Positions 1 to 64,000 of a stretch of DNA of 64,000 bases are shown here, piece by piece. The translations under genes were made by a program, and so were the position numbers. The stretch covers positions 1-64,000 of the forward strand of contig JARYMI010000009.1 in assembly GCA_029907205.1 (NCBI GenBank), read 5' to 3'. A model generated the notes under the pieces. It was not told the origin of the DNA, searched no databases, and was given only the letters and a program-made list of their open reading frames with translations. The number at the start of each line of letters is the position of its first letter. Position 1 is the stretch's first letter. The DNA is from Clostridiales bacterium. Its GTDB lineage: Bacteria; Acidobacteriota; Aminicenantia; Aminicenantales; UBA8522.

Positions 1-291
1 TCTCTTGAACGATGCTCTCTGACTGCGAAAAGCAGGGCTCTAAAAATTCCTAACGGCAATTTTGGGTAACAGCCCTGATTATCCATTTTTTTGGATTTTA
101 ATTCAAAAATTTGAATTGACACCGATTTCAGCTCAAGGGACACAGCGAGGCGCTGGGGAGCAAGAATCCGGATAAATTCCTCTGCGACGATCGGGGTTAT
201 CATAGGGCGCCGCCGTGAGGCAAAATCAGCGCACGAACGCTCACTCAGCCAGCGCAGCATAAAACGAAACTTTTTTAGCCGGCGTCGAGGT

Positions 292-690
292 TCAGCCCTG
301 TTTCTCTTCGTCTTCGGCGATTTCCTGACAGAGTTTATAGACTTTTTTCATCAAGACTGATGTCTCAAAAGGCTTTTCGACGAATTCATCAGCCATTGAC
401 TCGCGGAGTGCGTCTTTTGCTGTCGCGCCTTTATAAACAGCGGTCATCAGGATGACCTTTGTTCGGCTCAACTCCGGGTGTTGTTTGATCCTTTTACAGA
501 CTTCGATGCCGTCGATTTTGGGCAATAGAAAATCGCAGATAACAATGTCTGGCTTCTCCTGGATAGCCAGTTCATAGCCAGATTCCCCATCGCGAGTAGA
601 AAAGACGTAAAATTCGCTTCTGGTCAGGATGCCCTCAAGGAGACGAACCGTGACTCTGTCGTCGTCGATGACGACAATCTTGTTGTTCAT
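292..690 (-). CDS. Response regulator receiver (CheY-like) single-domain protein
   Basis: KIVVIDDDRVTVRLLE...DIVICDFLLPKIDGIEVCKRIK...VILMTA...EKPFE: REC domain DD/D/T/K pattern. Confidence 0.93.
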   Translation of the reverse strand: MNNKIVVIDDDRVTVRLLEGILTRSEFYVFSTRDGESGYELAIQEKPDIVICDFLLPKIDGIEVCKRIKQHPELSRTKVILMTAVYKGATAKDALRESMADEFVEKPFETSVLMKKVYKLCQEIAEDEEKQG

Positions 691-857
691 TGCCGGGCGG
701 CTTTTTTCCTTTTAGGTCCAAGCTAAGAGCCTAAAATATACTGCCTGAAGATAAACTCTGTCAAATTGTTTCAGCCCGAGCATCAGGCGGGCTCTGGCTT
801 GACTTGCCTTGCCTGGTGGTGTAATAAGTCCGACGAGCCCCGGATAAGAGCTTCTGG

Positions 858-1157
858 ATGAAATCGTCTATTCTTAGATTTCATGTTATCTTGCTCGCCA
901 TTTTCGTTACGGGAGGCGAAGAAACGGCCAAGCTTTTAGTTGTCCGCTATCCCGATGAATCACAGGCGGAGGCCGCTTGTCAATCCTTCTCGGAAGGCTA
1001 TCTGCCGGACGCCAAACGAAGCGGAGCAGCGAGAGTCGAAAATAAAAAATGGATGCTCGGCCGGAGGCATCAAAATTTTGTGGCCGTCGTTTTCGAGGCC
1101 GCATCCAAAGAGCGGGCAGAAAGCCTCTTCGCCGCCGTGCGCTTTCCCGCCAAGTGA
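858..1157 (+). CDS. Small hypothetical protein (possibly C-terminal part of a DUF6599-like protein)
   Basis: ORF with LLVVRYPDESQAEAA...; directly upstream of the DUF362-like gene. Confidence 0.45.
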   Translation: MKSSILRFHVILLAIFVTGGEETAKLLVVRYPDESQAEAACQSFSEGYLPDAKRSGAARVENKKWMLGRRHQNFVAVVFEAASKERAESLFAAVRFPAK

Positions 1158-1164
1158 GGCCATC

Positions 1165-2049
1165 ATGAAAAATATCGTCACCCGCCGCGATTTCATCCGG
1201 GGAACAGCCGCGGCCGTACTGGGCGCCGCAGCCGCCGGCCTCTCCAAAGTGTCGCCAGCCCAGGAGTCTAAATCTCGCGTTATCCTCATCCGGCATCCCG
1301 ATGCTCTTGACGAAAACTCCGAGTTCAATGAAGCGGTTATCCAGCAAATGTTAGACGAGGCTGTGATGAAGCTCGTCGACCAGAGCGATCCCGTTGCGGC
1401 CTTCCGGCTGCTCGTCAAGCCCGATGATATCGTCGGAATCAAAAGCAACGTCTGGTCGTATCTTCCCACGCCGGCAGCCGTCGAAAGGGCAATAAAGCGC
1501 CGGCTGTTAGACGCCGGGGTCAGGGAAGAAAATATCAGCATCGACGACCACACCGTGCGGACCAACCAGATTTTTGTCAAATCGACGGCTCTCATCAACG
1601 TGAGACCGCTCAGAACGCATTACCTGGCGGGAATTTCCGGCTGCATCAAGAATTACATCATGTTCGGCGAATCCCAGGAAGCCTTCCATCCCGACAGTTG
1701 CGCCTCGCTGGGGTCAGCCTTTCTCCTTCCCCAGGTCAAGGGGAAGACCCGGCTGAATATCCTTTGCGCCCTGACACCCCAGTACCACGGCCGCGGTCCT
1801 CATCATTTTAGCAGGCGCTTTGTGTGGAACTACAAGGGTCTCCTGGTCAGCCAGGACCCCGTGGCAGTGGATGCCATCGCGCTGAGGCTGATCATGGCCA
1901 AACGCCGCCTGGAACTCGGGCCCGGTCAAGAGCTGCCGCCCGTTCCAAAACATATCCAGATCGCCGATACAAAATACGGCCTTGGCACGAGCGACCTCAA
2001 CAAGATTGAGCTCATAAAGTTGGGCTGGCTCGACGGCGTGATGATCTAG
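1165..2049 (+). CDS. DUF362-like protein with Tat-type signal
   Basis: ATG at 1165; MKNIVTRRDFIRGTAAAVLGAAAAG twin-arginine leader; DDIVGIKSN...DPVAVDAIA DUF362-type motifs. Confidence 0.75.
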   Translation: MKNIVTRRDFIRGTAAAVLGAAAAGLSKVSPAQESKSRVILIRHPDALDENSEFNEAVIQQMLDEAVMKLVDQSDPVAAFRLLVKPDDIVGIKSNVWSYLPTPAAVERAIKRRLLDAGVREENISIDDHTVRTNQIFVKSTALINVRPLRTHYLAGISGCIKNYIMFGESQEAFHPDSCASLGSAFLLPQVKGKTRLNILCALTPQYHGRGPHHFSRRFVWNYKGLLVSQDPVAVDAIALRLIMAKRRLELGPGQELPPVPKHIQIADTKYGLGTSDLNKIELIKLGWLDGVMI

Positions 2050-2094
2050 CCAATTTATGGGCTGGCTGGATTGAGGAATAACAAAGGACAAGAA

Positions 2095-3960
2095 ATGTTG
2101 AAAAACAAACCTCAAATCGCAACGATCATTATTGCCGGGATATTAGCCGGATTCCTTGGGGCGGAGCGGCTGATGGAAGGACAATCGCGCGGTGGCTTCC
2201 CCTCTAGATTGACCTACGCAGGATCGGCGCTGTGGACGAAAGCCCATGATATTTCCATCGAGGAGAATCTCGGTTACTGCGCTTTCCTCAACGGCCTCGT
2301 TGTGCTCGACTTGAGTGACCTGAAAAAGCCAACGCTCCTTTCTCAGCTCTATTTGGGCGGGGGGTACGCCATTGCGGTCCGGCAGAAAACGGCTTATGTA
2401 GCCGCCGGAAAGGAAGGGCTAAAAATCATCGATGTCTCTGACCCGAAGTCCCCCCTGCTCAAGGGCGGCATGGATACAAACGGCGAAGCCCGCGATGTCG
2501 CCTTGAGCAAATCCTATGCTTTTATAGCGGACGGCGCTGAAGGGTTGGTTATCATTGATATCAGCAACCCAGCCGACCCAAAAACCGCGGGAAAGTGGGA
2601 TTCGCCCGGGGAATCCATGGGGATAGTCGTCAGGGATGAGGTCGCTTACATTGCGGACGGGAGCGCAGGGCTTCAGGTTGTCAATGTCAAAGATCCTGCC
2701 AAGGCCACGTCGGTCGGTGCCTGCGACACCGACGGCACCGCAGAGGATATCGCAATTTCAGGAAACCATGCTTATATCGCCGATGGCTCCTCGGGCCTCA
2801 AGGTCATGGACATCAGCAAGCCATTTGCTCCCAGGCAAATCGCGTCCCTGACCACATCGGGATATTGCCGCGGAGTGTCTGCAGACGGGAGCTTGCTCGG
2901 CGCCGGCAACCTCTATGACGGCGGCTACCAGGTCATTGACATCTCTAATCCTGCTGCGCCGGTCATTCTCGCCACCAAGAAATACACCATGTACAACGAG
3001 AGCTGGAATGTCGTTTTGAGGGGAAACCGGCTCTGCGTCCTGGACTATTTTTCGGGAATCGGTTTCTTTGATCTTTCAGCGCCCGATAAACCGGCAATGA
3101 CCGGTTTCTTTCTCACGCCGAGCTCGATCATTGCTGCCGCTTTCCAGGATCAAACGGTCTATGCCGTTGGAGAATTGTCCGGGCTGCGCGTCCTTGATAT
3201 CAGCGACCCGCTCTGTCTGCGGCCTCTTGCAGCAACAAACATTTTCCGCGGCGTCCACGGCCTGGCTGTTAGCGGCGCCTACGCCTATGTCACTGACCGC
3301 TGGTCCATCCGGGTTTTCGATGTCAGGAATCCTTCCGAAGCACGCCAAGTGCACGCGATCCGGATTCCCAGCGGCGTGCCCAGGACGGTCGTCGTCAAAG
3401 GCTCAATCGCTTATCTTACGGCCGACCACGCCGGTCTCTATATCATCGACATTACCGACCCGCGAGCCGCAAAGATTCTGGGCAACTATCCGGTGCCGAG
3501 GTTCACTTACGGGATGGACATCGATGGTAACTTCGCCTATCTCGCCAACAGCGATACGGGGTTTCATGTTGTGGATATCCGAAACCCCGCTTCTCCCAAG
3601 CTTCGGCGCTCCATCAAGCTCGAGGGCGAGCCCTGCGGCGTGGCTGTTCAGGGCAAGAATGCGTATGTTACCTGCGGTGAATCAGGGCTTTATGTTGTGG
3701 ACATCAGCAACCCCGATGCTCCAAAGGTCGCCGGTTCCTGCGCGACAGAGGATTTCGCCAACGGAATTGCGGTGAGCGGCAATTTTGCTTACGTGACGGA
3801 TGGAAACGCGGGCATAAAGAAAATCGATATCAGCCGGCCCGAATCTCTGAGAGTGGTGGCCTCGTTCGATACGCCGGGTGAATCGACCTGTCCAGTGCTG
3901 GCCGGCGAATTCCTCATCGTCCCCGACGCTTTCTCGCTCTTTGTCTTCGGGAAGAATTAG
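2095..3960 (+). CDS. Secreted LVIVD-repeat beta-propeller-like protein
   Basis: Signal-like N-terminus; many repeats of the form GLxVxDISNPxxPxxxG / AYVADGxxGL. Confidence 0.85.
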   Translation: MLKNKPQIATIIIAGILAGFLGAERLMEGQSRGGFPSRLTYAGSALWTKAHDISIEENLGYCAFLNGLVVLDLSDLKKPTLLSQLYLGGGYAIAVRQKTAYVAAGKEGLKIIDVSDPKSPLLKGGMDTNGEARDVALSKSYAFIADGAEGLVIIDISNPADPKTAGKWDSPGESMGIVVRDEVAYIADGSAGLQVVNVKDPAKATSVGACDTDGTAEDIAISGNHAYIADGSSGLKVMDISKPFAPRQIASLTTSGYCRGVSADGSLLGAGNLYDGGYQVIDISNPAAPVILATKKYTMYNESWNVVLRGNRLCVLDYFSGIGFFDLSAPDKPAMTGFFLTPSSIIAAAFQDQTVYAVGELSGLRVLDISDPLCLRPLAATNIFRGVHGLAVSGAYAYVTDRWSIRVFDVRNPSEARQVHAIRIPSGVPRTVVVKGSIAYLTADHAGLYIIDITDPRAAKILGNYPVPRFTYGMDIDGNFAYLANSDTGFHVVDIRNPASPKLRRSIKLEGEPCGVAVQGKNAYVTCGESGLYVVDISNPDAPKVAGSCATEDFANGIAVSGNFAYVTDGNAGIKKIDISRPESLRVVASFDTPGESTCPVLAGEFLIVPDAFSLFVFGKN

Positions 3961-4007
3961 GCTCAAGCCTTTTTCAAAAGGCAGGTTATTCAAAAAAGGA
4001 GAGATTG

Positions 4008-5612
4008 ATGAAGCGAGCCGGGAAAAATAAGAGTGGGCTTTTCGTTCTATGGTCCCTGTCTTTCGTGATTTTTTCTTTAACCTCTTCCTCTTTTTCATCC
4101 CTTCCCGGAGACAGGGCACGGGAAAACATCCTGGCGAGCTGGGGCCAGCGGCAAGAGTTCGAGAGTTTCCTAGCCTCAAAGAGAGCGGCCATCGTCCAGG
4201 AATACATGGAGTTTCTCGCCATTCCCAACGTAGCCGCGGACAGAGAGAATATGCGTCGCAACGCCCTTTTCATCCAGGCCATGTTAGAACGCCGGGGGGT
4301 CAGGGCCAGCCTTATCGAACAGGAAGGATGCCCGCCGCTCGTCTGCGGAGAGTTGGTGGTGCCCGGCGCATCGAAGACTTTGCTTCTCTATGCCCATTAT
4401 GACGGCCAGCCCGTCAACCCATCCGAATGGACCTCCCCTCCCTGGAAGCCTGTGTTAAGGGATGGCTTACTCGAAGAAGGGGGAAAGGAAATTCCCGTCA
4501 GCGTTCTCGAAAAATCTTCAGGAGAAGAATTCCGGTTGTATGCCCGTTCGGCGAGCGACGACAAGGCGCCGATCATGGCTGTGGCCGCCGCCCTTGATTT
4601 TTTAAGGAGCCGGTCGCTTGAACTCTCAATCAACGTGAAGTTCCTGTTTGAAGGCGAGGAAGAAGCTGGATCGCCTCATCTTCTTGGCCTTCTCGAAAAG
4701 AACAAAAGCCTTCTTTCTGGCCACGGAATCCTCCTCTGCGACGGCCCGGTCCACCAGACACGAAGGCCTCAAATCGTTTTCGGCGCGAGGGGGATGCTCG
4801 ACTTGGAGATGACCGTCTACGGTCCCAAGAGAGCCCTCCACAGCGGCCACTACGGCAACTGGGCGCCCAACCCGGCCGCCCTGCTGGCCAATCTCCTCGC
4901 CACGATGCGCGACAGCAGAGGAAAAATCCTCATCGAAAATTTCTACGGCGATGTCGTGCCGCTCACGGCCGAAGAACGACAGGCGATTGCTGAAGCTCCT
5001 CAAATCGATGCCCTGCTCCTCCAAGAATTCGAGCTCGCCTGGAGCGAGGACCAGAAGTACCGCCTGGAGCAACGGATCATGCTGCCGGCCATGAACATCC
5101 GGGGCCTTGAATCCGGCCATGTGGAAGAAAAGGCCGCTAATGCGATTCCGACAGAAGCGAAAGCCTCTGTCGATTTCCGGCTTGTCCCCCATCAAACTCC
5201 GCAAAAAGTCAGGGAGCTTGTGGAGAAGCACTTCCTCAAACAGGGTTTCCACATTGTTGATTCAACCCCGGACAGAGAGACGAGGCTCAAGCACCCACGT
5301 CTGGTCAAGCTTGAATGGGGCGAAGGATATCCGCCGGCGCGGACGCCCATGAGTGCGCCTTTTGCCAAAGCGGTCGTTCACTCCTTGGAGAAAGTGGCCG
5401 GGCCTTCCTTGATCAAAATGCCGAGTCTGGGCGGCAGCATCCCCATGCGGGGAATCATGGACGTCTTGGAGATCGACGCCATCCTTCTTCCCATCGTCAA
5501 CCACGACAACAACCAGCACGGCCCCAACGAAAACCTTCGTCTCCAGAACCTCTGGGAAGGCATTGCGCTTTTTTCATCTCTTTTCGCCGGCTTGGGCAAA
5601 CACTGGCTTTAG
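4008..5612 (+). CDS. M20 family metallopeptidase (dipeptidase-like)
   Basis: LLLYAHYDGQPV, ARSASDDKAPIMA, FEGEEEAGSPH motifs. Confidence 0.9.
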   Translation: MKRAGKNKSGLFVLWSLSFVIFSLTSSSFSSLPGDRARENILASWGQRQEFESFLASKRAAIVQEYMEFLAIPNVAADRENMRRNALFIQAMLERRGVRASLIEQEGCPPLVCGELVVPGASKTLLLYAHYDGQPVNPSEWTSPPWKPVLRDGLLEEGGKEIPVSVLEKSSGEEFRLYARSASDDKAPIMAVAAALDFLRSRSLELSINVKFLFEGEEEAGSPHLLGLLEKNKSLLSGHGILLCDGPVHQTRRPQIVFGARGMLDLEMTVYGPKRALHSGHYGNWAPNPAALLANLLATMRDSRGKILIENFYGDVVPLTAEERQAIAEAPQIDALLLQEFELAWSEDQKYRLEQRIMLPAMNIRGLESGHVEEKAANAIPTEAKASVDFRLVPHQTPQKVRELVEKHFLKQGFHIVDSTPDRETRLKHPRLVKLEWGEGYPPARTPMSAPFAKAVVHSLEKVAGPSLIKMPSLGGSIPMRGIMDVLEIDAILLPIVNHDNNQHGPNENLRLQNLWEGIALFSSLFAGLGKHWL

Positions 5613-5636
5613 GGTCCGGCTACATCAAGACGACAC

Positions 5637-5820
5637 AGAAGCATCTCCCACTTTGTGATTTTTATGAAGGGTGCAGGAGGCTGCCCTGAAGCCCCCGTAG
5701 CGGAGGGGGGACCCGTCGGCTTCACCGACGGGGGGAACCCACGGGACTGGTTCCCCGGGGTGCGGGGGCCAAAGGGCAGCTTCCTGCACCCTATTGAATT
5801 ACATAAACGGAGATGCTTGC
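5637..5820 (+). mobile_element. MITE-like element, type I core (copy A)
   Basis: Ends AGAAGCATCTCC and (rc) GCAAGCATCTCC; core 5668-5792 closed by AGGGTGCAGGAGGCTGCCC / GGGCAGCTTCCTGCACCCT with internal hairpins; >80% identical by eye to copies B, C and D. Confidence 0.85.
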
Positions 5821-5893
5821 AGAGGGCGTTGACGAGGGGCGATCATTTCCGACATAATGCGTGTGAAAAGCTTTTTCCTGAAAAGAGGCGTCA

Positions 5894-7324
5894 ATGAAAA
5901 AAATCGGCATTGTTCTTGGCATATCTATTGCGCTCTTGAGCGCCCTGGGGTGCGCCGTCAACCCTGTCACGGGCAAAAAGGAGCTTAGCCTTATCTCCAA
6001 CGAACAGGAGGTCGCCCTCGGCCAGCAGACCGATGGCGAGATTCGCCAGCAGTTCGGCGTCTATGACGACCCTTCGCTTACCTCCTACGTCGAGAGCATA
6101 GGAAAGGCTCTTGTTCCGTATGCTCACCGGCCAGAGCTTGAGTACCACTTTGCTGTCCTGGATACTCCCGTCGTCAACGCCTTCGCCGTGCCGGGCGGTT
6201 ACATCTACCTGACCAGGGGCATCCTCGCTTTGATGAACTCGGAGGCCGAGATGGCTGTTGTTCTCGGCCACGAGCTCGGCCATGTCAATGCCCGGCACAG
6301 CATCCGGCGGATGAGCCAGATGATGCTGGCCCAGGTCGGCCTGGCAGTGGGAAGCGCGCTGAGCGAGACAGTGGCCAAAATTTCCGGCCTCGCTGGAGTA
6401 GGAATACAACTCCTTTTCCTCAAGTACAGCCGCGACGACGAATACCAGGCCGACTCCCTCGGAGTGGAGTATTCCAGAAAAGGGGGCTTTAACCCAGGCG
6501 AGATGATCGGTTTTTTTGCCTCCCTTGAAAAATTGGGCGACTTGTCGGGCGGCCGGAGTCTGCCGGGTTTTCTCTCTACCCATCCGCTGACCAAGGACCG
6601 AATCCAGGAGGTCCAGCTCATGCTCACAGCAAGCGACCAGACGCTTGCCCGCAACGAAAACACCTACCTCAAAAAGATAGCCGGCCTTATTTACGGCGAC
6701 GACCCACGCCAGGGATACGTGGAAGGACAGGCGTTTTACCACCCCGAGCTGGCCTTCACCTTTTCTGTTCCGGAAGGCTGGTCAGTCCAGAACACGCCAG
6801 CCAGGGTCGTTCTTGTCTCCAAGGACAAGAACGCAGCGCTTCTTCTTCAGGCTGAAAAAAGCGCCGACCCTCTCTCCGATTACGCCCGCAAGAAAGGCGA
6901 GACCATCAAGGGCGGACGGCTGGTGAGCGAGGACCGGCTCAACGTCCCCGGGTTTTCGTCTTTTCACCAGATCTATGATGTTTCTGAGGAGAACGGTGAC
7001 CTGCTCCGCCTCCGTCTTTCTCTCATCCGCAAAGGAGACCTTGTCTACTCTCTTTCTGCCCTTGCCAAGTCTCTGGATTTTGCGAGCTACGATTCTTTAT
7101 TCAAGCGGACAGTCCAGTCTTTCAGCGAGCTCCGTGACCCGAAATATCTGCAGCGCAGCCCCTTGCGTCTTCGCCTCGCTGAGGCCGACGGCCGTCAGGC
7201 GCTCCAGGAAATTTTTGTCCGGGCGGGGATGAAAAAGGAGCTCTGGCCCCAATTTGCCATCATGAACGGAACGGAGCTCGATGCGGTTCCTCCCGCCGGC
7301 CAGCTGATCAAAACGGCCTCCTGA
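5894..7324 (+). CDS. M48 family metalloprotease, lipoprotein
   Basis: Lipobox LLSALGC; zinc motif VVLGHELGHV; DDEYQADSLG. Confidence 0.92.
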   Translation: MKKIGIVLGISIALLSALGCAVNPVTGKKELSLISNEQEVALGQQTDGEIRQQFGVYDDPSLTSYVESIGKALVPYAHRPELEYHFAVLDTPVVNAFAVPGGYIYLTRGILALMNSEAEMAVVLGHELGHVNARHSIRRMSQMMLAQVGLAVGSALSETVAKISGLAGVGIQLLFLKYSRDDEYQADSLGVEYSRKGGFNPGEMIGFFASLEKLGDLSGGRSLPGFLSTHPLTKDRIQEVQLMLTASDQTLARNENTYLKKIAGLIYGDDPRQGYVEGQAFYHPELAFTFSVPEGWSVQNTPARVVLVSKDKNAALLLQAEKSADPLSDYARKKGETIKGGRLVSEDRLNVPGFSSFHQIYDVSEENGDLLRLRLSLIRKGDLVYSLSALAKSLDFASYDSLFKRTVQSFSELRDPKYLQRSPLRLRLAEADGRQALQEIFVRAGMKKELWPQFAIMNGTELDAVPPAGQLIKTAS

Positions 7325-7326
7325 GT

Positions 7327-7537
7327 CTCTGCCTCCCTTGGGTGATCATTTCCATTTTGGTAATAGAGTGGGGTCCTGTCGTGGTTCACCCCCGGCGCCC
7401 CTTCGCGGACGCATTTGTTAATTATTGGGCCGCAAGTTGTGCGGCATCAAACGCTTGGGTCGGCGGGGGGCCCCCGAACCACGCCACCCCACTCTTCTAT
7501 CCTGGAAGAATATCACATCATCATAAAAGATGCTTCT
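7327..7537 (-). mobile_element. MITE-like element, type II core (copy 3, divergent)
   Basis: Outer stem GAGTGGGG/CCCCACTC, internal loop TGG/ACAGGA (minus strand), inner stem CGTGGTTC/GAACCACG; right end (rc) AAGCATCTTTTATGATGATGTGATA. Confidence 0.65.
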
Positions 7538-7601
7538 CTCCCGTGGTATCAATTTGACCTTTGGCAGGTGGTTTGCTATAAATGGCGGCTCGTTGGAAAG
7601 A

Positions 7602-8516
7602 ATGGAGACGTTCTTCAATTCGCTCGAGAGTTATCCTCACCTGGGTGAAGTCCTGTCGGTTGGCTCGGGTTTTATCTGGGCTGTCTCCGTCCTCCTTTTC
7701 CGGGTGAGCGGACGTGCCGTCCATCCGATCAGCCTCAATTTTTTCAAGTGCGGCCTGTCCGTACTTCTCCTCATCCCGACCGGCGCTCTTTTGGGACTGC
7801 CGCTCCTGCCATCCCTTCCGGCTCAGGATTATGGAATGATGATTCTGAGCGGATTTATCGGAATAGCCCTCTCTGACACGCTTTTCTTTTATTGCCTCAA
7901 CCTCCTCGGCGCCAGCCTGACAGCCATCGTCGATTGCCTCTACAGCCCGTTTATCATCATCTCTTCCGTCCTTTTTATCGGCGAGAGGATGAGCCCTCAT
8001 CAGGTTGGCGGCGTCGCGCTTATTCTCATCGCTGTGCTCAGCATCTCGGTAAAAAAGGGAGAGGCTGTGCCGCCGCGCCAGAAACTGGTCTTAGGTGTGG
8101 GGTTAGGCGTCCTGGCCATGCTCACCCAGGCCGTAGGAGTCGTCATGATGAAGCCCTTGCTCGACCGCTCGCCGCTTCTCTGGGCGACGCTCGTGCGAAT
8201 CGGGACAGCAGCCGTCGCGCTGGGCGGTTTCCTTGCTCTCCACCCTCGGGCCCGCCGCCTCTTGAGACCTCTCGCAGCCCCTTCCAACTGGCGGGCAATG
8301 ATTCCCGCATCTTTCCTTGGAGCTTATGTCGGACTCGTCGCCTGGATGGCAGGGATGAAGTACACGTTCGCTTCAGTGGCCGCGCCGCTCAACCAGCTCC
8401 ACACGGTCTTTATCTTCGTCCTTGCGGCCATTTTCCTCCGGGAAAAGGTTACTCCGGCCAAGCTCGTATCGCTCATCCTGGCTGCTGTGGGAGCCACTCT
8501 CGTCTCCTGGTCCTGA
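7602..8516 (+). CDS. EamA/DMT family transporter
   Basis: ATG at 7602; ten-TM duplicated EamA pattern, VLFIGERMSPHQVGGVALI and AIFLREKVTPAKLVSLILAAVGATLV. Confidence 0.88.
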   Translation: METFFNSLESYPHLGEVLSVGSGFIWAVSVLLFRVSGRAVHPISLNFFKCGLSVLLLIPTGALLGLPLLPSLPAQDYGMMILSGFIGIALSDTLFFYCLNLLGASLTAIVDCLYSPFIIISSVLFIGERMSPHQVGGVALILIAVLSISVKKGEAVPPRQKLVLGVGLGVLAMLTQAVGVVMMKPLLDRSPLLWATLVRIGTAAVALGGFLALHPRARRLLRPLAAPSNWRAMIPASFLGAYVGLVAWMAGMKYTFASVAAPLNQLHTVFIFVLAAIFLREKVTPAKLVSLILAAVGATLVSWS

Positions 8517-8527
8517 AAGACCAGAAT

Positions 8528-9550
8528 TCATCCTAAAAAAATCTTCTCCCAGGCCTCGAAGACAGCCCGGACGTTCTCCGGCTTCGCGGCCACGCCGAAC
8601 TCGCACTGGGCGATTACTCCTCCTTCGCGATAAAGGCAAACGTGCACTTTTTCGACCGCCGCGGCAACCTCTGCGGCCGTTCCGAAGGGAAGGAGATACT
8701 GGCGGTCGATCTCGCCCCAGAAAGTGAGCTTGCCGGCGTAGCTCCTCCCCAGCTCCTCGATGTCCATGCAGAAGAGCTGGGAATTGAGGGCGTCAAGCCC
8801 CAGCTCCACAAGGTCGCCAAGAATATCGGCGATACAGCCGTCGGAGTGCATAAAAACGTATTTTCCGTATTGATGGCCGACATCGATATAATCCCGGTAG
8901 AGTGGCTTAAACATTCTTCGCCAGAGAGAGGGCGAAACTAAGAGCGAGCTCTGGCTTCCCCAGTCGTCGCTGAAGACAAGCGCGTCCACCTCTGTCTCAG
9001 CCCACAGAGTCATCTCCTCGAGATAAAAAGAATGGATCCGCTCGAGCAGGCGGAGAAGCTCGGGCGGCTGGTCGACGAGGTCAAGAAACAAATTCTCAGG
9101 CTTCCGCAGAAACTGGAGCTGCTCAAAAGGCCGGGCACTTGTCTTGGCCAGGACGAAGCGGTCCGTCGTCCGGCAGAAATCATTTACCCGCTCGGTGTTC
9201 ACGCTCAACCGCTCCCGCGGTACTCTGACCGTTTCCCACTCCCTCCAGTCTCTTATAAGCGGCTCTTTAACCTCGCCCATAATGCCTCTTTGCCTGTTCT
9301 CAAAAACACAACCCCATTCATCGATAAATATTCCCGGCGCGTATTCTTCACCAGCTGTTCTGAGCGCTTCTTTATAAAACGGCGGCGAAGTGACGATGTC
9401 GTCGGGAAAGCGGGCCTGAATTTCAGCCACCTCTTTGGGATGGCGATCAATCGCCCAGGGAAGGAGCCAAAGTTGGCGGGGAACGCGCACCGGCGAGCGA
9501 AGCTCAAGACTTCTTTTAACCAGTTCTCGCGGCGTCATGGAACAGGACAT
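8528..9550 (-). CDS. Uroporphyrinogen decarboxylase-like methyltransferase (MtaA/CmuA/URO-D family)
   Basis: MTPRELVKRSLELR...; VFSDDWGSQSSLLVSPSLWRRMFKPLYRDYID; next to a corrinoid protein. Confidence 0.85.
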   Translation of the reverse strand: MSCSMTPRELVKRSLELRSPVRVPRQLWLLPWAIDRHPKEVAEIQARFPDDIVTSPPFYKEALRTAGEEYAPGIFIDEWGCVFENRQRGIMGEVKEPLIRDWREWETVRVPRERLSVNTERVNDFCRTTDRFVLAKTSARPFEQLQFLRKPENLFLDLVDQPPELLRLLERIHSFYLEEMTLWAETEVDALVFSDDWGSQSSLLVSPSLWRRMFKPLYRDYIDVGHQYGKYVFMHSDGCIADILGDLVELGLDALNSQLFCMDIEELGRSYAGKLTFWGEIDRQYLLPFGTAAEVAAAVEKVHVCLYREGGVIAQCEFGVAAKPENVRAVFEAWEKIFLG

Positions 9551-9578
9551 TCGTCCGCCCGCTTGTTGGGGAGATTGG

Positions 9579-10235
9579 TTATCCTTTGAGCAGCCTTCCC
9601 ACTTCCTCGACGGCACTGGCTGCGTCCGGAGCATATCCTTCCGCCTTGATTTCGTCGGCGTACGCCCTGGTCACAGGCGCCCCTCCTATAATGACCGGTA
9701 TTTTAAGGCCGTTTGACCGCAAGGCCTCGACGATTCCTCTCATCTGGACCATTGTCGTGGTCAGGAGCGCAGAAAGGGCGACGATATCTGCTCTGCCCTC
9801 TGTGGCTGCGGCAACGAATTTTTCCGCTGAGACATCGATCCCCAGGTCGATAATCCTGTAGCCTGCTCCTTTGAGCATCATGGCCACGAGGTTCTTGCCG
9901 ATGTCATGGAGGTCGCCTTTGACTGTCCCGATAACGATGTTCCCCTTGGGCTGAATCCCCTCCTTTACCAGAAGCGGCTCCAGCCTAGCCATCCCGGCGT
10001 TCATGGCCCGGGCCGCCACTAATACTTCGGGGATGAAAACCTCACCGTTTTTGAACAAAACGCCGAGCCTGTCCATGCCGACGATGAGCCCCTCGTTGAG
10101 GACACGGGCTGCCGGAAGACCCAGGGCCAATGTCTCGTCGATGAGCTTCTCCACTTCCTCCTTTTTCCCCTTGAGCAATGCCTCTTGGACATCGACGAGC
10201 ACGCTCTCCTCCCGGCAATGACGGTCAAAATCCAT
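9579..10235 (-). CDS. Corrinoid (B12-binding) methyltransferase protein, MtaC/MtbC-like
   Basis: GTVKGDLHDIGKNLVAMMLKGAGYRIIDLGIDV: DxHxxG B12-binding motif. Confidence 0.92.
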   Translation of the reverse strand: MDFDRHCREESVLVDVQEALLKGKKEEVEKLIDETLALGLPAARVLNEGLIVGMDRLGVLFKNGEVFIPEVLVAARAMNAGMARLEPLLVKEGIQPKGNIVIGTVKGDLHDIGKNLVAMMLKGAGYRIIDLGIDVSAEKFVAAATEGRADIVALSALLTTTMVQMRGIVEALRSNGLKIPVIIGGAPVTRAYADEIKAEGYAPDAASAVEEVGRLLKG

Positions 10236-10299
10236 TGTCTGGACCTTCAGAATATCTTAGAAAGCCATCCCGCTGTCAAGCACATTAGACCGGGTGAAC

Positions 10300-10490
10300 A
10301 GACGCATCTCAAATCTTGTTATTATTTATTGGGCCATGAAAGAAGGGGTGGCACGGCGTTAGTCCCCTCCCGCCCGCAGCGGAAGGGGTTCCCCACGGGG
10401 GGATGGGTGGAGCGAGGACGGAAGGGGACGCGCCGTGACAGGCCCCCTTCTTTCAGACTATCTATCCATCACAGAATTTGCGATGATTTG
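10300..10490 (+). mobile_element. MITE-like element, type II core (copy 1)
   Basis: GAAAGAAGGGG-TGG-CACGGCG ... CGCCGTG-ACAGGC-CCCCTTCTTTC; flanked by GCATCTCAAATCTTG / (rc) TCATCGCAAATTCTGTGATG. Confidence 0.78.
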
Positions 10491-10603
10491 AAGGCGGAGG
10501 TGGGTTTTTGACTTCACTCAGGTCCTGTGTTATAAGCTTTTTCTGCCGTTTAGATGAGAGGAAGGGTCGGCTTCCTGTTTTACGCCTGCCCGTCCTGACC
10601 CAG

Positions 10604-12181
10604 ATGTCGGACCAGAAAGAGAAAGTCGCTCAGTCAGCCACCCTGGTCAGCTCGGGCACGTTTGTTTCGCGGGTCTTCGGCCTCCTCCGTGAGCAGGTCT
10701 TCGCCTTTCTTTTTGGGGCCGGGTTCGCCACCGACGCGTATGTGGCCGCTTTCCGCATCCCCAACTTGCTGCGCGACCTGTTTGCGGAAGGCGCTTTGTC
10801 CGCCGCGTTTGTCCCGGTTTTTACTGATTATCTCGTCAACAGAGACCGGAAAGAGGCTTTCCGGCTGGGAAACCTGGTAACGAACGCCCTCCTCGTCGTC
10901 CTCAGCGCGGTTGTGCTTATTGGCGTCCTGGCCACTCCGTTTATCGTCGACCTCATCGCGCCCGGGTTCAGCGCCATCCCCGGGAAATCCGAGCTCACGG
11001 CGCTCCTTGCCCGCATCATGTTTCCCTTCCTCCTCCTCGTTTCGATGGCAGCCGTGGCCATGGGGATGCTCAACTCGCTCCGGCACTTCGGGGTGCCCGC
11101 TCTTTCGCCTGTCTTTTTCAACCTGGGGATGATTCTGGCGGGCTTCCTCATCTGCCCCCTTTTTGAGGAGAGGATTATCGGCATGGCCATCGGCGTTCTT
11201 TTGGGAGGCCTGGGCCAATGGGCCTTCCAGCTTCCTTCCCTGCGCCGTGAAGGCTATCGCTACAGCCCCATTCTCTCATTCCGGGACCCCGGCGTTCGGC
11301 GGATCATCGTCCTGATGACGCCGGCCATTCTGGGCCTGGCTTCGACCCAAATCAACATATTCGTCAACACCATCATCGCCTCGCTCCTCCCTCAGGGAAG
11401 CCCGTCCTACCTGAACTACAGCTTCAGGCTGATGCATTTTCCCCTGGGCATCTTCGGTGTAGCCGTGGCCACGGTGACGCTGCCGGTCGTTGCGACATTT
11501 GCCGCAAAAAAAGACATTCCCAATGTCCTTTCAACCTGCTCCTCTTCGCTCAAGCTCGTTTTTTTCCTGACCCTGCCGTCGATTTTCTTTCTCGCCGCTG
11601 CGGCCAAGCCGATCATCGCCGTCCTTTATCAGCACGGCAGGTTCACCTACGCGGATACGGTCTTCACTTCTCAGGCCCTGCTTTTCTATGCGCTCGGACT
11701 TTTCGCCTACGCCTCGGTCCGCGTCATTGCTCCTGTTTTTTACTCTCTCGGCGACACGAAAACGCCGGTCAAGGTCAGCGTTCTGTCCGTCGCTGTGAAC
11801 ATCGCCCTTAACCTAGTCCTGATGCGGCCGCTCGGTTTCAGGGGGCTGGCTCTGGCCACTTCGTTCGCCGCCATGGTCAACATGCTCAGCCTCATGTTCC
11901 TGCTCCAGCGACGATTCGGACCCCTTAACCTGACCGACCTTGTGGCAAACTTCGGTAAGATCTTAGGCTGTTCGGCGCTCCTGGGCACGATCCTTTTGGG
12001 CTTCCAGAGAATATACCCGCTCGCCCTGGAGACGGCTGTTCTCCCCTCAAAAATTTTCTATTTGCTCACCCTGACACTCCTCGGGGGCGGAAGTTATATC
12101 CTCATTTCCTATCTGTTGAAGACAAGGGAGCTTTCTCTTATCATGAGCATCATCAGGAGAAAAAAGCCGAATCGTTTTTAG
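10604..12181 (+). CDS. murJ: Murein biosynthesis integral membrane protein MurJ
   Basis: ATLVSSGTFVSRVFGLLREQVFAFLFG...AFRIPNLLRDLFAEGALSAAFVPVF MurJ N-terminal signature. Confidence 0.95.
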   Translation: MSDQKEKVAQSATLVSSGTFVSRVFGLLREQVFAFLFGAGFATDAYVAAFRIPNLLRDLFAEGALSAAFVPVFTDYLVNRDRKEAFRLGNLVTNALLVVLSAVVLIGVLATPFIVDLIAPGFSAIPGKSELTALLARIMFPFLLLVSMAAVAMGMLNSLRHFGVPALSPVFFNLGMILAGFLICPLFEERIIGMAIGVLLGGLGQWAFQLPSLRREGYRYSPILSFRDPGVRRIIVLMTPAILGLASTQINIFVNTIIASLLPQGSPSYLNYSFRLMHFPLGIFGVAVATVTLPVVATFAAKKDIPNVLSTCSSSLKLVFFLTLPSIFFLAAAAKPIIAVLYQHGRFTYADTVFTSQALLFYALGLFAYASVRVIAPVFYSLGDTKTPVKVSVLSVAVNIALNLVLMRPLGFRGLALATSFAAMVNMLSLMFLLQRRFGPLNLTDLVANFGKILGCSALLGTILLGFQRIYPLALETAVLPSKIFYLLTLTLLGGGSYILISYLLKTRELSLIMSIIRRKKPNRF

Positions 12182-12216
12182 TATTTTCTCATGAGCTCTT
12201 GAGTGGTGAACGAGAG

Positions 12217-13239
12217 ATGAAAATGGCAAAAAGAAAAAGCGCCGCCTTCCTGGTTGGTGTTGATAGTTACTCACTCAGCCCGCTTCAACTTTCGCCCTTC
12301 GAGGTCCTGGAGTGGGTCGAAAGAAACGGCGGCGAGGGCGTCCAGTTTTCCGAAGTTAACCTGCCCCGGCGCCGTGCGCTTGACCGCTGCTTCCTCAACG
12401 AGCTCGCCGCGTGCGCTTCAGAGAAAGGGCTCTACCTCGAATGGGGAGGCGGCGAGCACATTCCTTTCGACCTCGAAACAGGAACACCGAAGGACATCTT
12501 CAAGGTCAACCGGCGCGCCGCAGAACAGGCCCATACGTTGGGAGTGAGGGTTGTGCGTTCGTGTTCGGGCGGGCTGATGCGCTGGCAGGAGGATTCTCTT
12601 CCGACCGAGGTCTTTCTGCGCGCCATGGCCAAGAGTCTCCGTTCGCAAAAAAAAATGCTCAACGACTTCGGCGTCATTCTTGCTCTTGAAACCCACTTCG
12701 AGTTCACGACGTTCGAGCTACGCCGCTTGTTCGAAATGTGTGAGGCAGAGCCGCGCGATTACTTAGGCATCTGTCTCGACACGATGAACCTGCTGACCAT
12801 GATCGAAGACCCGGTGCGCGGCGCCCAACGGGTTCTTCCCTGGGTGGTCATGACCCATATCAAGGACGGCGGCATCCTCATCGGCGAAAAAGGCCTGGTC
12901 TCTTTCCCTGTTGAGGCAGGAACGGGCGTCGTCGAATTGAGCAAGATTTTCAGGTCGCTCCTTACTCTTGAAACTCCTGTCAACATCAGCCTGGAAGACC
13001 ACGGAGGCGACTTCCTTATCCCGGTTTTCGAGCCCGGCTTCCTGCTCCGCTTTCCTGACCTTACCGCTGTTGAGTTCGCGCAACTTCTGGCGCTCGCCAA
13101 TCAGACAAAAAAGATGGTCGAGGAGGGGAAAATAGCGATCTTAGACCGGAGCCGCTGGCCTGAAGTCTGCGAGGCGCGGGTCAAGGCTGGCCTTCACCAC
13201 CTCAAGAACATCGCTGCCGAGCTTAAGAGACAACGTTGA
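12217..13239 (+). CDS. Sugar phosphate isomerase/epimerase (xylose isomerase-like TIM barrel)
   Basis: LALETHFEFTTFELRRL..., LGICLDTMNLLTM..., THIKDGG..., ISLEDHGGDF. Confidence 0.85.
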   Translation: MKMAKRKSAAFLVGVDSYSLSPLQLSPFEVLEWVERNGGEGVQFSEVNLPRRRALDRCFLNELAACASEKGLYLEWGGGEHIPFDLETGTPKDIFKVNRRAAEQAHTLGVRVVRSCSGGLMRWQEDSLPTEVFLRAMAKSLRSQKKMLNDFGVILALETHFEFTTFELRRLFEMCEAEPRDYLGICLDTMNLLTMIEDPVRGAQRVLPWVVMTHIKDGGILIGEKGLVSFPVEAGTGVVELSKIFRSLLTLETPVNISLEDHGGDFLIPVFEPGFLLRFPDLTAVEFAQLLALANQTKKMVEEGKIAILDRSRWPEVCEARVKAGLHHLKNIAAELKRQR

Positions 13240-13240
13240 A

Positions 13241-14713
13241 ATGACGCACGAAGTTTTCCGCTTCAAAGACCGCGCTGCTCTCGAGAAGAGAATCGCAGAA
13301 CTCGGCCTCGACATTCCCCTTTCAGACGACATTTCCATCCTTTTTAGCCCGGTTGTTGTCGCCGGCAAGACCCTTCCCAACAGGTTTATCATCCATCCTC
13401 TTGAAGGCGCGGATGCTGATGCCGAAGGCGCTCCATCAGACCTGACCTTCCGCCGCTACTGCCGCTTCGCTCAGGGGGGAGCGGCGATGATCTGGTTTGA
13501 AGCGACAGCCGTCCGCCAGGACGGCCGCTCCAACCCGCGACAGCTCCTGCTCAGCCGGAAAACAGCCGACGATTTCAAAAAGCTTGTTGAAGAGACAAGG
13601 CAAGCTGGCCGCCAGAAATTCGGGCCGAACCATTCTCTTGTCCTCGTCCTCCAGCTTACTCATTCGGGCCGCTTCTCCAAGCCCGAAGGAAAACCAGCGC
13701 CTGTCATCACCCAGCGCAATCCCATCATCGACGCCCTAATGGGGATTCCTGCCGACTATCCTCTCATCCCGGACGATGAGCTCGACTCGCTCGAGGACGA
13801 CTTCATCTCCGCAGCCTTGCTGGCCGCAGAGGCCGGGTTCGACGGCGTTGACGTCAAGGCCTGCCACGGGTATCTCATCTCAGAACTCTTAGCTTCCCAT
13901 CACAGGCACGATAGCCGGTACGGCGGGCCGTTCGAAAACAGGGCTCGCTTTCTCGTCGAAACTTCCTTAAAAATAAAAAAGAATGTTAAGGGCATATTCA
14001 TCACCAGCCGGATAAACGCTGTGGATGGCCTTCCCTGGCCTTACGGCTTCGGCTCAAGCCCGCGCACGGAAACACAAGAGGACCTGAGCGAACTCAAGAG
14101 CCTGGCCAGGAACCTGGCCGACCTTGGCTCTCCTCTGCTCAGTCTTTCCCTGGGCATCCCGGCCTACAATCCCCACTGCGGCCGTCCTTATAACCGGCCC
14201 CTCCTCGGTCAAGATTTGCCAGACGAACACCCTCTTGTCGGCGTTGCCCGCCATCTCCGGCTGACAGCCGAGCTGCAGAAATCGTTTCCCTCGCTGCCGA
14301 TTGTGGGCGCAGGTTATTCCTGGCTGCGTCAGTTTTTTCCCGATGCGGCCGCATCCGCGGTCCAGACGGGAAAAGCGTCTCTCATCGGCTTAGGAAGGCT
14401 CTCCTTTGCCTACCCAAATTGGCCAGACGACCTTGCGATAAACGGCTTTCTCGATCCCCGGAAAACCTGTCTTGCCTGCTCCCGCTGCTCCCAGCTTCTC
14501 CGCGGCGGCGGCCGCGTGGGCTGCGTCATCCGGGACATTTCCCTCTATGCCCGTGAATACAAGAAAATAAAAGATCAACTGGCCATTTCCCGTCGTGTCT
14601 CCCAACGGTCGCCCGCCCAAAGGAAGTCGCGGATCACATCCGTCAATCTTAGAACAAGACAAAAAAAGGCGCGGCGCGGCGTTCGGGCGAAGAAAGAAAA
14701 TGAAGAGAACTGA
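13241..14713 (+). CDS. NADH:flavin oxidoreductase / old yellow enzyme family
   Basis: LPNRFIIHPLEG, LVLQLTHSGRFS, GFDGVDVKACHGYLISELLASHHRHDSRYGGPFENRARF. Confidence 0.92.
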   Translation: MTHEVFRFKDRAALEKRIAELGLDIPLSDDISILFSPVVVAGKTLPNRFIIHPLEGADADAEGAPSDLTFRRYCRFAQGGAAMIWFEATAVRQDGRSNPRQLLLSRKTADDFKKLVEETRQAGRQKFGPNHSLVLVLQLTHSGRFSKPEGKPAPVITQRNPIIDALMGIPADYPLIPDDELDSLEDDFISAALLAAEAGFDGVDVKACHGYLISELLASHHRHDSRYGGPFENRARFLVETSLKIKKNVKGIFITSRINAVDGLPWPYGFGSSPRTETQEDLSELKSLARNLADLGSPLLSLSLGIPAYNPHCGRPYNRPLLGQDLPDEHPLVGVARHLRLTAELQKSFPSLPIVGAGYSWLRQFFPDAAASAVQTGKASLIGLGRLSFAYPNWPDDLAINGFLDPRKTCLACSRCSQLLRGGGRVGCVIRDISLYAREYKKIKDQLAISRRVSQRSPAQRKSRITSVNLRTRQKKARRGVRAKKENEEN

Positions 14714-16730
14714 AATCAGGGTCGCCGGCCTCTGCCTTCCTGTTTATTCGCTGAACACTCTCATCATCGGCAGCGGCGCAGCAGCCCTGAAGGCGGCGGT
14801 TTCGCTTCATCAGCTTGGGGTTAGCGACATTGCCATAGCGACAGACGACTGGTCCGGCGGCACCTCGAGGAACGCCGGCTCGGATAAACAGACCTACTAC
14901 AAGCTTTCCCTCGCCGGCGAGCTTTCTGACTCGGTCGTCGAGATGGCCAGGGACCTTTGCGCCGGCGGGTCGATGCACGGGGATATCGCCCTTGTCGAAG
15001 CCGCCAATTCTCTGCGCGTCTTCTTCCATCTTGTCGAGCTTGGCGTCCCTTTTCCGCACGACGGGTATGGCGCTTATGCCGGCTACAAGACCGATAACGA
15101 CCCAAGGCAGCGGGCTACCTCTGCTGGACCGCTGACTTCCAGGCTGATGTGCGAGGCCCTGGGACGGGAAGTGAGGGAACGCAAGATTCCCGTTTTCAAT
15201 AAGTATGAGGTCATCGCCTTGCTGACCCGGGGAATAGGAAAAACAAAGAAGATTGCTGGAGCGATAGCGCTTGACAGGAAAAAACTCAGGGCTCCGAGCC
15301 TCGGGTTCGTCCTTTTTAACGCCGTGAACGTCGTCCTCGGCACGGGCGGGCCTGCCGGTATGTACAGAGAGTCCGTCTACCCGACGAGCCAGCTCGGGTC
15401 TCACGGGATGGCGTTTGAAGCGGGAGCTGCTGCTCAGAACCTTACCGAATCCCAGTTTGGCCTGGCCTCGACGAAGTTCCGCTGGAACCTCTCCGGGACT
15501 TACCAGCAGGTTATTCCGCGCTACATCTCAACCGACCGAAATGGCCGCGACGAACGCCAGTTCCTGAACGAAGTCTTCCCGGATATGGGGAAGCTGGCGA
15601 CGGCCATTTTTCTTAAGGGCTACGAGTGGCCGTTCGACCCCCGAAAAATCTCAGGATACGGTTCATCGCTCATCGACCTTCTCGTCTACCGGGAAACAGT
15701 CGTGCGGGGACGCCGGGTCTTCCTTGATTTCAGGCGTGACCCCAGTGGGGGCGGGAAGCTCAAGGATTTCTCGTCCGGCCTCCTCAGCAAGGAAGCTTAC
15801 ACCTATCTCGCCAAATCCAAGGCCCTTCTCGGGACTCCCATCAAGAGGCTGGCCAGGATGAACCCTCTAGCAATTGCCGTTTACAAGGACAACGGTATTG
15901 ACCTGGCCAAGGAGCCGCTCGAAATCGCCCTCTGCGCCCAGCACAACAACGGCGGGCTCAAGGGAAACATCTGGTGGGAATCTAACCTCAAGCATCTCTT
16001 TCCTGTGGGTGAAGTGAACGGAAGCCACGGCGTCCGGCGTCCCGGCGGCTCGGCGCTCAATTCCGGCCAGGTGGGAGGCTGGAGAGCGGCTCTCTTCATC
16101 GCCAGACATTACAACAGAAAGCCGCCAGCGCTGAGAGATTTCCTCTTCCAGGTCCGTTCAACAATCGAGGAAAAAATCGCTTTTGCCCAGAAAATCATCG
16201 ACCCAAGCTTAAAGGATTCTTCCTTCCTTACACGGACGCGGCAAGAAATCCAGGAGCGTATGTCTGCCTGGGGAGCAGCCATCCTCCGGCCAGAAAAAGT
16301 CAGCCATGCAGTCGCCGAAGCCCGGACCCTATTGAAAAAATTGCAGGCGGAGATGAGAATCCGCTCGGCAAAAGAACTTCCCGCAGCCTTCAAGAACCTT
16401 GACCTGTGCCTCACCCATGCGCTCTACCTCGAAGCCATCAGGGAATACATCGCCAGAGGCGGCAAGAGCAGGGGTTCATTCCTCATTCTGGAGGAAAAAG
16501 GCCGGGAGTCCTGTCCCGGAATGGGAAAAGAATGGCGTTTTTCGCTGAACCCGCCTGGTTCTTTCGTCGACCGGAAAATCCTGGAAATATCGCTTGGCGA
16601 AAAAATGAGAGTCATAAAAAAATGGGTGGACGTCCGGCCAATCCCTCATAAAGAAGGTTGGTTCGAGCAAATCTGGGAGGACTACAGGAAAGGCCGGGCC
16701 TTCGAGCACCCCGAGGAGAATGAACCATGA
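14700..16730 (+). CDS. FAD-binding oxidoreductase (fumarate reductase/SDH flavoprotein-like)
   Basis: NTLIIGSGAAALKAAVSLHQLG dinucleotide-binding fold; FPVGEVNGSHGVRRPGGSALNSGQVGG. Confidence 0.87.
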   Translation: MKRTEIRVAGLCLPVYSLNTLIIGSGAAALKAAVSLHQLGVSDIAIATDDWSGGTSRNAGSDKQTYYKLSLAGELSDSVVEMARDLCAGGSMHGDIALVEAANSLRVFFHLVELGVPFPHDGYGAYAGYKTDNDPRQRATSAGPLTSRLMCEALGREVRERKIPVFNKYEVIALLTRGIGKTKKIAGAIALDRKKLRAPSLGFVLFNAVNVVLGTGGPAGMYRESVYPTSQLGSHGMAFEAGAAAQNLTESQFGLASTKFRWNLSGTYQQVIPRYISTDRNGRDERQFLNEVFPDMGKLATAIFLKGYEWPFDPRKISGYGSSLIDLLVYRETVVRGRRVFLDFRRDPSGGGKLKDFSSGLLSKEAYTYLAKSKALLGTPIKRLARMNPLAIAVYKDNGIDLAKEPLEIALCAQHNNGGLKGNIWWESNLKHLFPVGEVNGSHGVRRPGGSALNSGQVGGWRAALFIARHYNRKPPALRDFLFQVRSTIEEKIAFAQKIIDPSLKDSSFLTRTRQEIQERMSAWGAAILRPEKVSHAVAEARTLLKKLQAEMRIRSAKELPAAFKNLDLCLTHALYLEAIREYIARGGKSRGSFLILEEKGRESCPGMGKEWRFSLNPPGSFVDRKILEISLGEKMRVIKKWVDVRPIPHKEGWFEQIWEDYRKGRAFEHPEENEP

Positions 16731-17518
16731 GGATGAAACCGACGGCGCTTGTCACGGGCGCCGGCCGCGGGATCGGCCGAGCCATCGTCTTGGACCTGGC
16801 CCGCGAGGGATATGACATCGCCGGCGTTGACATCCTCTATGAACCGAAGAATGATAAAAGCGGCCTTTTTGAGGTCAAAGCGTGCGCGGAGGAAAGCGGC
16901 AGCGTTTTTTTGCCCGTGCGGGGAGACATTGCTGACCTCGAGGGGCACGGAAGAATTCTGGAGGAAGTGCTCGGCCGCTTCGGGAAAATCGACCTGCTGG
17001 TGAACAACGCCGGCGTCGCGCCCGCCGTCCGCGCCGATATCCTGGAGACAGCGGTTGAGAGTTTTGACCGCGTCTTCGGCGTTAACGCCCGAGGCACGTT
17101 CTTTTTCACCCAGAAAATCGCCCGGCAGATGATTGCTCAGGTCCAGGAGAACCCCGAGGCCAGGCCGGCCATCATTTTCATCACATCGATCTCGGCCTCG
17201 GTCTCATCACCTTCCCGAGCTGAGTACTGCATTTCTAAGGCAGCTTTAAGCCAGGCCGCCGCACTCTTTGCCGACCGCCTCGCCGAACACGGGATTAACG
17301 TTTACGAAATCAGGCCGGGCATCATCAAGACCGACATGACTGCTCCGGTCAAGGAAAAATATGACAGCCTGATCGCGGAAGGCCTGGTTCCGCAAAAAAG
17401 ATGGGGCTATCCAGAAGACGTGGGCAAGGCTGTCGCTGCCCTGGCCAAAGGCTTTTTTCCTTACTCCACGGGCCTCATCCTCGAGGTCAGCGGAGGGATG
17501 AACATCCGTCGCCTCTGA
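16727..17518 (+). CDS. Short-chain dehydrogenase/reductase (3-ketoacyl-ACP reductase-like)
   Basis: ALVTGAGRGIGRAIV, LLVNNAG, YCISKAAL. Confidence 0.92.
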   Translation: MRMKPTALVTGAGRGIGRAIVLDLAREGYDIAGVDILYEPKNDKSGLFEVKACAEESGSVFLPVRGDIADLEGHGRILEEVLGRFGKIDLLVNNAGVAPAVRADILETAVESFDRVFGVNARGTFFFTQKIARQMIAQVQENPEARPAIIFITSISASVSSPSRAEYCISKAALSQAAALFADRLAEHGINVYEIRPGIIKTDMTAPVKEKYDSLIAEGLVPQKRWGYPEDVGKAVAALAKGFFPYSTGLILEVSGGMNIRRL

Positions 17519-17579
17519 AGAAAGATATTTTTCTTGAGCCCTAAAGTGTGGTATAAAAGCAGCACAAGGAGCGTAAAAA

Positions 17580-18281
17580 ATGACATCTCATAAAAGTTCG
17601 TCGAGCCGGATTTTCTGGGGACTTCTTCTCATTATCTTGGGCGTCCTGCTTCTCTTAGACCGGATGGGGCGGCTGGATTTCGGCGATCTCATCTCCTTCT
17701 ACTGGCCGCTTTTTCTCATTTTTGCCGGTCTCTGGCATCTTGTCACCAACAAGTTCCGCCACACCGCTGGAGGGCTCGTGCTCATCGTCATCGGCTCTCT
17801 CTTCATGCTGGGCAAATGGCACATCCTCGGCCGCAGCGCCTGGCATTTTGTCTGGCCCCTCCTGATCATCCTGGCGGGTTTATGGATTTTGTTCGGTGCC
17901 TTCTTGCGAGGGACAACCAGGAAATCGGCCGGTGAGAAGGCGGATGAAATCGACGAGTTCGCCATGTTCTCGGGCATCACACGCCGCCTTGAATCCCAGG
18001 ATTTCCGAGGAGGGAAAGCGACTGTCGTCCTGGGCGGAATGGAGTTGGACTTCAGCCAGGCGCGGTTGAGCAGCGGCCAGGCATCGATCGAAGCGACCGC
18101 CATCCTCGGCGGGCTCGAAATCAAAGTGCCGAAAACCTGGCAGGTCCATGTCGAATGCCACCCGGTGTTGGGAAGCATCGAAAACGAGCACTCGTACGTG
18201 CCGGGACAGGAGGGCCAACAAACCCTCTCCATCAAGGCCACGGCCATCCTGGCTGGCATCGAAATAAAGACTGCCAAATGA
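17580..18281 (+). CDS. LiaF/DUF5668-like membrane protein
   Basis: N-terminal TM pairs (LLLIILGVLLLLDRMG) plus LiaF-like C-terminal beta repeats (ATAILGGLEIKVPKTW). Confidence 0.75.
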   Translation: MTSHKSSSSRIFWGLLLIILGVLLLLDRMGRLDFGDLISFYWPLFLIFAGLWHLVTNKFRHTAGGLVLIVIGSLFMLGKWHILGRSAWHFVWPLLIILAGLWILFGAFLRGTTRKSAGEKADEIDEFAMFSGITRRLESQDFRGGKATVVLGGMELDFSQARLSSGQASIEATAILGGLEIKVPKTWQVHVECHPVLGSIENEHSYVPGQEGQQTLSIKATAILAGIEIKTAK

Positions 18282-19069
18282 GAAGGCTGCTTTTCTGGCT
18301 GTTAGCTGTCCTCATCACGCTCGCAAGCGCCGTTTACCAGCGGCTGACAGGCCCCACTTACCCTCTGAGGGGAAAGGCCGCCGTGGCCGGTGAGGAAATC
18401 CGGTTCAAGCTGCCGCGCAGCCACGAAATCACCTCAGACTGTGCCGTCGCTGTCAAAGTTGCGGACGAGAAAACGAGCGGCCGCCTGGAATACAAAAGAT
18501 ACAAGACTTCAGATGCCTGGACTGAAGCCAACATGGCAAGGGAAAATGACCGGTTGGTTGGGTATCTTCCGCGCCAGCCGATGGCTGGTAAATTGGCCTA
18601 CAGGGTGCTCCTGACAAGTGACACTGAAGAGATTTCCCTGACGGGCGAGGACCAGGTCATCATCCGGTTCAAAGGAGTCGCCCCGGTTCCGCTACTTGTG
18701 GCTCACGTCATCTTAATGTTCCTGGCCATGCTCTTCTCAACGCGGGCGGGCCTGGCGGCGCTCGACCGGAAAAGCCATCCCCGAAAACTCGCTCTCTGGA
18801 CAATCGTCCTGCTTTTTATCGGGGGGTTCATCCTCGGTCCCGTCGTCCAGAAGTACGCCTTTGGCGCCTGGTGGACGGGGTTTCCTTTTGGGTTTGACCT
18901 GACTGACAACAAAACTCTCATCGCCATGGCCGGCTGGGTCGTGGCGCTCGTGGCCGGCCGGAAAGGAAAGCCCGCCCGGGGTTGGGTTCTGCTGGCTTCG
19001 GTCTTGATGCTGGTTATTTTTCTCATTCCCCACAGCCTCCTCGGCTCGGAGTTGAAATACACTGAGTAA
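18278..19069 (+). CDS. Hypothetical membrane protein
   Basis: ATG at 18278 overlapping the upstream stop; signal/TM and three C-terminal TM segments. Confidence 0.7.
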   Translation: MRRLLFWLLAVLITLASAVYQRLTGPTYPLRGKAAVAGEEIRFKLPRSHEITSDCAVAVKVADEKTSGRLEYKRYKTSDAWTEANMARENDRLVGYLPRQPMAGKLAYRVLLTSDTEEISLTGEDQVIIRFKGVAPVPLLVAHVILMFLAMLFSTRAGLAALDRKSHPRKLALWTIVLLFIGGFILGPVVQKYAFGAWWTGFPFGFDLTDNKTLIAMAGWVVALVAGRKGKPARGWVLLASVLMLVIFLIPHSLLGSELKYTE

Positions 19070-19252
19070 AAATCGAGTTCAGGTCTCCACGACTCCCCAG
19101 GCATGACTGTGGCGCCAAACCTATTCCTGCCGCAAGAAATCCTAAAGAAAACCGATATAAACAAAAATAAATCGATATTCCACCCCTTGACGCAAGAGAC
19201 ACCCCTTCTTATATTAAAAATAGAGCAAAGCGAGCAGAGGAGAAAGGGCAGC

Positions 19253-19803
19253 ATGAAGGGAGAAGATGCTCTCCGGCCCAGTTCCAGAGCGCAACATCGT
19301 CTCAGGCCCCCAAATCCGTCTGGATAATAATAGTTATCTGGCTCTTAGCCATCGCCTCTCTCATTGGAACTCATTATTTCCTCAAACATAAGCCCAGACA
19401 TGATAAAGCGAAAATTACGAAAATAGACGCCAAACTCAAAAGTTTGACGGAAGAGCAGAAAATAGGAATGAAGTATTTTGAAGGCGGCATCCTTGAATCG
19501 CGAAGTGGAGACGTCTTTATTATAGAGACCACTATGGACAATGACGAAATCGAGAAAAGGGGCCTCGCCCTGAAAACAATCGAATTCCACATCGATGACC
19601 CGCTTTTCCTGGAGAGGCAGATGATGATTAAGGAGGCATTTAAGAGATTGAACAATGCTGAGAAGCGCTGCGTAATGGACAAACATGCGGTTATTCTCTA
19701 TCGTGATGGCGCTTACTGCCTGGTTTATGACCCAGAAATCTATAACGATTATGTTGTTAAATATGGGACGGAATGCAAATCTTGCGACGAAAAGATTAAA
19801 TAA
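19253..19803 (+). pseudogene. TM-anchored hypothetical protein with apparent 1-nt frameshift at 19307-19311 (intact downstream ORF 19444-19803)
   Basis: ATG 19253 frame ends at a taa ~19327; the frame encoding WIIIVIWLLAIASLIGTHYFLKHKPRHDKAKITKIDAKLKSLTEEQKIG is open into 19444-19803; adding one C to CCCCC joins them. Confidence 0.6.
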
Positions 19804-19827
19804 CCAAAATGAAAGGAGGAAAAACAA

Positions 19828-20070
19828 ATGAAAAAATGGGTTAGTGCTTTTGCTATTGTCTCGCTGATTGCCGTCAGTACTTTCGTCATCTACAAAGAGG
19901 CCCTCGCCAGACCGCCACTCTGCGATTGGTGTGCAGCGTATTGTTATACGTGCAATGGATATTATCAAGTGGACTCCTGTTGGGTGTATAACGGACTTCT
20001 CTACTGTCTTGTCGATTGTCAAAATTGCAATCCAGGATGCATATGTGGCTCTACCATTTGCGTGGATTAG
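19828..20070 (+). CDS. Small secreted cysteine-rich peptide (80 aa)
   Basis: RBS GAAAGGAGG; signal-like MKKWVSAFAIVSLIAVSTFVIYKEALA; 11 Cys in the predicted mature part. Confidence 0.75.
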   Translation: MKKWVSAFAIVSLIAVSTFVIYKEALARPPLCDWCAAYCYTCNGYYQVDSCWVYNGLLYCLVDCQNCNPGCICGSTICVD

Positions 20071-20171
20071 TTGATTCCTCATTATTTCTAGCTTATAATT
20101 TTTAGGTGAGAGGAAGGGTAACCAAAAGAGCTAAGCGGTGCGTAAGATATTGAATTCAAAATAATAAAACG

Positions 20172-22292
20172 ATGGGGAAGAGATATTTGGTTCCGATAAT
20201 AATCCTATTATTTGGAACTATCTCTTTTCTATTGATCGCATATGCGGAAGCCAATCCTCAAAAAGATAAAACTTCGTTGCAATATGAAGTTAAGGTGACC
20301 TTAAAACTCATCCAGGTTTATGTCACCGATAACAAAGGAAATCCAGTCCCGGACTTGGAAGAAGATAATTTCATAATTTATGACAATGAGAAAAAGCAAA
20401 AGCTGACCGAATTTGAAAAACATTTGATTTCTTTTCCCGGAGAAACCAAAGAACAGATCGAAAAAACACCGGTCTCATTTGTCCGGAAATTGATGCCGCG
20501 CAAGTTCTTTCTTTTCTTCGATCTTGCTTTCAACAACGCCAAAGGCCTTGAGAAGTCAAGACAAGCAGCGCTGCATTTTATAGATACCCAACTCCAGCCA
20601 ATAGACGAAGTGGGGGTGCTCTCCTACTCTGCTATCAAGAGTCTGAAGCTTCATGAATATCTGACGACAGACCACAATAGAGTTCGGGATATTGTGAAAG
20701 GATTCGGGATAAAGGAAATCGCCGGCCGAGCCGAGGATTTCGAGGCAGAATACTGGAGCCTGTTGAAAGAAGAAAACCCCAGGGATGCTAGCTCATCGGG
20801 GTATGTCTTCGATCCCAAGGAACAACGAAAGCAGGAATTGGAGTTTTTGAGAAAAAAGCGAGAGGAATCCAAACTTCAGACTTACAATTTTGTACAAAAA
20901 ATGACGGAACTGGCCAAATCTTTGAGATATGTGCATGGCCAAAAATCGATCATCTTTTTTTCTTCTGGTGTCCCTTACTCTCTTGTCGCCGGAATACCGG
21001 CTCCGGAGATCTATCCACTGAGACTTAAGGGGGATGACCCAAAACCAATAGATAAATTGGAGGAATATTCAATTAGGAGAAGACTTGATTCGTATGATGA
21101 GGGCTTCGAATCATCCCACTTATCCTTCCGATATGAAGATATGCTCAAAGAATTGAGTGCCGCCAATTGCACGATTTATGCCCTGGACACGCAGGAGCCG
21201 AGCGCCGCGCTCGTCGGGGATCTCAATGTAAGAGGAGTTTTTTCCCTCCAGAAGATGACTAGCGAAACTGGAGGGAAGTATTTCGGCAATATCAATAATT
21301 ACGAGCAACATATAGAAAAAATTCACAAGATAACCGGAAGCTATTACGTCCTGGGCTATTATGTCGATGACATATGGGATGGCAAATACCATCAGGTCAA
21401 AGTGGAGGTGGACCGGCCGGGGCTGAAAGTCTACGCCCAGAAAGGCTATTTCAACCCCAAGCCGTTCAAAGAGTATAGCGACCTCGAGAAGATGCTTCAT
21501 CTTGTGGATCTGGCCCTGAGCGAAAACCCCCTCTTCCAGACGCCCCTGCGTTTCCCCCTGAAAGCCCTCCCTTCCTCAGCCCAGGGGAAACAGAACTTAG
21601 CTCTCTGGGCCAGGCTCGAAAAAGAGAAAATCCAGGAAATAGCCGCCCGGAAAATGGAGATAGTGACCATCCTCTTCGATGACAAGGACAATATCGTCAA
21701 GATGGAAAGGAAAGAGGCCGATCTCTCTCGGCTTCCCGAGGGGCCGCTCTATCTTTCCTCCTTTCTCCCCTTAACCCCTGGGGAGTACAAGTGCCGTCTG
21801 GTCCTCCGCAACCTGGAATCAGGGAGAGGCGCTGTCGCATCCTCCTCGGTTTCTCTCCCTGAGCCTCAAGCGGAGAGGCTAAGGCTCTACCCTCCCCTCC
21901 TTCTTAAAGAAGACAAAGAGGGTTTTTATCTCCAGGTTTCCCGCACTCCGGTTGATTTTCCCTTTGGTAGGACAAAGTATGCTCCGCTTTTCGAAGAGCT
22001 GGAGCGGGGGAAAGAGAGTCTTTATGCGGCGGTTAGATGTGCGCACCCAGGCATCCAGAAACCGGAGATAAAACTCTTGGGGAATCTCCTCAAATATCAA
22101 GGTGACACAACAACCGCCATTCCCGTGTCAATTTCCATTCTGGAGAGCAAGCGAGAGGCCGATTCGGAAGTTTTTCTCCTGCAGATTAAGACGGAAAATT
22201 TAGAGGCGGGGGAGTATCTGCTTTATCTTTTTGCCCAGGAGTTGAATACGGGGGTCATATCCCAGGTCAATACCTCTTTCAAGGTAAAGTAA
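20172..22292 (+). CDS. VWA domain-containing protein (VWFA-related, Acidobacteria-type)
   Basis: VKLIQVYVTDNKGNPVPDLEEDNFIIYDN...KFFLFFDLAFNN... ; YYVLGYYVDD...GKYHQVKVEV. Confidence 0.8.
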   Translation: MGKRYLVPIIILLFGTISFLLIAYAEANPQKDKTSLQYEVKVTLKLIQVYVTDNKGNPVPDLEEDNFIIYDNEKKQKLTEFEKHLISFPGETKEQIEKTPVSFVRKLMPRKFFLFFDLAFNNAKGLEKSRQAALHFIDTQLQPIDEVGVLSYSAIKSLKLHEYLTTDHNRVRDIVKGFGIKEIAGRAEDFEAEYWSLLKEENPRDASSSGYVFDPKEQRKQELEFLRKKREESKLQTYNFVQKMTELAKSLRYVHGQKSIIFFSSGVPYSLVAGIPAPEIYPLRLKGDDPKPIDKLEEYSIRRRLDSYDEGFESSHLSFRYEDMLKELSAANCTIYALDTQEPSAALVGDLNVRGVFSLQKMTSETGGKYFGNINNYEQHIEKIHKITGSYYVLGYYVDDIWDGKYHQVKVEVDRPGLKVYAQKGYFNPKPFKEYSDLEKMLHLVDLALSENPLFQTPLRFPLKALPSSAQGKQNLALWARLEKEKIQEIAARKMEIVTILFDDKDNIVKMERKEADLSRLPEGPLYLSSFLPLTPGEYKCRLVLRNLESGRGAVASSSVSLPEPQAERLRLYPPLLLKEDKEGFYLQVSRTPVDFPFGRTKYAPLFEELERGKESLYAAVRCAHPGIQKPEIKLLGNLLKYQGDTTTAIPVSISILESKREADSEVFLLQIKTENLEAGEYLLYLFAQELNTGVISQVNTSFKVK

Positions 22293-22325
22293 GAAAAAGC
22301 CAGCTCTGATAGGTTAATAAAGACG

Positions 22326-22463
22326 ATGGCCATGGACCTTGGCTATAAACCTGCCTCGTTTTCCGAGCGCTTTAAGCAGGAATTTGGTTTTTCTCCCACG
22401 GCTCAGAGAAGACAATTGATGACCTCAGGCCGCCTCCATAGAGAAGCTCAAGATTTAATATAG
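22326..22463 (+). pseudogene. Remnant of an AraC-type HTH domain
   Basis: 45-aa ORF MAMDLGYKPASFSERFKQEFGFSPTAQRRQL... resembles the AraC second HTH (A..LGY.s.s.Fs..FK..fG.sP...R). Confidence 0.5.
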
Positions 22464-22658
22464 CCTCTCAGTAGGGTCAGAGTTTGGTTTCTGGTACACC
22501 TTGCGCGAGCGCATGTTCACCCCATCCATGAAATTTCCAAGAAAAAAAGATGAAAAGTGCTTGGTACGGGATATCTGTCAGGAAGAAAGCAAGCGCTGGG
22601 GTTTTCCGTTTGAAGTTGACTGATTATCCAGATATTTGTAGAATTTAATAAACTCTCA

Positions 22659-23152
22659 ATGTTAAAAGAACGATTCAAGGAACTTCAGGGCAGGCGCTTC
22701 TCGACGAAGCTAAAGCGTTTTATGGGAAGAAGCTTGTCTCTTTTGTTGTCTTCGGTTCGGTGTCCAGACAGACATATCGATTCGATTCCGACCTTGATAT
22801 CTTGATCATTGCAGAAGGGCTTCCGCGGGGCAGAATGAAGAGAATAGCCCAGTTTGCGGCTATAGAACAGAGGCTTGAGCCCTTCTTAGAATCTCTCCGA
22901 AAAGAAGGGGTCCAGACTTTTATCTCCCCCATTTTTAAAACGCCCGAGGAAGCTCAAAGAGGAAGCCCTCTGTTCCTTGACATGGTGGAAGACGCCTTGA
23001 TTCTTTATGACCGCGACCGTTTTTTCTCCAAAATCCTCGACAGGCTGCGAAACAGGCTGAAAGAGCTGGGCGCAAAAAGAATTTGGCAAGGAAACGTCTG
23101 GCACTGGGTTTTAAAACCCGATTATCGGCCCGGCGAGCTCATCGAGTTATGA
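22659..23152 (+). CDS. MNT-type nucleotidyltransferase (MNT/HEPN pair), apparent 1-nt frameshift near 22688-22690
   Basis: FVVFGSVSRQTYRFDSDLDILII = GS..R....SD.D motif; ATG 22659 (MLKERFKELQ) is joined to GQALLDEAKAFYGKKLVSF by one added G. Confidence 0.75.
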
Positions 23153-23562
23153 ATAATAGGACCCTGGCCCTGAGTTATCTGAAAAAGGCGAAGGTCCGGC
23201 TCGATGTTCTTGATTTGCTATACAAAAAAAGGGCATTTTCTGACGTCATCCGAGAAGCGCAGGAAGTCGTGGAATTATCCCTGAAAAGCATGCTCAGGTT
23301 GGTGGGGGTCGAGCCGCCAAAAATTCACGATGTCGGGGGCCTTCTGCTTGAGCACAAAGACAAATTCCCTAAAACTGTTGCGAGGAATCTCAAAAGGCTT
23401 GCTCGTGTCTCAAAAGTATTGCGGAAGGAAAGAGAACTGGCTTTTTACGGCGACATAGATTTTATCGCGACTGAAGAATACACAAGTCAAGACGCGAGGA
23501 AAGCCATCAAGGACACCAGGTTTGTCGTGGCGGCCGCAAAGACTTTAATCGACGCCGATTGA
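23149..23562 (+). CDS. HEPN domain protein
   Basis: ATG overlaps the NTase stop; VIREAQEVVELSLKSMLRLVGVEPPKIHDVGGLL HEPN pattern. Confidence 0.8.
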   Translation: MNNRTLALSYLKKAKVRLDVLDLLYKKRAFSDVIREAQEVVELSLKSMLRLVGVEPPKIHDVGGLLLEHKDKFPKTVARNLKRLARVSKVLRKERELAFYGDIDFIATEEYTSQDARKAIKDTRFVVAAAKTLIDAD

Positions 23563-23766
23563 TTTCGGCACATTCGATTTTTTATTCCAATCTTCGGTCT
23601 TTTTCTTATCTGCCTTTAAAAGATAGAGCTTGCCGAGTTCGTAATGAGGCTCAGGGTCGCTGGGCTCGAGAACGATGGCTTTCTCAAAGTTTCTTATCGC
23701 TTCCTCGAACCGGCTGAGCATTTTACTTAACTTTTCATTGTAAAGCCGGCGCGCCTCGTCAGACAC
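23545..23766 (-). pseudogene. Short TPR fragment
   Basis: AIRNFEKAIVLEPSDPEPHYELGKLYLLK single TPR; isolated, GTG start. Confidence 0.45.
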
Positions 23767-24196
23767 GACTTTTATCAGTCAGCTTGACGAGGTGGGTTCT
23801 TAAGAATTTTTCGATGGCCTTAACGGTTTCATCCTTAAACCGGGGAGGACTCTGCGCGATCCACACAGTGAAATTATAGAGCTCCTGTGCGTCTGCCTCT
23901 ATCCATTTTCCATTCAAGTATAGAAAGACAAAAAGTGTGGTCATGGCGATTCTTTTATTTCCATTCTGAAAAGGGTGATTCTTGATCATCAAATAGAAGA
24001 GCATGCTGGCTTTTGAAATAAGCCCCGCGTAAAGAGGTTTTTTGGAAAAACTCTGGAAGGGAGCCGCCAGGCAGCTTTCCAGAATATGGGGAAAGCGGGT
24101 GGAAAAATCGGGGATGGGCTCGTCAAAAGCCAACATCTCCCGGGCCAGCCTGAAAGCCACGTATTCGACTTCTCTCAGGGTAATGAGGCGCATCAA
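23759..24196 (-). CDS. Doc/Fic family toxin
   Basis: Fic motif NHPFQNGNKRIA; Doc-length protein. Confidence 0.9.
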   Translation of the reverse strand: MMRLITLREVEYVAFRLAREMLAFDEPIPDFSTRFPHILESCLAAPFQSFSKKPLYAGLISKASMLFYLMIKNHPFQNGNKRIAMTTLFVFLYLNGKWIEADAQELYNFTVWIAQSPPRFKDETVKAIEKFLRTHLVKLTDKSRV

Positions 24197-24450
24197 TCAT
24201 TCCCCAGCATCCGGAGGACTTCGCCATAGTCCTCGACGGTTTTTCTCACCGCTTCCTCAATTATTCTCTTTGTCCTTTTGCTCACGTTTTTACCCAGGAT
24301 TTCCGAAATGCGCGCTTCGGGTATGGCATAGTTTCTGCCTATCTTTACGGCTTTTATCTCTCCTCTCTTTACTTTTTTATAGATGGCGATCCTGGAGAGC
24401 CCGAGGATCTCTGCCAATTGGGGAATCGTAAAATATTGTTTTTCTTTCAC
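24193..24450 (-). CDS. HTH (excisionase-type) DNA-binding antitoxin paired with Doc
   Basis: GTG start after AAGGAGGT; YFTIPQLAEILGLSRIAIYKKVKRGEIKAVKIGRNYAIPE. Confidence 0.82.
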   Translation of the reverse strand: MKEKQYFTIPQLAEILGLSRIAIYKKVKRGEIKAVKIGRNYAIPEARISEILGKNVSKRTKRIIEEAVRKTVEDYGEVLRMLGND

Positions 24451-24478
24451 TTGCACCTCCTTTCTGTCGTTATAACTC

Positions 24479-24537
24479 ATGTTAACTTATTTAATATATA
24501 TTAACTTATGTTAATTTCGGAAAGGAGGTTAACATAA
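24479..24537. promoter_or_regulatory. Putative operator/promoter of HTH-Doc locus
   Basis: TTAACTTAT at 24482 and 24501 (19-bp period); ATGTTAA at 24479 and 24508, inverted TTAACAT at 24529; AT-rich, just upstream of the antitoxin. Confidence 0.5.
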
Positions 24538-24707
24538 TAAGGTGTGATTGTCAATGGAACTTCTTCCCTACCCTGTCCGATTCGTAAGCGTCAGAAAGCT
24601 GGATTCTGTTTAGCGGGCACAGGCATCTGTTAGGAACGCATTAAGCATTGAATCATTGCGGGGAACGGAATGACAGAGCAATCCGATGCTGAATGATTGG
24701 TGCCCGT

Positions 24708-26267
24708 TCAGCGGAGGGTTTTGACCCGGGAAATGAGTTCTTCGGCCTTCTCTTTGAATGAGGGATGGTCAGCCGCTTTTGTCGCCATCTCGAGCGCTTT
24801 AGGTTTCTGTCCGGCGTTTAAGTACCCGGCCGCGGCGTTGTAGAAAGCCGTCGCTCTAGAGATGGCTGTTCGTTCGAGCTGAACTCTTTTTTTGCGCAGA
24901 AATTTCTCCTTCCTTTCGGGCGAAAGCGCGGATTTTTCGGCCTCGGCTATCTTGGCTCGAAGGGCCCGTTCATCGGTCTCGAAGGCGAAGGCGGCCTTCC
25001 CAAAATAGGCGCCCGAATTCTGCCAGTCTTCCTTCCCGGCATACAAACTTCCGAGGTTGAACAAGGCTTCTGAATTTGCCGGGTTGTACTCGAGGGCCTC
25101 TTTTAAGTCTTTTTCGGCTTTGACCAGATCTCCTCTTTCCAAGGCGATGATTCCCGAAAGAGTGAATACCTCGCTCGAGGTGGGCAGGCGGCTCTTGGCC
25201 TGCTCGATATTCTCCGCCGCCTCGTCGTTTTTCTTTAGCTCATGCTGATTCCAGGCCAGCCAATAATAGCTCTCCCCGATAAGCCAGTGGCCAAGGGCGA
25301 TGATCTTCTCCAGGACGGGGATAGCTTCATCGTGCCTGCCCGCGTAACTCAGACAGATGGCTTTCCCGAGGAGTGCATCCCGGTATTCCGGCGCGATGGC
25401 GAGGGTTTTTTCGTAAAAGTCAAGGCTTCGCTCCAGCTCTTCCAAAGCTAGGTAGATACTGGCCAGGAGGATAGTGATCTGTGGAGATTCGGTGATTCCT
25501 TGGTGCGCTCTCAGTAAATGGCTTTCCGCTTCTAAGAGATTTCCCCGGCCCAGGGAAAGATTTCCGAGGTTGTAGGCAACCTCGAAGAATTCAGATTCCT
25601 CGTCGAGGATAGGTCTAAGGAGCGCCTCATTCTCCTCGGGACAGATGGCCATCTTGTACTTAATAAGAAGAGAGTCCGGGAAGGCAGCTTCGAGCCAAGC
25701 CAGGTCCTCCCTTTTTTCGAAGGGGGATGAAAAATGGCATTTCATGACGGCGTACATATAGGCAAAGAACTCGTCATCCTGGGCTCTCTTTCTGAGCTCT
25801 GTCTCCATTTTTTTCAGCTTTTCCTGCGTCTTCAGCCTTTCCTGCATCTCCTTCCAGGTGACCTTCTCGTCGATATCGCGCATCACGCCTTTTCCCTGGA
25901 CCCAGAACAGGCCGGCGATTTCAGCATAAGAAAGAAGGCCCGCGAGAGAGGCGTTCTCCTTGATGAGCTCAAGGGCCACGTCCATGTAGCTCCTGTTATC
26001 AATGCCCAGCTCTTTCTCCCTGACAGCGATGAGAAGCGAGGTCATGGCCAATTTGTCCGCAACTCTTTTCTTAAAACCGGGTTGGCCGTAAACCTCCCCG
26101 TAAACCAGAAAAGCCTTCCGGAGAGGGACGTAACATCCTCTCCGGTAAAGAGCATCGGCTGCTGCGATTTTTTCCTCTATCTCAGTCGAGAGGGGCGTGA
26201 CTTCGACTTTTTCTTTGGGAGCGCAATAATAGAGCAAAAGGAGCGTGAGAAGAAGTAATCTTTTCAT
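24708..26267 (-). CDS. TPR repeat lipoprotein
   Basis: MKRLLLLTLLLLYYCAPKEK lipobox-like; multiple TPRs (SLDFYEKTLAIAPEYRDALLGKAICL...). Confidence 0.8.
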   Translation of the reverse strand: MKRLLLLTLLLLYYCAPKEKVEVTPLSTEIEEKIAAADALYRRGCYVPLRKAFLVYGEVYGQPGFKKRVADKLAMTSLLIAVREKELGIDNRSYMDVALELIKENASLAGLLSYAEIAGLFWVQGKGVMRDIDEKVTWKEMQERLKTQEKLKKMETELRKRAQDDEFFAYMYAVMKCHFSSPFEKREDLAWLEAAFPDSLLIKYKMAICPEENEALLRPILDEESEFFEVAYNLGNLSLGRGNLLEAESHLLRAHQGITESPQITILLASIYLALEELERSLDFYEKTLAIAPEYRDALLGKAICLSYAGRHDEAIPVLEKIIALGHWLIGESYYWLAWNQHELKKNDEAAENIEQAKSRLPTSSEVFTLSGIIALERGDLVKAEKDLKEALEYNPANSEALFNLGSLYAGKEDWQNSGAYFGKAAFAFETDERALRAKIAEAEKSALSPERKEKFLRKKRVQLERTAISRATAFYNAAAGYLNAGQKPKALEMATKAADHPSFKEKAEELISRVKTLR

Positions 26268-26678
26268 CTTTCCTAGCCCATTTTACTATAGTTACCGGCA
26301 AAATCTGACTTCTTATTTATGAACACGGCGGCGGAGGAAAAAACGTTTAAGGGGAGAAAAAAAGCTTAAGAAGTCGAACGAAAGATATATTCCCATGTGA
26401 AGCTGGCTGGCGAGGCGCCAAGGTTTGAAAAAGGAAAAGGAAGCGGGGCTAAGGAGGATCCCTCTCCAGCCAGCATCTTGTTTCTATTATAAGTGAAGAT
26501 ATTTTGGAATGTCAAAGAAATTTTTTTCTTCCTGCGCCAAACCGTTGATGGAGCGGACTCTTTAGCGTTAGAATAAACAAGTTCGACCCTGCGAAGAAAT
26601 TGCGATGAACAAGGAAAGGGCGAATAAAAGCGAGGATAATTTATTGCAAAATCTCGACAATAGAAGAATCAAACGCCA

Positions 26679-27707
26679 ATGGTCACGTGTTCTTTCTGCG
26701 AAGAAAAACCGGCAGCGAAAATCATAGGGGTGTGCCCGGACTGCCTCCGCTCGCTTCCTGAGGGCGAGGTTTCTCTGAGTGTCCACGAAGCCTCGAGGAA
26801 AAAGCTCCGGCTTCCGGAAACACTGCCGAGGAATCCTTATGGAGCACGGTGCCGGCTCTGCGCCAACGAATGCCGGCCTGGGTCCGGCGAAATGGGTTAC
26901 TGCGGCCTGAGAAAAAATGAGGCCGGCAGGATAAAGCCCGTCACGCCCAAGACCACTGCCCTCCTCCACGTTTATCTAGACCCTCTCCCCACTAATTGTT
27001 GCGCAGCCTGGTTCTGCGAGGGCTCAAAGGAAAGGGGCTATAATCTGGCGGTTTTTTTCTACGGCTGCAGCTTCGACTGCCTGTTCTGCCAGAACCATTC
27101 TCATAAGAGGCTGGAGGAAGCGCCTCTGCTTACAGAGGAGAGGGTTGTCGCCGCAGCGCTCCATCCCGAAGTCCGCTGCGTCTGCTTTTTCGGCGGCTCT
27201 CCTGAGCCGCAACTTCCCTTTGCCCTCAGGCTCAGCCAGAAAATCCTCGAACGGAGTGACGCGAAAAAGCGCATCTGCTGGGAATGGAACGGCAGCGGCC
27301 ATCCCGGGCTGGTGAAAAAGGCCGCCGAGCTCTCGGCACGAAGCGGCGGCACGGTGAAGTTCGACCTCAAGGCCTATCATCCGAATATCTCCATGGCTCT
27401 CTGTGGAGTCGGAAACCGCCGCACTCTCGAGAACTTCTCTTTGTTGGCCGGACTTTTTTCTCAACAAGACCTCCTCACTGCCACGACACTCCTCGTTCCC
27501 GCGTATGTCGACAGGCAAGAGGTTGGCCAGATTGCCCGGTTCATCTCGCGTCTTAACAAGGGAATCCCCTACTCGCTTCTTGTTTTCCATCCCGACTACC
27601 TCATGACCGATCTTCCGGTAACGCCTCGCCGGCAGGTCGATGAGTGCTCCGAAGAGGCTTCTCGTTATCTCTCCAGAATCAATATAGGAAACTTGCATCT
27701 CCTATGA
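26679..27707 (+). CDS. Radical SAM protein (PflA/AmmeMemoRadiSam-like)
   Basis: FFYGCSFDCLFCQN = CxxxCxxC; N-terminal Cys clusters. Confidence 0.85.
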   Translation: MVTCSFCEEKPAAKIIGVCPDCLRSLPEGEVSLSVHEASRKKLRLPETLPRNPYGARCRLCANECRPGSGEMGYCGLRKNEAGRIKPVTPKTTALLHVYLDPLPTNCCAAWFCEGSKERGYNLAVFFYGCSFDCLFCQNHSHKRLEEAPLLTEERVVAAALHPEVRCVCFFGGSPEPQLPFALRLSQKILERSDAKKRICWEWNGSGHPGLVKKAAELSARSGGTVKFDLKAYHPNISMALCGVGNRRTLENFSLLAGLFSQQDLLTATTLLVPAYVDRQEVGQIARFISRLNKGIPYSLLVFHPDYLMTDLPVTPRRQVDECSEEASRYLSRINIGNLHLL

Positions 27708-28930
27708 AGAAGAAAAAGTTCTGGGCCTGGGTCTGGGTCGCGCTCTGTATCCTGGCTATCCTTCTCATTGTTCCCCTGGCCCGGACGATCCAGGCATTCG
27801 TCTCGGCACGTTGGGGAAGGTCGCTCTTCGGCTATGCCGTTCTGGCCGCGGTCGGCATCGCCTTCATCTCCATCGTCACGATCCTTGTTTGCCGCCTCAA
27901 GATCCGTTCACCCAGCCGACTGGTCTGGCTTGCGGCCGTGGCCGGCCTGTATGTCTACTTCACCATGAAATTGTGGAAAGCGCCGGAAGAGGCTATCCAC
28001 TTCCTTGAGTACGGGCTGTTAGGGTTCCTGCTCTTCAATGCTTTAAGCTATTCGACCAGGGACAAAAGTGTTTACCTGGCGGCGTTTTTCATCGGTTCGA
28101 CAGTCGGAATTTTCGACGAAATCCTGCAGTGGGTCGTGCCTGGCCGTTTCTGGGATTTCCGCGACGTCGGTCTCAACGCTCTGGCTGCAGGCCTCTTCCA
28201 GGTCGCGCTCTGGAAAGGAATCAAGCCCAGCCTCATCTCGGAAAAATTCAACCCGAGATCGGCCCGGCGCATCTCGGTCGTCCTGGCTGTGAACCTTGTC
28301 CTTTTATGCCTGTGCGCCTCGAACACGCCCCAGCGGGTTGCCTGGTACGCCAGCCGCTTCCCTTCCCTCTCCTTCCTTCTCAGGGAAGAGCCTATGTATG
28401 AGTTCAGCCTGAAACACAAGGACCCGGAAATCGGAATTTTCTATTCTCGGCTGTCTCCCGAAGAACTCAAAAGAGAAGACCGGGAAAATTCAGACGGCAA
28501 CGCTGAGGTCTTGAGGACCTGGAAAGACAAAGACTACAGCCTTTTCCTGAGCCACCACAGCCCCTTCCTCCACACCTTTTTGTACGAAATGCGCGTCCGC
28601 ATCTTCCGCCGGGACAGGAAGGCAGAGGAAGCTGCCCGAGCAAAAAAGGAGCGGGCGGCGAATGAGTCTTTATTCATCTCGTTCAAAGAAAACCTCATCC
28701 TGGAGAAATATTTCGGCCAGACCCTTGAAAAATCCACGTATTCCTGGGATGAAGATAAAAAGAGAAAGACCGAGGCGCACATAGACAAAAACCGGCCCTA
28801 CAAAAGCCCGGTCAGCCGCGGTCTCATTCACGTAAAGGAAAAAACCATCTGGGTCTTCACCCTGATCGCTCTAATCTTGCTGGCGGTCATCAACGGCCTG
28901 TATTCTTACAAGATGCGCAGGAAAATCTGA
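27704..28930 (+). CDS. VanZ-like membrane protein
   Basis: KAPEEAIHFLEYGLLGFLLFNAL...GIFDEILQWVVPGRFWDFRDVGLNALAAGL VanZ signature. Confidence 0.82.
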   Translation: MKKKKFWAWVWVALCILAILLIVPLARTIQAFVSARWGRSLFGYAVLAAVGIAFISIVTILVCRLKIRSPSRLVWLAAVAGLYVYFTMKLWKAPEEAIHFLEYGLLGFLLFNALSYSTRDKSVYLAAFFIGSTVGIFDEILQWVVPGRFWDFRDVGLNALAAGLFQVALWKGIKPSLISEKFNPRSARRISVVLAVNLVLLCLCASNTPQRVAWYASRFPSLSFLLREEPMYEFSLKHKDPEIGIFYSRLSPEELKREDRENSDGNAEVLRTWKDKDYSLFLSHHSPFLHTFLYEMRVRIFRRDRKAEEAARAKKERAANESLFISFKENLILEKYFGQTLEKSTYSWDEDKKRKTEAHIDKNRPYKSPVSRGLIHVKEKTIWVFTLIALILLAVINGLYSYKMRRKI

Positions 28931-28939
28931 GCCATTTTC

Positions 28940-29121
28940 GGAAGCATTTCCAAACACGGGATCTTTATGATGGACGCAGGAAGCTGCCCACGAGCCCCCG
29001 TAGCGGAGGGGGGACCCGTCGGCTTCTCCGACGGGGGGAACCGACGGGACTGGTTCCCCGGGGCGCGGGGGCCAAGGGCAGCTTCCTGCGCCCAATTTGA
29101 TCACTTAGGGGAGATACTTAC
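28940..29121 (+). mobile_element. MITE-like element, type I core (copy B) with perfect 9-bp TSD
   Basis: GCCATTTTC at 28931-28939 and 29122-29130 flank ends GGAAGCATTTCC / (rc) GTAAGTATCTCC; core 28972-29093. Confidence 0.9.
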
Positions 29122-29157
29122 GCCATTTTCACGCTCCTCGGCTGTTGGCTTGATTAT

Positions 29158-30714
29158 CTATTCGCAGGAGCGCGTTTCTCTGAACACCGAAAGCCGGTGC
29201 GTGCGGAGGATTTCTATTCCCTGTCGAACATAATCCGCGTCGATGTAAAGCCGTTGGAGCAGCCCGTCGTCGCTCCCCCTGAGGAGTTCAGCCCTCACCG
29301 GCGTCAGACGATGGTGGTAGGACTCGAGGACACGATGCCCGACTCGATACGATGTCCGGGCAACGAGGAAGATGAGGCTCAAAAGAACGGCCGCTGATGC
29401 CACGATTTTGATACGACCTCGAGTCGGCGCCTTCAAACTGAGCCTGCTTTCCCCGAACTGGAGGCCGAGGAAAATGACGTTTGAAAACCAGATGAGGTTA
29501 GAAAAAGTCACATACCGGTAGCTTGTTGCCTGAGCCGCCCCGAAACCCACTCTTCCCATACCGGTCAATGCCGCGCAGGAGATGGAATAAAGGCCCAAGA
29601 GAAGAAAAGGCATGGCAGCCACGATCACCTGGCGGTGTTTCTGCAAGAAAAACCACGCGGCCGAGCCAAAGAGAATGAGGCAGAAAATGCCCAGGAAAAG
29701 CGCAGACTCCGGGTAAGTGATGATCGAAGCGCCTAGGTATCCGAGATTATACCGGACGTATTCAAGGGGATGGATGGCAAAATAAAAGGGCGACTTTCCC
29801 GAGGGGGGAGTCGGCGAAAAGCGGTAAAAATACGACACAAAGACGAGAGCCGTCAAGCCTAACCAGATGGCCAAAGCTGTCCGTTTCCGCCGCCGGCTCG
29901 GTGAGGGAGCGAGCAGGAGAGCCAGGAAGGCGACCGGCCAGTAAGCAAGCCCGTTGGCGTAAGAAAACGTGGCCACGACCCCACAGGCAACACCCGCAGC
30001 AAGATTTCTCCACCTGAATTCAGGCATGGCCAGAATAACTAATCCCATGACGACAGCCAGGACGTTGAGGAAAATCTGGATCTGCCAGCCCCAGACCCAG
30101 TTTTCGCCCTGGTGGAGGGAGAAGGCCAGAAGCGAGAGGATGGGCGCGACCCACGGAAAACCAGGGGAGCCTAAAAGCAAGAATACCTTTTTGGCTTGAA
30201 AAAAAACGATGATGAAAATTCCCACGGCCAGAAGGATGCTGAAGACTAGCTCCCAGCAAATGTTGTAGCGGCTGAGGTGAGAAAACCCAAGCATGATGAG
30301 CCGAGGAAAGAAAAGGCGGTGTTCATTGTGAAGCGCCCAGAGGTCGGAGAAAGAAACCCCTTGTTCAAAAGATTTCCCCAGAAGGGGAACAAAATTCCAC
30401 TGATCCCAGAACGGGACATCCACGTGATATCGGCTGACCTGGGTGGTCAGGATAACCAAAGGAACCAGGGTCAGAGCAATGAGGAAAATTGACCAAACGG
30501 CCTTGAACCATTTCTTCCCATCGCGAGAGCATCTCTGTTTCTGGGAATTGAGGCTATGATCGAGGGAGGGTGGCACGGCGCTAGTCCCCGCAACGCCCGA
30601 AGCGTAGGGGACCCCTCTCTTGACGGGTGCGGAGCGAGGGCGGACAGGGACGCGCCGTGACAGGACCCTATTCCCAAACTCGGACATCACAGAATCAGAG
30701 ATGCTAGCTTTCAT
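29158..30714 (-). CDS. Polytopic membrane protein (glycosyltransferase-like/unknown); true start uncertain because the ORF 5' end is a MITE
   Basis: Many TM segments from KKWFKAVWSIFLIALTLVPLVILTTQ onward; first ~60 codons are translated mobile element. Confidence 0.65.
   Translation of the reverse strand: MKASISDSVMSEFGNRVLSRRVPVRPRSAPVKRGVPYASGVAGTSAVPPSLDHSLNSQKQRCSRDGKKWFKAVWSIFLIALTLVPLVILTTQVSRYHVDVPFWDQWNFVPLLGKSFEQGVSFSDLWALHNEHRLFFPRLIMLGFSHLSRYNICWELVFSILLAVGIFIIVFFQAKKVFLLLGSPGFPWVAPILSLLAFSLHQGENWVWGWQIQIFLNVLAVVMGLVILAMPEFRWRNLAAGVACGVVATFSYANGLAYWPVAFLALLLAPSPSRRRKRTALAIWLGLTALVFVSYFYRFSPTPPSGKSPFYFAIHPLEYVRYNLGYLGASIITYPESALFLGIFCLILFGSAAWFFLQKHRQVIVAAMPFLLLGLYSISCAALTGMGRVGFGAAQATSYRYVTFSNLIWFSNVIFLGLQFGESRLSLKAPTRGRIKIVASAAVLLSLIFLVARTSYRVGHRVLESYHHRLTPVRAELLRGSDDGLLQRLYIDADYVRQGIEILRTHRLSVFRETRSCE
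30525..30708 (+). mobile_element. MITE-like element, type II core (copy 2) with 7/9 TSD
   Basis: AGCATCTCTG/CAGAGATGCT perfect 10-bp TIR; GGGTGGCACGGCG...CGCCGTGACAGGACCC core; flanks TCCCATCGC / TTTCATCGC. Confidence 0.88.
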
Positions 30715-30791
30715 CGCCGATGAATTCCATGCCGCCAGGTTTCACGATTATATTCGATACCTGAATCAAAGTCTAACCAAAGGGCTTTAAA

Positions 30792-30974
30792 GGAAGAAAT
30801 TTCACGCATGAGACCTCCACGATGGGCGCAGGGGGCGGCCCTAAAGCCCCCGTAGCGGAAGGGGGACCCATCGGCTTCTCCGATGGGGGGAACCGACGGG
30901 ACTGGTTCCCCGGGGCCCGGGGGCCGAGGGCTGCCTTCTGCGCCCATGAGAATCACATTAGCAAAAATGTCTGC
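30792..30974 (+). mobile_element. MITE-like element, type I core (copy C) with 7/9 TSD
   Basis: Core 30822-30947 closed by ATGGGCGCAG/CTGCGCCCAT; flanks GGCTTTAAA / CCCTTTAAA; end GGAAGAAATTTC. Confidence 0.85.
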
Positions 30975-31040
30975 CCCTTTAAAAATAAACGTGATTTGAC
31001 TAAAATACCTCTCTGGCCTGAGGCCGCACATCGAAATGAG

Positions 31041-34000
31041 ATGATCATAAAGAAGCTGGAACTCCAGGGTTTTAAATCCTTCCCCGAGCGGACAAAAATC
31101 GTTTTCCATCCCGGGATCACAGCCATCGTCGGCCCCAACGGCACGGGCAAGAGCAACATCGTCGATGCCATCCTCTGGGTCCTGGGAGGCCAGCGCCAGA
31201 AAGCGCTGCGCGGGGAGAAGACCGAGCATATCATCTTTAACGGCAACGCCAAGAAACCGCCTTTAGGGATGGCCGAGGTTTCCCTTTTCCTCCAGCACGA
31301 CGAGGAAGAGATGGCCTTCAGCCACCGAGTTTTCAGGTCGGGCGAGAGCGAATACCGCCTCAACGGAAAAACGGCCAGGCTGAAAGACATCCAGGATGCT
31401 CTCTGGAAACAGGCGGTGGCCGAGAAAGAATATTTTGTCATCGAACAAGGGAACATCGGGCTTCTCCTGACGGCCAAGCCGGCTGAAAAAAGGCTTCTTT
31501 TGGAGGAAGCGGCTGGCACCGCTTTTTACAAAGACAAGAAAAAAGAAGCTCAGAGTAAGCTCGCTTTGAGCGAGCAGAACCTCGTCCGGCTGGAGGATAT
31601 CATCAGCGAAGTCGCCCGGGCGAAAAATTCCTTGCAACGGCAGGCCCAGGCCGCAGCCCGGTACAGGAAATTGCGGGAAAGAATCCGCCAGCTCACAGGG
31701 CTCAATTTCAAGCGAAAGCTCGCCCAGCTCGAGCAACGGCACGAAGAAGCGGCCAGGCAGCATGGCGACTGTCTCAACCAGGAAAAAGAGCTGACCTCTC
31801 TGATCAAAAGCGAAGAGCGGCAACTCGCGGAAAAAAGGCGGGAAGCCTGGGAGCTTGAAAAATCAGTCAAGGAAAACCAGGATTCTCTTTTTTCCCTCGA
31901 ATCCCAGATCAGCCGGGCTGAGGCCGAAAAAGAAAGAGAAACAAGACAGAAGCAGCTCCTGGCCGAAAAGGCAAGAAACGCCGCAGCCGCTGCTCGGGAG
32001 CTCAAAGAGGAGCTAAGTCACCTCAAAACGGAGATCAGCCAACGCGAGACTCACATCGCCGAATTGAAGAAGGCTTACGAAGAAAAGAAGCAGGAAGCGG
32101 ATACCGCCGAAACCGTCTCCCTCTCTGTCCAGGAGGATTTCTCCCTCCTCGAAAAAGCCATCGGAACTCTCAAGACCGACCAGTACCTAAAGCTCTCTGA
32201 GCTCACCGAACTGCGGAACGAGGTCATTAAAACGGAAAAAGAGCTGGACCTTCTGGCTCGGCAAGAAGCCAAGCTCGAAGCCCAGTCGGAGCAAGAGAGA
32301 GCTGTCCTCCGGGCTAAAGAGGAATCCATCCAGCAACTGGAAAGAGAGTTGGCCGAAGACCGGATAGCCTTCGAAGAACAGGAAAAAACGATCGCCGGAC
32401 TGAAGTCCGCGCTCGAAGAAACAAGGGCTGGGGCCGAAAAACTCAAAGGCCGCGTGGACGCCGTCAGGAAAGCCCAGGATGAAGACTGTTACAGCCTCCA
32501 GGCTCTCCACAAAATGGAGGATATCCAGAAAAAAGCCTGGCCGGCCGCAGAGCTTCCGGAAGCCTTGGGTCAGCTTGCCGACCTTGTCGAGACTGACCCT
32601 GAATCCGCGCCTCTTATCGACGCCCTCTGGAAAGAAGAAGCCAATGCATCTGTCATACCCGCTCTCGACTTCCTCGAGCGTTTAGCTGAAAAGAGCTTGG
32701 AAGGCCGCTTTCTTCTCGTTTCTGCGAGAGGAGAAGGAACGGCCTTGCCCGCGCTCAATGACCCGAATGTCCTCGGCTCCGTCAAGCCCCTCCTCAGGCC
32801 CCACCCTAAAATCAAAGCTTACCTCGGCCACCTTCGGGATGCCGTTATTGTCAGGAATGTTAAAGCAGCCGTCGAACTCTGGTTGCGTTTCCCTTCCCTT
32901 AATTTCATCACGCCAGCTGGAGACCTGCTCCTCTCCTCCGGCCTCCTCAGGCTGGGAAAAAGAGAAGAAGGCGTTTTTGCTCTGGGCCAGGAGATAAAAA
33001 AGTTAGAAGACAAGATCGCCGGCCGGAAAGCTGAACTGGCTCAGCTTTCTGCCGAGTTCGAAAAAGAACTCGCCAAAGTCAAGAGGCTGGAAGAAAGGCT
33101 TGTCCACGAGGCCTCTCTCCGGGAAGACCTGGAACAGAAGCTCCGCCACCAAGAGAGGACGAGGATTGCCTCAGACTCCGAGCGGGAAAAGACGGCCAGC
33201 CTTGTTTCTCTTTTAAACCAGGAGCTCGAGATTCTCCGCCGTGACCGGGATGCTCTCAGCGTCAACAAAGAGTCTCTTCTCCAAAAAGTCACGCTTCTCG
33301 AGGCGGAGGAAAGGTCACTCCAAGCTCGTCTGGAAGCGGAGGAAAAAAAGTTTTTCCTTTCCCGGGGAAAAAATGTCGAGGAAGAGAAACGGATGATCGA
33401 AATTCGGGCCGGAGCAGAGCTCATCCAGGAAAGAATCAATAACGCCAGCGCTAAGCTCGAGGAGCTCAGCGAAAGAAAAAACAGCCTCCTGAAGAAAATC
33501 GCCGCCCTTGAGGAGGAAGGCCGGTTGGCCGAAAAAGAGCAAGCCGAGCTTCGGGAAATGCATCAAACGTTAGAGATAAAAGCAAGAAATCTGGAAGAAG
33601 AGAAAAAAACCCGGCACGAACGGCTCGCGGAGAGAGAGGCTGACCTCCAGAGACTCCGCAACGAAGAAGAAGAGAGCGAAAAAAAGCTGGCCGAGCTCCG
33701 GGAAGAGCTGGAAAGAAAAAAGGAGGAGCGCGTCAGGTGGGAGATACTGAAGGCCGAGATCGACAGAGACCTGGTCAACCTCGAAGAAACCTGCTGGCAG
33801 GAACTGAAGAAAACACTCCACGAGGTTAAGAACGAGCCCGTGCCGGACGAACTCTTGGCAGCCAATGTCGAGGATGAGCTCAGCCAGGCCGAGGAGGACC
33901 TCCAGAAATACAAGGCTGTCAACCTCATGGCTGAAGAGGAATACCTGAGCCACAAAGAGCGGTACGATTTTCTCGCCCAGCAGCGCAACGACCTCAGGGA

Positions 34001-34523
34001 GTCGATCGACGCCACGCAAGAAGCGATCCGCGAGATCGACGAAGAAAGCAAGTCGCAGTTCCTGACTGCCCTGGCCGAAGTCAATAAGTCTTTCCAGGAA
34101 GTTTTCACTCTTTTGTTCAAGGGCGGGTCAGCCGAGGTCAAACTCGTCGACGAGGCCAACCCCCTGGAAAGCGGCGTCGAACTCATCGCCCAGCCGCCAG
34201 GGAAAAAAGTGCAGAACATCAGCCTGCTTTCAGGCGGCGAAAAAAGCCTGACCAGCCTGGCTTTTCTTTTCGCCCTGTTCCGCTACAAGCCGACTCCCTT
34301 CTGCATCCTGGATGAAGTCGACGCGGCCCTGGATGATGTCAACCTGTCGCGCTTTCTCGAGCTTGCGAAAAACCTCAAGAAAAACACACAGTTCATCATC
34401 ATCACCCATAATTACAAGACCATGGAGGTGGCCGATTACATCTACGGAACGACCATGGCCGAGCCCAACATCACAAGGCTCTATTCGGTCAAACTGGAAA
34501 AACAGCCGGAGTTGATCAGCTAA
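31041..34523 (+). CDS. smc: Chromosome segregation protein SMC
   Basis: MIIKKLELQGFKSFPERTKIVFHPGITAIVGPNGTGKSNIVDAI; hinge; LSGGEKSLTSLAFLFAL...CILDEVDAALDD. Confidence 0.95.
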   Translation: MIIKKLELQGFKSFPERTKIVFHPGITAIVGPNGTGKSNIVDAILWVLGGQRQKALRGEKTEHIIFNGNAKKPPLGMAEVSLFLQHDEEEMAFSHRVFRSGESEYRLNGKTARLKDIQDALWKQAVAEKEYFVIEQGNIGLLLTAKPAEKRLLLEEAAGTAFYKDKKKEAQSKLALSEQNLVRLEDIISEVARAKNSLQRQAQAAARYRKLRERIRQLTGLNFKRKLAQLEQRHEEAARQHGDCLNQEKELTSLIKSEERQLAEKRREAWELEKSVKENQDSLFSLESQISRAEAEKERETRQKQLLAEKARNAAAAARELKEELSHLKTEISQRETHIAELKKAYEEKKQEADTAETVSLSVQEDFSLLEKAIGTLKTDQYLKLSELTELRNEVIKTEKELDLLARQEAKLEAQSEQERAVLRAKEESIQQLERELAEDRIAFEEQEKTIAGLKSALEETRAGAEKLKGRVDAVRKAQDEDCYSLQALHKMEDIQKKAWPAAELPEALGQLADLVETDPESAPLIDALWKEEANASVIPALDFLERLAEKSLEGRFLLVSARGEGTALPALNDPNVLGSVKPLLRPHPKIKAYLGHLRDAVIVRNVKAAVELWLRFPSLNFITPAGDLLLSSGLLRLGKREEGVFALGQEIKKLEDKIAGRKAELAQLSAEFEKELAKVKRLEERLVHEASLREDLEQKLRHQERTRIASDSEREKTASLVSLLNQELEILRRDRDALSVNKESLLQKVTLLEAEERSLQARLEAEEKKFFLSRGKNVEEEKRMIEIRAGAELIQERINNASAKLEELSERKNSLLKKIAALEEEGRLAEKEQAELREMHQTLEIKARNLEEEKKTRHERLAEREADLQRLRNEEEESEKKLAELREELERKKEERVRWEILKAEIDRDLVNLEETCWQELKKTLHEVKNEPVPDELLAANVEDELSQAEEDLQKYKAVNLMAEEEYLSHKERYDFLAQQRNDLRESIDATQEAIREIDEESKSQFLTALAEVNKSFQEVFTLLFKGGSAEVKLVDEANPLESGVELIAQPPGKKVQNISLLSGGEKSLTSLAFLFALFRYKPTPFCILDEVDAALDDVNLSRFLELAKNLKKNTQFIIITHNYKTMEVADYIYGTTMAEPNITRLYSVKLEKQPELIS

Positions 34524-34527
34524 GCGG

Positions 34528-36012
34528 ATGAAAATCCAACTCTATGTCCCGCCGGGCGGATATTTCGCCGAGCGCTGGTCCAGGGGGTCATCGATGCCGC
34601 CGCTCGGGATTCTGTCCATCGCCGCCGTCCTGGAAAAAGAAGGAGTCGATGTCGAGATTGTCCCGGCCGACATCCTCAAGTTAGGCTGGCATGATATCGA
34701 ACGAAAAATAAGAGATGAAAGGCCGGATATCGTTGGCGTGACATCGACGACAGAGAACCGGTTCCAGAGCTTCAAGCTGGTCAAGCTGGCCAAGGAAGCC
34801 TGCCCAGAGGCGTTGACCATGATGGGTGGCCCTCATGCTTCGATGGCCGCCGAAGATGCGCTGGCTCACATCCCCGAGCTCGACCTCGTGGTCAGGGGCG
34901 AGGGCGAGATGACCATGCTCGACCTCTGCCGCGCTCTGGGAAGACGCCGCGGGATCAACGGGATTACCCATATCACCGGCCTCTCTTACCGGACGAACGG
35001 CCGCGTCGTTTCCAACCGGCCGCGCTCACCCATCCCCAACCTCGATTGCCTCCCCTTCCCTGCTTTCCATCTTGTGCCGTTCGAAAAATACAACTTCAAG
35101 ATTGACGTTCCGGGCCGCGGCGCGCTTCAGGCCGTCAACATCATGACCAGCCGGGGCTGCCCTTTCAACTGCAACTTTTGCGCCACCCCGATCAACTGGG
35201 GCCGCACGGTCCGCGTGCGAAGCCCGGCCAACGTCATCCAGGAGATCGAGTTTCATATCCAGAACCGCGGCGCACGGGTCATCCACTTCTACGATGATAC
35301 CTTCAATGTCAGCGTCAAGAGAGTGCAAGAAATCTGTGACCTTATCCTTGAGAGAAAACTCTCCATCTTCTGGCAGTGCGAAATCCGCCTCGACCTCATG
35401 ACCAAGCCTCTGTTAGCCAGGATGAAAGAAGCCGGGCTCTTTTACGTCTCCTTCGGCGTCGAGGCCGGGTCCGAGAGAGTCCGGAACACGATCATCGATA
35501 AGAAAATCAGGATCGAGGATTTCCATAACATCGTCGCCTGGTGCAAGGAGCTTGACATCGTCCCGAATGCTTTTTTCATCTTCAGCCACCCGACCGAAAC
35601 ATGGGAAGAAGCCCAGGAAACAATCCGGCTCATCGAGCAGCACAAGGACGAGGTCGAAGCGAGCGTGGCCATCCTCCATGTCTATCCCGGCACGCCGCTG
35701 GAGAGGACGGCCAGAGAAACCGGCGTCCTGCCGGCTGACTTTTCCTGGACGGAAAAGCACCCATCCAAGATCATCACGCTGCCCACCGCCCAGGGAGATG
35801 TTCCTCTCTTCCTGGACAGGCTCACCTGGGCCCAGGTCAGCGAGCTCCTCTTCCGCTGGTCATTTTCCGGGGGCCGCGTCTCGATCGCCCGGAAAATCCC
35901 GCGGGTCATGGCCAATATCCGCTCTGTGGCAGACATAAAAAGATACGTCATCATGGCCCTTGTTTACATAAAGCTAAAATGGATAAAACTTTTTAAGAGA
36001 AAGCGCCCTTAA
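34528..36012 (+). CDS. B12-binding domain radical SAM protein
   Basis: N-terminal cobalamin-like domain; TSRGCPFNCNFCATP CxxxCxxC. Confidence 0.92.
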   Translation: MKIQLYVPPGGYFAERWSRGSSMPPLGILSIAAVLEKEGVDVEIVPADILKLGWHDIERKIRDERPDIVGVTSTTENRFQSFKLVKLAKEACPEALTMMGGPHASMAAEDALAHIPELDLVVRGEGEMTMLDLCRALGRRRGINGITHITGLSYRTNGRVVSNRPRSPIPNLDCLPFPAFHLVPFEKYNFKIDVPGRGALQAVNIMTSRGCPFNCNFCATPINWGRTVRVRSPANVIQEIEFHIQNRGARVIHFYDDTFNVSVKRVQEICDLILERKLSIFWQCEIRLDLMTKPLLARMKEAGLFYVSFGVEAGSERVRNTIIDKKIRIEDFHNIVAWCKELDIVPNAFFIFSHPTETWEEAQETIRLIEQHKDEVEASVAILHVYPGTPLERTARETGVLPADFSWTEKHPSKIITLPTAQGDVPLFLDRLTWAQVSELLFRWSFSGGRVSIARKIPRVMANIRSVADIKRYVIMALVYIKLKWIKLFKRKRP

Positions 36013-36036
36013 AGGCCCTGTGGGAAGGAGGCCGAG

Positions 36037-37503
36037 ATGTCGATTTATCTTTTGATCATCTTGATTTACCTTCTTGTCCTGACGGTCTTGAATTTCGTCC
36101 GGGCCCGCCGCGTCAAGAGTCAGGAGGACTTCATGGTGGCTGGCCGGACCCTCAAATGGCAGGTCATGGTTTTCACGCTGATCTGCACCTGGATCGGATC
36201 GGGCACATTCATCAGCGGCGCCGAGTTCGCTTCCAAGGCCGGTTTCTCTGCCCTCTGGCTCGCCGCCGGCGCCTGGGTCGGGATCATCATCATCTATTTT
36301 CTGGCCGCCAAGATCCGCTCCTTCGGCCAGTACACGGTGGGTGACGTGCTCGAGGTACGCTATGGGCCGGCGGCGCGAATCTTCGGCGCGATTGCCTTGA
36401 TCATCTCCTTCACGGCCATCGTTTCCTACCAGTTCGTGGCGGGCGGCTTCATCCTGAACGTGGTCACAGACGGCCGCGTCCCCGAGTCACTCGGGACGGT
36501 CATCGCCGCCCTGTTTGTCATCCTGTTCACAGCCCTGGGCGGCATGGTGGCCATCGCTTACACGGACCTCCCTAACGGGATTATCATCGTCCTGGCCTGT
36601 CTGTTAGCCGTGCCCTTCGTCTGGCTTGCCGCCGGAGGCTATGCCCAAGCGAGCCAGGTCCTTGACCCGGGCTATTTCGCCGTGGTCAATAACCAGTTCG
36701 GAGCTCATCCCTGGCTCAAAGTCATCGGCTACTTCCTCTCGACGATGTTCTTGCTAATGGGAGTCCAGAGCATGTACCAGAAATTTTACAGCGCTCGATC
36801 GACCAGGGACGCCAAGAAATCTGTTGTTTGGTGGACGCTGGGCACGATCTTCGTCGAAACGGTGGTCGTCGTCATTGCCGTCTTCGCCTACAGCAAATTC
36901 CAGGACAGGATCGACTTGAGCGTGCCCAAGGAAGGAGGCAAAGTCGTGCTCATGGCCGCGCGAAGCCTCGTTCCCGCGCCGGTCGGCGTGCTCCTCTTAG
37001 GCGCTGCCTGCGCCGTGGTGCTGTCGACGGGCATGAACTATCTCCTTTCGCCGTCGACCACGCTCATGCGCGACATCTACCAGAGGTTCATCAAGAGAGA
37101 CGCCAGCCAGAAGGCCATGGTGGCGCTCCAGAAGATTCTTGTCGTTTTCATCGGGGTCGTCGCTTTCCTCCTGGCCGTTCAACTCAAGAGCGTTCTGGCC
37201 ATGAGCTTTTTCGCCTACACCGTCTACGGCGTGGCGATCACGCCGGCCCTCGTCGCCGCTTTGACCTGGAAGCGAGCCACCAAAGCCGGCGGGCTGGTTT
37301 CGATCATCTCGGGGACAGCCGTCTGTATTTTCTTTTTTGTCATGTCCCGCGTTCTGCCACCAGAGAAGGTCCCGGACGGCGATCCCTGGGGCATCCCGCT
37401 TATCTATCCAGCCCTCATCGTTTCGCTCGCCTCTCTCATCATCGTCAGCCTCCTGACCAAAAAGCCCAAGCCTGAGGAGCTGGGGAAGTTCTTCCATAAA
37501 TGA
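36037..37503 (+). CDS. Sodium:solute symporter family protein
   Basis: SSS fold; EDFMVAGRTLKWQVMVFTLICTWIGSGTFISGAEFA. Confidence 0.9.
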   Translation: MSIYLLIILIYLLVLTVLNFVRARRVKSQEDFMVAGRTLKWQVMVFTLICTWIGSGTFISGAEFASKAGFSALWLAAGAWVGIIIIYFLAAKIRSFGQYTVGDVLEVRYGPAARIFGAIALIISFTAIVSYQFVAGGFILNVVTDGRVPESLGTVIAALFVILFTALGGMVAIAYTDLPNGIIIVLACLLAVPFVWLAAGGYAQASQVLDPGYFAVVNNQFGAHPWLKVIGYFLSTMFLLMGVQSMYQKFYSARSTRDAKKSVVWWTLGTIFVETVVVVIAVFAYSKFQDRIDLSVPKEGGKVVLMAARSLVPAPVGVLLLGAACAVVLSTGMNYLLSPSTTLMRDIYQRFIKRDASQKAMVALQKILVVFIGVVAFLLAVQLKSVLAMSFFAYTVYGVAITPALVAALTWKRATKAGGLVSIISGTAVCIFFFVMSRVLPPEKVPDGDPWGIPLIYPALIVSLASLIIVSLLTKKPKPEELGKFFHK

Positions 37504-38543
37504 CCACCGGAATAGTTAAAGATTGGCGCTACCTCGAGCACCGGATGGGGGATTATCATCCGGAAAGCCCGCAGCGGCTCGATGCCGTTTACCGGATGGT
37601 AGAGCAAGACCCGGTTCTCTCTTCGTTTCCCATCATCGAGCCGCGGCCAGCCACAGAGGAAGAAATCACTCTGGTCCACACAAAAACCTATTTCAATGAA
37701 ATAAAAGAAACAGCCGTCAGGGAAAGAGTTTACCTCGACCCCGACACATCGACCTCGCCGCGCTCCTTCGAAGTGGCCTGCCTGGCCGCAGGGGGCCTTC
37801 TCCGGGCGGCCGACATGATCATGGAAGGCAGCATCAACAACGGTTTCGCCCTGGTCCGGCCGCCCGGACACCATGCCGAAGCCTCCCAGGCCAGAGGCTT
37901 TTGCATCTTCAACAACGTCGCCATCGCGTCCCAGCACTTGATCAAACACCACGGACTCAGGCGGATCCTGATCGTCGACTGGGACCTCCACCACGGGAAC
38001 GGGACGCAACATTCTTTCTATTCACGGAACGATGTCCTCTATTTCTCACTCCACCAGTTTCCCCACTATCCGGGCACGGGTTTTTGGAATGAAATCGGAA
38101 GCGGGAAGGGAGAAGGATTTACCATCAACGTGCCCCTCACGCCGGGAAAAACCGATGCCGACTACCTGTTCATTTTCGAGCGGCTGCTTTCTCCTGTGGC
38201 AGCAGCATACGAGCCTGAATTCGTCCTCGTTTCGGCTGGGTTTGATATTTACGCCGGCGACCCGCTTGGCGGAATGAGCGTCAGTGCGGCTGGTTTCAGC
38301 GGCTTGACGGCTGCCATCATGAACATGGCCGCCGCCTCGTCTCAAGGGAGACTGCTCCTGACGCTCGAGGGCGGGTACAACCTTGAGGGGCTTGAAGCCG
38401 GAGTGAGAAACGTCCTGCTTACGTTGGGGGGGCAGGAACCGATGTTGCCTCCCGAGGCCGGAGTCTCCGCTTCCATGCGGCAAGAGGTTGAGCCTGTTTT
38501 CAAGATCATGAAAATGTTCTGGCCGGTCGAACCTCTCCCATAA
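37500..38543 (+). CDS. Histone deacetylase/acetoin utilization family deacetylase
   Basis: RPPGHHAEASQARGFCIFNNVAIA...ILIVDWDLHHGNGTQ. Confidence 0.93.
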   Translation: MTTGIVKDWRYLEHRMGDYHPESPQRLDAVYRMVEQDPVLSSFPIIEPRPATEEEITLVHTKTYFNEIKETAVRERVYLDPDTSTSPRSFEVACLAAGGLLRAADMIMEGSINNGFALVRPPGHHAEASQARGFCIFNNVAIASQHLIKHHGLRRILIVDWDLHHGNGTQHSFYSRNDVLYFSLHQFPHYPGTGFWNEIGSGKGEGFTINVPLTPGKTDADYLFIFERLLSPVAAAYEPEFVLVSAGFDIYAGDPLGGMSVSAAGFSGLTAAIMNMAAASSQGRLLLTLEGGYNLEGLEAGVRNVLLTLGGQEPMLPPEAGVSASMRQEVEPVFKIMKMFWPVEPLP

Positions 38544-38637
38544 GGGCTGGGTCATCGGCCACCCTGTCTGTCCTCGGAGGTGCCAGTCGTCCCCATAAAA
38601 GGACAAAAAAGCGGCGTTTTCCTGTGAGCATAAAGGG

Positions 38638-38819
38638 GGAAGCATCTCTTTTTGTGCGATTACAATCGGCGCCGGAACCACCCTAGGCCCCCGGACCCCG
38701 GGGAACCAGTCCCCTCGGTTCCCCCCGTCGGAGAAGCCGACGGGTCCCCCCTCCGCTACGGGGGCTACAGGGCGGCTTCCGGCGCCCATCGTGAAACATA
38801 CATTTCTGCAGATACTCAA
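38638..38819 (-). mobile_element. MITE-like element, type I core (copy D)
   Basis: End GGAAGCATCTCTTTTTGTGCGATT; core 38668-38786 closed by GGCGCCGGAA/TTCCGGCGCC; no convincing TSD. Confidence 0.83.
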
Positions 38820-38880
38820 GAATATCGGGCATGACTTGGCATAGTTCTTGCTTTCTCTTATAATGATTGAGGAGAAAAAA

Positions 38881-40575
38881 ATGAAGAAATGTGCCTTGAT
38901 TGCTGCATTTTTGTTTCTTATTCTATTCCTTTCCCCATCGGTTTCCGGAGAGGAAGAGCCGAAATACACGAATGAGTCCTTTGGCCGTCTGAGCTATCTC
39001 AGCGGGTCCGCTTATATCCAGAAAGGCGCCGAGCTCGGTTACCAAGAGGCCGTGATCAACATACCGATAGAAGAAGGAGACCGGCTCGGCACGGCCGATG
39101 GCCGGGCAGAAATCTACTTGGGAAGGAAAAACTATGTCAGGCTTGACAACAACACCAAGCTTGATTTCCTGAATCTCCCCACAAAAAATTCCGAGCTGAC
39201 GCGGCTTCGCGTCTTGGCGGGGAATATCTATCTCAGCGTTAATCGTCTGGAAAAAGAGAAAACAATCGAAGTTCACACCGCCGATTCCTCATTCTACCTC
39301 CTCGACGAAGGCCTTTACCGCATCGATGTCAGCGAGAAAAAAAAGACCGCCATTTTTGTCTTCCACGGTCTTGTTGAAGCGGCGGGAGAAGAGGGCTCTC
39401 TTCTGCTTAAGAGCGAGCAGAGCCTGGAGGCGGCCGACGGCAGGTTCACTTCAAAGCCCAGACGTTTCTTTGCCGTGGCCGAAGATGCTTTCGATAGATG
39501 GAGCGAGTTCCGCGAATCCCACATCAGGGCCGAAGTGGCCAAAAGATACCTTCCTGATGAGCTTGAGGATTTCGAAAATGAGCTTGCCGAGCACGGAGAG
39601 TGGACCTACATCGCTCCGTACGGCTGGGTCTGGGTGCCGGGCGGCGTTGACCCGGACTGGCGTCCTTATTACAACGGCCGCTGGATCTGGCTAAGCCTGG
39701 GGGGCTGGACCTGGCTGCCATACGAGCCATGGGGCTGGGCCACATTCCACTATGGACGGTGGCACTGGGGACCGGGGTTCGGCTGGTACTGGATTCCGGG
39801 GTCGATCTGGAGTCCTGCATGGGTCTGGTGGTACTGGGGTTATGATTATTTTGGCTGGGCTCCGCTGAGTTGGTGGGGGTATCCGGTGGTCATCCTTGAT
39901 GGCCGGTTCTATGGCCGTTACTACGGCCCGTATTACCCTTACAATTCCAGGGCTCTCACGGTCATCCACAAGAATCAACTCAAGGCCAAGAACGTCTCGG
40001 ATGTGGCTCTTAAAGGTGATTCGCTAAAGACTTTGGACAAGATAAGTCTGTCAAGTCAGGCCCCGGCAATTCGGCCCAGCGCGGGCAAAATCACAGCCCA
40101 GAAGCTCGGGGAAAACAAAACCCTGCTAAAAAAGGATCAGGAAGCACCGGCAGCCGCAGAGAGAAGTTTTCAACCTCGATTGATCGATACTCGCCAGCCG
40201 GCCGCGTCAGCTCCTGAAGAAAGAAGAATCCGGAGAAAAGACTTTCCGCAGGGATCCGAGGCCGACATGGCCAAGGCTCCAGGGGTTGGCCGCTCTCAGG
40301 TCTCAGGTTATCCTCCCTCGCCCGAGATCAGCGTGAAAAGATTCTCCGAAAGGAATATCTCCTCGCGGTCGAGCACTCTCCGCACCAGGCTGTACCGGTA
40401 CCTCCAGGGCGACAGGTCCACATCCCGGAGCGCTTCGCCAAGAGCCTCGATCTCCGGGAGTTCAAGCTCGGCCTCCCGGTCGAGAGGATCAGTTTCGTCG
40501 GCCCCGAGGAGTTCATCATCGGCCGCAAGATCATCGTCTTCGGGAAGGTCGGGAAAAGTCAGCAAGAAGAATTAA
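38881..40575 (+). CDS. FecR domain / DUF6600-like protein with W/Y-rich region
   Basis: Signal peptide; FecR-like IEEGDRLGTADGRAEIYL; GWVWVPGGVDPDWRPYYNGRWIWLSLGGWTWLPYEPWGW. Confidence 0.82.
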   Translation: MKKCALIAAFLFLILFLSPSVSGEEEPKYTNESFGRLSYLSGSAYIQKGAELGYQEAVINIPIEEGDRLGTADGRAEIYLGRKNYVRLDNNTKLDFLNLPTKNSELTRLRVLAGNIYLSVNRLEKEKTIEVHTADSSFYLLDEGLYRIDVSEKKKTAIFVFHGLVEAAGEEGSLLLKSEQSLEAADGRFTSKPRRFFAVAEDAFDRWSEFRESHIRAEVAKRYLPDELEDFENELAEHGEWTYIAPYGWVWVPGGVDPDWRPYYNGRWIWLSLGGWTWLPYEPWGWATFHYGRWHWGPGFGWYWIPGSIWSPAWVWWYWGYDYFGWAPLSWWGYPVVILDGRFYGRYYGPYYPYNSRALTVIHKNQLKAKNVSDVALKGDSLKTLDKISLSSQAPAIRPSAGKITAQKLGENKTLLKKDQEAPAAAERSFQPRLIDTRQPAASAPEERRIRRKDFPQGSEADMAKAPGVGRSQVSGYPPSPEISVKRFSERNISSRSSTLRTRLYRYLQGDRSTSRSASPRASISGSSSSASRSRGSVSSAPRSSSSAARSSSSGRSGKVSKKN

Positions 40576-43037
40576 TCATCGTGTTCTTCGGTGGCCTTCT
40601 CTTTGCCATAGTAATCGAGGATCATCAGATGGTCCTGGTGTGAGCAGAAGCGGAGAGGCTCTGTCCCGGCCAAAAACGCCTCTTTGAGCGGCCACAGGCA
40701 AATAGGAGTAGCCAGGAGGCCTGTCTTTCTGTCTATCTCGGCAAAGGTGATGTTCGGCGGCACTTCGAAGTTGTCGAAAATCGGCTCCGTTCTGACTTCC
40801 GCAGCCTTTTTTTTCTCGTCCTCGATGACCTTCTTAAAAAACTCGACCCAAACAGGAAGCGCTGCGACAGCGCCAGACTGTCTGTCGCCCAGGGTAATTT
40901 TCGTATCATTGCCGACCCAGACGCCGGCGCATAGCAAGGGCGAGAACCCGACGAACCAGGCATCGGTGTACTTGCTCGTCGTTCCCGTCTTCCCGGCGAG
41001 CGGGATTCCTAAGGAACTCGCCGCTGCTCCGGTGCCCCGCTGGACGACTCCCTGGAGCATCGAGGTGATCAGATAAGCGACCTGAGGAGAGATAACATAT
41101 TCCGCCTCAATTTTGGCTTCTTCTAAAACTGTGCCTTCCCTGTCCTCGATGCGAGTAATGAAAGTGGGTTTAATCCGGACTCCCTTGTTGGGAAAAGTGC
41201 TGTAAGCGGAGACGAGCTCGAGCAGGCTGACGTCGAACGTCCCCAAGGAAAGGGAAAGATAGGGATACATGGTCGAGGTGAAGCCGAATTTCCGGCAGTA
41301 TTCCACGCCAGTCTGCGGTGAGATATAATCGAGAAGCTTGGCCGTGACCACGTTGCGTGACTCTTCCATCCCGATGCGGAGAGTCACAGCTCCTTTATAC
41401 TTGCGGTCATAGTTTCTCGGCGTCCAGGGTTCTCCGAGCCACTTGTCGATGAACTCAACGGGCTCGTCCACGATTATGGTCGCCGGAGTGAACCGATTCT
41501 CCAGCGCAGCTGTATAAAGAAAAGGCTTGATAGCCGAGCCGGCTTGCCGCTGGGCCTGTGTCGCCCTGTTCCATTCGCTCCGGCGAAAAGAGTAGCCGCC
41601 GACCATCGCTTTGATCTGACCCGTCGAGGGTTCGATTCCCAGGAAGGCACCTTCAGCAAGGGGCTCCTGGTCCAACGAGACCAACAGCTCCCTTTTTTCT
41701 GCGTCGATCGACTTGACCTTGACCTGGATGATGTCTCCTCTTTTGATGAGATTCTCCAGGTTTTTCGTCTTGGTCCAGGCTATGTCCGTGTTCAGCAATC
41801 TGCCGTGATACCGTTTGAGTTTGACAGTCGCCTCTTTAGAAGACACGGACAGGACAACAGCGTCGCTCACCTCATTCTCCTCAACATATGATGTCACCCA
41901 GCTATCAAGCCAAGCTTCTTCGAGGTTCAGATGTCCGCTCTCTTTTCCCTCTTTTTTCGCCTCCTCGAGAAGGTTGCGCTTGTCCTTTCTCCATCCCTTT
42001 TGTTTGTCCATCTTCCGGAGCTGCGAGAGCAGGGCTTCCTCGGCATATTTTTGGAGTCTCGGGTTCAAGGTCGTGTAGACTTTGAGCCCGCCGCGATAAA
42101 GGACCTGGCTGCCGTATTTTCTCTCTAAGTAACGCCGGACTTCCTCAAAAAAGTAAGCGGCGAAATCGCTATTTCCCCGCCGCCACGGCAAGACACCAAG
42201 CGGCTTTCTCTTGGCCTCCTCTCCTTCCTGTGCGGTGATGTATCTCTCTTCAACCATTCGGGTGATGACATGGTTGCGCCGGCGGAGCATCTCATTGGGG
42301 CTCGTGTAAGGTGAGTAGATGGCAGGGCCGCGGAAAATCCCGGCGATAAGCGCGGCCTCCTCCAAGTTCAAGTCTGCAACGCTCTTGCCGAAATAGAAAT
42401 TCGAGGCCGTCTCCACGCCGTAAACACCGTGCCCAAGATAGAACTGGTTAAAATACATCTCCATGATTTTTTCTTTGGAGTACGTTTTCTCGATCTGGAG
42501 GGAGAGGTATATCTCCTTGAGCTTCCGGCCGATCGTCTGCTGGGGATAAAGAAAGAGGAGCCGGGCCAACTGCTGGGTGATGGTGCTCCCTCCCTGCGGC
42601 CGCCGAAAGAGACGGCCCAGCCTGATGTTTTCTTTCATCGCTCTCAGAATTCCCAGGAAATCAACGCCCTTATGGTTGAAAAAACGAGGATCTTCGGTAG
42701 CGACAATCGCCTTTTTCAGGACAGCGGGGATCCTGTCGTAAGAAACCTCGATTCTTCTCTCTATGGCAAAATCCTTGATCGGCTCCCCCCCGTCGGAGTA
42801 AACGGTAGTAATGATGTTGGGCTCGAAACTCTCAAGCTCATCAACCGAAGGAAGATTCTGCTTGACCGCCCTGTAGGCGCCGAACATAGCGCCAAGAAGC
42901 GCAGCCAGGCTGAAGAGCGAGACAATAAGGAAAACTCGAAGAAACTTCGCCCACTTGACCGGTTTGATCTGGATGCGAAGGGCAGGCATCCTTAGCCTGA
43001 TCCTGCTCTTCGCTTTATCGTTCTTTTTTGAAGCCAC
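40572..43037 (-). CDS. Penicillin-binding protein 1A
   Basis: GT51 EDPRFFNHKGVD...GGSTITQQLAR; transpeptidase SAIKPF and KTGTTSKYTDAWF. Confidence 0.95.
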   Translation of the reverse strand: MASKKNDKAKSRIRLRMPALRIQIKPVKWAKFLRVFLIVSLFSLAALLGAMFGAYRAVKQNLPSVDELESFEPNIITTVYSDGGEPIKDFAIERRIEVSYDRIPAVLKKAIVATEDPRFFNHKGVDFLGILRAMKENIRLGRLFRRPQGGSTITQQLARLLFLYPQQTIGRKLKEIYLSLQIEKTYSKEKIMEMYFNQFYLGHGVYGVETASNFYFGKSVADLNLEEAALIAGIFRGPAIYSPYTSPNEMLRRRNHVITRMVEERYITAQEGEEAKRKPLGVLPWRRGNSDFAAYFFEEVRRYLERKYGSQVLYRGGLKVYTTLNPRLQKYAEEALLSQLRKMDKQKGWRKDKRNLLEEAKKEGKESGHLNLEEAWLDSWVTSYVEENEVSDAVVLSVSSKEATVKLKRYHGRLLNTDIAWTKTKNLENLIKRGDIIQVKVKSIDAEKRELLVSLDQEPLAEGAFLGIEPSTGQIKAMVGGYSFRRSEWNRATQAQRQAGSAIKPFLYTAALENRFTPATIIVDEPVEFIDKWLGEPWTPRNYDRKYKGAVTLRIGMEESRNVVTAKLLDYISPQTGVEYCRKFGFTSTMYPYLSLSLGTFDVSLLELVSAYSTFPNKGVRIKPTFITRIEDREGTVLEEAKIEAEYVISPQVAYLITSMLQGVVQRGTGAAASSLGIPLAGKTGTTSKYTDAWFVGFSPLLCAGVWVGNDTKITLGDRQSGAVAALPVWVEFFKKVIEDEKKKAAEVRTEPIFDNFEVPPNITFAEIDRKTGLLATPICLWPLKEAFLAGTEPLRFCSHQDHLMILDYYGKEKATEEHDD

Positions 43038-43082
43038 TGGTTTTGAATATACCAGAACAGCCTCAAAAAACCAACGGCGTTT

Positions 43083-43700
43083 TTACCGACGGATTCGGGC
43101 GTGGAGAAAGGGCTGGACCCGAGCAGCGATGTCGCGGTGAAGTTCCATTCGCAGCCGGGCAGCGTTCATGTGGATCAAGGTTCTGCCTCGAAAACTCCGG
43201 AAAATCTTTCTAGCTCTGGCAAGATAATCTTCTCTTTCGAAAAGAATGTCCTTTCTCTTTCTCATCCGTATTCTCTCCAAGCCCTCAGCAGGGTTGATGT
43301 CCAGGATAAAAACAAGGTCGGGCTTGATAGCGAACGCTTGGTGGAGCTTCCTGATCCTGGCCGGACTTATCCCTTTAGCTCCCTGGTAGGCGATCGTGGA
43401 GAAATAGTACCGGTCCAGGATGACGACTTTCTTCCGGCTGAGAGCAGGCCTCAAGTTCTTCTTGACATTCTCCTCCCTGTCTTTGAGAAAAAGGTCAAGC
43501 TCTTCCTCGGGCGAAAGAGAATCCGCGCGCCTGGCCAGTTTTTTGACCTCCCGGCCCCATTTTCCTTTAGTCGGCTCGCGAAAATAAACGGCAGGGTATC
43601 CCTCAGACAGGAGCTTCTTGTGAAGCAGCCGGGCTTGGGTGGACTTGCCGGCTCCGTCGATACCTTCGATGACGATCAAGACGCCCTTTTTAAGACGCAT
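43083..43700 (-). CDS. tmk: Thymidylate kinase
   Basis: LIVIEGIDGAGKSTQARLL; LDRYYFSTIAYQGA. Confidence 0.95.
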   Translation of the reverse strand: MRLKKGVLIVIEGIDGAGKSTQARLLHKKLLSEGYPAVYFREPTKGKWGREVKKLARRADSLSPEEELDLFLKDREENVKKNLRPALSRKKVVILDRYYFSTIAYQGAKGISPARIRKLHQAFAIKPDLVFILDINPAEGLERIRMRKRKDILFEREDYLARARKIFRSFRGRTLIHMNAARLRMELHRDIAARVQPFLHARIRR

Positions 43701-43840
43701 TTTTCTTGCTCAACGATCATACCGCGAGAGCAGCTTTTTGGCAACTGTTTCCCGGAGAGGACAGTTTTAATCTTAAGGAAAATTTGAATTTTGCGGGTAA
43801 CTATGCTAATTTAGAATCTCAATCCTGGAGGCTGGGAAAA

Positions 43841-45349
43841 ATGAAAAAATACGTTTGGATTGCCGCCATCAGTTTCATCCTGGGACTTCTGGCCGCTGGC
43901 TATGTCTTTGTTTATGTCCCGGGAAAAAATACTCCGGATATCGCTTATAACACTGACAGGTCACCTTCCCTGGCTTCGCCTCTTTACGCTGCTTCTCGTT
44001 CTTCTGCCGCAGAGCTGAGGCCTGACCTGGATTTTGTCACCGTTGCTGAGAAGGTCGGCCCGGCCGTGATCAAAATCGAAGCCGAAAAGGTTGAGAAAGT
44101 CAGAGGGTTCGGGTTCGGGGACGAGTGGCCGTTTGAGGACTTCTGGGACCGCTTCTTCGGACGGCCGCGCGACAAAGAACAAGAGTTCCGGTCCACAGCC
44201 CAGGGGACGGGCTTTTTCCTGAGTGAAGACGGCTACATCCTGACCAATAACCACATCGTCGAAAGCTCGGTCAAAGTGAAGATCAGCACTATTCAGGGCG
44301 AAGACTTTGCCGCCAAGATTGTGGGGACCGACTCCAAGACAGACCTGGCCCTGCTGAAAATCGAAGGCAAGAACCTGCCCTATGTCGAGCTCGGAGATTC
44401 GGGCAGCCTGAAAGTGGGAGAATGGGTCCTGGCCATCGGCAACCCCTTCGGCCTGGAGCACACGGTGACGGCCGGCATCGTCAGCGCCAAGGGCAGGCAG
44501 CTCGGCGTGGGCGGAAACGTCCCGGAATACCAAGATTTCATCCAAACCGACGCGGCTATCAACAGGGGAAATTCGGGCGGCCCGCTGGTCAACATGAAAG
44601 GTGAAGTCGTCGGCATCACGAGCAACATCCTGGCTCCGGCCGGCGGCAACATCGGCCTTGGCTTTGCCATTCCCTCCACCCTGGCCAAGAAGGTCATTGC
44701 CCAGCTCAAGGAAAAGGGCCGCGTTATCCGAGGCAAGATCGGCGTTACGATCACACCCCTCACCGAGGACGACAAAGAAGCTTTCAAGCTGAAAGATAAA
44801 AGAGGGGCTCTAGTCAATTCAGTCGAGAGGGGCGGGCCCGCCGACAAAGCCGGGATCAAGCCCTATGACGTCATCATCGCGGTCGACGGCGAGAAGGTCA
44901 AGGATCCCAACGACCTCAAGTTCAAGATCGCCGACATCCAGCCGGGAAAGAAAGTCGATGTCACCATCATCAGGGACGGCAAAGATCTGAGGCTCACAGT
45001 CACCGTTGAAGAGCTCGAACCGCAGGAAGCCAAACCGGCCGCCGCGGGCTCGGAAAAAGACCTCGGTTTCAGCGTCAGGGAGTTGACCCCCGGCCTGGCC
45101 CAGAGATACGGCTACAGAACTCAAGAGGGCTTAGTGATCACCCAGATCAAACGCTACAGCGAGGCCGATCGGAAAGGCCTCATCGTGGGCGACATCATCC
45201 TCGAGGTCAACCGGAAAAAAGTAACAAGGGTCGAGGACATCGAGAAAATGCTGAAGAAGGTCGAATCGGGAGAGGTGATTCTTCTTCTCGTCCGCAGGGA
45301 GGCTGATGGCGAGTCCATCGATAGAATCGTCACGCTGAGAGTCCCCTAA
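43841..45349 (+). CDS. Do/DegQ/HtrA-type serine protease with two PDZ domains
   Basis: GTGFFLSEDGYILTNNHIV, DSKTDLALLKI, INRGNSGGPLVN. Confidence 0.95.
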   Translation: MKKYVWIAAISFILGLLAAGYVFVYVPGKNTPDIAYNTDRSPSLASPLYAASRSSAAELRPDLDFVTVAEKVGPAVIKIEAEKVEKVRGFGFGDEWPFEDFWDRFFGRPRDKEQEFRSTAQGTGFFLSEDGYILTNNHIVESSVKVKISTIQGEDFAAKIVGTDSKTDLALLKIEGKNLPYVELGDSGSLKVGEWVLAIGNPFGLEHTVTAGIVSAKGRQLGVGGNVPEYQDFIQTDAAINRGNSGGPLVNMKGEVVGITSNILAPAGGNIGLGFAIPSTLAKKVIAQLKEKGRVIRGKIGVTITPLTEDDKEAFKLKDKRGALVNSVERGGPADKAGIKPYDVIIAVDGEKVKDPNDLKFKIADIQPGKKVDVTIIRDGKDLRLTVTVEELEPQEAKPAAAGSEKDLGFSVRELTPGLAQRYGYRTQEGLVITQIKRYSEADRKGLIVGDIILEVNRKKVTRVEDIEKMLKKVESGEVILLLVRREADGESIDRIVTLRVP

Positions 45350-46195
45350 ATGAAATTTACCAAGCTGCATTCGCTTGGCAACGACTTCTTGGTCATCGAC
45401 CCGGTTGAGGGCGAGATCATTCCAGAGATCGCCGGCTTTGCCAACCGCGTTTGCGACCGTCACACGGGAGTCGGCGCGGACGGGCTGCTGCTCATCTCGG
45501 TCAAAGACAAAGCCAAGGGGCTGGTTTCCTTCCGCATCTTTAACGCTGACGGCTCCGAGCCGGAGATATCGGGGAACGGCCTGCGTTGTGCCGCCGCCTA
45601 TCTGTTCTTCAAGAAAAAAGTCGACCCGCCCAGGATCACTTTTCAAACGAGCGCCGGCGACCGAGACGGGGACCTCCTCGAAGAAAGGAACAACCTCTTT
45701 CAGATCAAGATCGAGATGGGGATTCCCAGGTTCAACTCTCGAGACATCCCATTCGATGACGGCAGCACTCACGAAAAAATCATCGATTACCCGCTGTCCA
45801 TCAATCAGAAGGTCTACCCCATTACCGTCGTATCAGTCGGCAATCCTCACTGCGCCGTTTTCGTCGACCGCTTCCCGGCCCGGATCGAATGGCATCAGAT
45901 CGGCCGAGAGATCGAATCCCATCCTTTCTTCCCCAACCGGACCAACATCGAATTCATCCGCGTCCTCAACCGGCAGGAAATCGATGTCCTTTTCTGGGAA
46001 AGAGGCGTCGGCGAGACCCTGTCCTCAGGAAGCGGTTCCTCGGCGGCGGCCGTGGCCTCGATCCTGAAAAACCTGACGGAGAGGCGAGTCGTGGTCAGGA
46101 CGAGCATGGGAAAATTGGTGGTCGAATGGGAGAGCGAAAAAGTCTATCAGTCGGGCCCGGCCGAAGTTGTTTTCGAGGGCTCGCTCCTCGCCTAA
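45350..46195 (+). CDS. dapF: Diaminopimelate epimerase
   Basis: MKFTKLHSLGNDFLVID, GNGLRCAAAYLF, RGVGETLSSGSGSSAAAVAS. Confidence 0.94.
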   Translation: MKFTKLHSLGNDFLVIDPVEGEIIPEIAGFANRVCDRHTGVGADGLLLISVKDKAKGLVSFRIFNADGSEPEISGNGLRCAAAYLFFKKKVDPPRITFQTSAGDRDGDLLEERNNLFQIKIEMGIPRFNSRDIPFDDGSTHEKIIDYPLSINQKVYPITVVSVGNPHCAVFVDRFPARIEWHQIGREIESHPFFPNRTNIEFIRVLNRQEIDVLFWERGVGETLSSGSGSSAAAVASILKNLTERRVVVRTSMGKLVVEWESEKVYQSGPAEVVFEGSLLA

Positions 46196-46197
46196 AG

Positions 46198-46234
46198 AAA
46201 TTGGGGACAGCTTATCTGTTTCCCAATTTTTTTT
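46198..46234. terminator. Bidirectional intrinsic-terminator-like hairpin between convergent dapF and thiL
   Basis: AAATTGGGGACAG-cttat-CTGTTTCCCAATTTTTTTT. Confidence 0.7.
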
Positions 46235-46251
46235 GAACAAGGCTGTTCTTA

Positions 46252-47226
46252 TCAGGAAAAGTGCTGATAGCCCTTGGCCTCGAGACGCCGGCTGCGGCCA
46301 TTCCTGTCGATGACCCGGATTGTCCTGCTCCCCGTTATGTGGCCTATGCAATGAAGGCTGAACCTCTTTTTAAGGCTCGTTAAAGCCGCCCTGTTTCCCG
46401 AGGAAGCGGTGAAGAGAAGCTCATAATCCTCGCCACCGTGGAGAGCAAGGTTAAGCGGATTTTTTTCAACAACTCGTATCTCCGGCGAAAGCGGCAGCTT
46501 TTCAAGATAGATGTCGGCGCCGGTGCGGCTTTCTTCGCAAATATGATGGAGGTCAACAGAGAGCCCATCGCTTGTGTCGATCATCGCTGAGGCCAATCGC
46601 CGGCGTGAGAGCACCCCAGCCAAAGCAAGCTGGGGCCTTGGGTCGAGAAAAGCTTTTATCAACGCGTCTGCCTGTCTGTCAGTTCCCGCCCGGAATCCCT
46701 TTTTGAGCAGCCGCAAGCCTGCGGCCGCATCGCCCAAATAGCCCGAGATAAAGATCAGGTCGCCCGGCCTGGCTCCGTTTCTCGGGATGACGTGTTCTGC
46801 CATGCCGATGACGGTTACAGAAATAACAACATTTTTCGACGCTGAAGTGTCCCCGCCGATAAGCTCGACCCCGCTCTCTTGAGCCGCCGACTTAAAGCCT
46901 AGAAAAAACCGTTCGACCCACGTTAGATCCGTCTTCTTCCTGAGCCCGAGCCCGAGAAGAGCGTATCTCGCCCGCCCACCCATGGCCGCGACATCACTCA
47001 GGTTGACGTTAAGGGATTTTCTCCCCAACTCATAAGGCGGATGGAACGAAGCGACGAAGTGGACGTTCTCGATGAGGAGGTCTGTGGTCAGGAGAAGCAA
47101 TTTTTTCTTCCCCCGAATGACCGCCGCGTCATCTCCGATGCCGATGATCAGTTCTCGTTTCTGGCTCCGGAACTCTTTTGTGACGGCTGCAATGAGGTCG
47201 CTTTCCCGCAGGGAACGAAGCTTCAT
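46252..47226 (-). CDS. thiL: Thiamine-phosphate kinase
   Basis: IGIGDDAAVI, NLSDVAAMGGRARYALLGLGL, LIGGDTS, DTSDGLSVDLHHI. Confidence 0.93.
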   Translation of the reverse strand: MKLRSLRESDLIAAVTKEFRSQKRELIIGIGDDAAVIRGKKKLLLLTTDLLIENVHFVASFHPPYELGRKSLNVNLSDVAAMGGRARYALLGLGLRKKTDLTWVERFFLGFKSAAQESGVELIGGDTSASKNVVISVTVIGMAEHVIPRNGARPGDLIFISGYLGDAAAGLRLLKKGFRAGTDRQADALIKAFLDPRPQLALAGVLSRRRLASAMIDTSDGLSVDLHHICEESRTGADIYLEKLPLSPEIRVVEKNPLNLALHGGEDYELLFTASSGNRAALTSLKKRFSLHCIGHITGSRTIRVIDRNGRSRRLEAKGYQHFS

Positions 47227-49628
47227 CCCTCTGCCTTTTGGCCCGGCGGCATGACCAAAGCGTGATCAAAGACGTCTTTGATCTCTTCGACAAAAATGAA
47301 AACCATCTCTTTTTTGATTTTTTGCGGGATGTCGATCAGGTCTTTCTTGTTGGGAGCCGGGAGGATGATGTTGCGGATTCCGGCCCGCTGGGCGGCCAGG
47401 ACCTTTTCCTTCACGCCGCCGATAGGGAGGACGTTGCCCCGGAGCGTGATCTCTCCGGTCAAGGCCACATCCCGTTTCACTTTAATGTTCGTGCAGACTG
47501 AGATCAGGGCGGTGGCCATGGTGACTCCCGCCGAAGGCCCGTCCTTTGGGATGGCTCCCTCAGGGATGTGGATATGGAAATCATATTCGGAGAAGAAATT
47601 CGGGTCAATCCCATACTCTTCGGCATGGGCCCGGGCATAGCTTAACGCCGCCTGAGCAGATTCCTTCATCACGTCGCCGAGAGAGCCTGTCAGGGAGAGA
47701 TTCCCCTTCCCCTTCATCCTCGTGACTTCGACAAAAAGCATCTCTCCGCCGGTTGCGGTCCAGGCCACCCCCGTGGCCACGCCAACCTGGTCCTTCTGCA
47801 GGAGCTGGTCCTTGAAGATGCGCGGCGGGCCGAGGTAGCGCTCGATATTCTGTGATGTAATCCTGTATGTTTTCTTCTTTCCCTCGGCGACCTTGCGCGC
47901 AACTTTCCGGCAGGTCGAGGCGATCTCCCTTTCAAGATTCCTGACCCCGGCTTCTCGCGTGTAGAGAGAAATGATCTTTCTTATTGCTCCCTGGGTAAAA
48001 TCGATTGACTTCGAGCTCAGGGCGTGCTCGCTTATCTGCTTGGGAACAAGATGCCGAAGGGCGATCTCGAGTTTCTCCTCCTCTGTGTAGCCGGGAAGGC
48101 TGATGATCTCCATCCGGTCGCGGAAAGCCGGCTGGATGGGGTCGAGCAGGTTGGCCGTCGTGATGAACATCACCTTGGACAGGTCGAACGGGACGCCGAG
48201 ATAGTGATCCCGGAAAGCATAGTTCTGCTCGGGGTCGAGGACTTCGAGGAGGGCGGCAGACGGGTCTCCCCTGAAATCGGCTCCGATTTTGTCCACCTCG
48301 TCCATCATGAACACGGGGTTATTCGACCCGGTCCGCCTGATTCCCTGGATGATACGCCCCGGCATGGCGCCAACATAGGTGCGCCTATGGCCTCGTATCT
48401 CAGCCTCATCACGGACCCCGCCAAGAGAAATGCGGATAAATTTCCTCCCCAGGGCCCGGGCAATCGAGCGGCCCAGCGATGTCTTCCCAACGCCAGGAGG
48501 CCCGACGAAGCAGAGGATCGGTCCCTTGATTTTTCGCGAGAGCGACCGGACAGCCAGGTACTCGAGAATCCTCTCCTTCACTTTCTCCAGGCCGTAGTGG
48601 TCCTCGTCCAGGATATTCTTGGCCTTGCGGAGGTCAAGGTTATCGACCGTGCTCTTGTTCCAGGGCAGTGAAAACATCCAGTCAAGGTACGTCCTGACAA
48701 CGGCTGTCTCGGCCGATTCGGGGTGCATCTGGGCAAGCCGGCTGATCTGTTTTTCCAGCTCTTCCCTGACTTCCTCCGAGACCTTGAGCTTTTGCAGTTT
48801 TTCCTGGTAAGACTTGATCTCCTCCTGAAGCTCGCTGCCTTCGCCAAGCTCTTTCTGGATCGCCTTGAGCTGCTGCCGCAGGAAATACTGTCTCTGGAGT
48901 TTGTCCATCTCTCCCTTGGCCTCGGTGCTGATTTTGGACTGCATGTCTAAGAGCTCGAGCTCCTTGGTCAGGAGTTCAAACACCCTTTTCAGGCGCTGGG
49001 CTGGGTCAACGACTTCGAGAATCGTCTGTGCTTCCTCGACCTTGAGTTCCAAGTTGGCTGCCGTTAAATCAGCCAACCGGCCCATCTCCTCGACGTTAGC
49101 CGCTATAATCAGAACTTCGGGCGGGATGTTTTTTCCGAGCGAGGTTGCCTTTTCCAGGCCGCTCCGGACGTTGCGGATGAGCGCTTCGTTCTCGATCGTC
49201 CTTTCCTTGCTCTCGGGCTCATGGATGACCGAGACCTGGGCCTGGATGACAGGCTGGTCTTCTTCGAAAGACTCGACCCTGGCCCGGATCAATCCCTGGG
49301 CGAGGATTCTTATCCTCCCGTCTGGGAGTTTCAGCATTCTCATGATCAGGGCGACTGTCCCGACGTCATAAACGTCCTCGCGCTTGGGCTCCTCGACGTC
49401 CATATCCCTCTGGGTTAAGAGGAGGATCATGCGATTGGTGGCGAGGGCGAAGTCGATGGCATTCTTGGATTTTTCACGGCCGACAAAAAGGGGCGCGATC
49501 ATGTAAGGGAAAACGACGATGTCACGGAGCAAAAGCACGGGCAGCCTCTGGGGGATCTGCAGCTTTTGGTCGCGTTCTTCGATCAATTCGTCGAAGTTTT
49601 CTCCGTTTCTGTTATCCTTTTCGGCCAT
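47223..49628 (-). CDS. lon: ATP-dependent protease La
   Basis: CFVGPPGVGKTSLGRSIA; PKDGPSAGVTMATAL Ser-Lys proteolytic site. Confidence 0.97.
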   Translation of the reverse strand: MAEKDNRNGENFDELIEERDQKLQIPQRLPVLLLRDIVVFPYMIAPLFVGREKSKNAIDFALATNRMILLLTQRDMDVEEPKREDVYDVGTVALIMRMLKLPDGRIRILAQGLIRARVESFEEDQPVIQAQVSVIHEPESKERTIENEALIRNVRSGLEKATSLGKNIPPEVLIIAANVEEMGRLADLTAANLELKVEEAQTILEVVDPAQRLKRVFELLTKELELLDMQSKISTEAKGEMDKLQRQYFLRQQLKAIQKELGEGSELQEEIKSYQEKLQKLKVSEEVREELEKQISRLAQMHPESAETAVVRTYLDWMFSLPWNKSTVDNLDLRKAKNILDEDHYGLEKVKERILEYLAVRSLSRKIKGPILCFVGPPGVGKTSLGRSIARALGRKFIRISLGGVRDEAEIRGHRRTYVGAMPGRIIQGIRRTGSNNPVFMMDEVDKIGADFRGDPSAALLEVLDPEQNYAFRDHYLGVPFDLSKVMFITTANLLDPIQPAFRDRMEIISLPGYTEEEKLEIALRHLVPKQISEHALSSKSIDFTQGAIRKIISLYTREAGVRNLEREIASTCRKVARKVAEGKKKTYRITSQNIERYLGPPRIFKDQLLQKDQVGVATGVAWTATGGEMLFVEVTRMKGKGNLSLTGSLGDVMKESAQAALSYARAHAEEYGIDPNFFSEYDFHIHIPEGAIPKDGPSAGVTMATALISVCTNIKVKRDVALTGEITLRGNVLPIGGVKEKVLAAQRAGIRNIILPAPNKKDLIDIPQKIKKEMVFIFVEEIKDVFDHALVMPPGQKAEG

Positions 49629-50046
49629 TGCTTTCCTCCTTGGGCCAGTACTTCTTAAGATGAATCCTCAAAACGCCGCTCGCAAGAAACGCTTTGGCCC
49701 TGTCCGGGACAACTGTGCTCGGCAAAGCCACAAGGCGGCGAAAAGCGCCGAACTCTCTTTCGAGGCGGAGAAACTTTGTGTTCCCCGAAAAAACCCCCTC
49801 CTTCTTCAGGCCTTTGATCTCAACCCGGTTGCTCTGGACCGTGATTTCCACATCGGTCTCAGACACGCCGGGAACTTCAGCCTCCACGATGATCTCGTCT
49901 TTCTTTTCATAGACATCCACAAGCGGCATCCAGCTCAACCCCCAGTCCTGGAACTTTTCCCTGCGTCCTGGGCTCTCCCGTTTGATCCGGCTGATCTCGG
50001 CATCGATCTTGATAATCCTGGAAACCGGCTTAATCCTCTTGACCAT
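49612..50046 (-). CDS. Hsp20/alpha-crystallin family small heat shock protein
   Basis: VDVYEKKDEIIVEAEVPGVSETDVEITVQ... alpha-crystallin domain. Confidence 0.9.
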   Translation of the reverse strand: MVKRIKPVSRIIKIDAEISRIKRESPGRREKFQDWGLSWMPLVDVYEKKDEIIVEAEVPGVSETDVEITVQSNRVEIKGLKKEGVFSGNTKFLRLEREFGAFRRLVALPSTVVPDRAKAFLASGVLRIHLKKYWPKEESNGRKG

Positions 50047-50058
50047 GACGGGGAAAAG

Positions 50059-50514
50059 TTATTTTTCCTTGAGCAAGCTTTCCAGCTCTTTCTTGAACTC
50101 GATGACGTCCTTGAACTCGCGGTAGACGGAAGCGAACCGGACATAAGCCACTTTGTCCAGGTCTTTGAGCCTGTCCATGAGATAGAGCCCGATCTCCGAG
50201 GCTTTGATCTCTTTATCCGGCTTCTCCTGAACCTTATTCTCGATCTCCTCAACGATTTCCTCAAGTTTGCGCACGGGAATCGGCCTCTTCTCGCAGGCCT
50301 TGAGCAGGCCGCGCAGGAGCTTCTGGCCGTCAAACGGCTGGCGGCTGCCGTCTTTCTTCACGACCATGTAAGGAATCTCTTCGATCTTTTCGTATGTTGT
50401 GAAACGCTTTTTGCAGACGACACACTCTCTCCGCCGCCGGATGGACAGGCCTTTCTTGCTCTCCCGCGAGTCGATGACCTTGCTCTCAGGGTGGTTACAG
50501 AAAGGGCATTTCAT
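50059..50514 (-). CDS. nrdR: Transcriptional repressor NrdR
   Basis: [42 protein letters not shown]. Confidence 0.97.
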
Positions 50515-51539
50515 AGGGCTTGCTCCTCTCCGAGTTTCTTGAGCTGAAAGAGCGATATCCCTTCTTTCCATAATATAGCATATCCGATCAAGGCTGTCAT
50601 CACGACCTGAACAGCATGGACGACGATGGTCGCACCGACAGCCAGGTCGGGATCGACGCCGTACAAGGTCGTTAGTCCGAGTTTGGAGAAATAGTGAAAC
50701 CCGCCAACCATCCCTGGCGTGGGGATGGAGGCGCCCACCATCGTCAGGAAAACATAAGGAAAAAGGGGGAAGAACGAGACCTCAATCCGGAAAGCGAGGA
50801 AAAAGATCCAGTAGTAGAAGATAATCCCCAGCCAGACGACAAAAGAGAAGAGCGTGTATAAGAACAGAGTTTTGAGCGAGTGAAAAAACTTCAGCCCCTG
50901 GATGAAATCATCTGACAGCACCAGGACCCGCCGGGAAAATTTCTTCGGCAGCGGCCTGAGGAAAAAAGAGATGACAGCAAGTGTCTTATCCCGGAAGAAA
51001 TACAGGGAGAGGCTCACGAGAAGAAGGGCGGTGGCAAAAGCCAGGCCAACGATTCCCCAGAGGTAGAGGTCGGGGTCGGCGTTCGTGGTGGTGCGGAAAC
51101 CGGAAGAGAGGAGCGGCCGGGCAAGGAGGAAGATTCCAAGAAGGAAACACATGGTGAAGATATCAAAAGTCCGCTCGACGATGATCGTTCCCAGAGCAAA
51201 GCCTTTCCGGATTTTTTCTTTCTGGGCCAGGTAGAGAGGCCTGACCAGCTCGCCGACCCGGCCCGGGAAGATGAAGTTGACGCCGAAACCGACGGCGTTG
51301 GCGGAGAACATGCTGGAAAACTTGACGTCTGTCTTCTCGTGAACCAAGAGAAAATGCCATCTGAGCGACCTGGTGACAAGATGGAGGGGAACAAGAATCA
51401 GGCTGAACATGAAAATCGGCAGGTTGACATCGCCTAAATAGCGAAAAACCTCAGCCCAGTCCACGCTCCGGAAGAAAAAGAAGAGGAAAACGACTGTCAG
51501 GAACAGGACGACGCCGAGGCGGACCCATGTTTTCCTCAT
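50511..51539 (-). CDS. Lysylphosphatidylglycerol synthase TM region / flippase-like membrane protein
   Basis: Multi-[14 protein letters not shown]...[22 protein letters not shown]...[12 protein letters not shown]. Confidence 0.85.
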
Positions 51540-51643
51540 GATTGGCCGTCCATGTTATCAGGGATTCCCCTTCTCTGTCAATTTTAGCCTGTTCCCATCG
51601 GGTTGAAAAATGGCTGAAATTCGATTATGATTTAGGCGGCCGC

Positions 51644-51714
51644 TGGGAAGTCGTCCAATGGCAGGACACATGACTCTGGATCATGGAATCTAGGTTCGAA
51701 TCCTGGCTTCCCAG
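51644..51714 (+). tRNA. tRNA-Gln (CTG), CCA encoded at 51715-51717
   Basis: Acceptor TGGGAAG/CTTCCCA, anticodon loop CTCTGGA, T-loop TTCGAAT, cloverleaf complete. Confidence 0.93.
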
Positions 51715-51737
51715 CCAGCCTTATTGTTAAGAATTCG

Positions 51738-52475
51738 TCAAGAGTTGGTTAATAATCCCCGCCGCCTCATGTTCTCGAGGACAAACGGATAGACTTCAAG
51801 GCTTTCGAGCTCGAGCTCAGCGCGGATTCCGGATTCTTGGAGCGTCCTTTTTAGGGCAGCAATTTCTGTTTCGTTGAAAAGGTCTGCCATCAATGCCGGC
51901 CAGGCCCGCACACTCAGGCGATTAAGATTCTGAAGTGCTTTCAGGGGAAGAGAAAAAAACTCCGCCCTCGCGCCGGTTATTTTTTCGAACGAGACAGGAT
52001 CGACTCCCTTTATGGCAATCCTAACCAGGAGATGATCGAGCTTAAGCTGAGCCGCCAGATCTTCCCGATGCCCGAGCATCAAGCCGTTCGTTTCCAGGAT
52101 AAATTTCGCTCGGGGCTCCTCGCCGTGGACAATCTCGATAACCTTGAGAAGATGGCGTAAGGAAACTTTTCCGAGGATAGGCTCAGAGCCGGTAACCCGT
52201 AAAAGGTGAAAAGACCGCCTTCGGGCAATCCGCAGCAGGTTGTCCGCCACCTGCTCGGGTGAGTATAGTCGCCCGAAAAGGGCCGGATTCTCGTTCCGGC
52301 CGTAACTCCAGCAGTAGGCACAGAGGAAGGAGCAGCCGATGGAGTCAGCCGTGGCGATTCCGCCGTAATACGGAGCGGCACGGAACTTATGGTAGAGACG
52401 CTTCTCTTCTTTCGTGACCAGTCGCTCGGCCTCTTCAGACCTCTGGAGCGGGTCAAAGGGGAAGCTAAGCTCCAC
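51738..52475 (-). CDS. Radical SAM protein
   Basis: CSFLCAYCWSYGRN = CxxxCxxC; probable GTG start at 52475. Confidence 0.8.
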   Translation of the reverse strand: MELSFPFDPLQRSEEAERLVTKEEKRLYHKFRAAPYYGGIATADSIGCSFLCAYCWSYGRNENPALFGRLYSPEQVADNLLRIARRRSFHLLRVTGSEPILGKVSLRHLLKVIEIVHGEEPRAKFILETNGLMLGHREDLAAQLKLDHLLVRIAIKGVDPVSFEKITGARAEFFSLPLKALQNLNRLSVRAWPALMADLFNETEIAALKRTLQESGIRAELELESLEVYPFVLENMRRRGLLTNS

Positions 52476-52797
52476 GCCTGCCTCTCCAATCCCGGATGTT
52501 CGTATAGAGCGAGGCGCTGAGGGCGGCGACGAGCAGGATGAGCGTGAAGACATCCACAGTCTTCTGGCTGACATCCCAGCCGGTGAAAGAATCAACGAGA
52601 AACTTGGTGTAGGAGCTGGGCATGTCGTGGATGCCCATCCTCGCCCTGACCTGCCAGTGCCAGTCAGTGCTCGGGCAGTAGCCGTAGCCGTACCAGATGC
52701 CCAGGATGAACCAGGAGAAAGCGGTGAAAAGAATGACTACTAAGTTCACCAGCCGTGTCTTCTTCCACGACCAGCCAAAGAGGATGAGGAGGATCAT
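52465..52797 (-). CDS. DUF2784-like membrane protein (true start probably further upstream)
   Basis: FTAFSWFILGIWYGYGYCPSTDWHWQVR...; same frame continues upstream as SILDKFFFVFHSA without an ATG. Confidence 0.7.
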   Translation of the reverse strand: MILLILFGWSWKKTRLVNLVVILFTAFSWFILGIWYGYGYCPSTDWHWQVRARMGIHDMPSSYTKFLVDSFTGWDVSQKTVDVFTLILLVAALSASLYTNIRDWRGRRGA

Positions 52798-52847
52798 CGC
52801 CGAGTGGAAAACGAAAAAAAATTTGTCGAGAATTGAGAACCACAGGC

Positions 52848-53693
52848 TCAGGGATTATTCTCCTGCTGGACCTCCCAGCCTTCTTGGCGGCGGCCGAATC
52901 TGGCGGTGTCTTTATTGACGAAGCTGGCGTCGAGGAGATCGACCACGCGACTCCAGGTCCCATCACGCAGGGCCATGATCATAAAAAACCCATCATGAAA
53001 GGCCCACTCGGGATCCCGGCTGACGAACTCTCCCAGGGCCGTGAAACGATCGAATCTCCATGCGTAATCGACTATGGAGCTCGACTTATCGATTTTTCGG
53101 ATTCCCGTCACTCCGGTGATCACTCTTTCGCACAACTTTAGGTAGGAGAGGCTGAACTCACCTTCGAATTCTTCGCTCAGCTCCTTTTCATGGATGGGTG
53201 AGAGGAGAAAATATTTCAAAGGAAAAGAGAAGGAGGAATCTTCTTTCAGGCCAGCGACCCGGAATTCTGCCCCTCTCTCTGTTGGTTCTATTTGGATGTC
53301 GTAGACAGCGCGGAGAGGCTGCTGACGGAGCTTCGGGTCATACACTATCCGGGGTTGGGAATAAGAAAAAGAAATAAAACCTTCGTCTGCCAGAGTCTTG
53401 AGAAGCCTGATGATCTTGGACTCCTGCTCCAGGGCATTAAGAACTTCCGCGGATTGCCTGGCGGCATTGAGCGAGGGCATGGGCATGTCAAGCTTGAAAT
53501 GGTCGGTGATTCTGCCCTCGGGTAGGACGAGTGCAATCGGGCAGTCCAAGGCTGCGGAAAGCTTTTCCAGGGCGGACTCCTTGGTGAGTTTTTCTCTTGA
53601 GCCCTGGCAGGAAAATTGAAGGGTAAGAAAAGTTAAAAGAGGCGCGGTGGCGAGAACCAGCCCCAACTTGCCGGCGGCTTTCTTCCTTTCCAC
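52848..53693 (-). CDS. Hypothetical lipoprotein
   Basis: Signal with lipobox-like LTLQFSCQG. Confidence 0.6.
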   Translation of the reverse strand: MERKKAAGKLGLVLATAPLLTFLTLQFSCQGSREKLTKESALEKLSAALDCPIALVLPEGRITDHFKLDMPMPSLNAARQSAEVLNALEQESKIIRLLKTLADEGFISFSYSQPRIVYDPKLRQQPLRAVYDIQIEPTERGAEFRVAGLKEDSSFSFPLKYFLLSPIHEKELSEEFEGEFSLSYLKLCERVITGVTGIRKIDKSSSIVDYAWRFDRFTALGEFVSRDPEWAFHDGFFMIMALRDGTWSRVVDLLDASFVNKDTARFGRRQEGWEVQQENNP

Positions 53694-53769
53694 TTGGTCA
53701 TTCCCTCTGTTCCGTCGCTCGGTTCTTATTTTAAGCGAAAACGCTGCTGAAGAAAATAGAGATCTCAGG

Positions 53770-56325
53770 TCAAAAGAAATTTCCGTATTTTTTTACGAAT
53801 TCTTCGTGGGTCTTTTTCGCCTGGGCGACGATCTGCTTGAACCGCGCGTCATCCCGGAGATTTTTATAGCGAGGGTCATTGATCAGGCTAAGGTAGGGAT
53901 AAGGCGTGCCTTCCGACATGTCCTTCTGAATCGCCCGGATGGCCTCATCTCTCATCCCCAGTAGAGAATAGACGACTGTGCTTTGATCCAGAGCCAGGGC
54001 TTTCTCTTTCTCTCCCCTCGCCGCGAAGAGCTGCGCTTTGTATCCGGGAAGACGAAAGAAGCGAGGGTCGATGCTCTCGAGATCGATGACGTATTTACCA
54101 GCCTCATCATATTTTCCGACCAGAATCATGTGTTCTGCGAGACGGCCGAGGCAAAAGGGGTTTCGGGGATTCAGGTTCAACGCCTCCTTCAAGTAAGCTT
54201 CGGCTTTCTCGAACTCGCCCAGTCCCTGATGGCACAATGCCAGGATAGTCCTCGAAAAAATATAGAACGGAGCGAGTTCGATGCTTTTTGACAAGAAGGG
54301 GATGGCCGTTTCGAACAGCCCGATTTCCACAAGGGAGTACCCAATCCCCACGAGAACCATATGACTATTCGGGCCTTTCTCGAGGGCGACCCGGTACTTT
54401 TCAAAAGCCTGGTCGAATTCGCCGCTGAGGAAATGATTGAATCCCTTGGCCAGGTTCGACCCGGAAAGCCCGGGGTCGAGCTGATACGCTTTTTCGCCGT
54501 TCACAAGGACCTGCCTCAGGTCCTCTTCTCTCTGTGTGAGCGTGTATCTATGCCAGTAAGCCCAGGCCAGCCCGAGGTAGGTCTGGGCGTAGTCGGGATC
54601 GATCGCCCGCGCCGCTTCAAACATCTCGAGGGACTTGACGAAATCCTCTTCCTGGTAGGTCAGGACGTACCTGCTGTTGATGTAGTACATGCCCTGGAGG
54701 TAGGTTTCATAAAGCTTCATGTTTTCCGGCCGACCGGCTTTGAGAGCTTCCGCCGAATCCACGCTCAGCTTGACTTTTAAGGAATCGGCGATGGCCTGTG
54801 AAATTTCGTCCTGGATGGCAAAAACGCCGGCCAGCTTCCGGTCGTATTTCGCCGACCAGATTTGAAAACCGCTTTCCGCATCGATGAGCTGGGCGTTGAC
54901 CCGGATGGCCTCGCCTTCTCTCTGGATGCTTCCCTCGAGGATGTTCGCCACACCCAGTTCCCGGGCAATCTCTCTTACGGTCTTCTGGGTATTCCTGAAA
55001 AGGACGACCGAGGTGCGGGAGATAACCTTCAAATTGCTGATGCGGGAGAGTTGACCGATGATGTCCTCGGTCATCCCGTCGCACAAGTACTCCTGGTCCT
55101 TCCGGGGGCTCAGGTCGGCAAAGGGCAGGACGGCCACCGAGTTGGACCAGGGGCTCGAAATGGATGCCCCTGGCCTTGAAAGGGCAGCGGTTGATGGCGC
55201 GGCCGAGGGGGCGCCGTCTTCTTTTCTCGGAAGAACTTTGAGAAGGACAAACCCGATGAAAAGAACGGCCAGGAAAGCCGCCGCCGGGACAAGGAGTTTT
55301 TTCAGCTTGAAGGTGACGGTGATTTCTCTCGATGTCAATGGCTTGCGAGCGGCTGTCCTTTCGGCCGCCGGAATCCCCTTCTCGATGGCTCGAAGATCGG
55401 CGAGCAGTTCCTCAGCCGTCTGGTATCTTCGGGTCCGGTCTTTCTCCAGGCAGCGGAGGATCAAGCGATTGAGGTCCTCAGGAAGCAGGGGGTTATATGT
55501 CCTGGGCGGAGGCGGAGGTTCGCTCTTATGCTTCATGGCCACGCTGAGCGGCGTCTCGCCTTCAAACGGGACGCGGCCGGTCACCATCTCGTAAAGCACG
55601 ACCCCGAGAGAATAAATGTCCGAGCGGCGGTCGACTTCTCTGGCTTCGGCCTGCTCCGGGGACATGTACTCCGGCGTCCCGACCATGATCCCGGCGCCGG
55701 TGATTCCTTTTTCCTGGAGCGAGCGGGCGATCCCGAAGTCTAAGATGCGCACATTGCCATCCCGGTCGATCATGATGTTTGAAGGCTTGAGGTCGCGGTG
55801 GACGATCCCAAGGCGGTGGGCCTCCGCGAGTCCCTCGCAGACTTGAATAGCGATGGACAGGGATTTTCCGACTGGAACCTGGCCGAACCTGCGGATGGCG
55901 CTTCTCAAATCCTCTCCGGGAACATACTCCATGGTGATGAAGTGGGTCCCCTTCTCTTCCATGAGCTCGTACATCCGGCCCACGGTGCGGTGGCTGATTC
56001 GACGCGCCGTCTTGAGCTCGTTCTGGAACCTTTCCAGGGTCCTGCGCTCCGCGGCGATCTCGGGTCGGATGAGCTTGAGCGCGACTTCCTCGTTGACCTT
56101 CGTATCAAGAGCCCGATAGACCCGGCCCATGCCGCCGCGCCCCAGCTCCTCAATGACCTGGTATCGGCCGGCAAACAGGAGGCCCGTTGTAAGCTCCTGG
56201 CCGTGCGTCTGAAGCGTTTCCGTCTGAGAATAAACGACGTCTTCAGGAGAGTGCAACTGTGTCCCGCACGTCCCGCAGAATCGGGTCGTATCGGAGTTTT
56301 CAGAACGGCACTGCGGACATATCAT
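53770..56325 (-). CDS. Zinc-ribbon Ser/Thr protein kinase with TolB-like and TPR domains
   Basis: MICPQCRSENSDTTRFCGTCGTQL; HRDLKPSNIMIDRDG, DFGIARS; SVAVLPFADLSPRKDQEYLCDGMTEDII; TPRs. Confidence 0.93.
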   Translation of the reverse strand: MICPQCRSENSDTTRFCGTCGTQLHSPEDVVYSQTETLQTHGQELTTGLLFAGRYQVIEELGRGGMGRVYRALDTKVNEEVALKLIRPEIAAERRTLERFQNELKTARRISHRTVGRMYELMEEKGTHFITMEYVPGEDLRSAIRRFGQVPVGKSLSIAIQVCEGLAEAHRLGIVHRDLKPSNIMIDRDGNVRILDFGIARSLQEKGITGAGIMVGTPEYMSPEQAEAREVDRRSDIYSLGVVLYEMVTGRVPFEGETPLSVAMKHKSEPPPPPRTYNPLLPEDLNRLILRCLEKDRTRRYQTAEELLADLRAIEKGIPAAERTAARKPLTSREITVTFKLKKLLVPAAAFLAVLFIGFVLLKVLPRKEDGAPSAAPSTAALSRPGASISSPWSNSVAVLPFADLSPRKDQEYLCDGMTEDIIGQLSRISNLKVISRTSVVLFRNTQKTVREIARELGVANILEGSIQREGEAIRVNAQLIDAESGFQIWSAKYDRKLAGVFAIQDEISQAIADSLKVKLSVDSAEALKAGRPENMKLYETYLQGMYYINSRYVLTYQEEDFVKSLEMFEAARAIDPDYAQTYLGLAWAYWHRYTLTQREEDLRQVLVNGEKAYQLDPGLSGSNLAKGFNHFLSGEFDQAFEKYRVALEKGPNSHMVLVGIGYSLVEIGLFETAIPFLSKSIELAPFYIFSRTILALCHQGLGEFEKAEAYLKEALNLNPRNPFCLGRLAEHMILVGKYDEAGKYVIDLESIDPRFFRLPGYKAQLFAARGEKEKALALDQSTVVYSLLGMRDEAIRAIQKDMSEGTPYPYLSLINDPRYKNLRDDARFKQIVAQAKKTHEEFVKKYGNFF

Positions 56326-56401
56326 TCCTGCGATATCTCCCTTTTCTCGGAAAAAGAATATCAGTGCGAGTGCTGAAAGTCAAATCATCGCCGCGCCTGC
56401 C

Positions 56402-56656
56402 TCACGACGATCCGCGAAGAAAGTCCGGAAGGAACTTGCCAAGGAATTCCGCGGGAGAAAGGACCGGGAACGGAAGCGATCCCCGCCGGATATCCTCGAT
56501 CTTGATAATCCGGGGCGTAACAAGAAGAGAATCTCCGACGGGAATGATTGTTACGCTCTGGCCTTCATCCAGGTATCCCGCTTCCCGGATTTTTTTGGGG
56601 ATGGTCAACTGTCCGCGCGACTTGACCTCACCCGAATAGGGCTTCGCGTCTTCCAT
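56402..56656 (-). CDS. AbrB/SpoVT family antitoxin-like regulator (orphan)
   Basis: VKSRGQLTIPKKIREAGYLDEGQSVTIIPVGDSLLVTP. Confidence 0.82.
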   Translation of the reverse strand: MEDAKPYSGEVKSRGQLTIPKKIREAGYLDEGQSVTIIPVGDSLLVTPRIIKIEDIRRGSLPFPVLSPAEFLGKFLPDFLRGSS

Positions 56657-56678
56657 CAGCCGATTGCCTTATGAATCT

Positions 56679-56706
56679 GATTTCAGAATATTCGATTTCT
56701 GAAATC
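56679..56706. promoter_or_regulatory. 10-bp perfect inverted repeat upstream of AbrB gene (putative operator)
   Basis: GATTTCAGAA-8 nt-TTCTGAAATC. Confidence 0.55.
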
Positions 56707-56722
56707 GCGCCAAGAGTTTTTT

Positions 56723-56794
56723 CTAAAGCCTTAGCTCCAGGTTCATACGGTGATATAAAACGAGGTTGGTGTCGACAAAAATTCTATCGGCCAT
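56723..56794 (-). pseudogene. Truncated PIN-domain toxin remnant (23 codons)
   Basis: MADRIFVDTNLVLYHRMNLELRL*: canonical PIN N-terminus (VDTN.l.Y), start overlaps the antitoxin stop. Confidence 0.7.
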
Positions 56795-57071
56795 AGAGTT
56801 CCTCGCACCTGGGATACCTGGCGCCCCGCTTCCTGATCTTTAAAGGCTTCTGGGAAAGATACTCCCGCTGAGCCTGGTCGTATTTTTTGCTGTCCAGCAT
56901 CTTCTCGCGGAGCATTTCACCGACCAGGCGCGAAACGCTGGTGTTGAGCTCGGCGGCCCGGATTCTCGCCCAGCGAGCGACATCATCGTCAAGAGTGATG
57001 GTCACGTTTTTCTTAACACTAGAATGGTGTATCACGATTCTTGTGTCAATAGCTCTATGGGCTGGTTTCAT
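56784..57071 (-). CDS. RHH/CopG-like antitoxin
   Basis: NVTITLDDDVARWARIRAAELNTSVSRLVGEMLREKM. Confidence 0.8.
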   Translation of the reverse strand: MKPAHRAIDTRIVIHHSSVKKNVTITLDDDVARWARIRAAELNTSVSRLVGEMLREKMLDSKKYDQAQREYLSQKPLKIRKRGARYPRCEELYGR

Positions 57072-57229
57072 GAGATCAAAGTATGGGACGCTGGAGAAAG
57101 AGAATTTTTATCACTCGGCATTCTTGATATTTTTATAATAGCCTTTCTCCTAAGCTGCATCTGATTTAGATTGACTATCTCCCCCATTCCTTGATACCCT
57201 TTAGCCACGCCTGATAAAAGGGACGAAAA

Positions 57230-59958
57230 GTGGCCGTCAAGTGCCCGAAGTGCGATTTTGAGAATCGAGAGACCCTAAAGTTCTGCGCCGAATGCGGGAC
57301 GCAGTTGGCTAAGCCCAAGGACATCCGTCCTGAGGTCACAGAGACTCTTCAAGCGGCTATCAGCGAGCTGACCACCGGCTCAACTTTCGCCGGCCGCTAC
57401 CGGGTCATCGAGGAGCTCGGCAAGGGGGGAATGGGCCAGATATACAAAGTGCTTGACGCCGAGGTCAAGGAAAAGGTCGCTCTGAAAATCCTCAAGCCCG
57501 AAATCGCCTCCGACGAAGAGACCATCGAGCGCTTCCGGAACGAGCTCCGGTTCGCCCGCAAGATCTCCCACAAGAACGTCTGCCGCATGTACGACCTCAA
57601 CCGCGAGCAGGGCACCCAGTTCATCACCATGGAGTATGTCGAAGGGGAGAACCTCAAGAGCCTGATGAGGCGGATCGGGCAGTTCTCCATCGGAAAGGCC
57701 GTCAGCGTCGCCCGCCAGGTTTGCGAGGGACTGGCCGAGGCGCATCATCTGGGAGTGGTCCACCGCGACCTCAAGCCGCAGAACATCATGATCGACAACG
57801 ACGGCAACGTCCGGATCATGGATTTCGGGATCGCCCGCTCGCTCAAGGGAAAAGGGATTACGGACGCCAGAGTGATGATCGGGACGCCGGAATACATGTC
57901 CCCGGAGCAGGTGGACGGCACGGAGGCGGACGGGAGGGCGGACATATACGCCCTTGGGGTGGTTCTCTACGAAATGCTAACGGGCAAGGTCCCATTCGAG
58001 GGGGACACGGCTCTAAGCGTCGCCCTGAAACAGAAGACGGAGATGCCTCATGACCCGCGCGAGCTCAACCCGTAGATCCCGGAGAGCCTCAGCGCTCTCA
58101 TCCTGAGATGCCTGGAGAAGGATAAAGCAAAAAGGTATCAGACCGTCGAGGAGCTCATCGCCGACCTGAAAAAAGCCGAATTGGGGCTTACCCCGACATC
58201 CGGCATCTTGAGGCCGGCATCATTGGCCAGGCCGAAGCGCAAGAGAACAATCATTGCCGCTGCGACGGCGGTCATCGTGTTGGCCGTCGCCGCCGGGGCG
58301 TTTTTTGTCGTCAGGTCGAGCCGTCTGGATGTCAATCCCAACAGGGTCTTGGTCGCTCCCTTTGAAAATAAGACGGGAGATCCTTCTCTCGATTCGATCG
58401 GCAGTTGGGCTGCCGACTGGATCGCCCAGGGGATTTCCCAGGCCGCCCAAATCGAGGTCGTCCCCGGCCTGGCCGCCCAGGAATCCTTCAGGACCGTGGA
58501 AAGAGAGAGCGGCAAGCTCCAGGGGATGAAAAAGCTTCGGGCGCTGGCCAGGGAAACAAGAGCCGGCACCGTTGTGGCGGGGTCCTATTACCTCCAGGGA
58601 GACAACCTTCAGTTCCAGGCGAATATCATGGACGTAAAGAACGGAAACTGCTTTATGCCTTGCCCTCCGTAACAGGCCAAAAAGACAATCCCAATGAGGC
58701 CGTCGAAACTCTCCAGCAGCGCACCATGGGCGCCATCGCGACTTATTATGCTATTCAGACGGGAGGCTTTGTCACAATTTCTCCGCCCACCTTTGAAGCT
58801 TATCAGGAATATTTGAGAGGGATAGAGCTTTTTGGCAAGGACTATTCACAGGCTCTCGAGCATCTGGGCAAGGCCGAAGAACTGGACCCGGCATTTCTCT
58901 TGCCAAAGACAATAATCGCAACCGCATACTCCAATCAAGGGAATTATGAGAAAGCCAGAGAAATCCTTGAAGAGTTGAACCAAAAAAAGACGCAGCTTGA
59001 CCCGCTCACTCGACTGAGCGTCGATGCCAGGATGGCAAGCCTGCGGGGCCAGAATGAAGAAGCGCTGCGCTATTCCCGCCAGTTAGCCAGCCTGGCGCCG
59101 AATGTCGGAACGACGCGTTATCTTATCGGCCTCTATGAGCTCAGGCTGAACCGGCCGCAAAAGACCATTAAAGAATTCTCAAAGTTCAATGAAAGGAACC
59201 GCGAGATCTCACGGTGGGGGTCAGGAAGCTGGCTTTTCGACGTCTGGGCAGAAGCTTATCATATACTGGGGAATTTCAAAAAAGAGCTCGAAGTCGCAAA
59301 GAAGGGAGAGAAATATTATCCGGAAGAGGTCAGGTTTTTGGCCGTCGAGGCCAGGAGTTTTGCGGCCCAAGGAAAAATTGACAAGCTCAGGGAAGTGATC
59401 GAGAGAAGTCTGACCACGACCTCCCCGACAACGACGCCGGCCGACGTCATGGTTGAAGGGGCGAGTGAGCTTCGCGCCCATGGGAATAAGGAAGAGGCGA
59501 TCAAAATGGCCGGAGAGGCGGTGGAATGGTACAAAGCGAGATCTGCTGAAGAAGCCGCCAAAGAGATAAATCGATACGATCTGGCAGGGGCACTCTATCT
59601 CGCGGAACGCTGGGGGGAAGCGCAAGCGATATTCGAAGCGCTCCTGGCAGCGAAGCCGGATAATATTTCTTACAAAGGCAACCTGGGGACAATTGCCGCC
59701 CGGCTTGGCGATAGAGAAAAAGCCCTCCGGATTTCCGATGAACTCAAAGCCCTCACCAAACCCTATCTATTCGGCGATCACGCCTATTGGCGGGCCTGCA
59801 TCGCTTCCCTCCTCGGCGATAAAGAACAAGCGGTCGCCCTGCTCAGGGAGTCATTCGCCCAGGGAGGAACATACGGCGTCTATCTCCACCGCGACATGGA
59901 CCTCGAGCCCCTCCGCGATTACCCGCCCTTTCAGGGATTGATCAAACCCAAGGGCTGA
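57230..59958 (+). pseudogene. Zinc-ribbon Ser/Thr kinase-TPR protein interrupted by in-frame TAG (58073) and a frameshift (~58643)
   Basis: Kinase ORF 57230-58075 ends at ...PRELNP*; same frame continues IPESLSALILRCLEKDKAKRYQTVEELIADL to ~58640; TPR part continues in another frame to 59958. Confidence 0.85.
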
Positions 59959-60025
59959 CAGAAAGCCAGAAATCCCTTGACACCCGGTCTTAATATGGTA
60001 CTATATAAAGACCGGAGGTGAGAGC

Positions 60026-60307
60026 ATGAATATCAGAGAAGACATCAAATCCATCACCTATCTCAAATCGAGAGCGGCTGATTTGCTCAAACAGATCAAT
60101 TCCACTCGTCGTCCCGTAGTGATTACTCAGAATGGAGAACCTAAAGCCGTGTTACAAGACCCTAAGAGCTATGAGAACATGAGAAACGCCATTGGGCTGT
60201 TGAAATTGATCTCCCAGGGTGAAGAAGATCTTAAGAAAGGAAGGTCAAAATCTCAAGAGGACGTTTTCGCCAATCTTGAGAACAAGTTGAAAAAAAGAAC
60301 GAAATGA
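60026..60307 (+). CDS. Phd/YefM-type antitoxin
   Basis: YLKSRAADLLKQINSTRRPVVITQNGEPKAVLQDPKSYE. Confidence 0.9.
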   Translation: MNIREDIKSITYLKSRAADLLKQINSTRRPVVITQNGEPKAVLQDPKSYENMRNAIGLLKLISQGEEDLKKGRSKSQEDVFANLENKLKKRTK

Positions 60308-60642
60308 AAAAAACATATGAGGTCATATGGGCCGAGAGCGCAGAGAAAGATCTCATAAGCATAATAGATTATATTTCTATAGACAGTCCCTTTGTGGCTC
60401 ACGAAAAATTTAAAGAGATTCAAACGAAAGCATCAAACCTTAAAATCTATCCTGAGAGAGGTCGCATCGTCCGCGAATTGCAGGAACAGGGGATCATCCA
60501 GTATCGCGAGTTAATCATTTCGCCCTGGAGAATCATCTACAGAATATCGGAAAAGAAGGTTTATGTTTTATCCGTGCTGGATTCACGGCGGAACGTTGAA
60601 GATATCCTCTTGGGAAGGTTCATAAATCCAAAGCCCCAATAA
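60304..60642 (+). CDS. RelE/ParE-type toxin
   Basis: YEVIWAESAEKDLISIIDYI...PERGRIVREL...YRELIISPWRIIYRISEKKVYVLSVLDSRRN; overlaps the antitoxin. Confidence 0.9.
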   Translation: MKKTYEVIWAESAEKDLISIIDYISIDSPFVAHEKFKEIQTKASNLKIYPERGRIVRELQEQGIIQYRELIISPWRIIYRISEKKVYVLSVLDSRRNVEDILLGRFINPKPQ

Positions 60643-60887
60643 TGTCTGCGGGATGTTTGATATCGGCGATTCCGAAGGCACCCACTTCATCACCATGGAA
60701 TATGTCGGCGGCGAAGACCTGAAGAGCATGATCCGGATGGCGAGAATATCGCTATTATTCTAGATGCCCCCTGTTTGAAAATATCCGCGACGATGAGAGG
60801 TTCAAGCGAATTATGGACGACGCCAAAGCCAGGGTTGCCGAAATGCGCCGCCGCGTCGAACAAATGGAGCGGTCAAGCTCGAAATAA
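60641..60887 (+). pseudogene. Internally deleted remnant of a kinase-TPR paralog
   Basis: NVCGMFDIGDSEGTHFITMEYVGGEDLKSMIRM (kinase subdomain) followed in another frame by PLFENIRDDERFKRIMDDAKARVAEMRRRVEQMERSSSK*. Confidence 0.75.
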
Positions 60888-61017
60888 CTCAACTTGACAT
60901 CCTATCAAACGGCGATTTAACATCCCGGACGATAGTGAGGCAAAATCGGCGGGCATAGGATTCCTTATCAGTTCATTCCCTATTGACAATTTCCTTGCAT
61001 TGTTTTATATTCCTTGC

Positions 61018-61326
61018 ATGATAGCGACATCCAAGGTAACAAAAAAGAACCAGACGACGCTTCCCAAGGCCGTTATCAATGCTCTGGGCATCAAGCCGGC
61101 CGACCGGATATTCTATGAGATCGAGGAAGGAAAGGTCATCCTCCATGTAAAGACGGAGCGGCTCGTTGATCTGAAGGGAAAGTTCAAACATTTCGGCCGG
61201 AAACCCCGCTACCCCGTCTCGGTCGAGCAGATGCATGAAGCGGTCATAGACGCCGTAGCTGAGAAGGAGGCCGGGTACGTAAGACGTAAAAATAAGGCGG
61301 GCGGGCGCAAAGCGAGGCAATCGTGA
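61018..61326 (+). CDS. AbrB-type antitoxin
   Basis: IATSKVTKKNQTTLPKAVINALGIKPADRIFYEIEEGKVIL. Confidence 0.88.
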   Translation: MIATSKVTKKNQTTLPKAVINALGIKPADRIFYEIEEGKVILHVKTERLVDLKGKFKHFGRKPRYPVSVEQMHEAVIDAVAEKEAGYVRRKNKAGGRKARQS

Positions 61327-61718
61327 TCGCTCTCGATACGAATGTCCTGGTCCGCTTGATCACCGAAGACGACCCGGTCCAAGCTCGCGGGATTGAGACA
61401 TTTTTAAAAAACACGGAAGGCCCGTTCTTCATCCCTGACATCGTCTTGGCAGAGCTGGCCTGGGTTTTGCAGCGGCGCTATGCGTTTGCGCGTCCCGAGG
61501 TCGGCAGCATCCTGCTCGCCCTTGTCAATCGCCGCGACGTCGTGTTCGAGGACGAAGAGCGAGTCCGGACCGCCGTCCGCGGATTTGTCGAGGGATTGGA
61601 CCTGGCCGACGCATTGATCATGGGAATTGTCCGGGCGGCGGGATGCGATCGACTAGCCAGTTTCGATGATGCCTTGAAGACGAAAGCCCCCGGCTTTATT
61701 GTCCGGCCGGAATCCTGA
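61323..61718 (+). CDS. PIN domain (VapC-like) toxin
   Basis: MIALDTNVLVRLITEDDPVQA...VLAELAWVL...DLADALIMGIVRAAGCDRLASFDDAL. Confidence 0.92.
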   Translation: MIALDTNVLVRLITEDDPVQARGIETFLKNTEGPFFIPDIVLAELAWVLQRRYAFARPEVGSILLALVNRRDVVFEDEERVRTAVRGFVEGLDLADALIMGIVRAAGCDRLASFDDALKTKAPGFIVRPES

Positions 61719-61820
61719 GAGGATTCGATTTCCTTCCCGCCAGCTGTCCTTCTGATGGCCGCCGAGATTTAGAATAAGCCTTTTGATTTACCTTTTAAAT
61801 TGGAAAAGAATCACGGCTGG

Positions 61821-61893
61821 CAGCGCTACGGGGATTCGAACCCCGGTCTGATGGCTGAGAACCACCTGTCCTGGGCCTCTAGACGATAGCGCC
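61821..61893 (-). tRNA. tRNA-Glu (CTC), CCA encoded at 61818-61820
   Basis: GGCGCTA...TTCTCAG anticodon loop...GGGGTTCGAATCCCC...TAGCGCT. Confidence 0.93.
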
Positions 61894-61951
61894 GAGACCG
61901 CTAAAATAGCAGATTCCCTCGGAGAAATCAACGCTTGGGGTCCTTGAAATC

Positions 61952-62884
61952 TCAGATGTATTCGATCGTGGCAGGTGGTTTGGGCGTCAGCTCGTAGGCG
62001 ACACGGGTCACGGAGGGAATCTCTTTGGTGATCCGGCGCGACATCTTCATTAAAACATCCCAGGGAATGGCCGTGGGTTTTGCCTTCATCGCGTCCTTGC
62101 TCTCTACCGAGCGGATGATAATGATGTCTCCGAATTTTCTCTTGCCGCCTTCAACTCCAGTCCCTTTATCGCTAAGGAGGACGGCAAAGGCCTGGAACGG
62201 ACTCAGTTTTTTGATTTCCTGTTCGACAATCAGAGTTGCCTTCCTGACGATGGCCACTCTGTCCGGCGTCACCTCGCCGAGAACGCGCGCCATGAGCCCC
62301 GGACCAGGAAAAGGCATCCGAGCATAAATGGATTCTGGAAGCCCCAGCTCCCTGGCAACCTGACGTACTTCGGGTTTGAACAATTCCCTGATCGGCTCGA
62401 CGACCTTGAACCCAAACCCTTTTTCCGGGTCGATTCCGATCTGCTCGAGAATATTGTGCTGGGTCTTGATGCCTCCTTTGGTCTCGATGATATCGGCAGC
62501 GATCGTTCCCTGGACAAGAAACCTGGCCCTGCTCTTCAAAACCTCCCGGCCAAAAACCGAATAGAACGCCTGGCGGAAGGCTTTTCTTTTTTCTTCGGGG
62601 TCAATCTTCCCGGCCAGGGCGGCAAAGAACTCGTCCTGTGCACTCACGATATCGACATTGATGCCCATTTTGCCGAAAACCTTCCGCACCTTGTCCGGCT
62701 CCCCTTCCCTCATCAACCCGTCGTCGATGAAAATGACTTTAAGCCGGTCACCGAGAGCCCGCCAGGCTAACACCGTGCAGGTCGAACTGTCAACGCCTCC
62801 GGAGAGGGCTGATATGGCCGTTTCCCGGCCGACTGTTTTTTTGATTTCTGCTACCTTCTCTTCGATGAAATCTTTTATCTTCAT
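61952..62884 (-). CDS. guaA: GMP synthase ATP-pyrophosphatase subunit without GATase domain (split GuaA type)
   Basis: ALSGGVDSSTCTVLAWRALGDRLKVIFIDDGLMREGE; ends KPPATIEYI; starts directly at the PPase domain. Confidence 0.93.
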   Translation of the reverse strand: MKIKDFIEEKVAEIKKTVGRETAISALSGGVDSSTCTVLAWRALGDRLKVIFIDDGLMREGEPDKVRKVFGKMGINVDIVSAQDEFFAALAGKIDPEEKRKAFRQAFYSVFGREVLKSRARFLVQGTIAADIIETKGGIKTQHNILEQIGIDPEKGFGFKVVEPIRELFKPEVRQVARELGLPESIYARMPFPGPGLMARVLGEVTPDRVAIVRKATLIVEQEIKKLSPFQAFAVLLSDKGTGVEGGKRKFGDIIIIRSVESKDAMKAKPTAIPWDVLMKMSRRITKEIPSVTRVAYELTPKPPATIEYI

Positions 62885-63739
62885 GTGCCGTCTCCCTTCA
62901 TCTTGATTTTTTAACATAAAATTCTGCCAATATTATCATATCCCCGGAAAATCGACAAACGACCAATCAGGTCCCCATAATTGCCACAAGAAAAGCGCTT
63001 TCTCTGTCGCTGCAAGCACCCCTTGGGTGTGTGGCGATCTCTAAAATAGGGGACAGTCTATTCCTATGATCCTCTTTTCCTTCGGTCAGAAAGCAGCCCA
63101 CACGGCATCAAAGAAACGTTCAATTTCCTAAAAACGCGCGAGCAATTTGATCTTGATCAGAGGTTGGAGCGCACAATTCTGGAGCTTGAGGTGATTCCGC
63201 AGAAAAAAATAGGTAAATAGAAAAAAGTTAAGTGCATTATGTATGACGTCCCCCTTTCGATCATCGCTGAGGGTGAGCCAGCGGGCCAGAAATTCATCCC
63301 TGAATCCACCCGAAAGGGCGATTGACCTTGAAGGTGAGAAAATTTATAAAAATAGGGCGTCAAGGAAAAGAGAAGCTTTGTGGCCGAGCGGAAATATGAT
63401 GAAGGAGGGCCTCATCCAAGGCGGAAACCGGGTTGAAAAAGGGAGCAGGATGAAACGAGGATTCCTCTCCTTCCTCTCCTGGCCCTCCTTCTCTTTTTGT
63501 CCATAGAAAAAGACCTGATCTTTCCCCCAGAATCCTTAAAAAACACCCGCACCCGCTGTCCTCTGATACAATATCTTGAGCTTCCTTTAGAATAAATACG
63601 ATATGTTGATGTCAATGTCAAGAGTTTTTTTAATTTTTTTATTTTTTCTGGAATTTAACCTTCAGGATTTCTTCGGGATCCAGGGAAAAAAGGCGCTCGT
63701 CCCGCGCGCATAAGCGGCGAAATCGCTGTTTCCGGCGTA

Positions 63740-64000
63740 TTATTCAAGCATGAGGCCTACGCCCACGACGCCGATGCCGTTATGGGCGCCGACCACGGGC
63801 GAGATGTCCATGACGAAAGCAGGAGGCCGGCCTAACATCTTCCCTAACTTCTGGGCGTATATCCGAGCCCTGGCCAGGTTCTGGGCATGAACCACCGCGT
63901 ATTGCCAAACCTTCCCCCGGCTGGCGGCTTCAGCGACATGCCGGAGAATCTTCTTCATGTTGCCCCTGCGGCTGAAGGATTTGCCCAAAGAAGTGCCTTT
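63740..64000 (-). CDS. DegV family protein C-terminus (truncated by window edge)
   Basis: FVMDISPVVGAHNGIGVVGVGLML resembles the DegV C-terminal P.vg.H.GpG.vGv; frame open to the window end. Confidence 0.6.
   Translation of the reverse strand, partial: KGTSLGKSFSRRGNMKKILRHVAEAASRGKVWQYAVVHAQNLARARIYAQKLGKMLGRPPAFVMDISPVVGAHNGIGVVGVGLMLE

Follow-up and report, generated by a model that had tools for sequence, protein, structure and literature searches.

Type II cores in the window

The window, the whole 64,000-nucleotide stretch of Aminicenantes DNA analysed here, contains three copies of a hairpin core, Type II, each within a MITE, along with Type I sister elements (Table 1). The positions given for the Type II copies in an earlier note on this DNA were confirmed by direct reading and by a motif and two-helix scan. 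When the window was scanned for TGG and ACAGG with an inner and an outer helix, just copies A, B and C were returned, with a total pairing of 12-20 against a maximum of 11 in 30 locally shuffled windows. In copy A, T10349 is opposite C10443, a T.C mismatch at what is normally a T-A position. The target duplication of the MITE round this copy is degraded; the family arms and 9-bp duplications are known from other copies. The MITE round copy B (L037) is flanked by the 9-mers TCCCATCGC and TTTCATCGC, which are identical at seven of nine positions.

Table 1. Positions of the Type II cores, their carrier MITEs and the Type I sister elements in the window
Feature	Positions	Strand	Details	Basis
Type II core, copy A	10338..10454	+		direct reading, scan, covariation set
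Copy A, outer stem	10338-10348 / 10444-10454		the two stretches are paired	
Copy A, loop	10350-10351 / 10438-10442		GG facing ACAGG	
Copy A, inner stem	starts 10352, partner 10437			
Whole MITE round copy A	10303..10487	.	degenerate AGCATCTC/GAGATGCT arms, by direct reading CGCATCTC ... GCGATGAT	
Type II core, copy B	30568..30668	+	GG 30572-30573 facing ACAGG 30660-30664	scan
Whole MITE round copy B	30528..30705	.	arms AGCATCTC ... GAGATGCT	inverted repeat I7
Type II core, copy C	7371..7489	-	GG (7484-7485) facing ACAGG (7375-7379)	direct reading, scan
Whole MITE round copy C	7344..7535	-	degenerate arms AAGCATCT ... GGAAATGATC on minus strand	direct reading
Type I sister element	5639..5818	.	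arms AGCATCTC/GAGATGCT, different core (GGGTGCAGGAGGCTGCCC), without GG/ACAGG loop	
Type I sister element	28941..29119	.	perfect 9-bp duplication GCCATTTTC (L019)	
Type I sister element	30821..30958	.		
Type I sister element	38640..38796	.		

Across the genome (3.26 Mb in 132 contigs), BLAST and an exact-motif search revealed about 40 Type II copies, complete or partial. With the copy at 10337 as query, BLAST gave 15 matches, and with that at 7340-7540 it gave 25, partial copies included; the stretches round the hits beyond the window were examined. A scan of GTDB contigs with one exact version of the core found it in two Candidatus Aminicenantes MAGs, and diverged copies are present in relatives from several families of the same order. 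Searching 297 genomes of the phylum for the 3'-half pattern produced 23 hits in this genome, 27 in G032, 13 in G007, 6 in G026 and 8 in G262, which belongs to another class and has the same loop with different stems. Single 3'-half hits elsewhere look like chance, as the ones that were fetched had no 5' partner. Phages, plasmids and IMG/VR viral contigs were searched with zero matches, and the literature search brought up no description of such repeats in Aminicenantes. Tandem arrays of the element were also observed in other genomes, for example at 685-1290 of one locus (L187, G032:C11), where a 293-nt unit is present in 2.1 copies with 95% identity, and at L186, L188 and L189. In G262 (L190, L192), several copies have an identical flank that looks like the end of a gene of permease type; gene ends seem to have been duplicated together with the element.

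A constant joint between covarying stems

With GGGTGGC...GACAGGACCC as its sharp borders, the Type II core is a hairpin module that contains an unpaired joint of seven bases in which GG is opposite ACAGG, forming a 2x5 asymmetric internal loop. The loop was described in the earlier note as TGG/ACAGGA. Its conservation holds; its extent is better given as GG/ACAGG (2 nt against 5 nt), since in 35 of 42 copies the outer T is base-paired with the A that follows ACAGG. The core spans 53 to more than 200 nt and has a conserved hairpin base, GGGT/ACCC, in nearly all copies, while its apical domain, a few bases long in some copies and over 200 in others, exists in several versions that are not related.

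Alignment of 42 copies revealed double changes at 15 of 20 pairs. The double-change cells number 145 against 61 after shuffling, and the covariation score is 0.463 compared with 0.206 for shuffled copies and 0.10-0.18 with slid partners; as the copies, taken from draft genomes, are mutually related, these counts are not independent. The helices had been called fully covarying: the covariation is strong, whereas with pairing of 95% in the inner and 83% in the outer helix, "fully" goes a little too far.

Of 40 copies taken from loci fetched by BLAST, for which the loop was not used, 35 have the exact loop. Pairs of copies with at least 12 differing helix positions have a mean difference of 45.7% in the helices and of 4.3% in the loop. 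Constancy had been assigned to the loop, and for the loop this is borne out; the constant part is larger and includes paired neighbours, GGG:CCC and the first C:G pair being invariant or almost so in the aligned copies. The scan that defined the copies took the loop as a wildcard and fixed the neighbours GGGT, ACCC and C..GG/CC..G within one mismatch (it was used in place of a loose complementarity scan, which gave mostly noise), so that the conservation of the loop is a fair measure and that of its neighbours is partly built in. The 3'-half-only hits include 18 distinct copies with a complementary 5' half: GG is present in 15 of these, and GA, GT and AG in one each; for random plants, a 5' partner of such quality was found in 1 of 460. 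What had been named as refuting the earlier note, namely further copies with an unconserved loop or uncompensated helix changes, was thus looked for, and it was found that the loop is kept and the helices compensate.

Predicted folds contain the exact 2x5 loop in five of seven sequences, with z of -2.5 to -6.6. The covariance model search put forward in the earlier note was run on the window (R1, joined arms) and recovered half-sites only, because the apical insert is not bridged by the model. One diverged core, near 1675 on the minus strand of locus L108, has GG/ACATG as its loop; its inner stem (CGCCGACC/GGTCGGTG) is entirely different in sequence and fully paired. Another observation concerns a repeated module, GCGAGGAAACTCGCTCC...TCTTCTCTCGC...GAGAAACC, which is the apical insert in some cores and is also found beside another core (L056, L057, L106, L007).

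Wobble pairs were counted among reconstructed changes. At inner and basal core pairs, the GGGTGG strand has ten G.T and two A.C, which are few events, whereas the outer arms, with 21 G.T and 16 A.C, show no strand asymmetry. This asymmetry, the stable folds and an apical version that is nearly identical across three families of the order while the inner stems covary would all suit a structured small RNA, in which the GGGTGG strand is transcribed from many copies spread by MITEs and the loop and apical domain act in trans. Nevertheless, the apical domain is missing or replaced in many copies and the gene context (see below) is mixed. Rfam 15 provided no match either: above the gathering threshold it returned only two tRNAs in the window, and for five core-bearing loci only a sub-threshold match to ncS54. 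Taken together, these observations make a small RNA quite improbable.

Two carrier families and the mobility of the element

The first MITE family that carries the core has the ends AGCATCTC...GAGATGCT and 9-bp target duplications. When the flanks of 27 elements were aligned, a stretch of exactly nine positions, located three bases beyond the arms, stood out with 62% identity, compared with 26% in permuted flanks (maximum 37% in 2000 permutations). The 9-bp duplications CCACCAAAA and GCCATTTTC are perfect. Exact GRAAGCATCTCC ends occur only four times in the genome; no recognised transposase lies beside them, and the transposase of this family was not found. Type I repeats, present at about 40 places in the genome, have the same AGCATCTC arms round a core of another kind. 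At the apex, their CCCGTAGCGGAGGGG is similar to the apical CCCGCAGCGGAAGGGG found in one Type II group, and the two types may therefore share ancestry.

The second family has the ends CCCAAAATTGCCGATAG...CTATCGGCAATTTTGGG, which correspond to the ends of an IS1380-family insertion sequence in this genome. Direct repeats of 4-6 nt, read from the listing, flank six of eight elements. With a single offset held fixed, the permutation test gives a weaker result (56% against 32%, with some permutations equally high), because the offset varies. The insertion sequence protein, from a truncated copy, was matched to NF033539 (IS1380 family) with E = 1.2e-13, and nine IS1380-family hits are present in the genome. 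The insertion sequence ends in CCCTGATTTGCCGATAG, and in a second genome, G042, in CCCAAAATTGCCGATAG, with a remnant end CCCAAAATTGCCGATAGAAAA. IS1380 was also considered as the mover of all copies and was rejected: G007, G026, G018, G262 and G001 carry the core with no detected IS1380 gene, so the core is independent of it. As a side observation, pairing of CCTCCTGGTATAAGGT with ACCTTAACCAGGAGGG is possible in the leader of the IS1380-type element (L127, L137, L213) and would make the AGGAGGG ribosome-binding site of the transposase inaccessible.

BLAST between the two families starts and stops at the borders of the core (query 52-170), and the core is therefore a cassette with sharp borders. 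Judged by their sequences, two MITE families with unrelated ends carry the same core. That it appears as the cargo of two different transposase-mobilised families was overlooked in the earlier note, and since both carry it, its dispersal is explained without a transposase that binds the loop. The elements measure roughly 90-330 bp by their arm pairs, and the only reading frames in them are chance ones; thus they are short and gene-less, with terminal inverted repeats and target-site duplications, as MITEs are. The flanking duplications indicate that transposases inserted the elements, and in this sense mobility is shown, as read from the sequence.

For 27 copies lying between two predicted genes, a simple ORF caller assigned divergent neighbours to 11, codirectional to 11 and convergent to 5. 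This mixed orientation fits insertion and not termination. Strong hairpins in intergenic DNA, some of them in G262 directly behind apparent gene ends, could be viewed as transcription terminators or insulators at gene ends; yet 11 of the 27 are between divergent genes and only five between convergent ones, and the duplications show insertion, so that such a role is hardly credible. An intrinsic terminator was rejected specifically, as the orientation at gene ends is inconsistent with it.

It is conceivable, though unlikely, that the ancestral mobile unit is the core itself, with GG/ACAGG as the feature by which the hairpin is recognised, and that it entered the centres of existing palindromes and so passed between MITE families. 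Entry into palindrome centres would explain outer stems that are different and still paired. In this connection, the palindrome CACCCGATGGGTG lies at positions 77-89 from the end in the IS1380 leader compared with 73-86 in the MITEs, with dissimilar DNA between; it may be an empty site of the core, which is a speculative lead.

Proposed explanation and comparison with known systems

We propose that the Type II core is probably a gene-less hairpin module of non-autonomous MITEs in Candidatus Aminicenantes and their relatives, the joint of which is recognised on the folded strand; we hold this with somewhat more confidence than doubt. Transposition is carried out by transposases reading the outer ends of the MITE. 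The joint would be kept through recognition of the folded single strand GGGTGG...ACAGG by a protein, this strand being either single-stranded DNA, during replication or transposition, or a transcript, both of which the sequence allows. The stems would need pairing only and so would drift by compensated steps, and the apical part would be free to vary. The wobble asymmetry (10 against 2, few events) is a hint that the GGGTGG strand may be the recognised one. The earlier note had already taken the core for a recognition module: a conserved loop between compensating helices stands, now with dozens of copies in several families of the order, and no binding partner of the joint was found.

The main rival is template switching, a source of compensatory stem changes that the earlier note had overlooked. 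Here the core would be a passive MITE interior with no function, its stems paired by template switching and its loop constant through recency. According to two papers, template switching renders inverted repeats homogeneous and is able to make and maintain RNA hairpins (PMC8604942, PMC8794818), and compensatory stem changes can arise by it at imperfect palindromes without selection (PMC8794818). Long palindromes are usual in MITEs (PMC2229807), and the outer arms have no strand bias, as a passive interior would have it. However, template switching should heal the 2x5 mismatch first, yet this mismatch is the best-kept part of the core. It persists in G262, from another class, with different stems, and the 46% divergence of the helices is at odds with recency. 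The persistence of the mismatch argues for recognition, as far as sequences may do so, without proving it, and we regard a passive interior as possible, if rather unlikely.

If the joint is truly recognised, the copies would amount to a natural collection of dozens of variants of a single folded-strand signal, their stems already randomised by evolution, and the distinction between selected and passive MITE interiors would become testable. The repeats also show that one hairpin cassette is common to elements using different transposases. In an uncultivated group, Candidatus Aminicenantes, the element is an unannotated source of genome change.

Among known systems, REP and BIME sequences with RAYT and the TIRYT of Acidobacteria share with these elements dispersed extragenic palindromes, interrupted stems and the occurrence as singles and tandem pairs (PMC3733652). 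It could thus be imagined that an HUH Y1 transposase reading the hairpin moves the core, as Y1 genes are present in most of these genomes. Nevertheless, the core is larger (53 to more than 200 nt against a 20-40-bp palindrome), its hairpin base is GGGT/ACCC with no GTAG or CGTC tag, and no Y1 gene lies beside any copy examined. At 31 Y1 loci, no core lies less than 1.5 kb away; several Y1 genes carry other inverted repeats, of the GGGGACAC type, as do TIRYT genes (PMC3733652), and the single Y1 gene detected in this genome belongs to an ordinary IS200. A REP/RAYT or TIRYT type of repeat is therefore largely refuted and very improbable. Separately, the Y1 loci of Aminicenantes relatives (L228-L249) include TIRYT-like genes between palindromic inverted repeats GGGGACAC...GTGTCCCC, which match the motif reported for Acidobacteria (PMC3733652).

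Integron attC sites are similar in form only, being hairpins defined by structure, with unpaired features kept, free stem sequence and very variable apical length (PMC2727003). Unlike them, the core has GGGT/ACCC at its base in place of the GTT/AAC R box, there is no cassette array, and the copies lie in MITEs with duplications; with the R box absent, an attC site was not supported. The CIR repeats of Caulobacter are likewise intergenic, about 110 bp long, with motif and fold kept between species (PMC2229807). CIR, however, have a GANTC methylation motif in the terminal loop and two arms joined by a linker, whereas the present element has an internal loop and one long hairpin.

By its ends, size and duplications, the element is a MITE. 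It is short and gene-less, with terminal inverted repeats, target duplications, an intergenic location and a stable stem-loop, as reported for MITEs (PMC10969869, PMC2229807). It departs from them in the high GC content of the core, MITEs being typically AT-rich (PMC10969869), in the constant asymmetric internal loop between compensating stems, and in having one identical, sharply bounded core in two families with unrelated ends.

Follow-up and report, generated by a model that had tools for sequence, protein, structure and literature searches.

Between positions 28972 and 29093 of the window (the whole 64,000-nt stretch of DNA that was analysed) lies a sequence that can be drawn as several hairpins and recurs with compensatory substitutions, and the question raised by this locus is what such a sequence is and why its structure is kept. 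A previous sequence-only reading had described a cloverleaf-like core in four copies (A to D), and the stems and stem variants that it quoted were all found to be present and correct. Structure was indeed found at 28972-29093, but this stretch was the inner part of a larger palindromic element of 182 bp (28940-29121), whose terminal inverted repeats, target duplications and promoter-targeted insertion, all of them transposon-like traits, had been missed. The parts of this copy (copy B) and its borders were as follows.

28931..28939, + strand: left target-site duplication GCCATTTTC (direct reading and junction test)
28940..29121, + strand: whole mobile element, copy B (homology limits of about 40 genomic copies and 9-bp direct repeats)
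28940..28950, + strand: left terminal inverted repeat GGAAGCATTTC
28973..28989, + strand: left arm of the long stem, GACGCAGGAAGCTGCCC, pairing with 29076-29093; the arms covary between copies
28994..29000, + strand: 5' strand of the head closing stem, GCCCCCG (comparative pairing)
29001..29007, + strand: unpaired conserved strand TAGCGGA, near-invariant across phyla
29015..29035, + strand: hairpin 2, CCCGTCGG-CTTCT-CCGACGGG; 6 of 8 pairs altered on both sides (n = 52 sequences)
29036..29058, + strand: hairpin 3, GGGAACC-GACGGGACT-GGTTCCC; 9-nt loop at 29043-29051 invariant
29066..29072, + strand: 3' strand of the head closing stem, CGGGGGC (comparative pairing)
29076..29093, + strand: right arm of the long stem, GGGCAGCTTCCTGCGCCC, pairing and covarying with the left arm
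29111..29121, + strand: right terminal inverted repeat GAGATACTTAC
29122..29130, + strand: right target-site duplication GCCATTTTC (direct reading and junction test)

Upstream, an ORF ends at 28930, and the left repeat of copy B follows its stop codon immediately; the target duplication of this copy is 9 bp long and perfect. About 40 copies were found in the 3.26-Mb genome (132 contigs), four of them in the window and a fifth on the same contig at 68234-68399, together with many decayed or half copies. When the own-genome copies were aligned, the core was nearly invariant and the outer arms reached GGAAGCATCTC on the left and GAGATGCTTAC on the right, with a terminal inverted repeat consensus of G[GT]AAGCATCTC on the left and GAGATGCTTAC on the right. 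The two arms of a given copy matched each other with a median score of 22.9, compared to 8.0 for mismatched arms, and both this self-matching and the copy number are far beyond chance. Open frames across the core showed frame-breaking indels between copies.

Mobility was assayed at the junctions. For 38 own copies, the 9 bases that flank the element on its left were compared with the 9 on its right; this gave 155 matches out of 342, against 90.5 +/- 8.7 for shuffled partners, and the maximum over all offsets in 200 shuffles was 119. Two copies that share these ends, from other Aminicenantes MAGs (L197 and L185), are likewise flanked by perfect 9-bp repeats. In an Elusimicrobia genome, a young family with the same head and other ends, GTAAGGGTTTAGCG, had clean 8-bp duplications (306 of 352 matches versus 105, a count of which half is independent, as these copies are so palindromic that both strands were read). 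One site was occupied in genome G008 and empty in seven congeners, with inexact borders; a copy in RBG_13_64_14 (L211) lies at apparently the same place, and therefore loss in G014 is possible. For a CTAATA-ended family, target duplications were looked for and none was detected, and insertion into hairpins by the CTAATA- and GGACGC-ended families was seen in few clear cases (L072; L077 and L102) and is not general.

The reading of copy B as a palindromic, non-autonomous transposon is well supported. Its copies are dispersed and non-coding, with terminal inverted repeats and target-site duplications, as expected of a MITE. Bacterial MITEs include the Correia elements, RUP, Nezha and ERIC/RU, which the element resembles in being short and in having tens of intergenic copies, and from which it differs by a deeply conserved, covarying head common to elements with unrelated termini in different phyla. 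We consider the element to be, with a probability of about 0.78, a MITE-like, non-autonomous DDE transposon with a structured head and promoter-targeted insertion. Its mobility is of a known kind, and the shared head is the unusual part.

The promoter targeting was found when the flanks of the own copies were scanned for TTGACA-(16-18)-TATAAT with a score cut-off of at least 7. This gave 23 promoter-like sites on the right side and 15 on the left, and their -35 box lay 15-17 bp from the junction in 12 of the former and in 7 of the latter. Among 26 GTAAGC ends from other genomes, an independent set that includes some elements without the head, there were 2, 10 and 4 matches at 15, 16 and 17 bp, respectively, and the rest of the 0-47 range held 5. 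In the window, no promoter-like site was present at either junction of copy B, which sits between convergent genes, and the following were found at the other copies.

5637..5820, + strand: copy A
5829..5858, + strand: promoter-like TTGACG-N18-CATAAT, 8 bp after copy A and before the ORF at 5894
30747..30775, - strand: promoter-like TAGACT-N17-TATAAT, facing the - strand gene; -35 box 16 bp from the left end of copy C
30792..30974, + strand: copy C, between divergent genes, at 30714 (-) and an SMC-like ORF (+)
38638..38819, - strand: copy D
38836..38864, + strand: promoter-like TTGGCA-N17-TATAAT; -35 box 16 bp from the left end of copy D

The promoter was at first taken as part of the element, a view abandoned in favour of promoter-targeted insertion because the spacer sequences are unrelated and the spacing of a sigma70-type -35 box is found on either side of the element. 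In this lineage, the transposon has the ends G[GT]AAGCATCTC...GAGATGCTTAC, inserts with its junction about 16 bp upstream of such a box, in either orientation, and duplicates 9 bp (8-9) of the target. The element adds a clear non-autonomous case of promoter-targeted insertion and, as this process puts short palindromes just upstream of promoters genome-wide, it may affect regulation. Several GTAAGCATCTC-ended sites without the head (L396, L393 and L399 in genome G040; L385, L394, L397 and L402 in G030) were observed, and at several of these, too, a -35 box lies at a distance of 15-17 bp.

Insertion 15-17 bp upstream of a promoter -35 box has been described for the Mutator-type transposases of the TnGBS, ISLre2 and ISKra4 groups, which insert in both orientations if their ends are near-identical, produce 8-9 bp duplications and have a terminal C (PMC3942029). 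The present element shares all of these traits with them, with a distance of about 16 bp, and differs in being palindromic throughout its 182 bp and in having a structured head and no internal transposase gene. The mover is presumably, by analogy, a Mutator-type transposase of this kind acting in trans. By the p-MULT 3 or 4 transposase criterion, an element of 182 bp that encodes no gene is a passenger only and not a member of TnGBS, ISLre2 or ISKra4. No transposase with matching ends was present at 16 further own-end sites inspected in the own genome, at 7 sites in the Elusimicrobia genome or at 20 sites in relatives, draft assemblies being liable to miss an autonomous partner. Relatives of the UPF0236 and ISKra4 families were found and rejected as the mover, as their ends differ. 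Therefore, as the cognate transposase was not found and the ISKra4-like insertion sequence of the genome has other ends, membership in these IS groups is not claimed. That insertion sequence (L303) occupies the first ~1.7 kb of own contig C77 and has a transposase of 448 aa and 27-bp ends, GCTTTGTCCCAAAGTTGCTTGGTGATG.

The GTAAGC-ended copies might alternatively be moved by an IS66-type transposase. IS66 elements have GTAA ends and an 8-bp duplication, and the Elusimicrobia family, with GTAAGGG ends, 8-bp duplications and no promoter spacing, would fit them. This assignment is improbable for the present copies, whose promoter spacing is a signature of ISKra4, ISLre2 and TnGBS; moreover, an IS66 transposase was absent from the own genome and detected in just 7 of 60 relatives.

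A conserved GTAG adjoins a hairpin in the element, and REPs likewise have GTAG next to a hairpin, so that a REP/BIME-type repeat moved by a REP-associated Y1 transposase (RAYT) was also considered. REP/BIME sequences with RAYTs (PMC2817692) are many-copy extragenic palindromes, a further likeness to the element, which is nevertheless much longer, has target duplications and lacks a RAYT linkage. The own genome has just a classical IS200-type Y1 gene, the flanks of about 30 Y1-transposase loci contained no head, and the presence of the two was uncorrelated. A REP/RAYT origin was rejected on these grounds as hardly credible.

The head, of about 85 nt, was analysed in an alignment of 52 diverse sequences. 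Hairpins 2 and 3 were paired in 95.4% of their cells, compared to 38-60% when the partners were slid, and the covariation score was 0.243, against 0.071 +/- 0.008 in shuffled controls. The larger alignment thus bore out the claim that a structure is maintained here rather than a coding role. The long arms covary as well. Hairpin 2 varies freely in sequence and length, and hairpin 3 shows the paired changes GGGAAACC/GGTTTC, GGAGAACC/GGTTCT and GGGGGACC/GGTCCC around an unchanged GNCGGGACT loop. TAGCGGA and this loop are constant, with the reservation that one set of genome contigs was collected by the exact hairpin 3 pattern, which partly imposes the conservation of hairpin 3 there, and that later regular expressions require TAG[CT]GG[AG], which partly imposes that of TAGCGGA. 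Own copies collected by BLAST and the order relatives agree, TAGCGGA being near-invariant in the own copies too. The near-invariance of the loops, already remarked upon, was upheld with exceptions in the loop of hairpin 3 (CACGGGACT in copy A and GAGGGGACT in copy D).

The pairing scheme itself had to be revised. Instead of a four-hairpin cloverleaf, the comparison favours a fold in which a long stem leads to two hairpins and to a strand that is conserved and unpaired. The hairpins CCCCC-gtagcgga-GGGGG and CCCCG-gggc-GCGGGG can be drawn, but the comparison favours pairing of GCCCCCG (28994-29000) with CGGGGGC (29066-29072). The closing stem is CCCAG/CTGGG in Patescibacteria and GCCCCCG/CGGGGGC in most Aminicenantes; L125 and L209 have other bases in place of the C-run and retain a perfect closing stem (GGCACA/TGTGCC and GGTCGC/GCGACC), so the first hairpin of the cloverleaf is impossible there. 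From these alignments, the head is better read as a three-way junction. One strand would fold as a long hairpin with this junction on top, made of the closing stem, the unpaired TAGCGGAGGGG strand, the covarying hairpin 2 and hairpin 3 with its invariant GNCGGGACT loop.

As had been proposed, the head belongs to no known Rfam family: at the gathering threshold there was no match in the window or in four related loci, the best weak matches having E of about 2. In the literature no description of the element was found, subscription journals being mostly outside the coverage, and phages, plasmids and IMG/VR gave no match to it. HEARO is an Rfam structured RNA with many copies per genome, and such families resemble the element as mobile, covarying structured sequences.

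The head was detected by BLAST in 29 of 60 order relatives, with a patchy distribution. Among the matches listed for the exact pattern were Aminicenantes, Saccharicenans and other Acidobacteriota MAGs, Elusimicrobia, Yanofsky-, Woyke- and Taylorbacteria and one Bacteroides contig. From these relatives, the window itself would come from an Aminicenantes-type genome. The evidence for the taxonomic spread comes from MAGs, and mis-binning may explain the single Bacteroides contig; simple mis-binning does not account for the Patescibacteria copies, as they have their own arms and compensatory changes. The hairpin 3 motif occurred 21 times in a 0.7-Mb Yanofskybacteria genome and 86 and 13 times in two Elusimicrobia genomes, and a reversed control pattern gave zero. 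At least four kinds of ends accompany the head (GTAAGCATCTC, GTAAGGGTTTAGCG, CTAATAnnAACGCAATA and GGACGCTGCCCGGGC) and, conversely, some GTAAGCATCTC-ended elements lack it. The head is a module that, from one phylum to another, is joined to termini of several unrelated kinds. In three Elusimicrobia loci (L379, L381 and L383, genome G065) with the same ends, other hairpins, e.g. CTCTCCCCGCAATGCGGGGAGAG, stand in for part of the head, which suggests head swapping.

The strand on which the structure is kept was assayed through the mismatches in the arms, which were aligned with all mismatches treated alike and one copy per arm family. G.U-type mismatches numbered 89 and A.C-type 38 (p = 7e-6), the former being commoner in 38 arm families and the latter in 14. 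Therefore, the + strand is selected as a single strand. A single-stranded fold of the + strand, as RNA or ssDNA, is thus favoured by the mismatches over a two-strand cruciform, so that of the forms previously suggested (RNA or ssDNA/cruciform) the single-stranded ones fare better than the two-strand cruciform. Equal numbers would also be predicted if pairing persisted with no selection, through template switching that corrects imperfect palindromes at replication forks. That process accounts for arms that are perfect yet locus-specific, and leaves unexplained both the observed bias and the loops that are invariant across phyla, which makes it very unlikely; RNA fits the bias best.

The head may tentatively be regarded, at somewhat under even odds, as acting in the form of RNA, with TAGCGGA and GNCGGGACT binding a conserved cellular factor; the remaining probability falls to an ssDNA fold used in mobility, or to another role. 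The element would be transcribed from neighbouring promoters, and a cellular RNA-binding or processing factor that is widely conserved would meet the head RNA at the two constant unpaired segments that it presents. A more speculative proposal, against which we would lay the odds, is that the head is a selfish or symbiotic three-way-junction domain of ~85 nt, RNA or ssDNA, that several unrelated transposon families took up and that passed from one phylum to another (Acidobacteriota, Elusimicrobiota and Patescibacteria) because its two conserved unpaired segments bind a universal cellular factor.

An ssDNA fold, which a recombinase or nuclease would read as a hairpin on one strand in the course of replication or mobility, would produce the strand asymmetry as well. 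C(GNA)G triloops are frequent in hairpin 2 of Patescibacteria (12 of 25) and are very stable as DNA hairpins. However, the 8-9 bp target duplications of the own and Elusimicrobia families are typical of double-strand DDE insertion, no head was near the Y1 loci examined and some element-bearing genomes were without any Y1 match; this fold has, in our view, a small chance of being the right one.

The copies could also form a family of structured RNA genes with a host function at each locus, mobility being a mere means of spread. The loops, invariant amid covarying stems, speak for this, as does a set of 21 Patescibacteria copies (one 0.7-Mb genome, with one copy of a second genome) whose arms differ (median left-arm identity 57%), are each self-paired (median 21 versus 8) and show 19 G.U against 7 A.C mismatches. 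Such a gene family is unlikely, given the decayed and half copies of the own genome, the patchy presence among relatives, the lack of any consistent promoter of the element's own among those seen, and an orientation and position relative to the flanking genes that are near random. Because of this near-random orientation no cis role was detected, and a cis-regulatory element of fixed orientation was rejected.

If the reading of the element as a transposon with a shared structured head is true, it represents a structured nucleic-acid domain absent from Rfam, of which uncultured bacteria from several phyla carry dozens of copies, and it indicates that a functional structural module can be common to miniature transposons whatever their ends. 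The 21 motif copies in 0.7 Mb are striking for the streamlined Patescibacteria.

Other repeats were observed alongside the element. A second repeat of ~116 nt (GGGACTATGAGTCCCCTTCCAACGG...GACCCCCTTCC) lies inside two element copies of the own genome (L045, 2079-2194, contig C37; L046, 2042-2165, contig C66). Two further own loci, L262 at ~2001 (C38) and L273 at ~1986 on the - strand (C121), have the GGAAGCATCTC end and a different interior, GGAGCGACTTCGAAGGTTTAGCC...ACTGTCTGAGC; the short element at L273 is about 300 bp long and is flanked by ATTGCTCC. A different palindromic repeat of ~190 bp (L103, 539-736, in G008, and congeners) is very abundant in genomes of genus g7. Within the window, 57611-57666 and 60677-60732 are diverged direct repeats (84%) and, by motif, probably kinase-domain paralogues.
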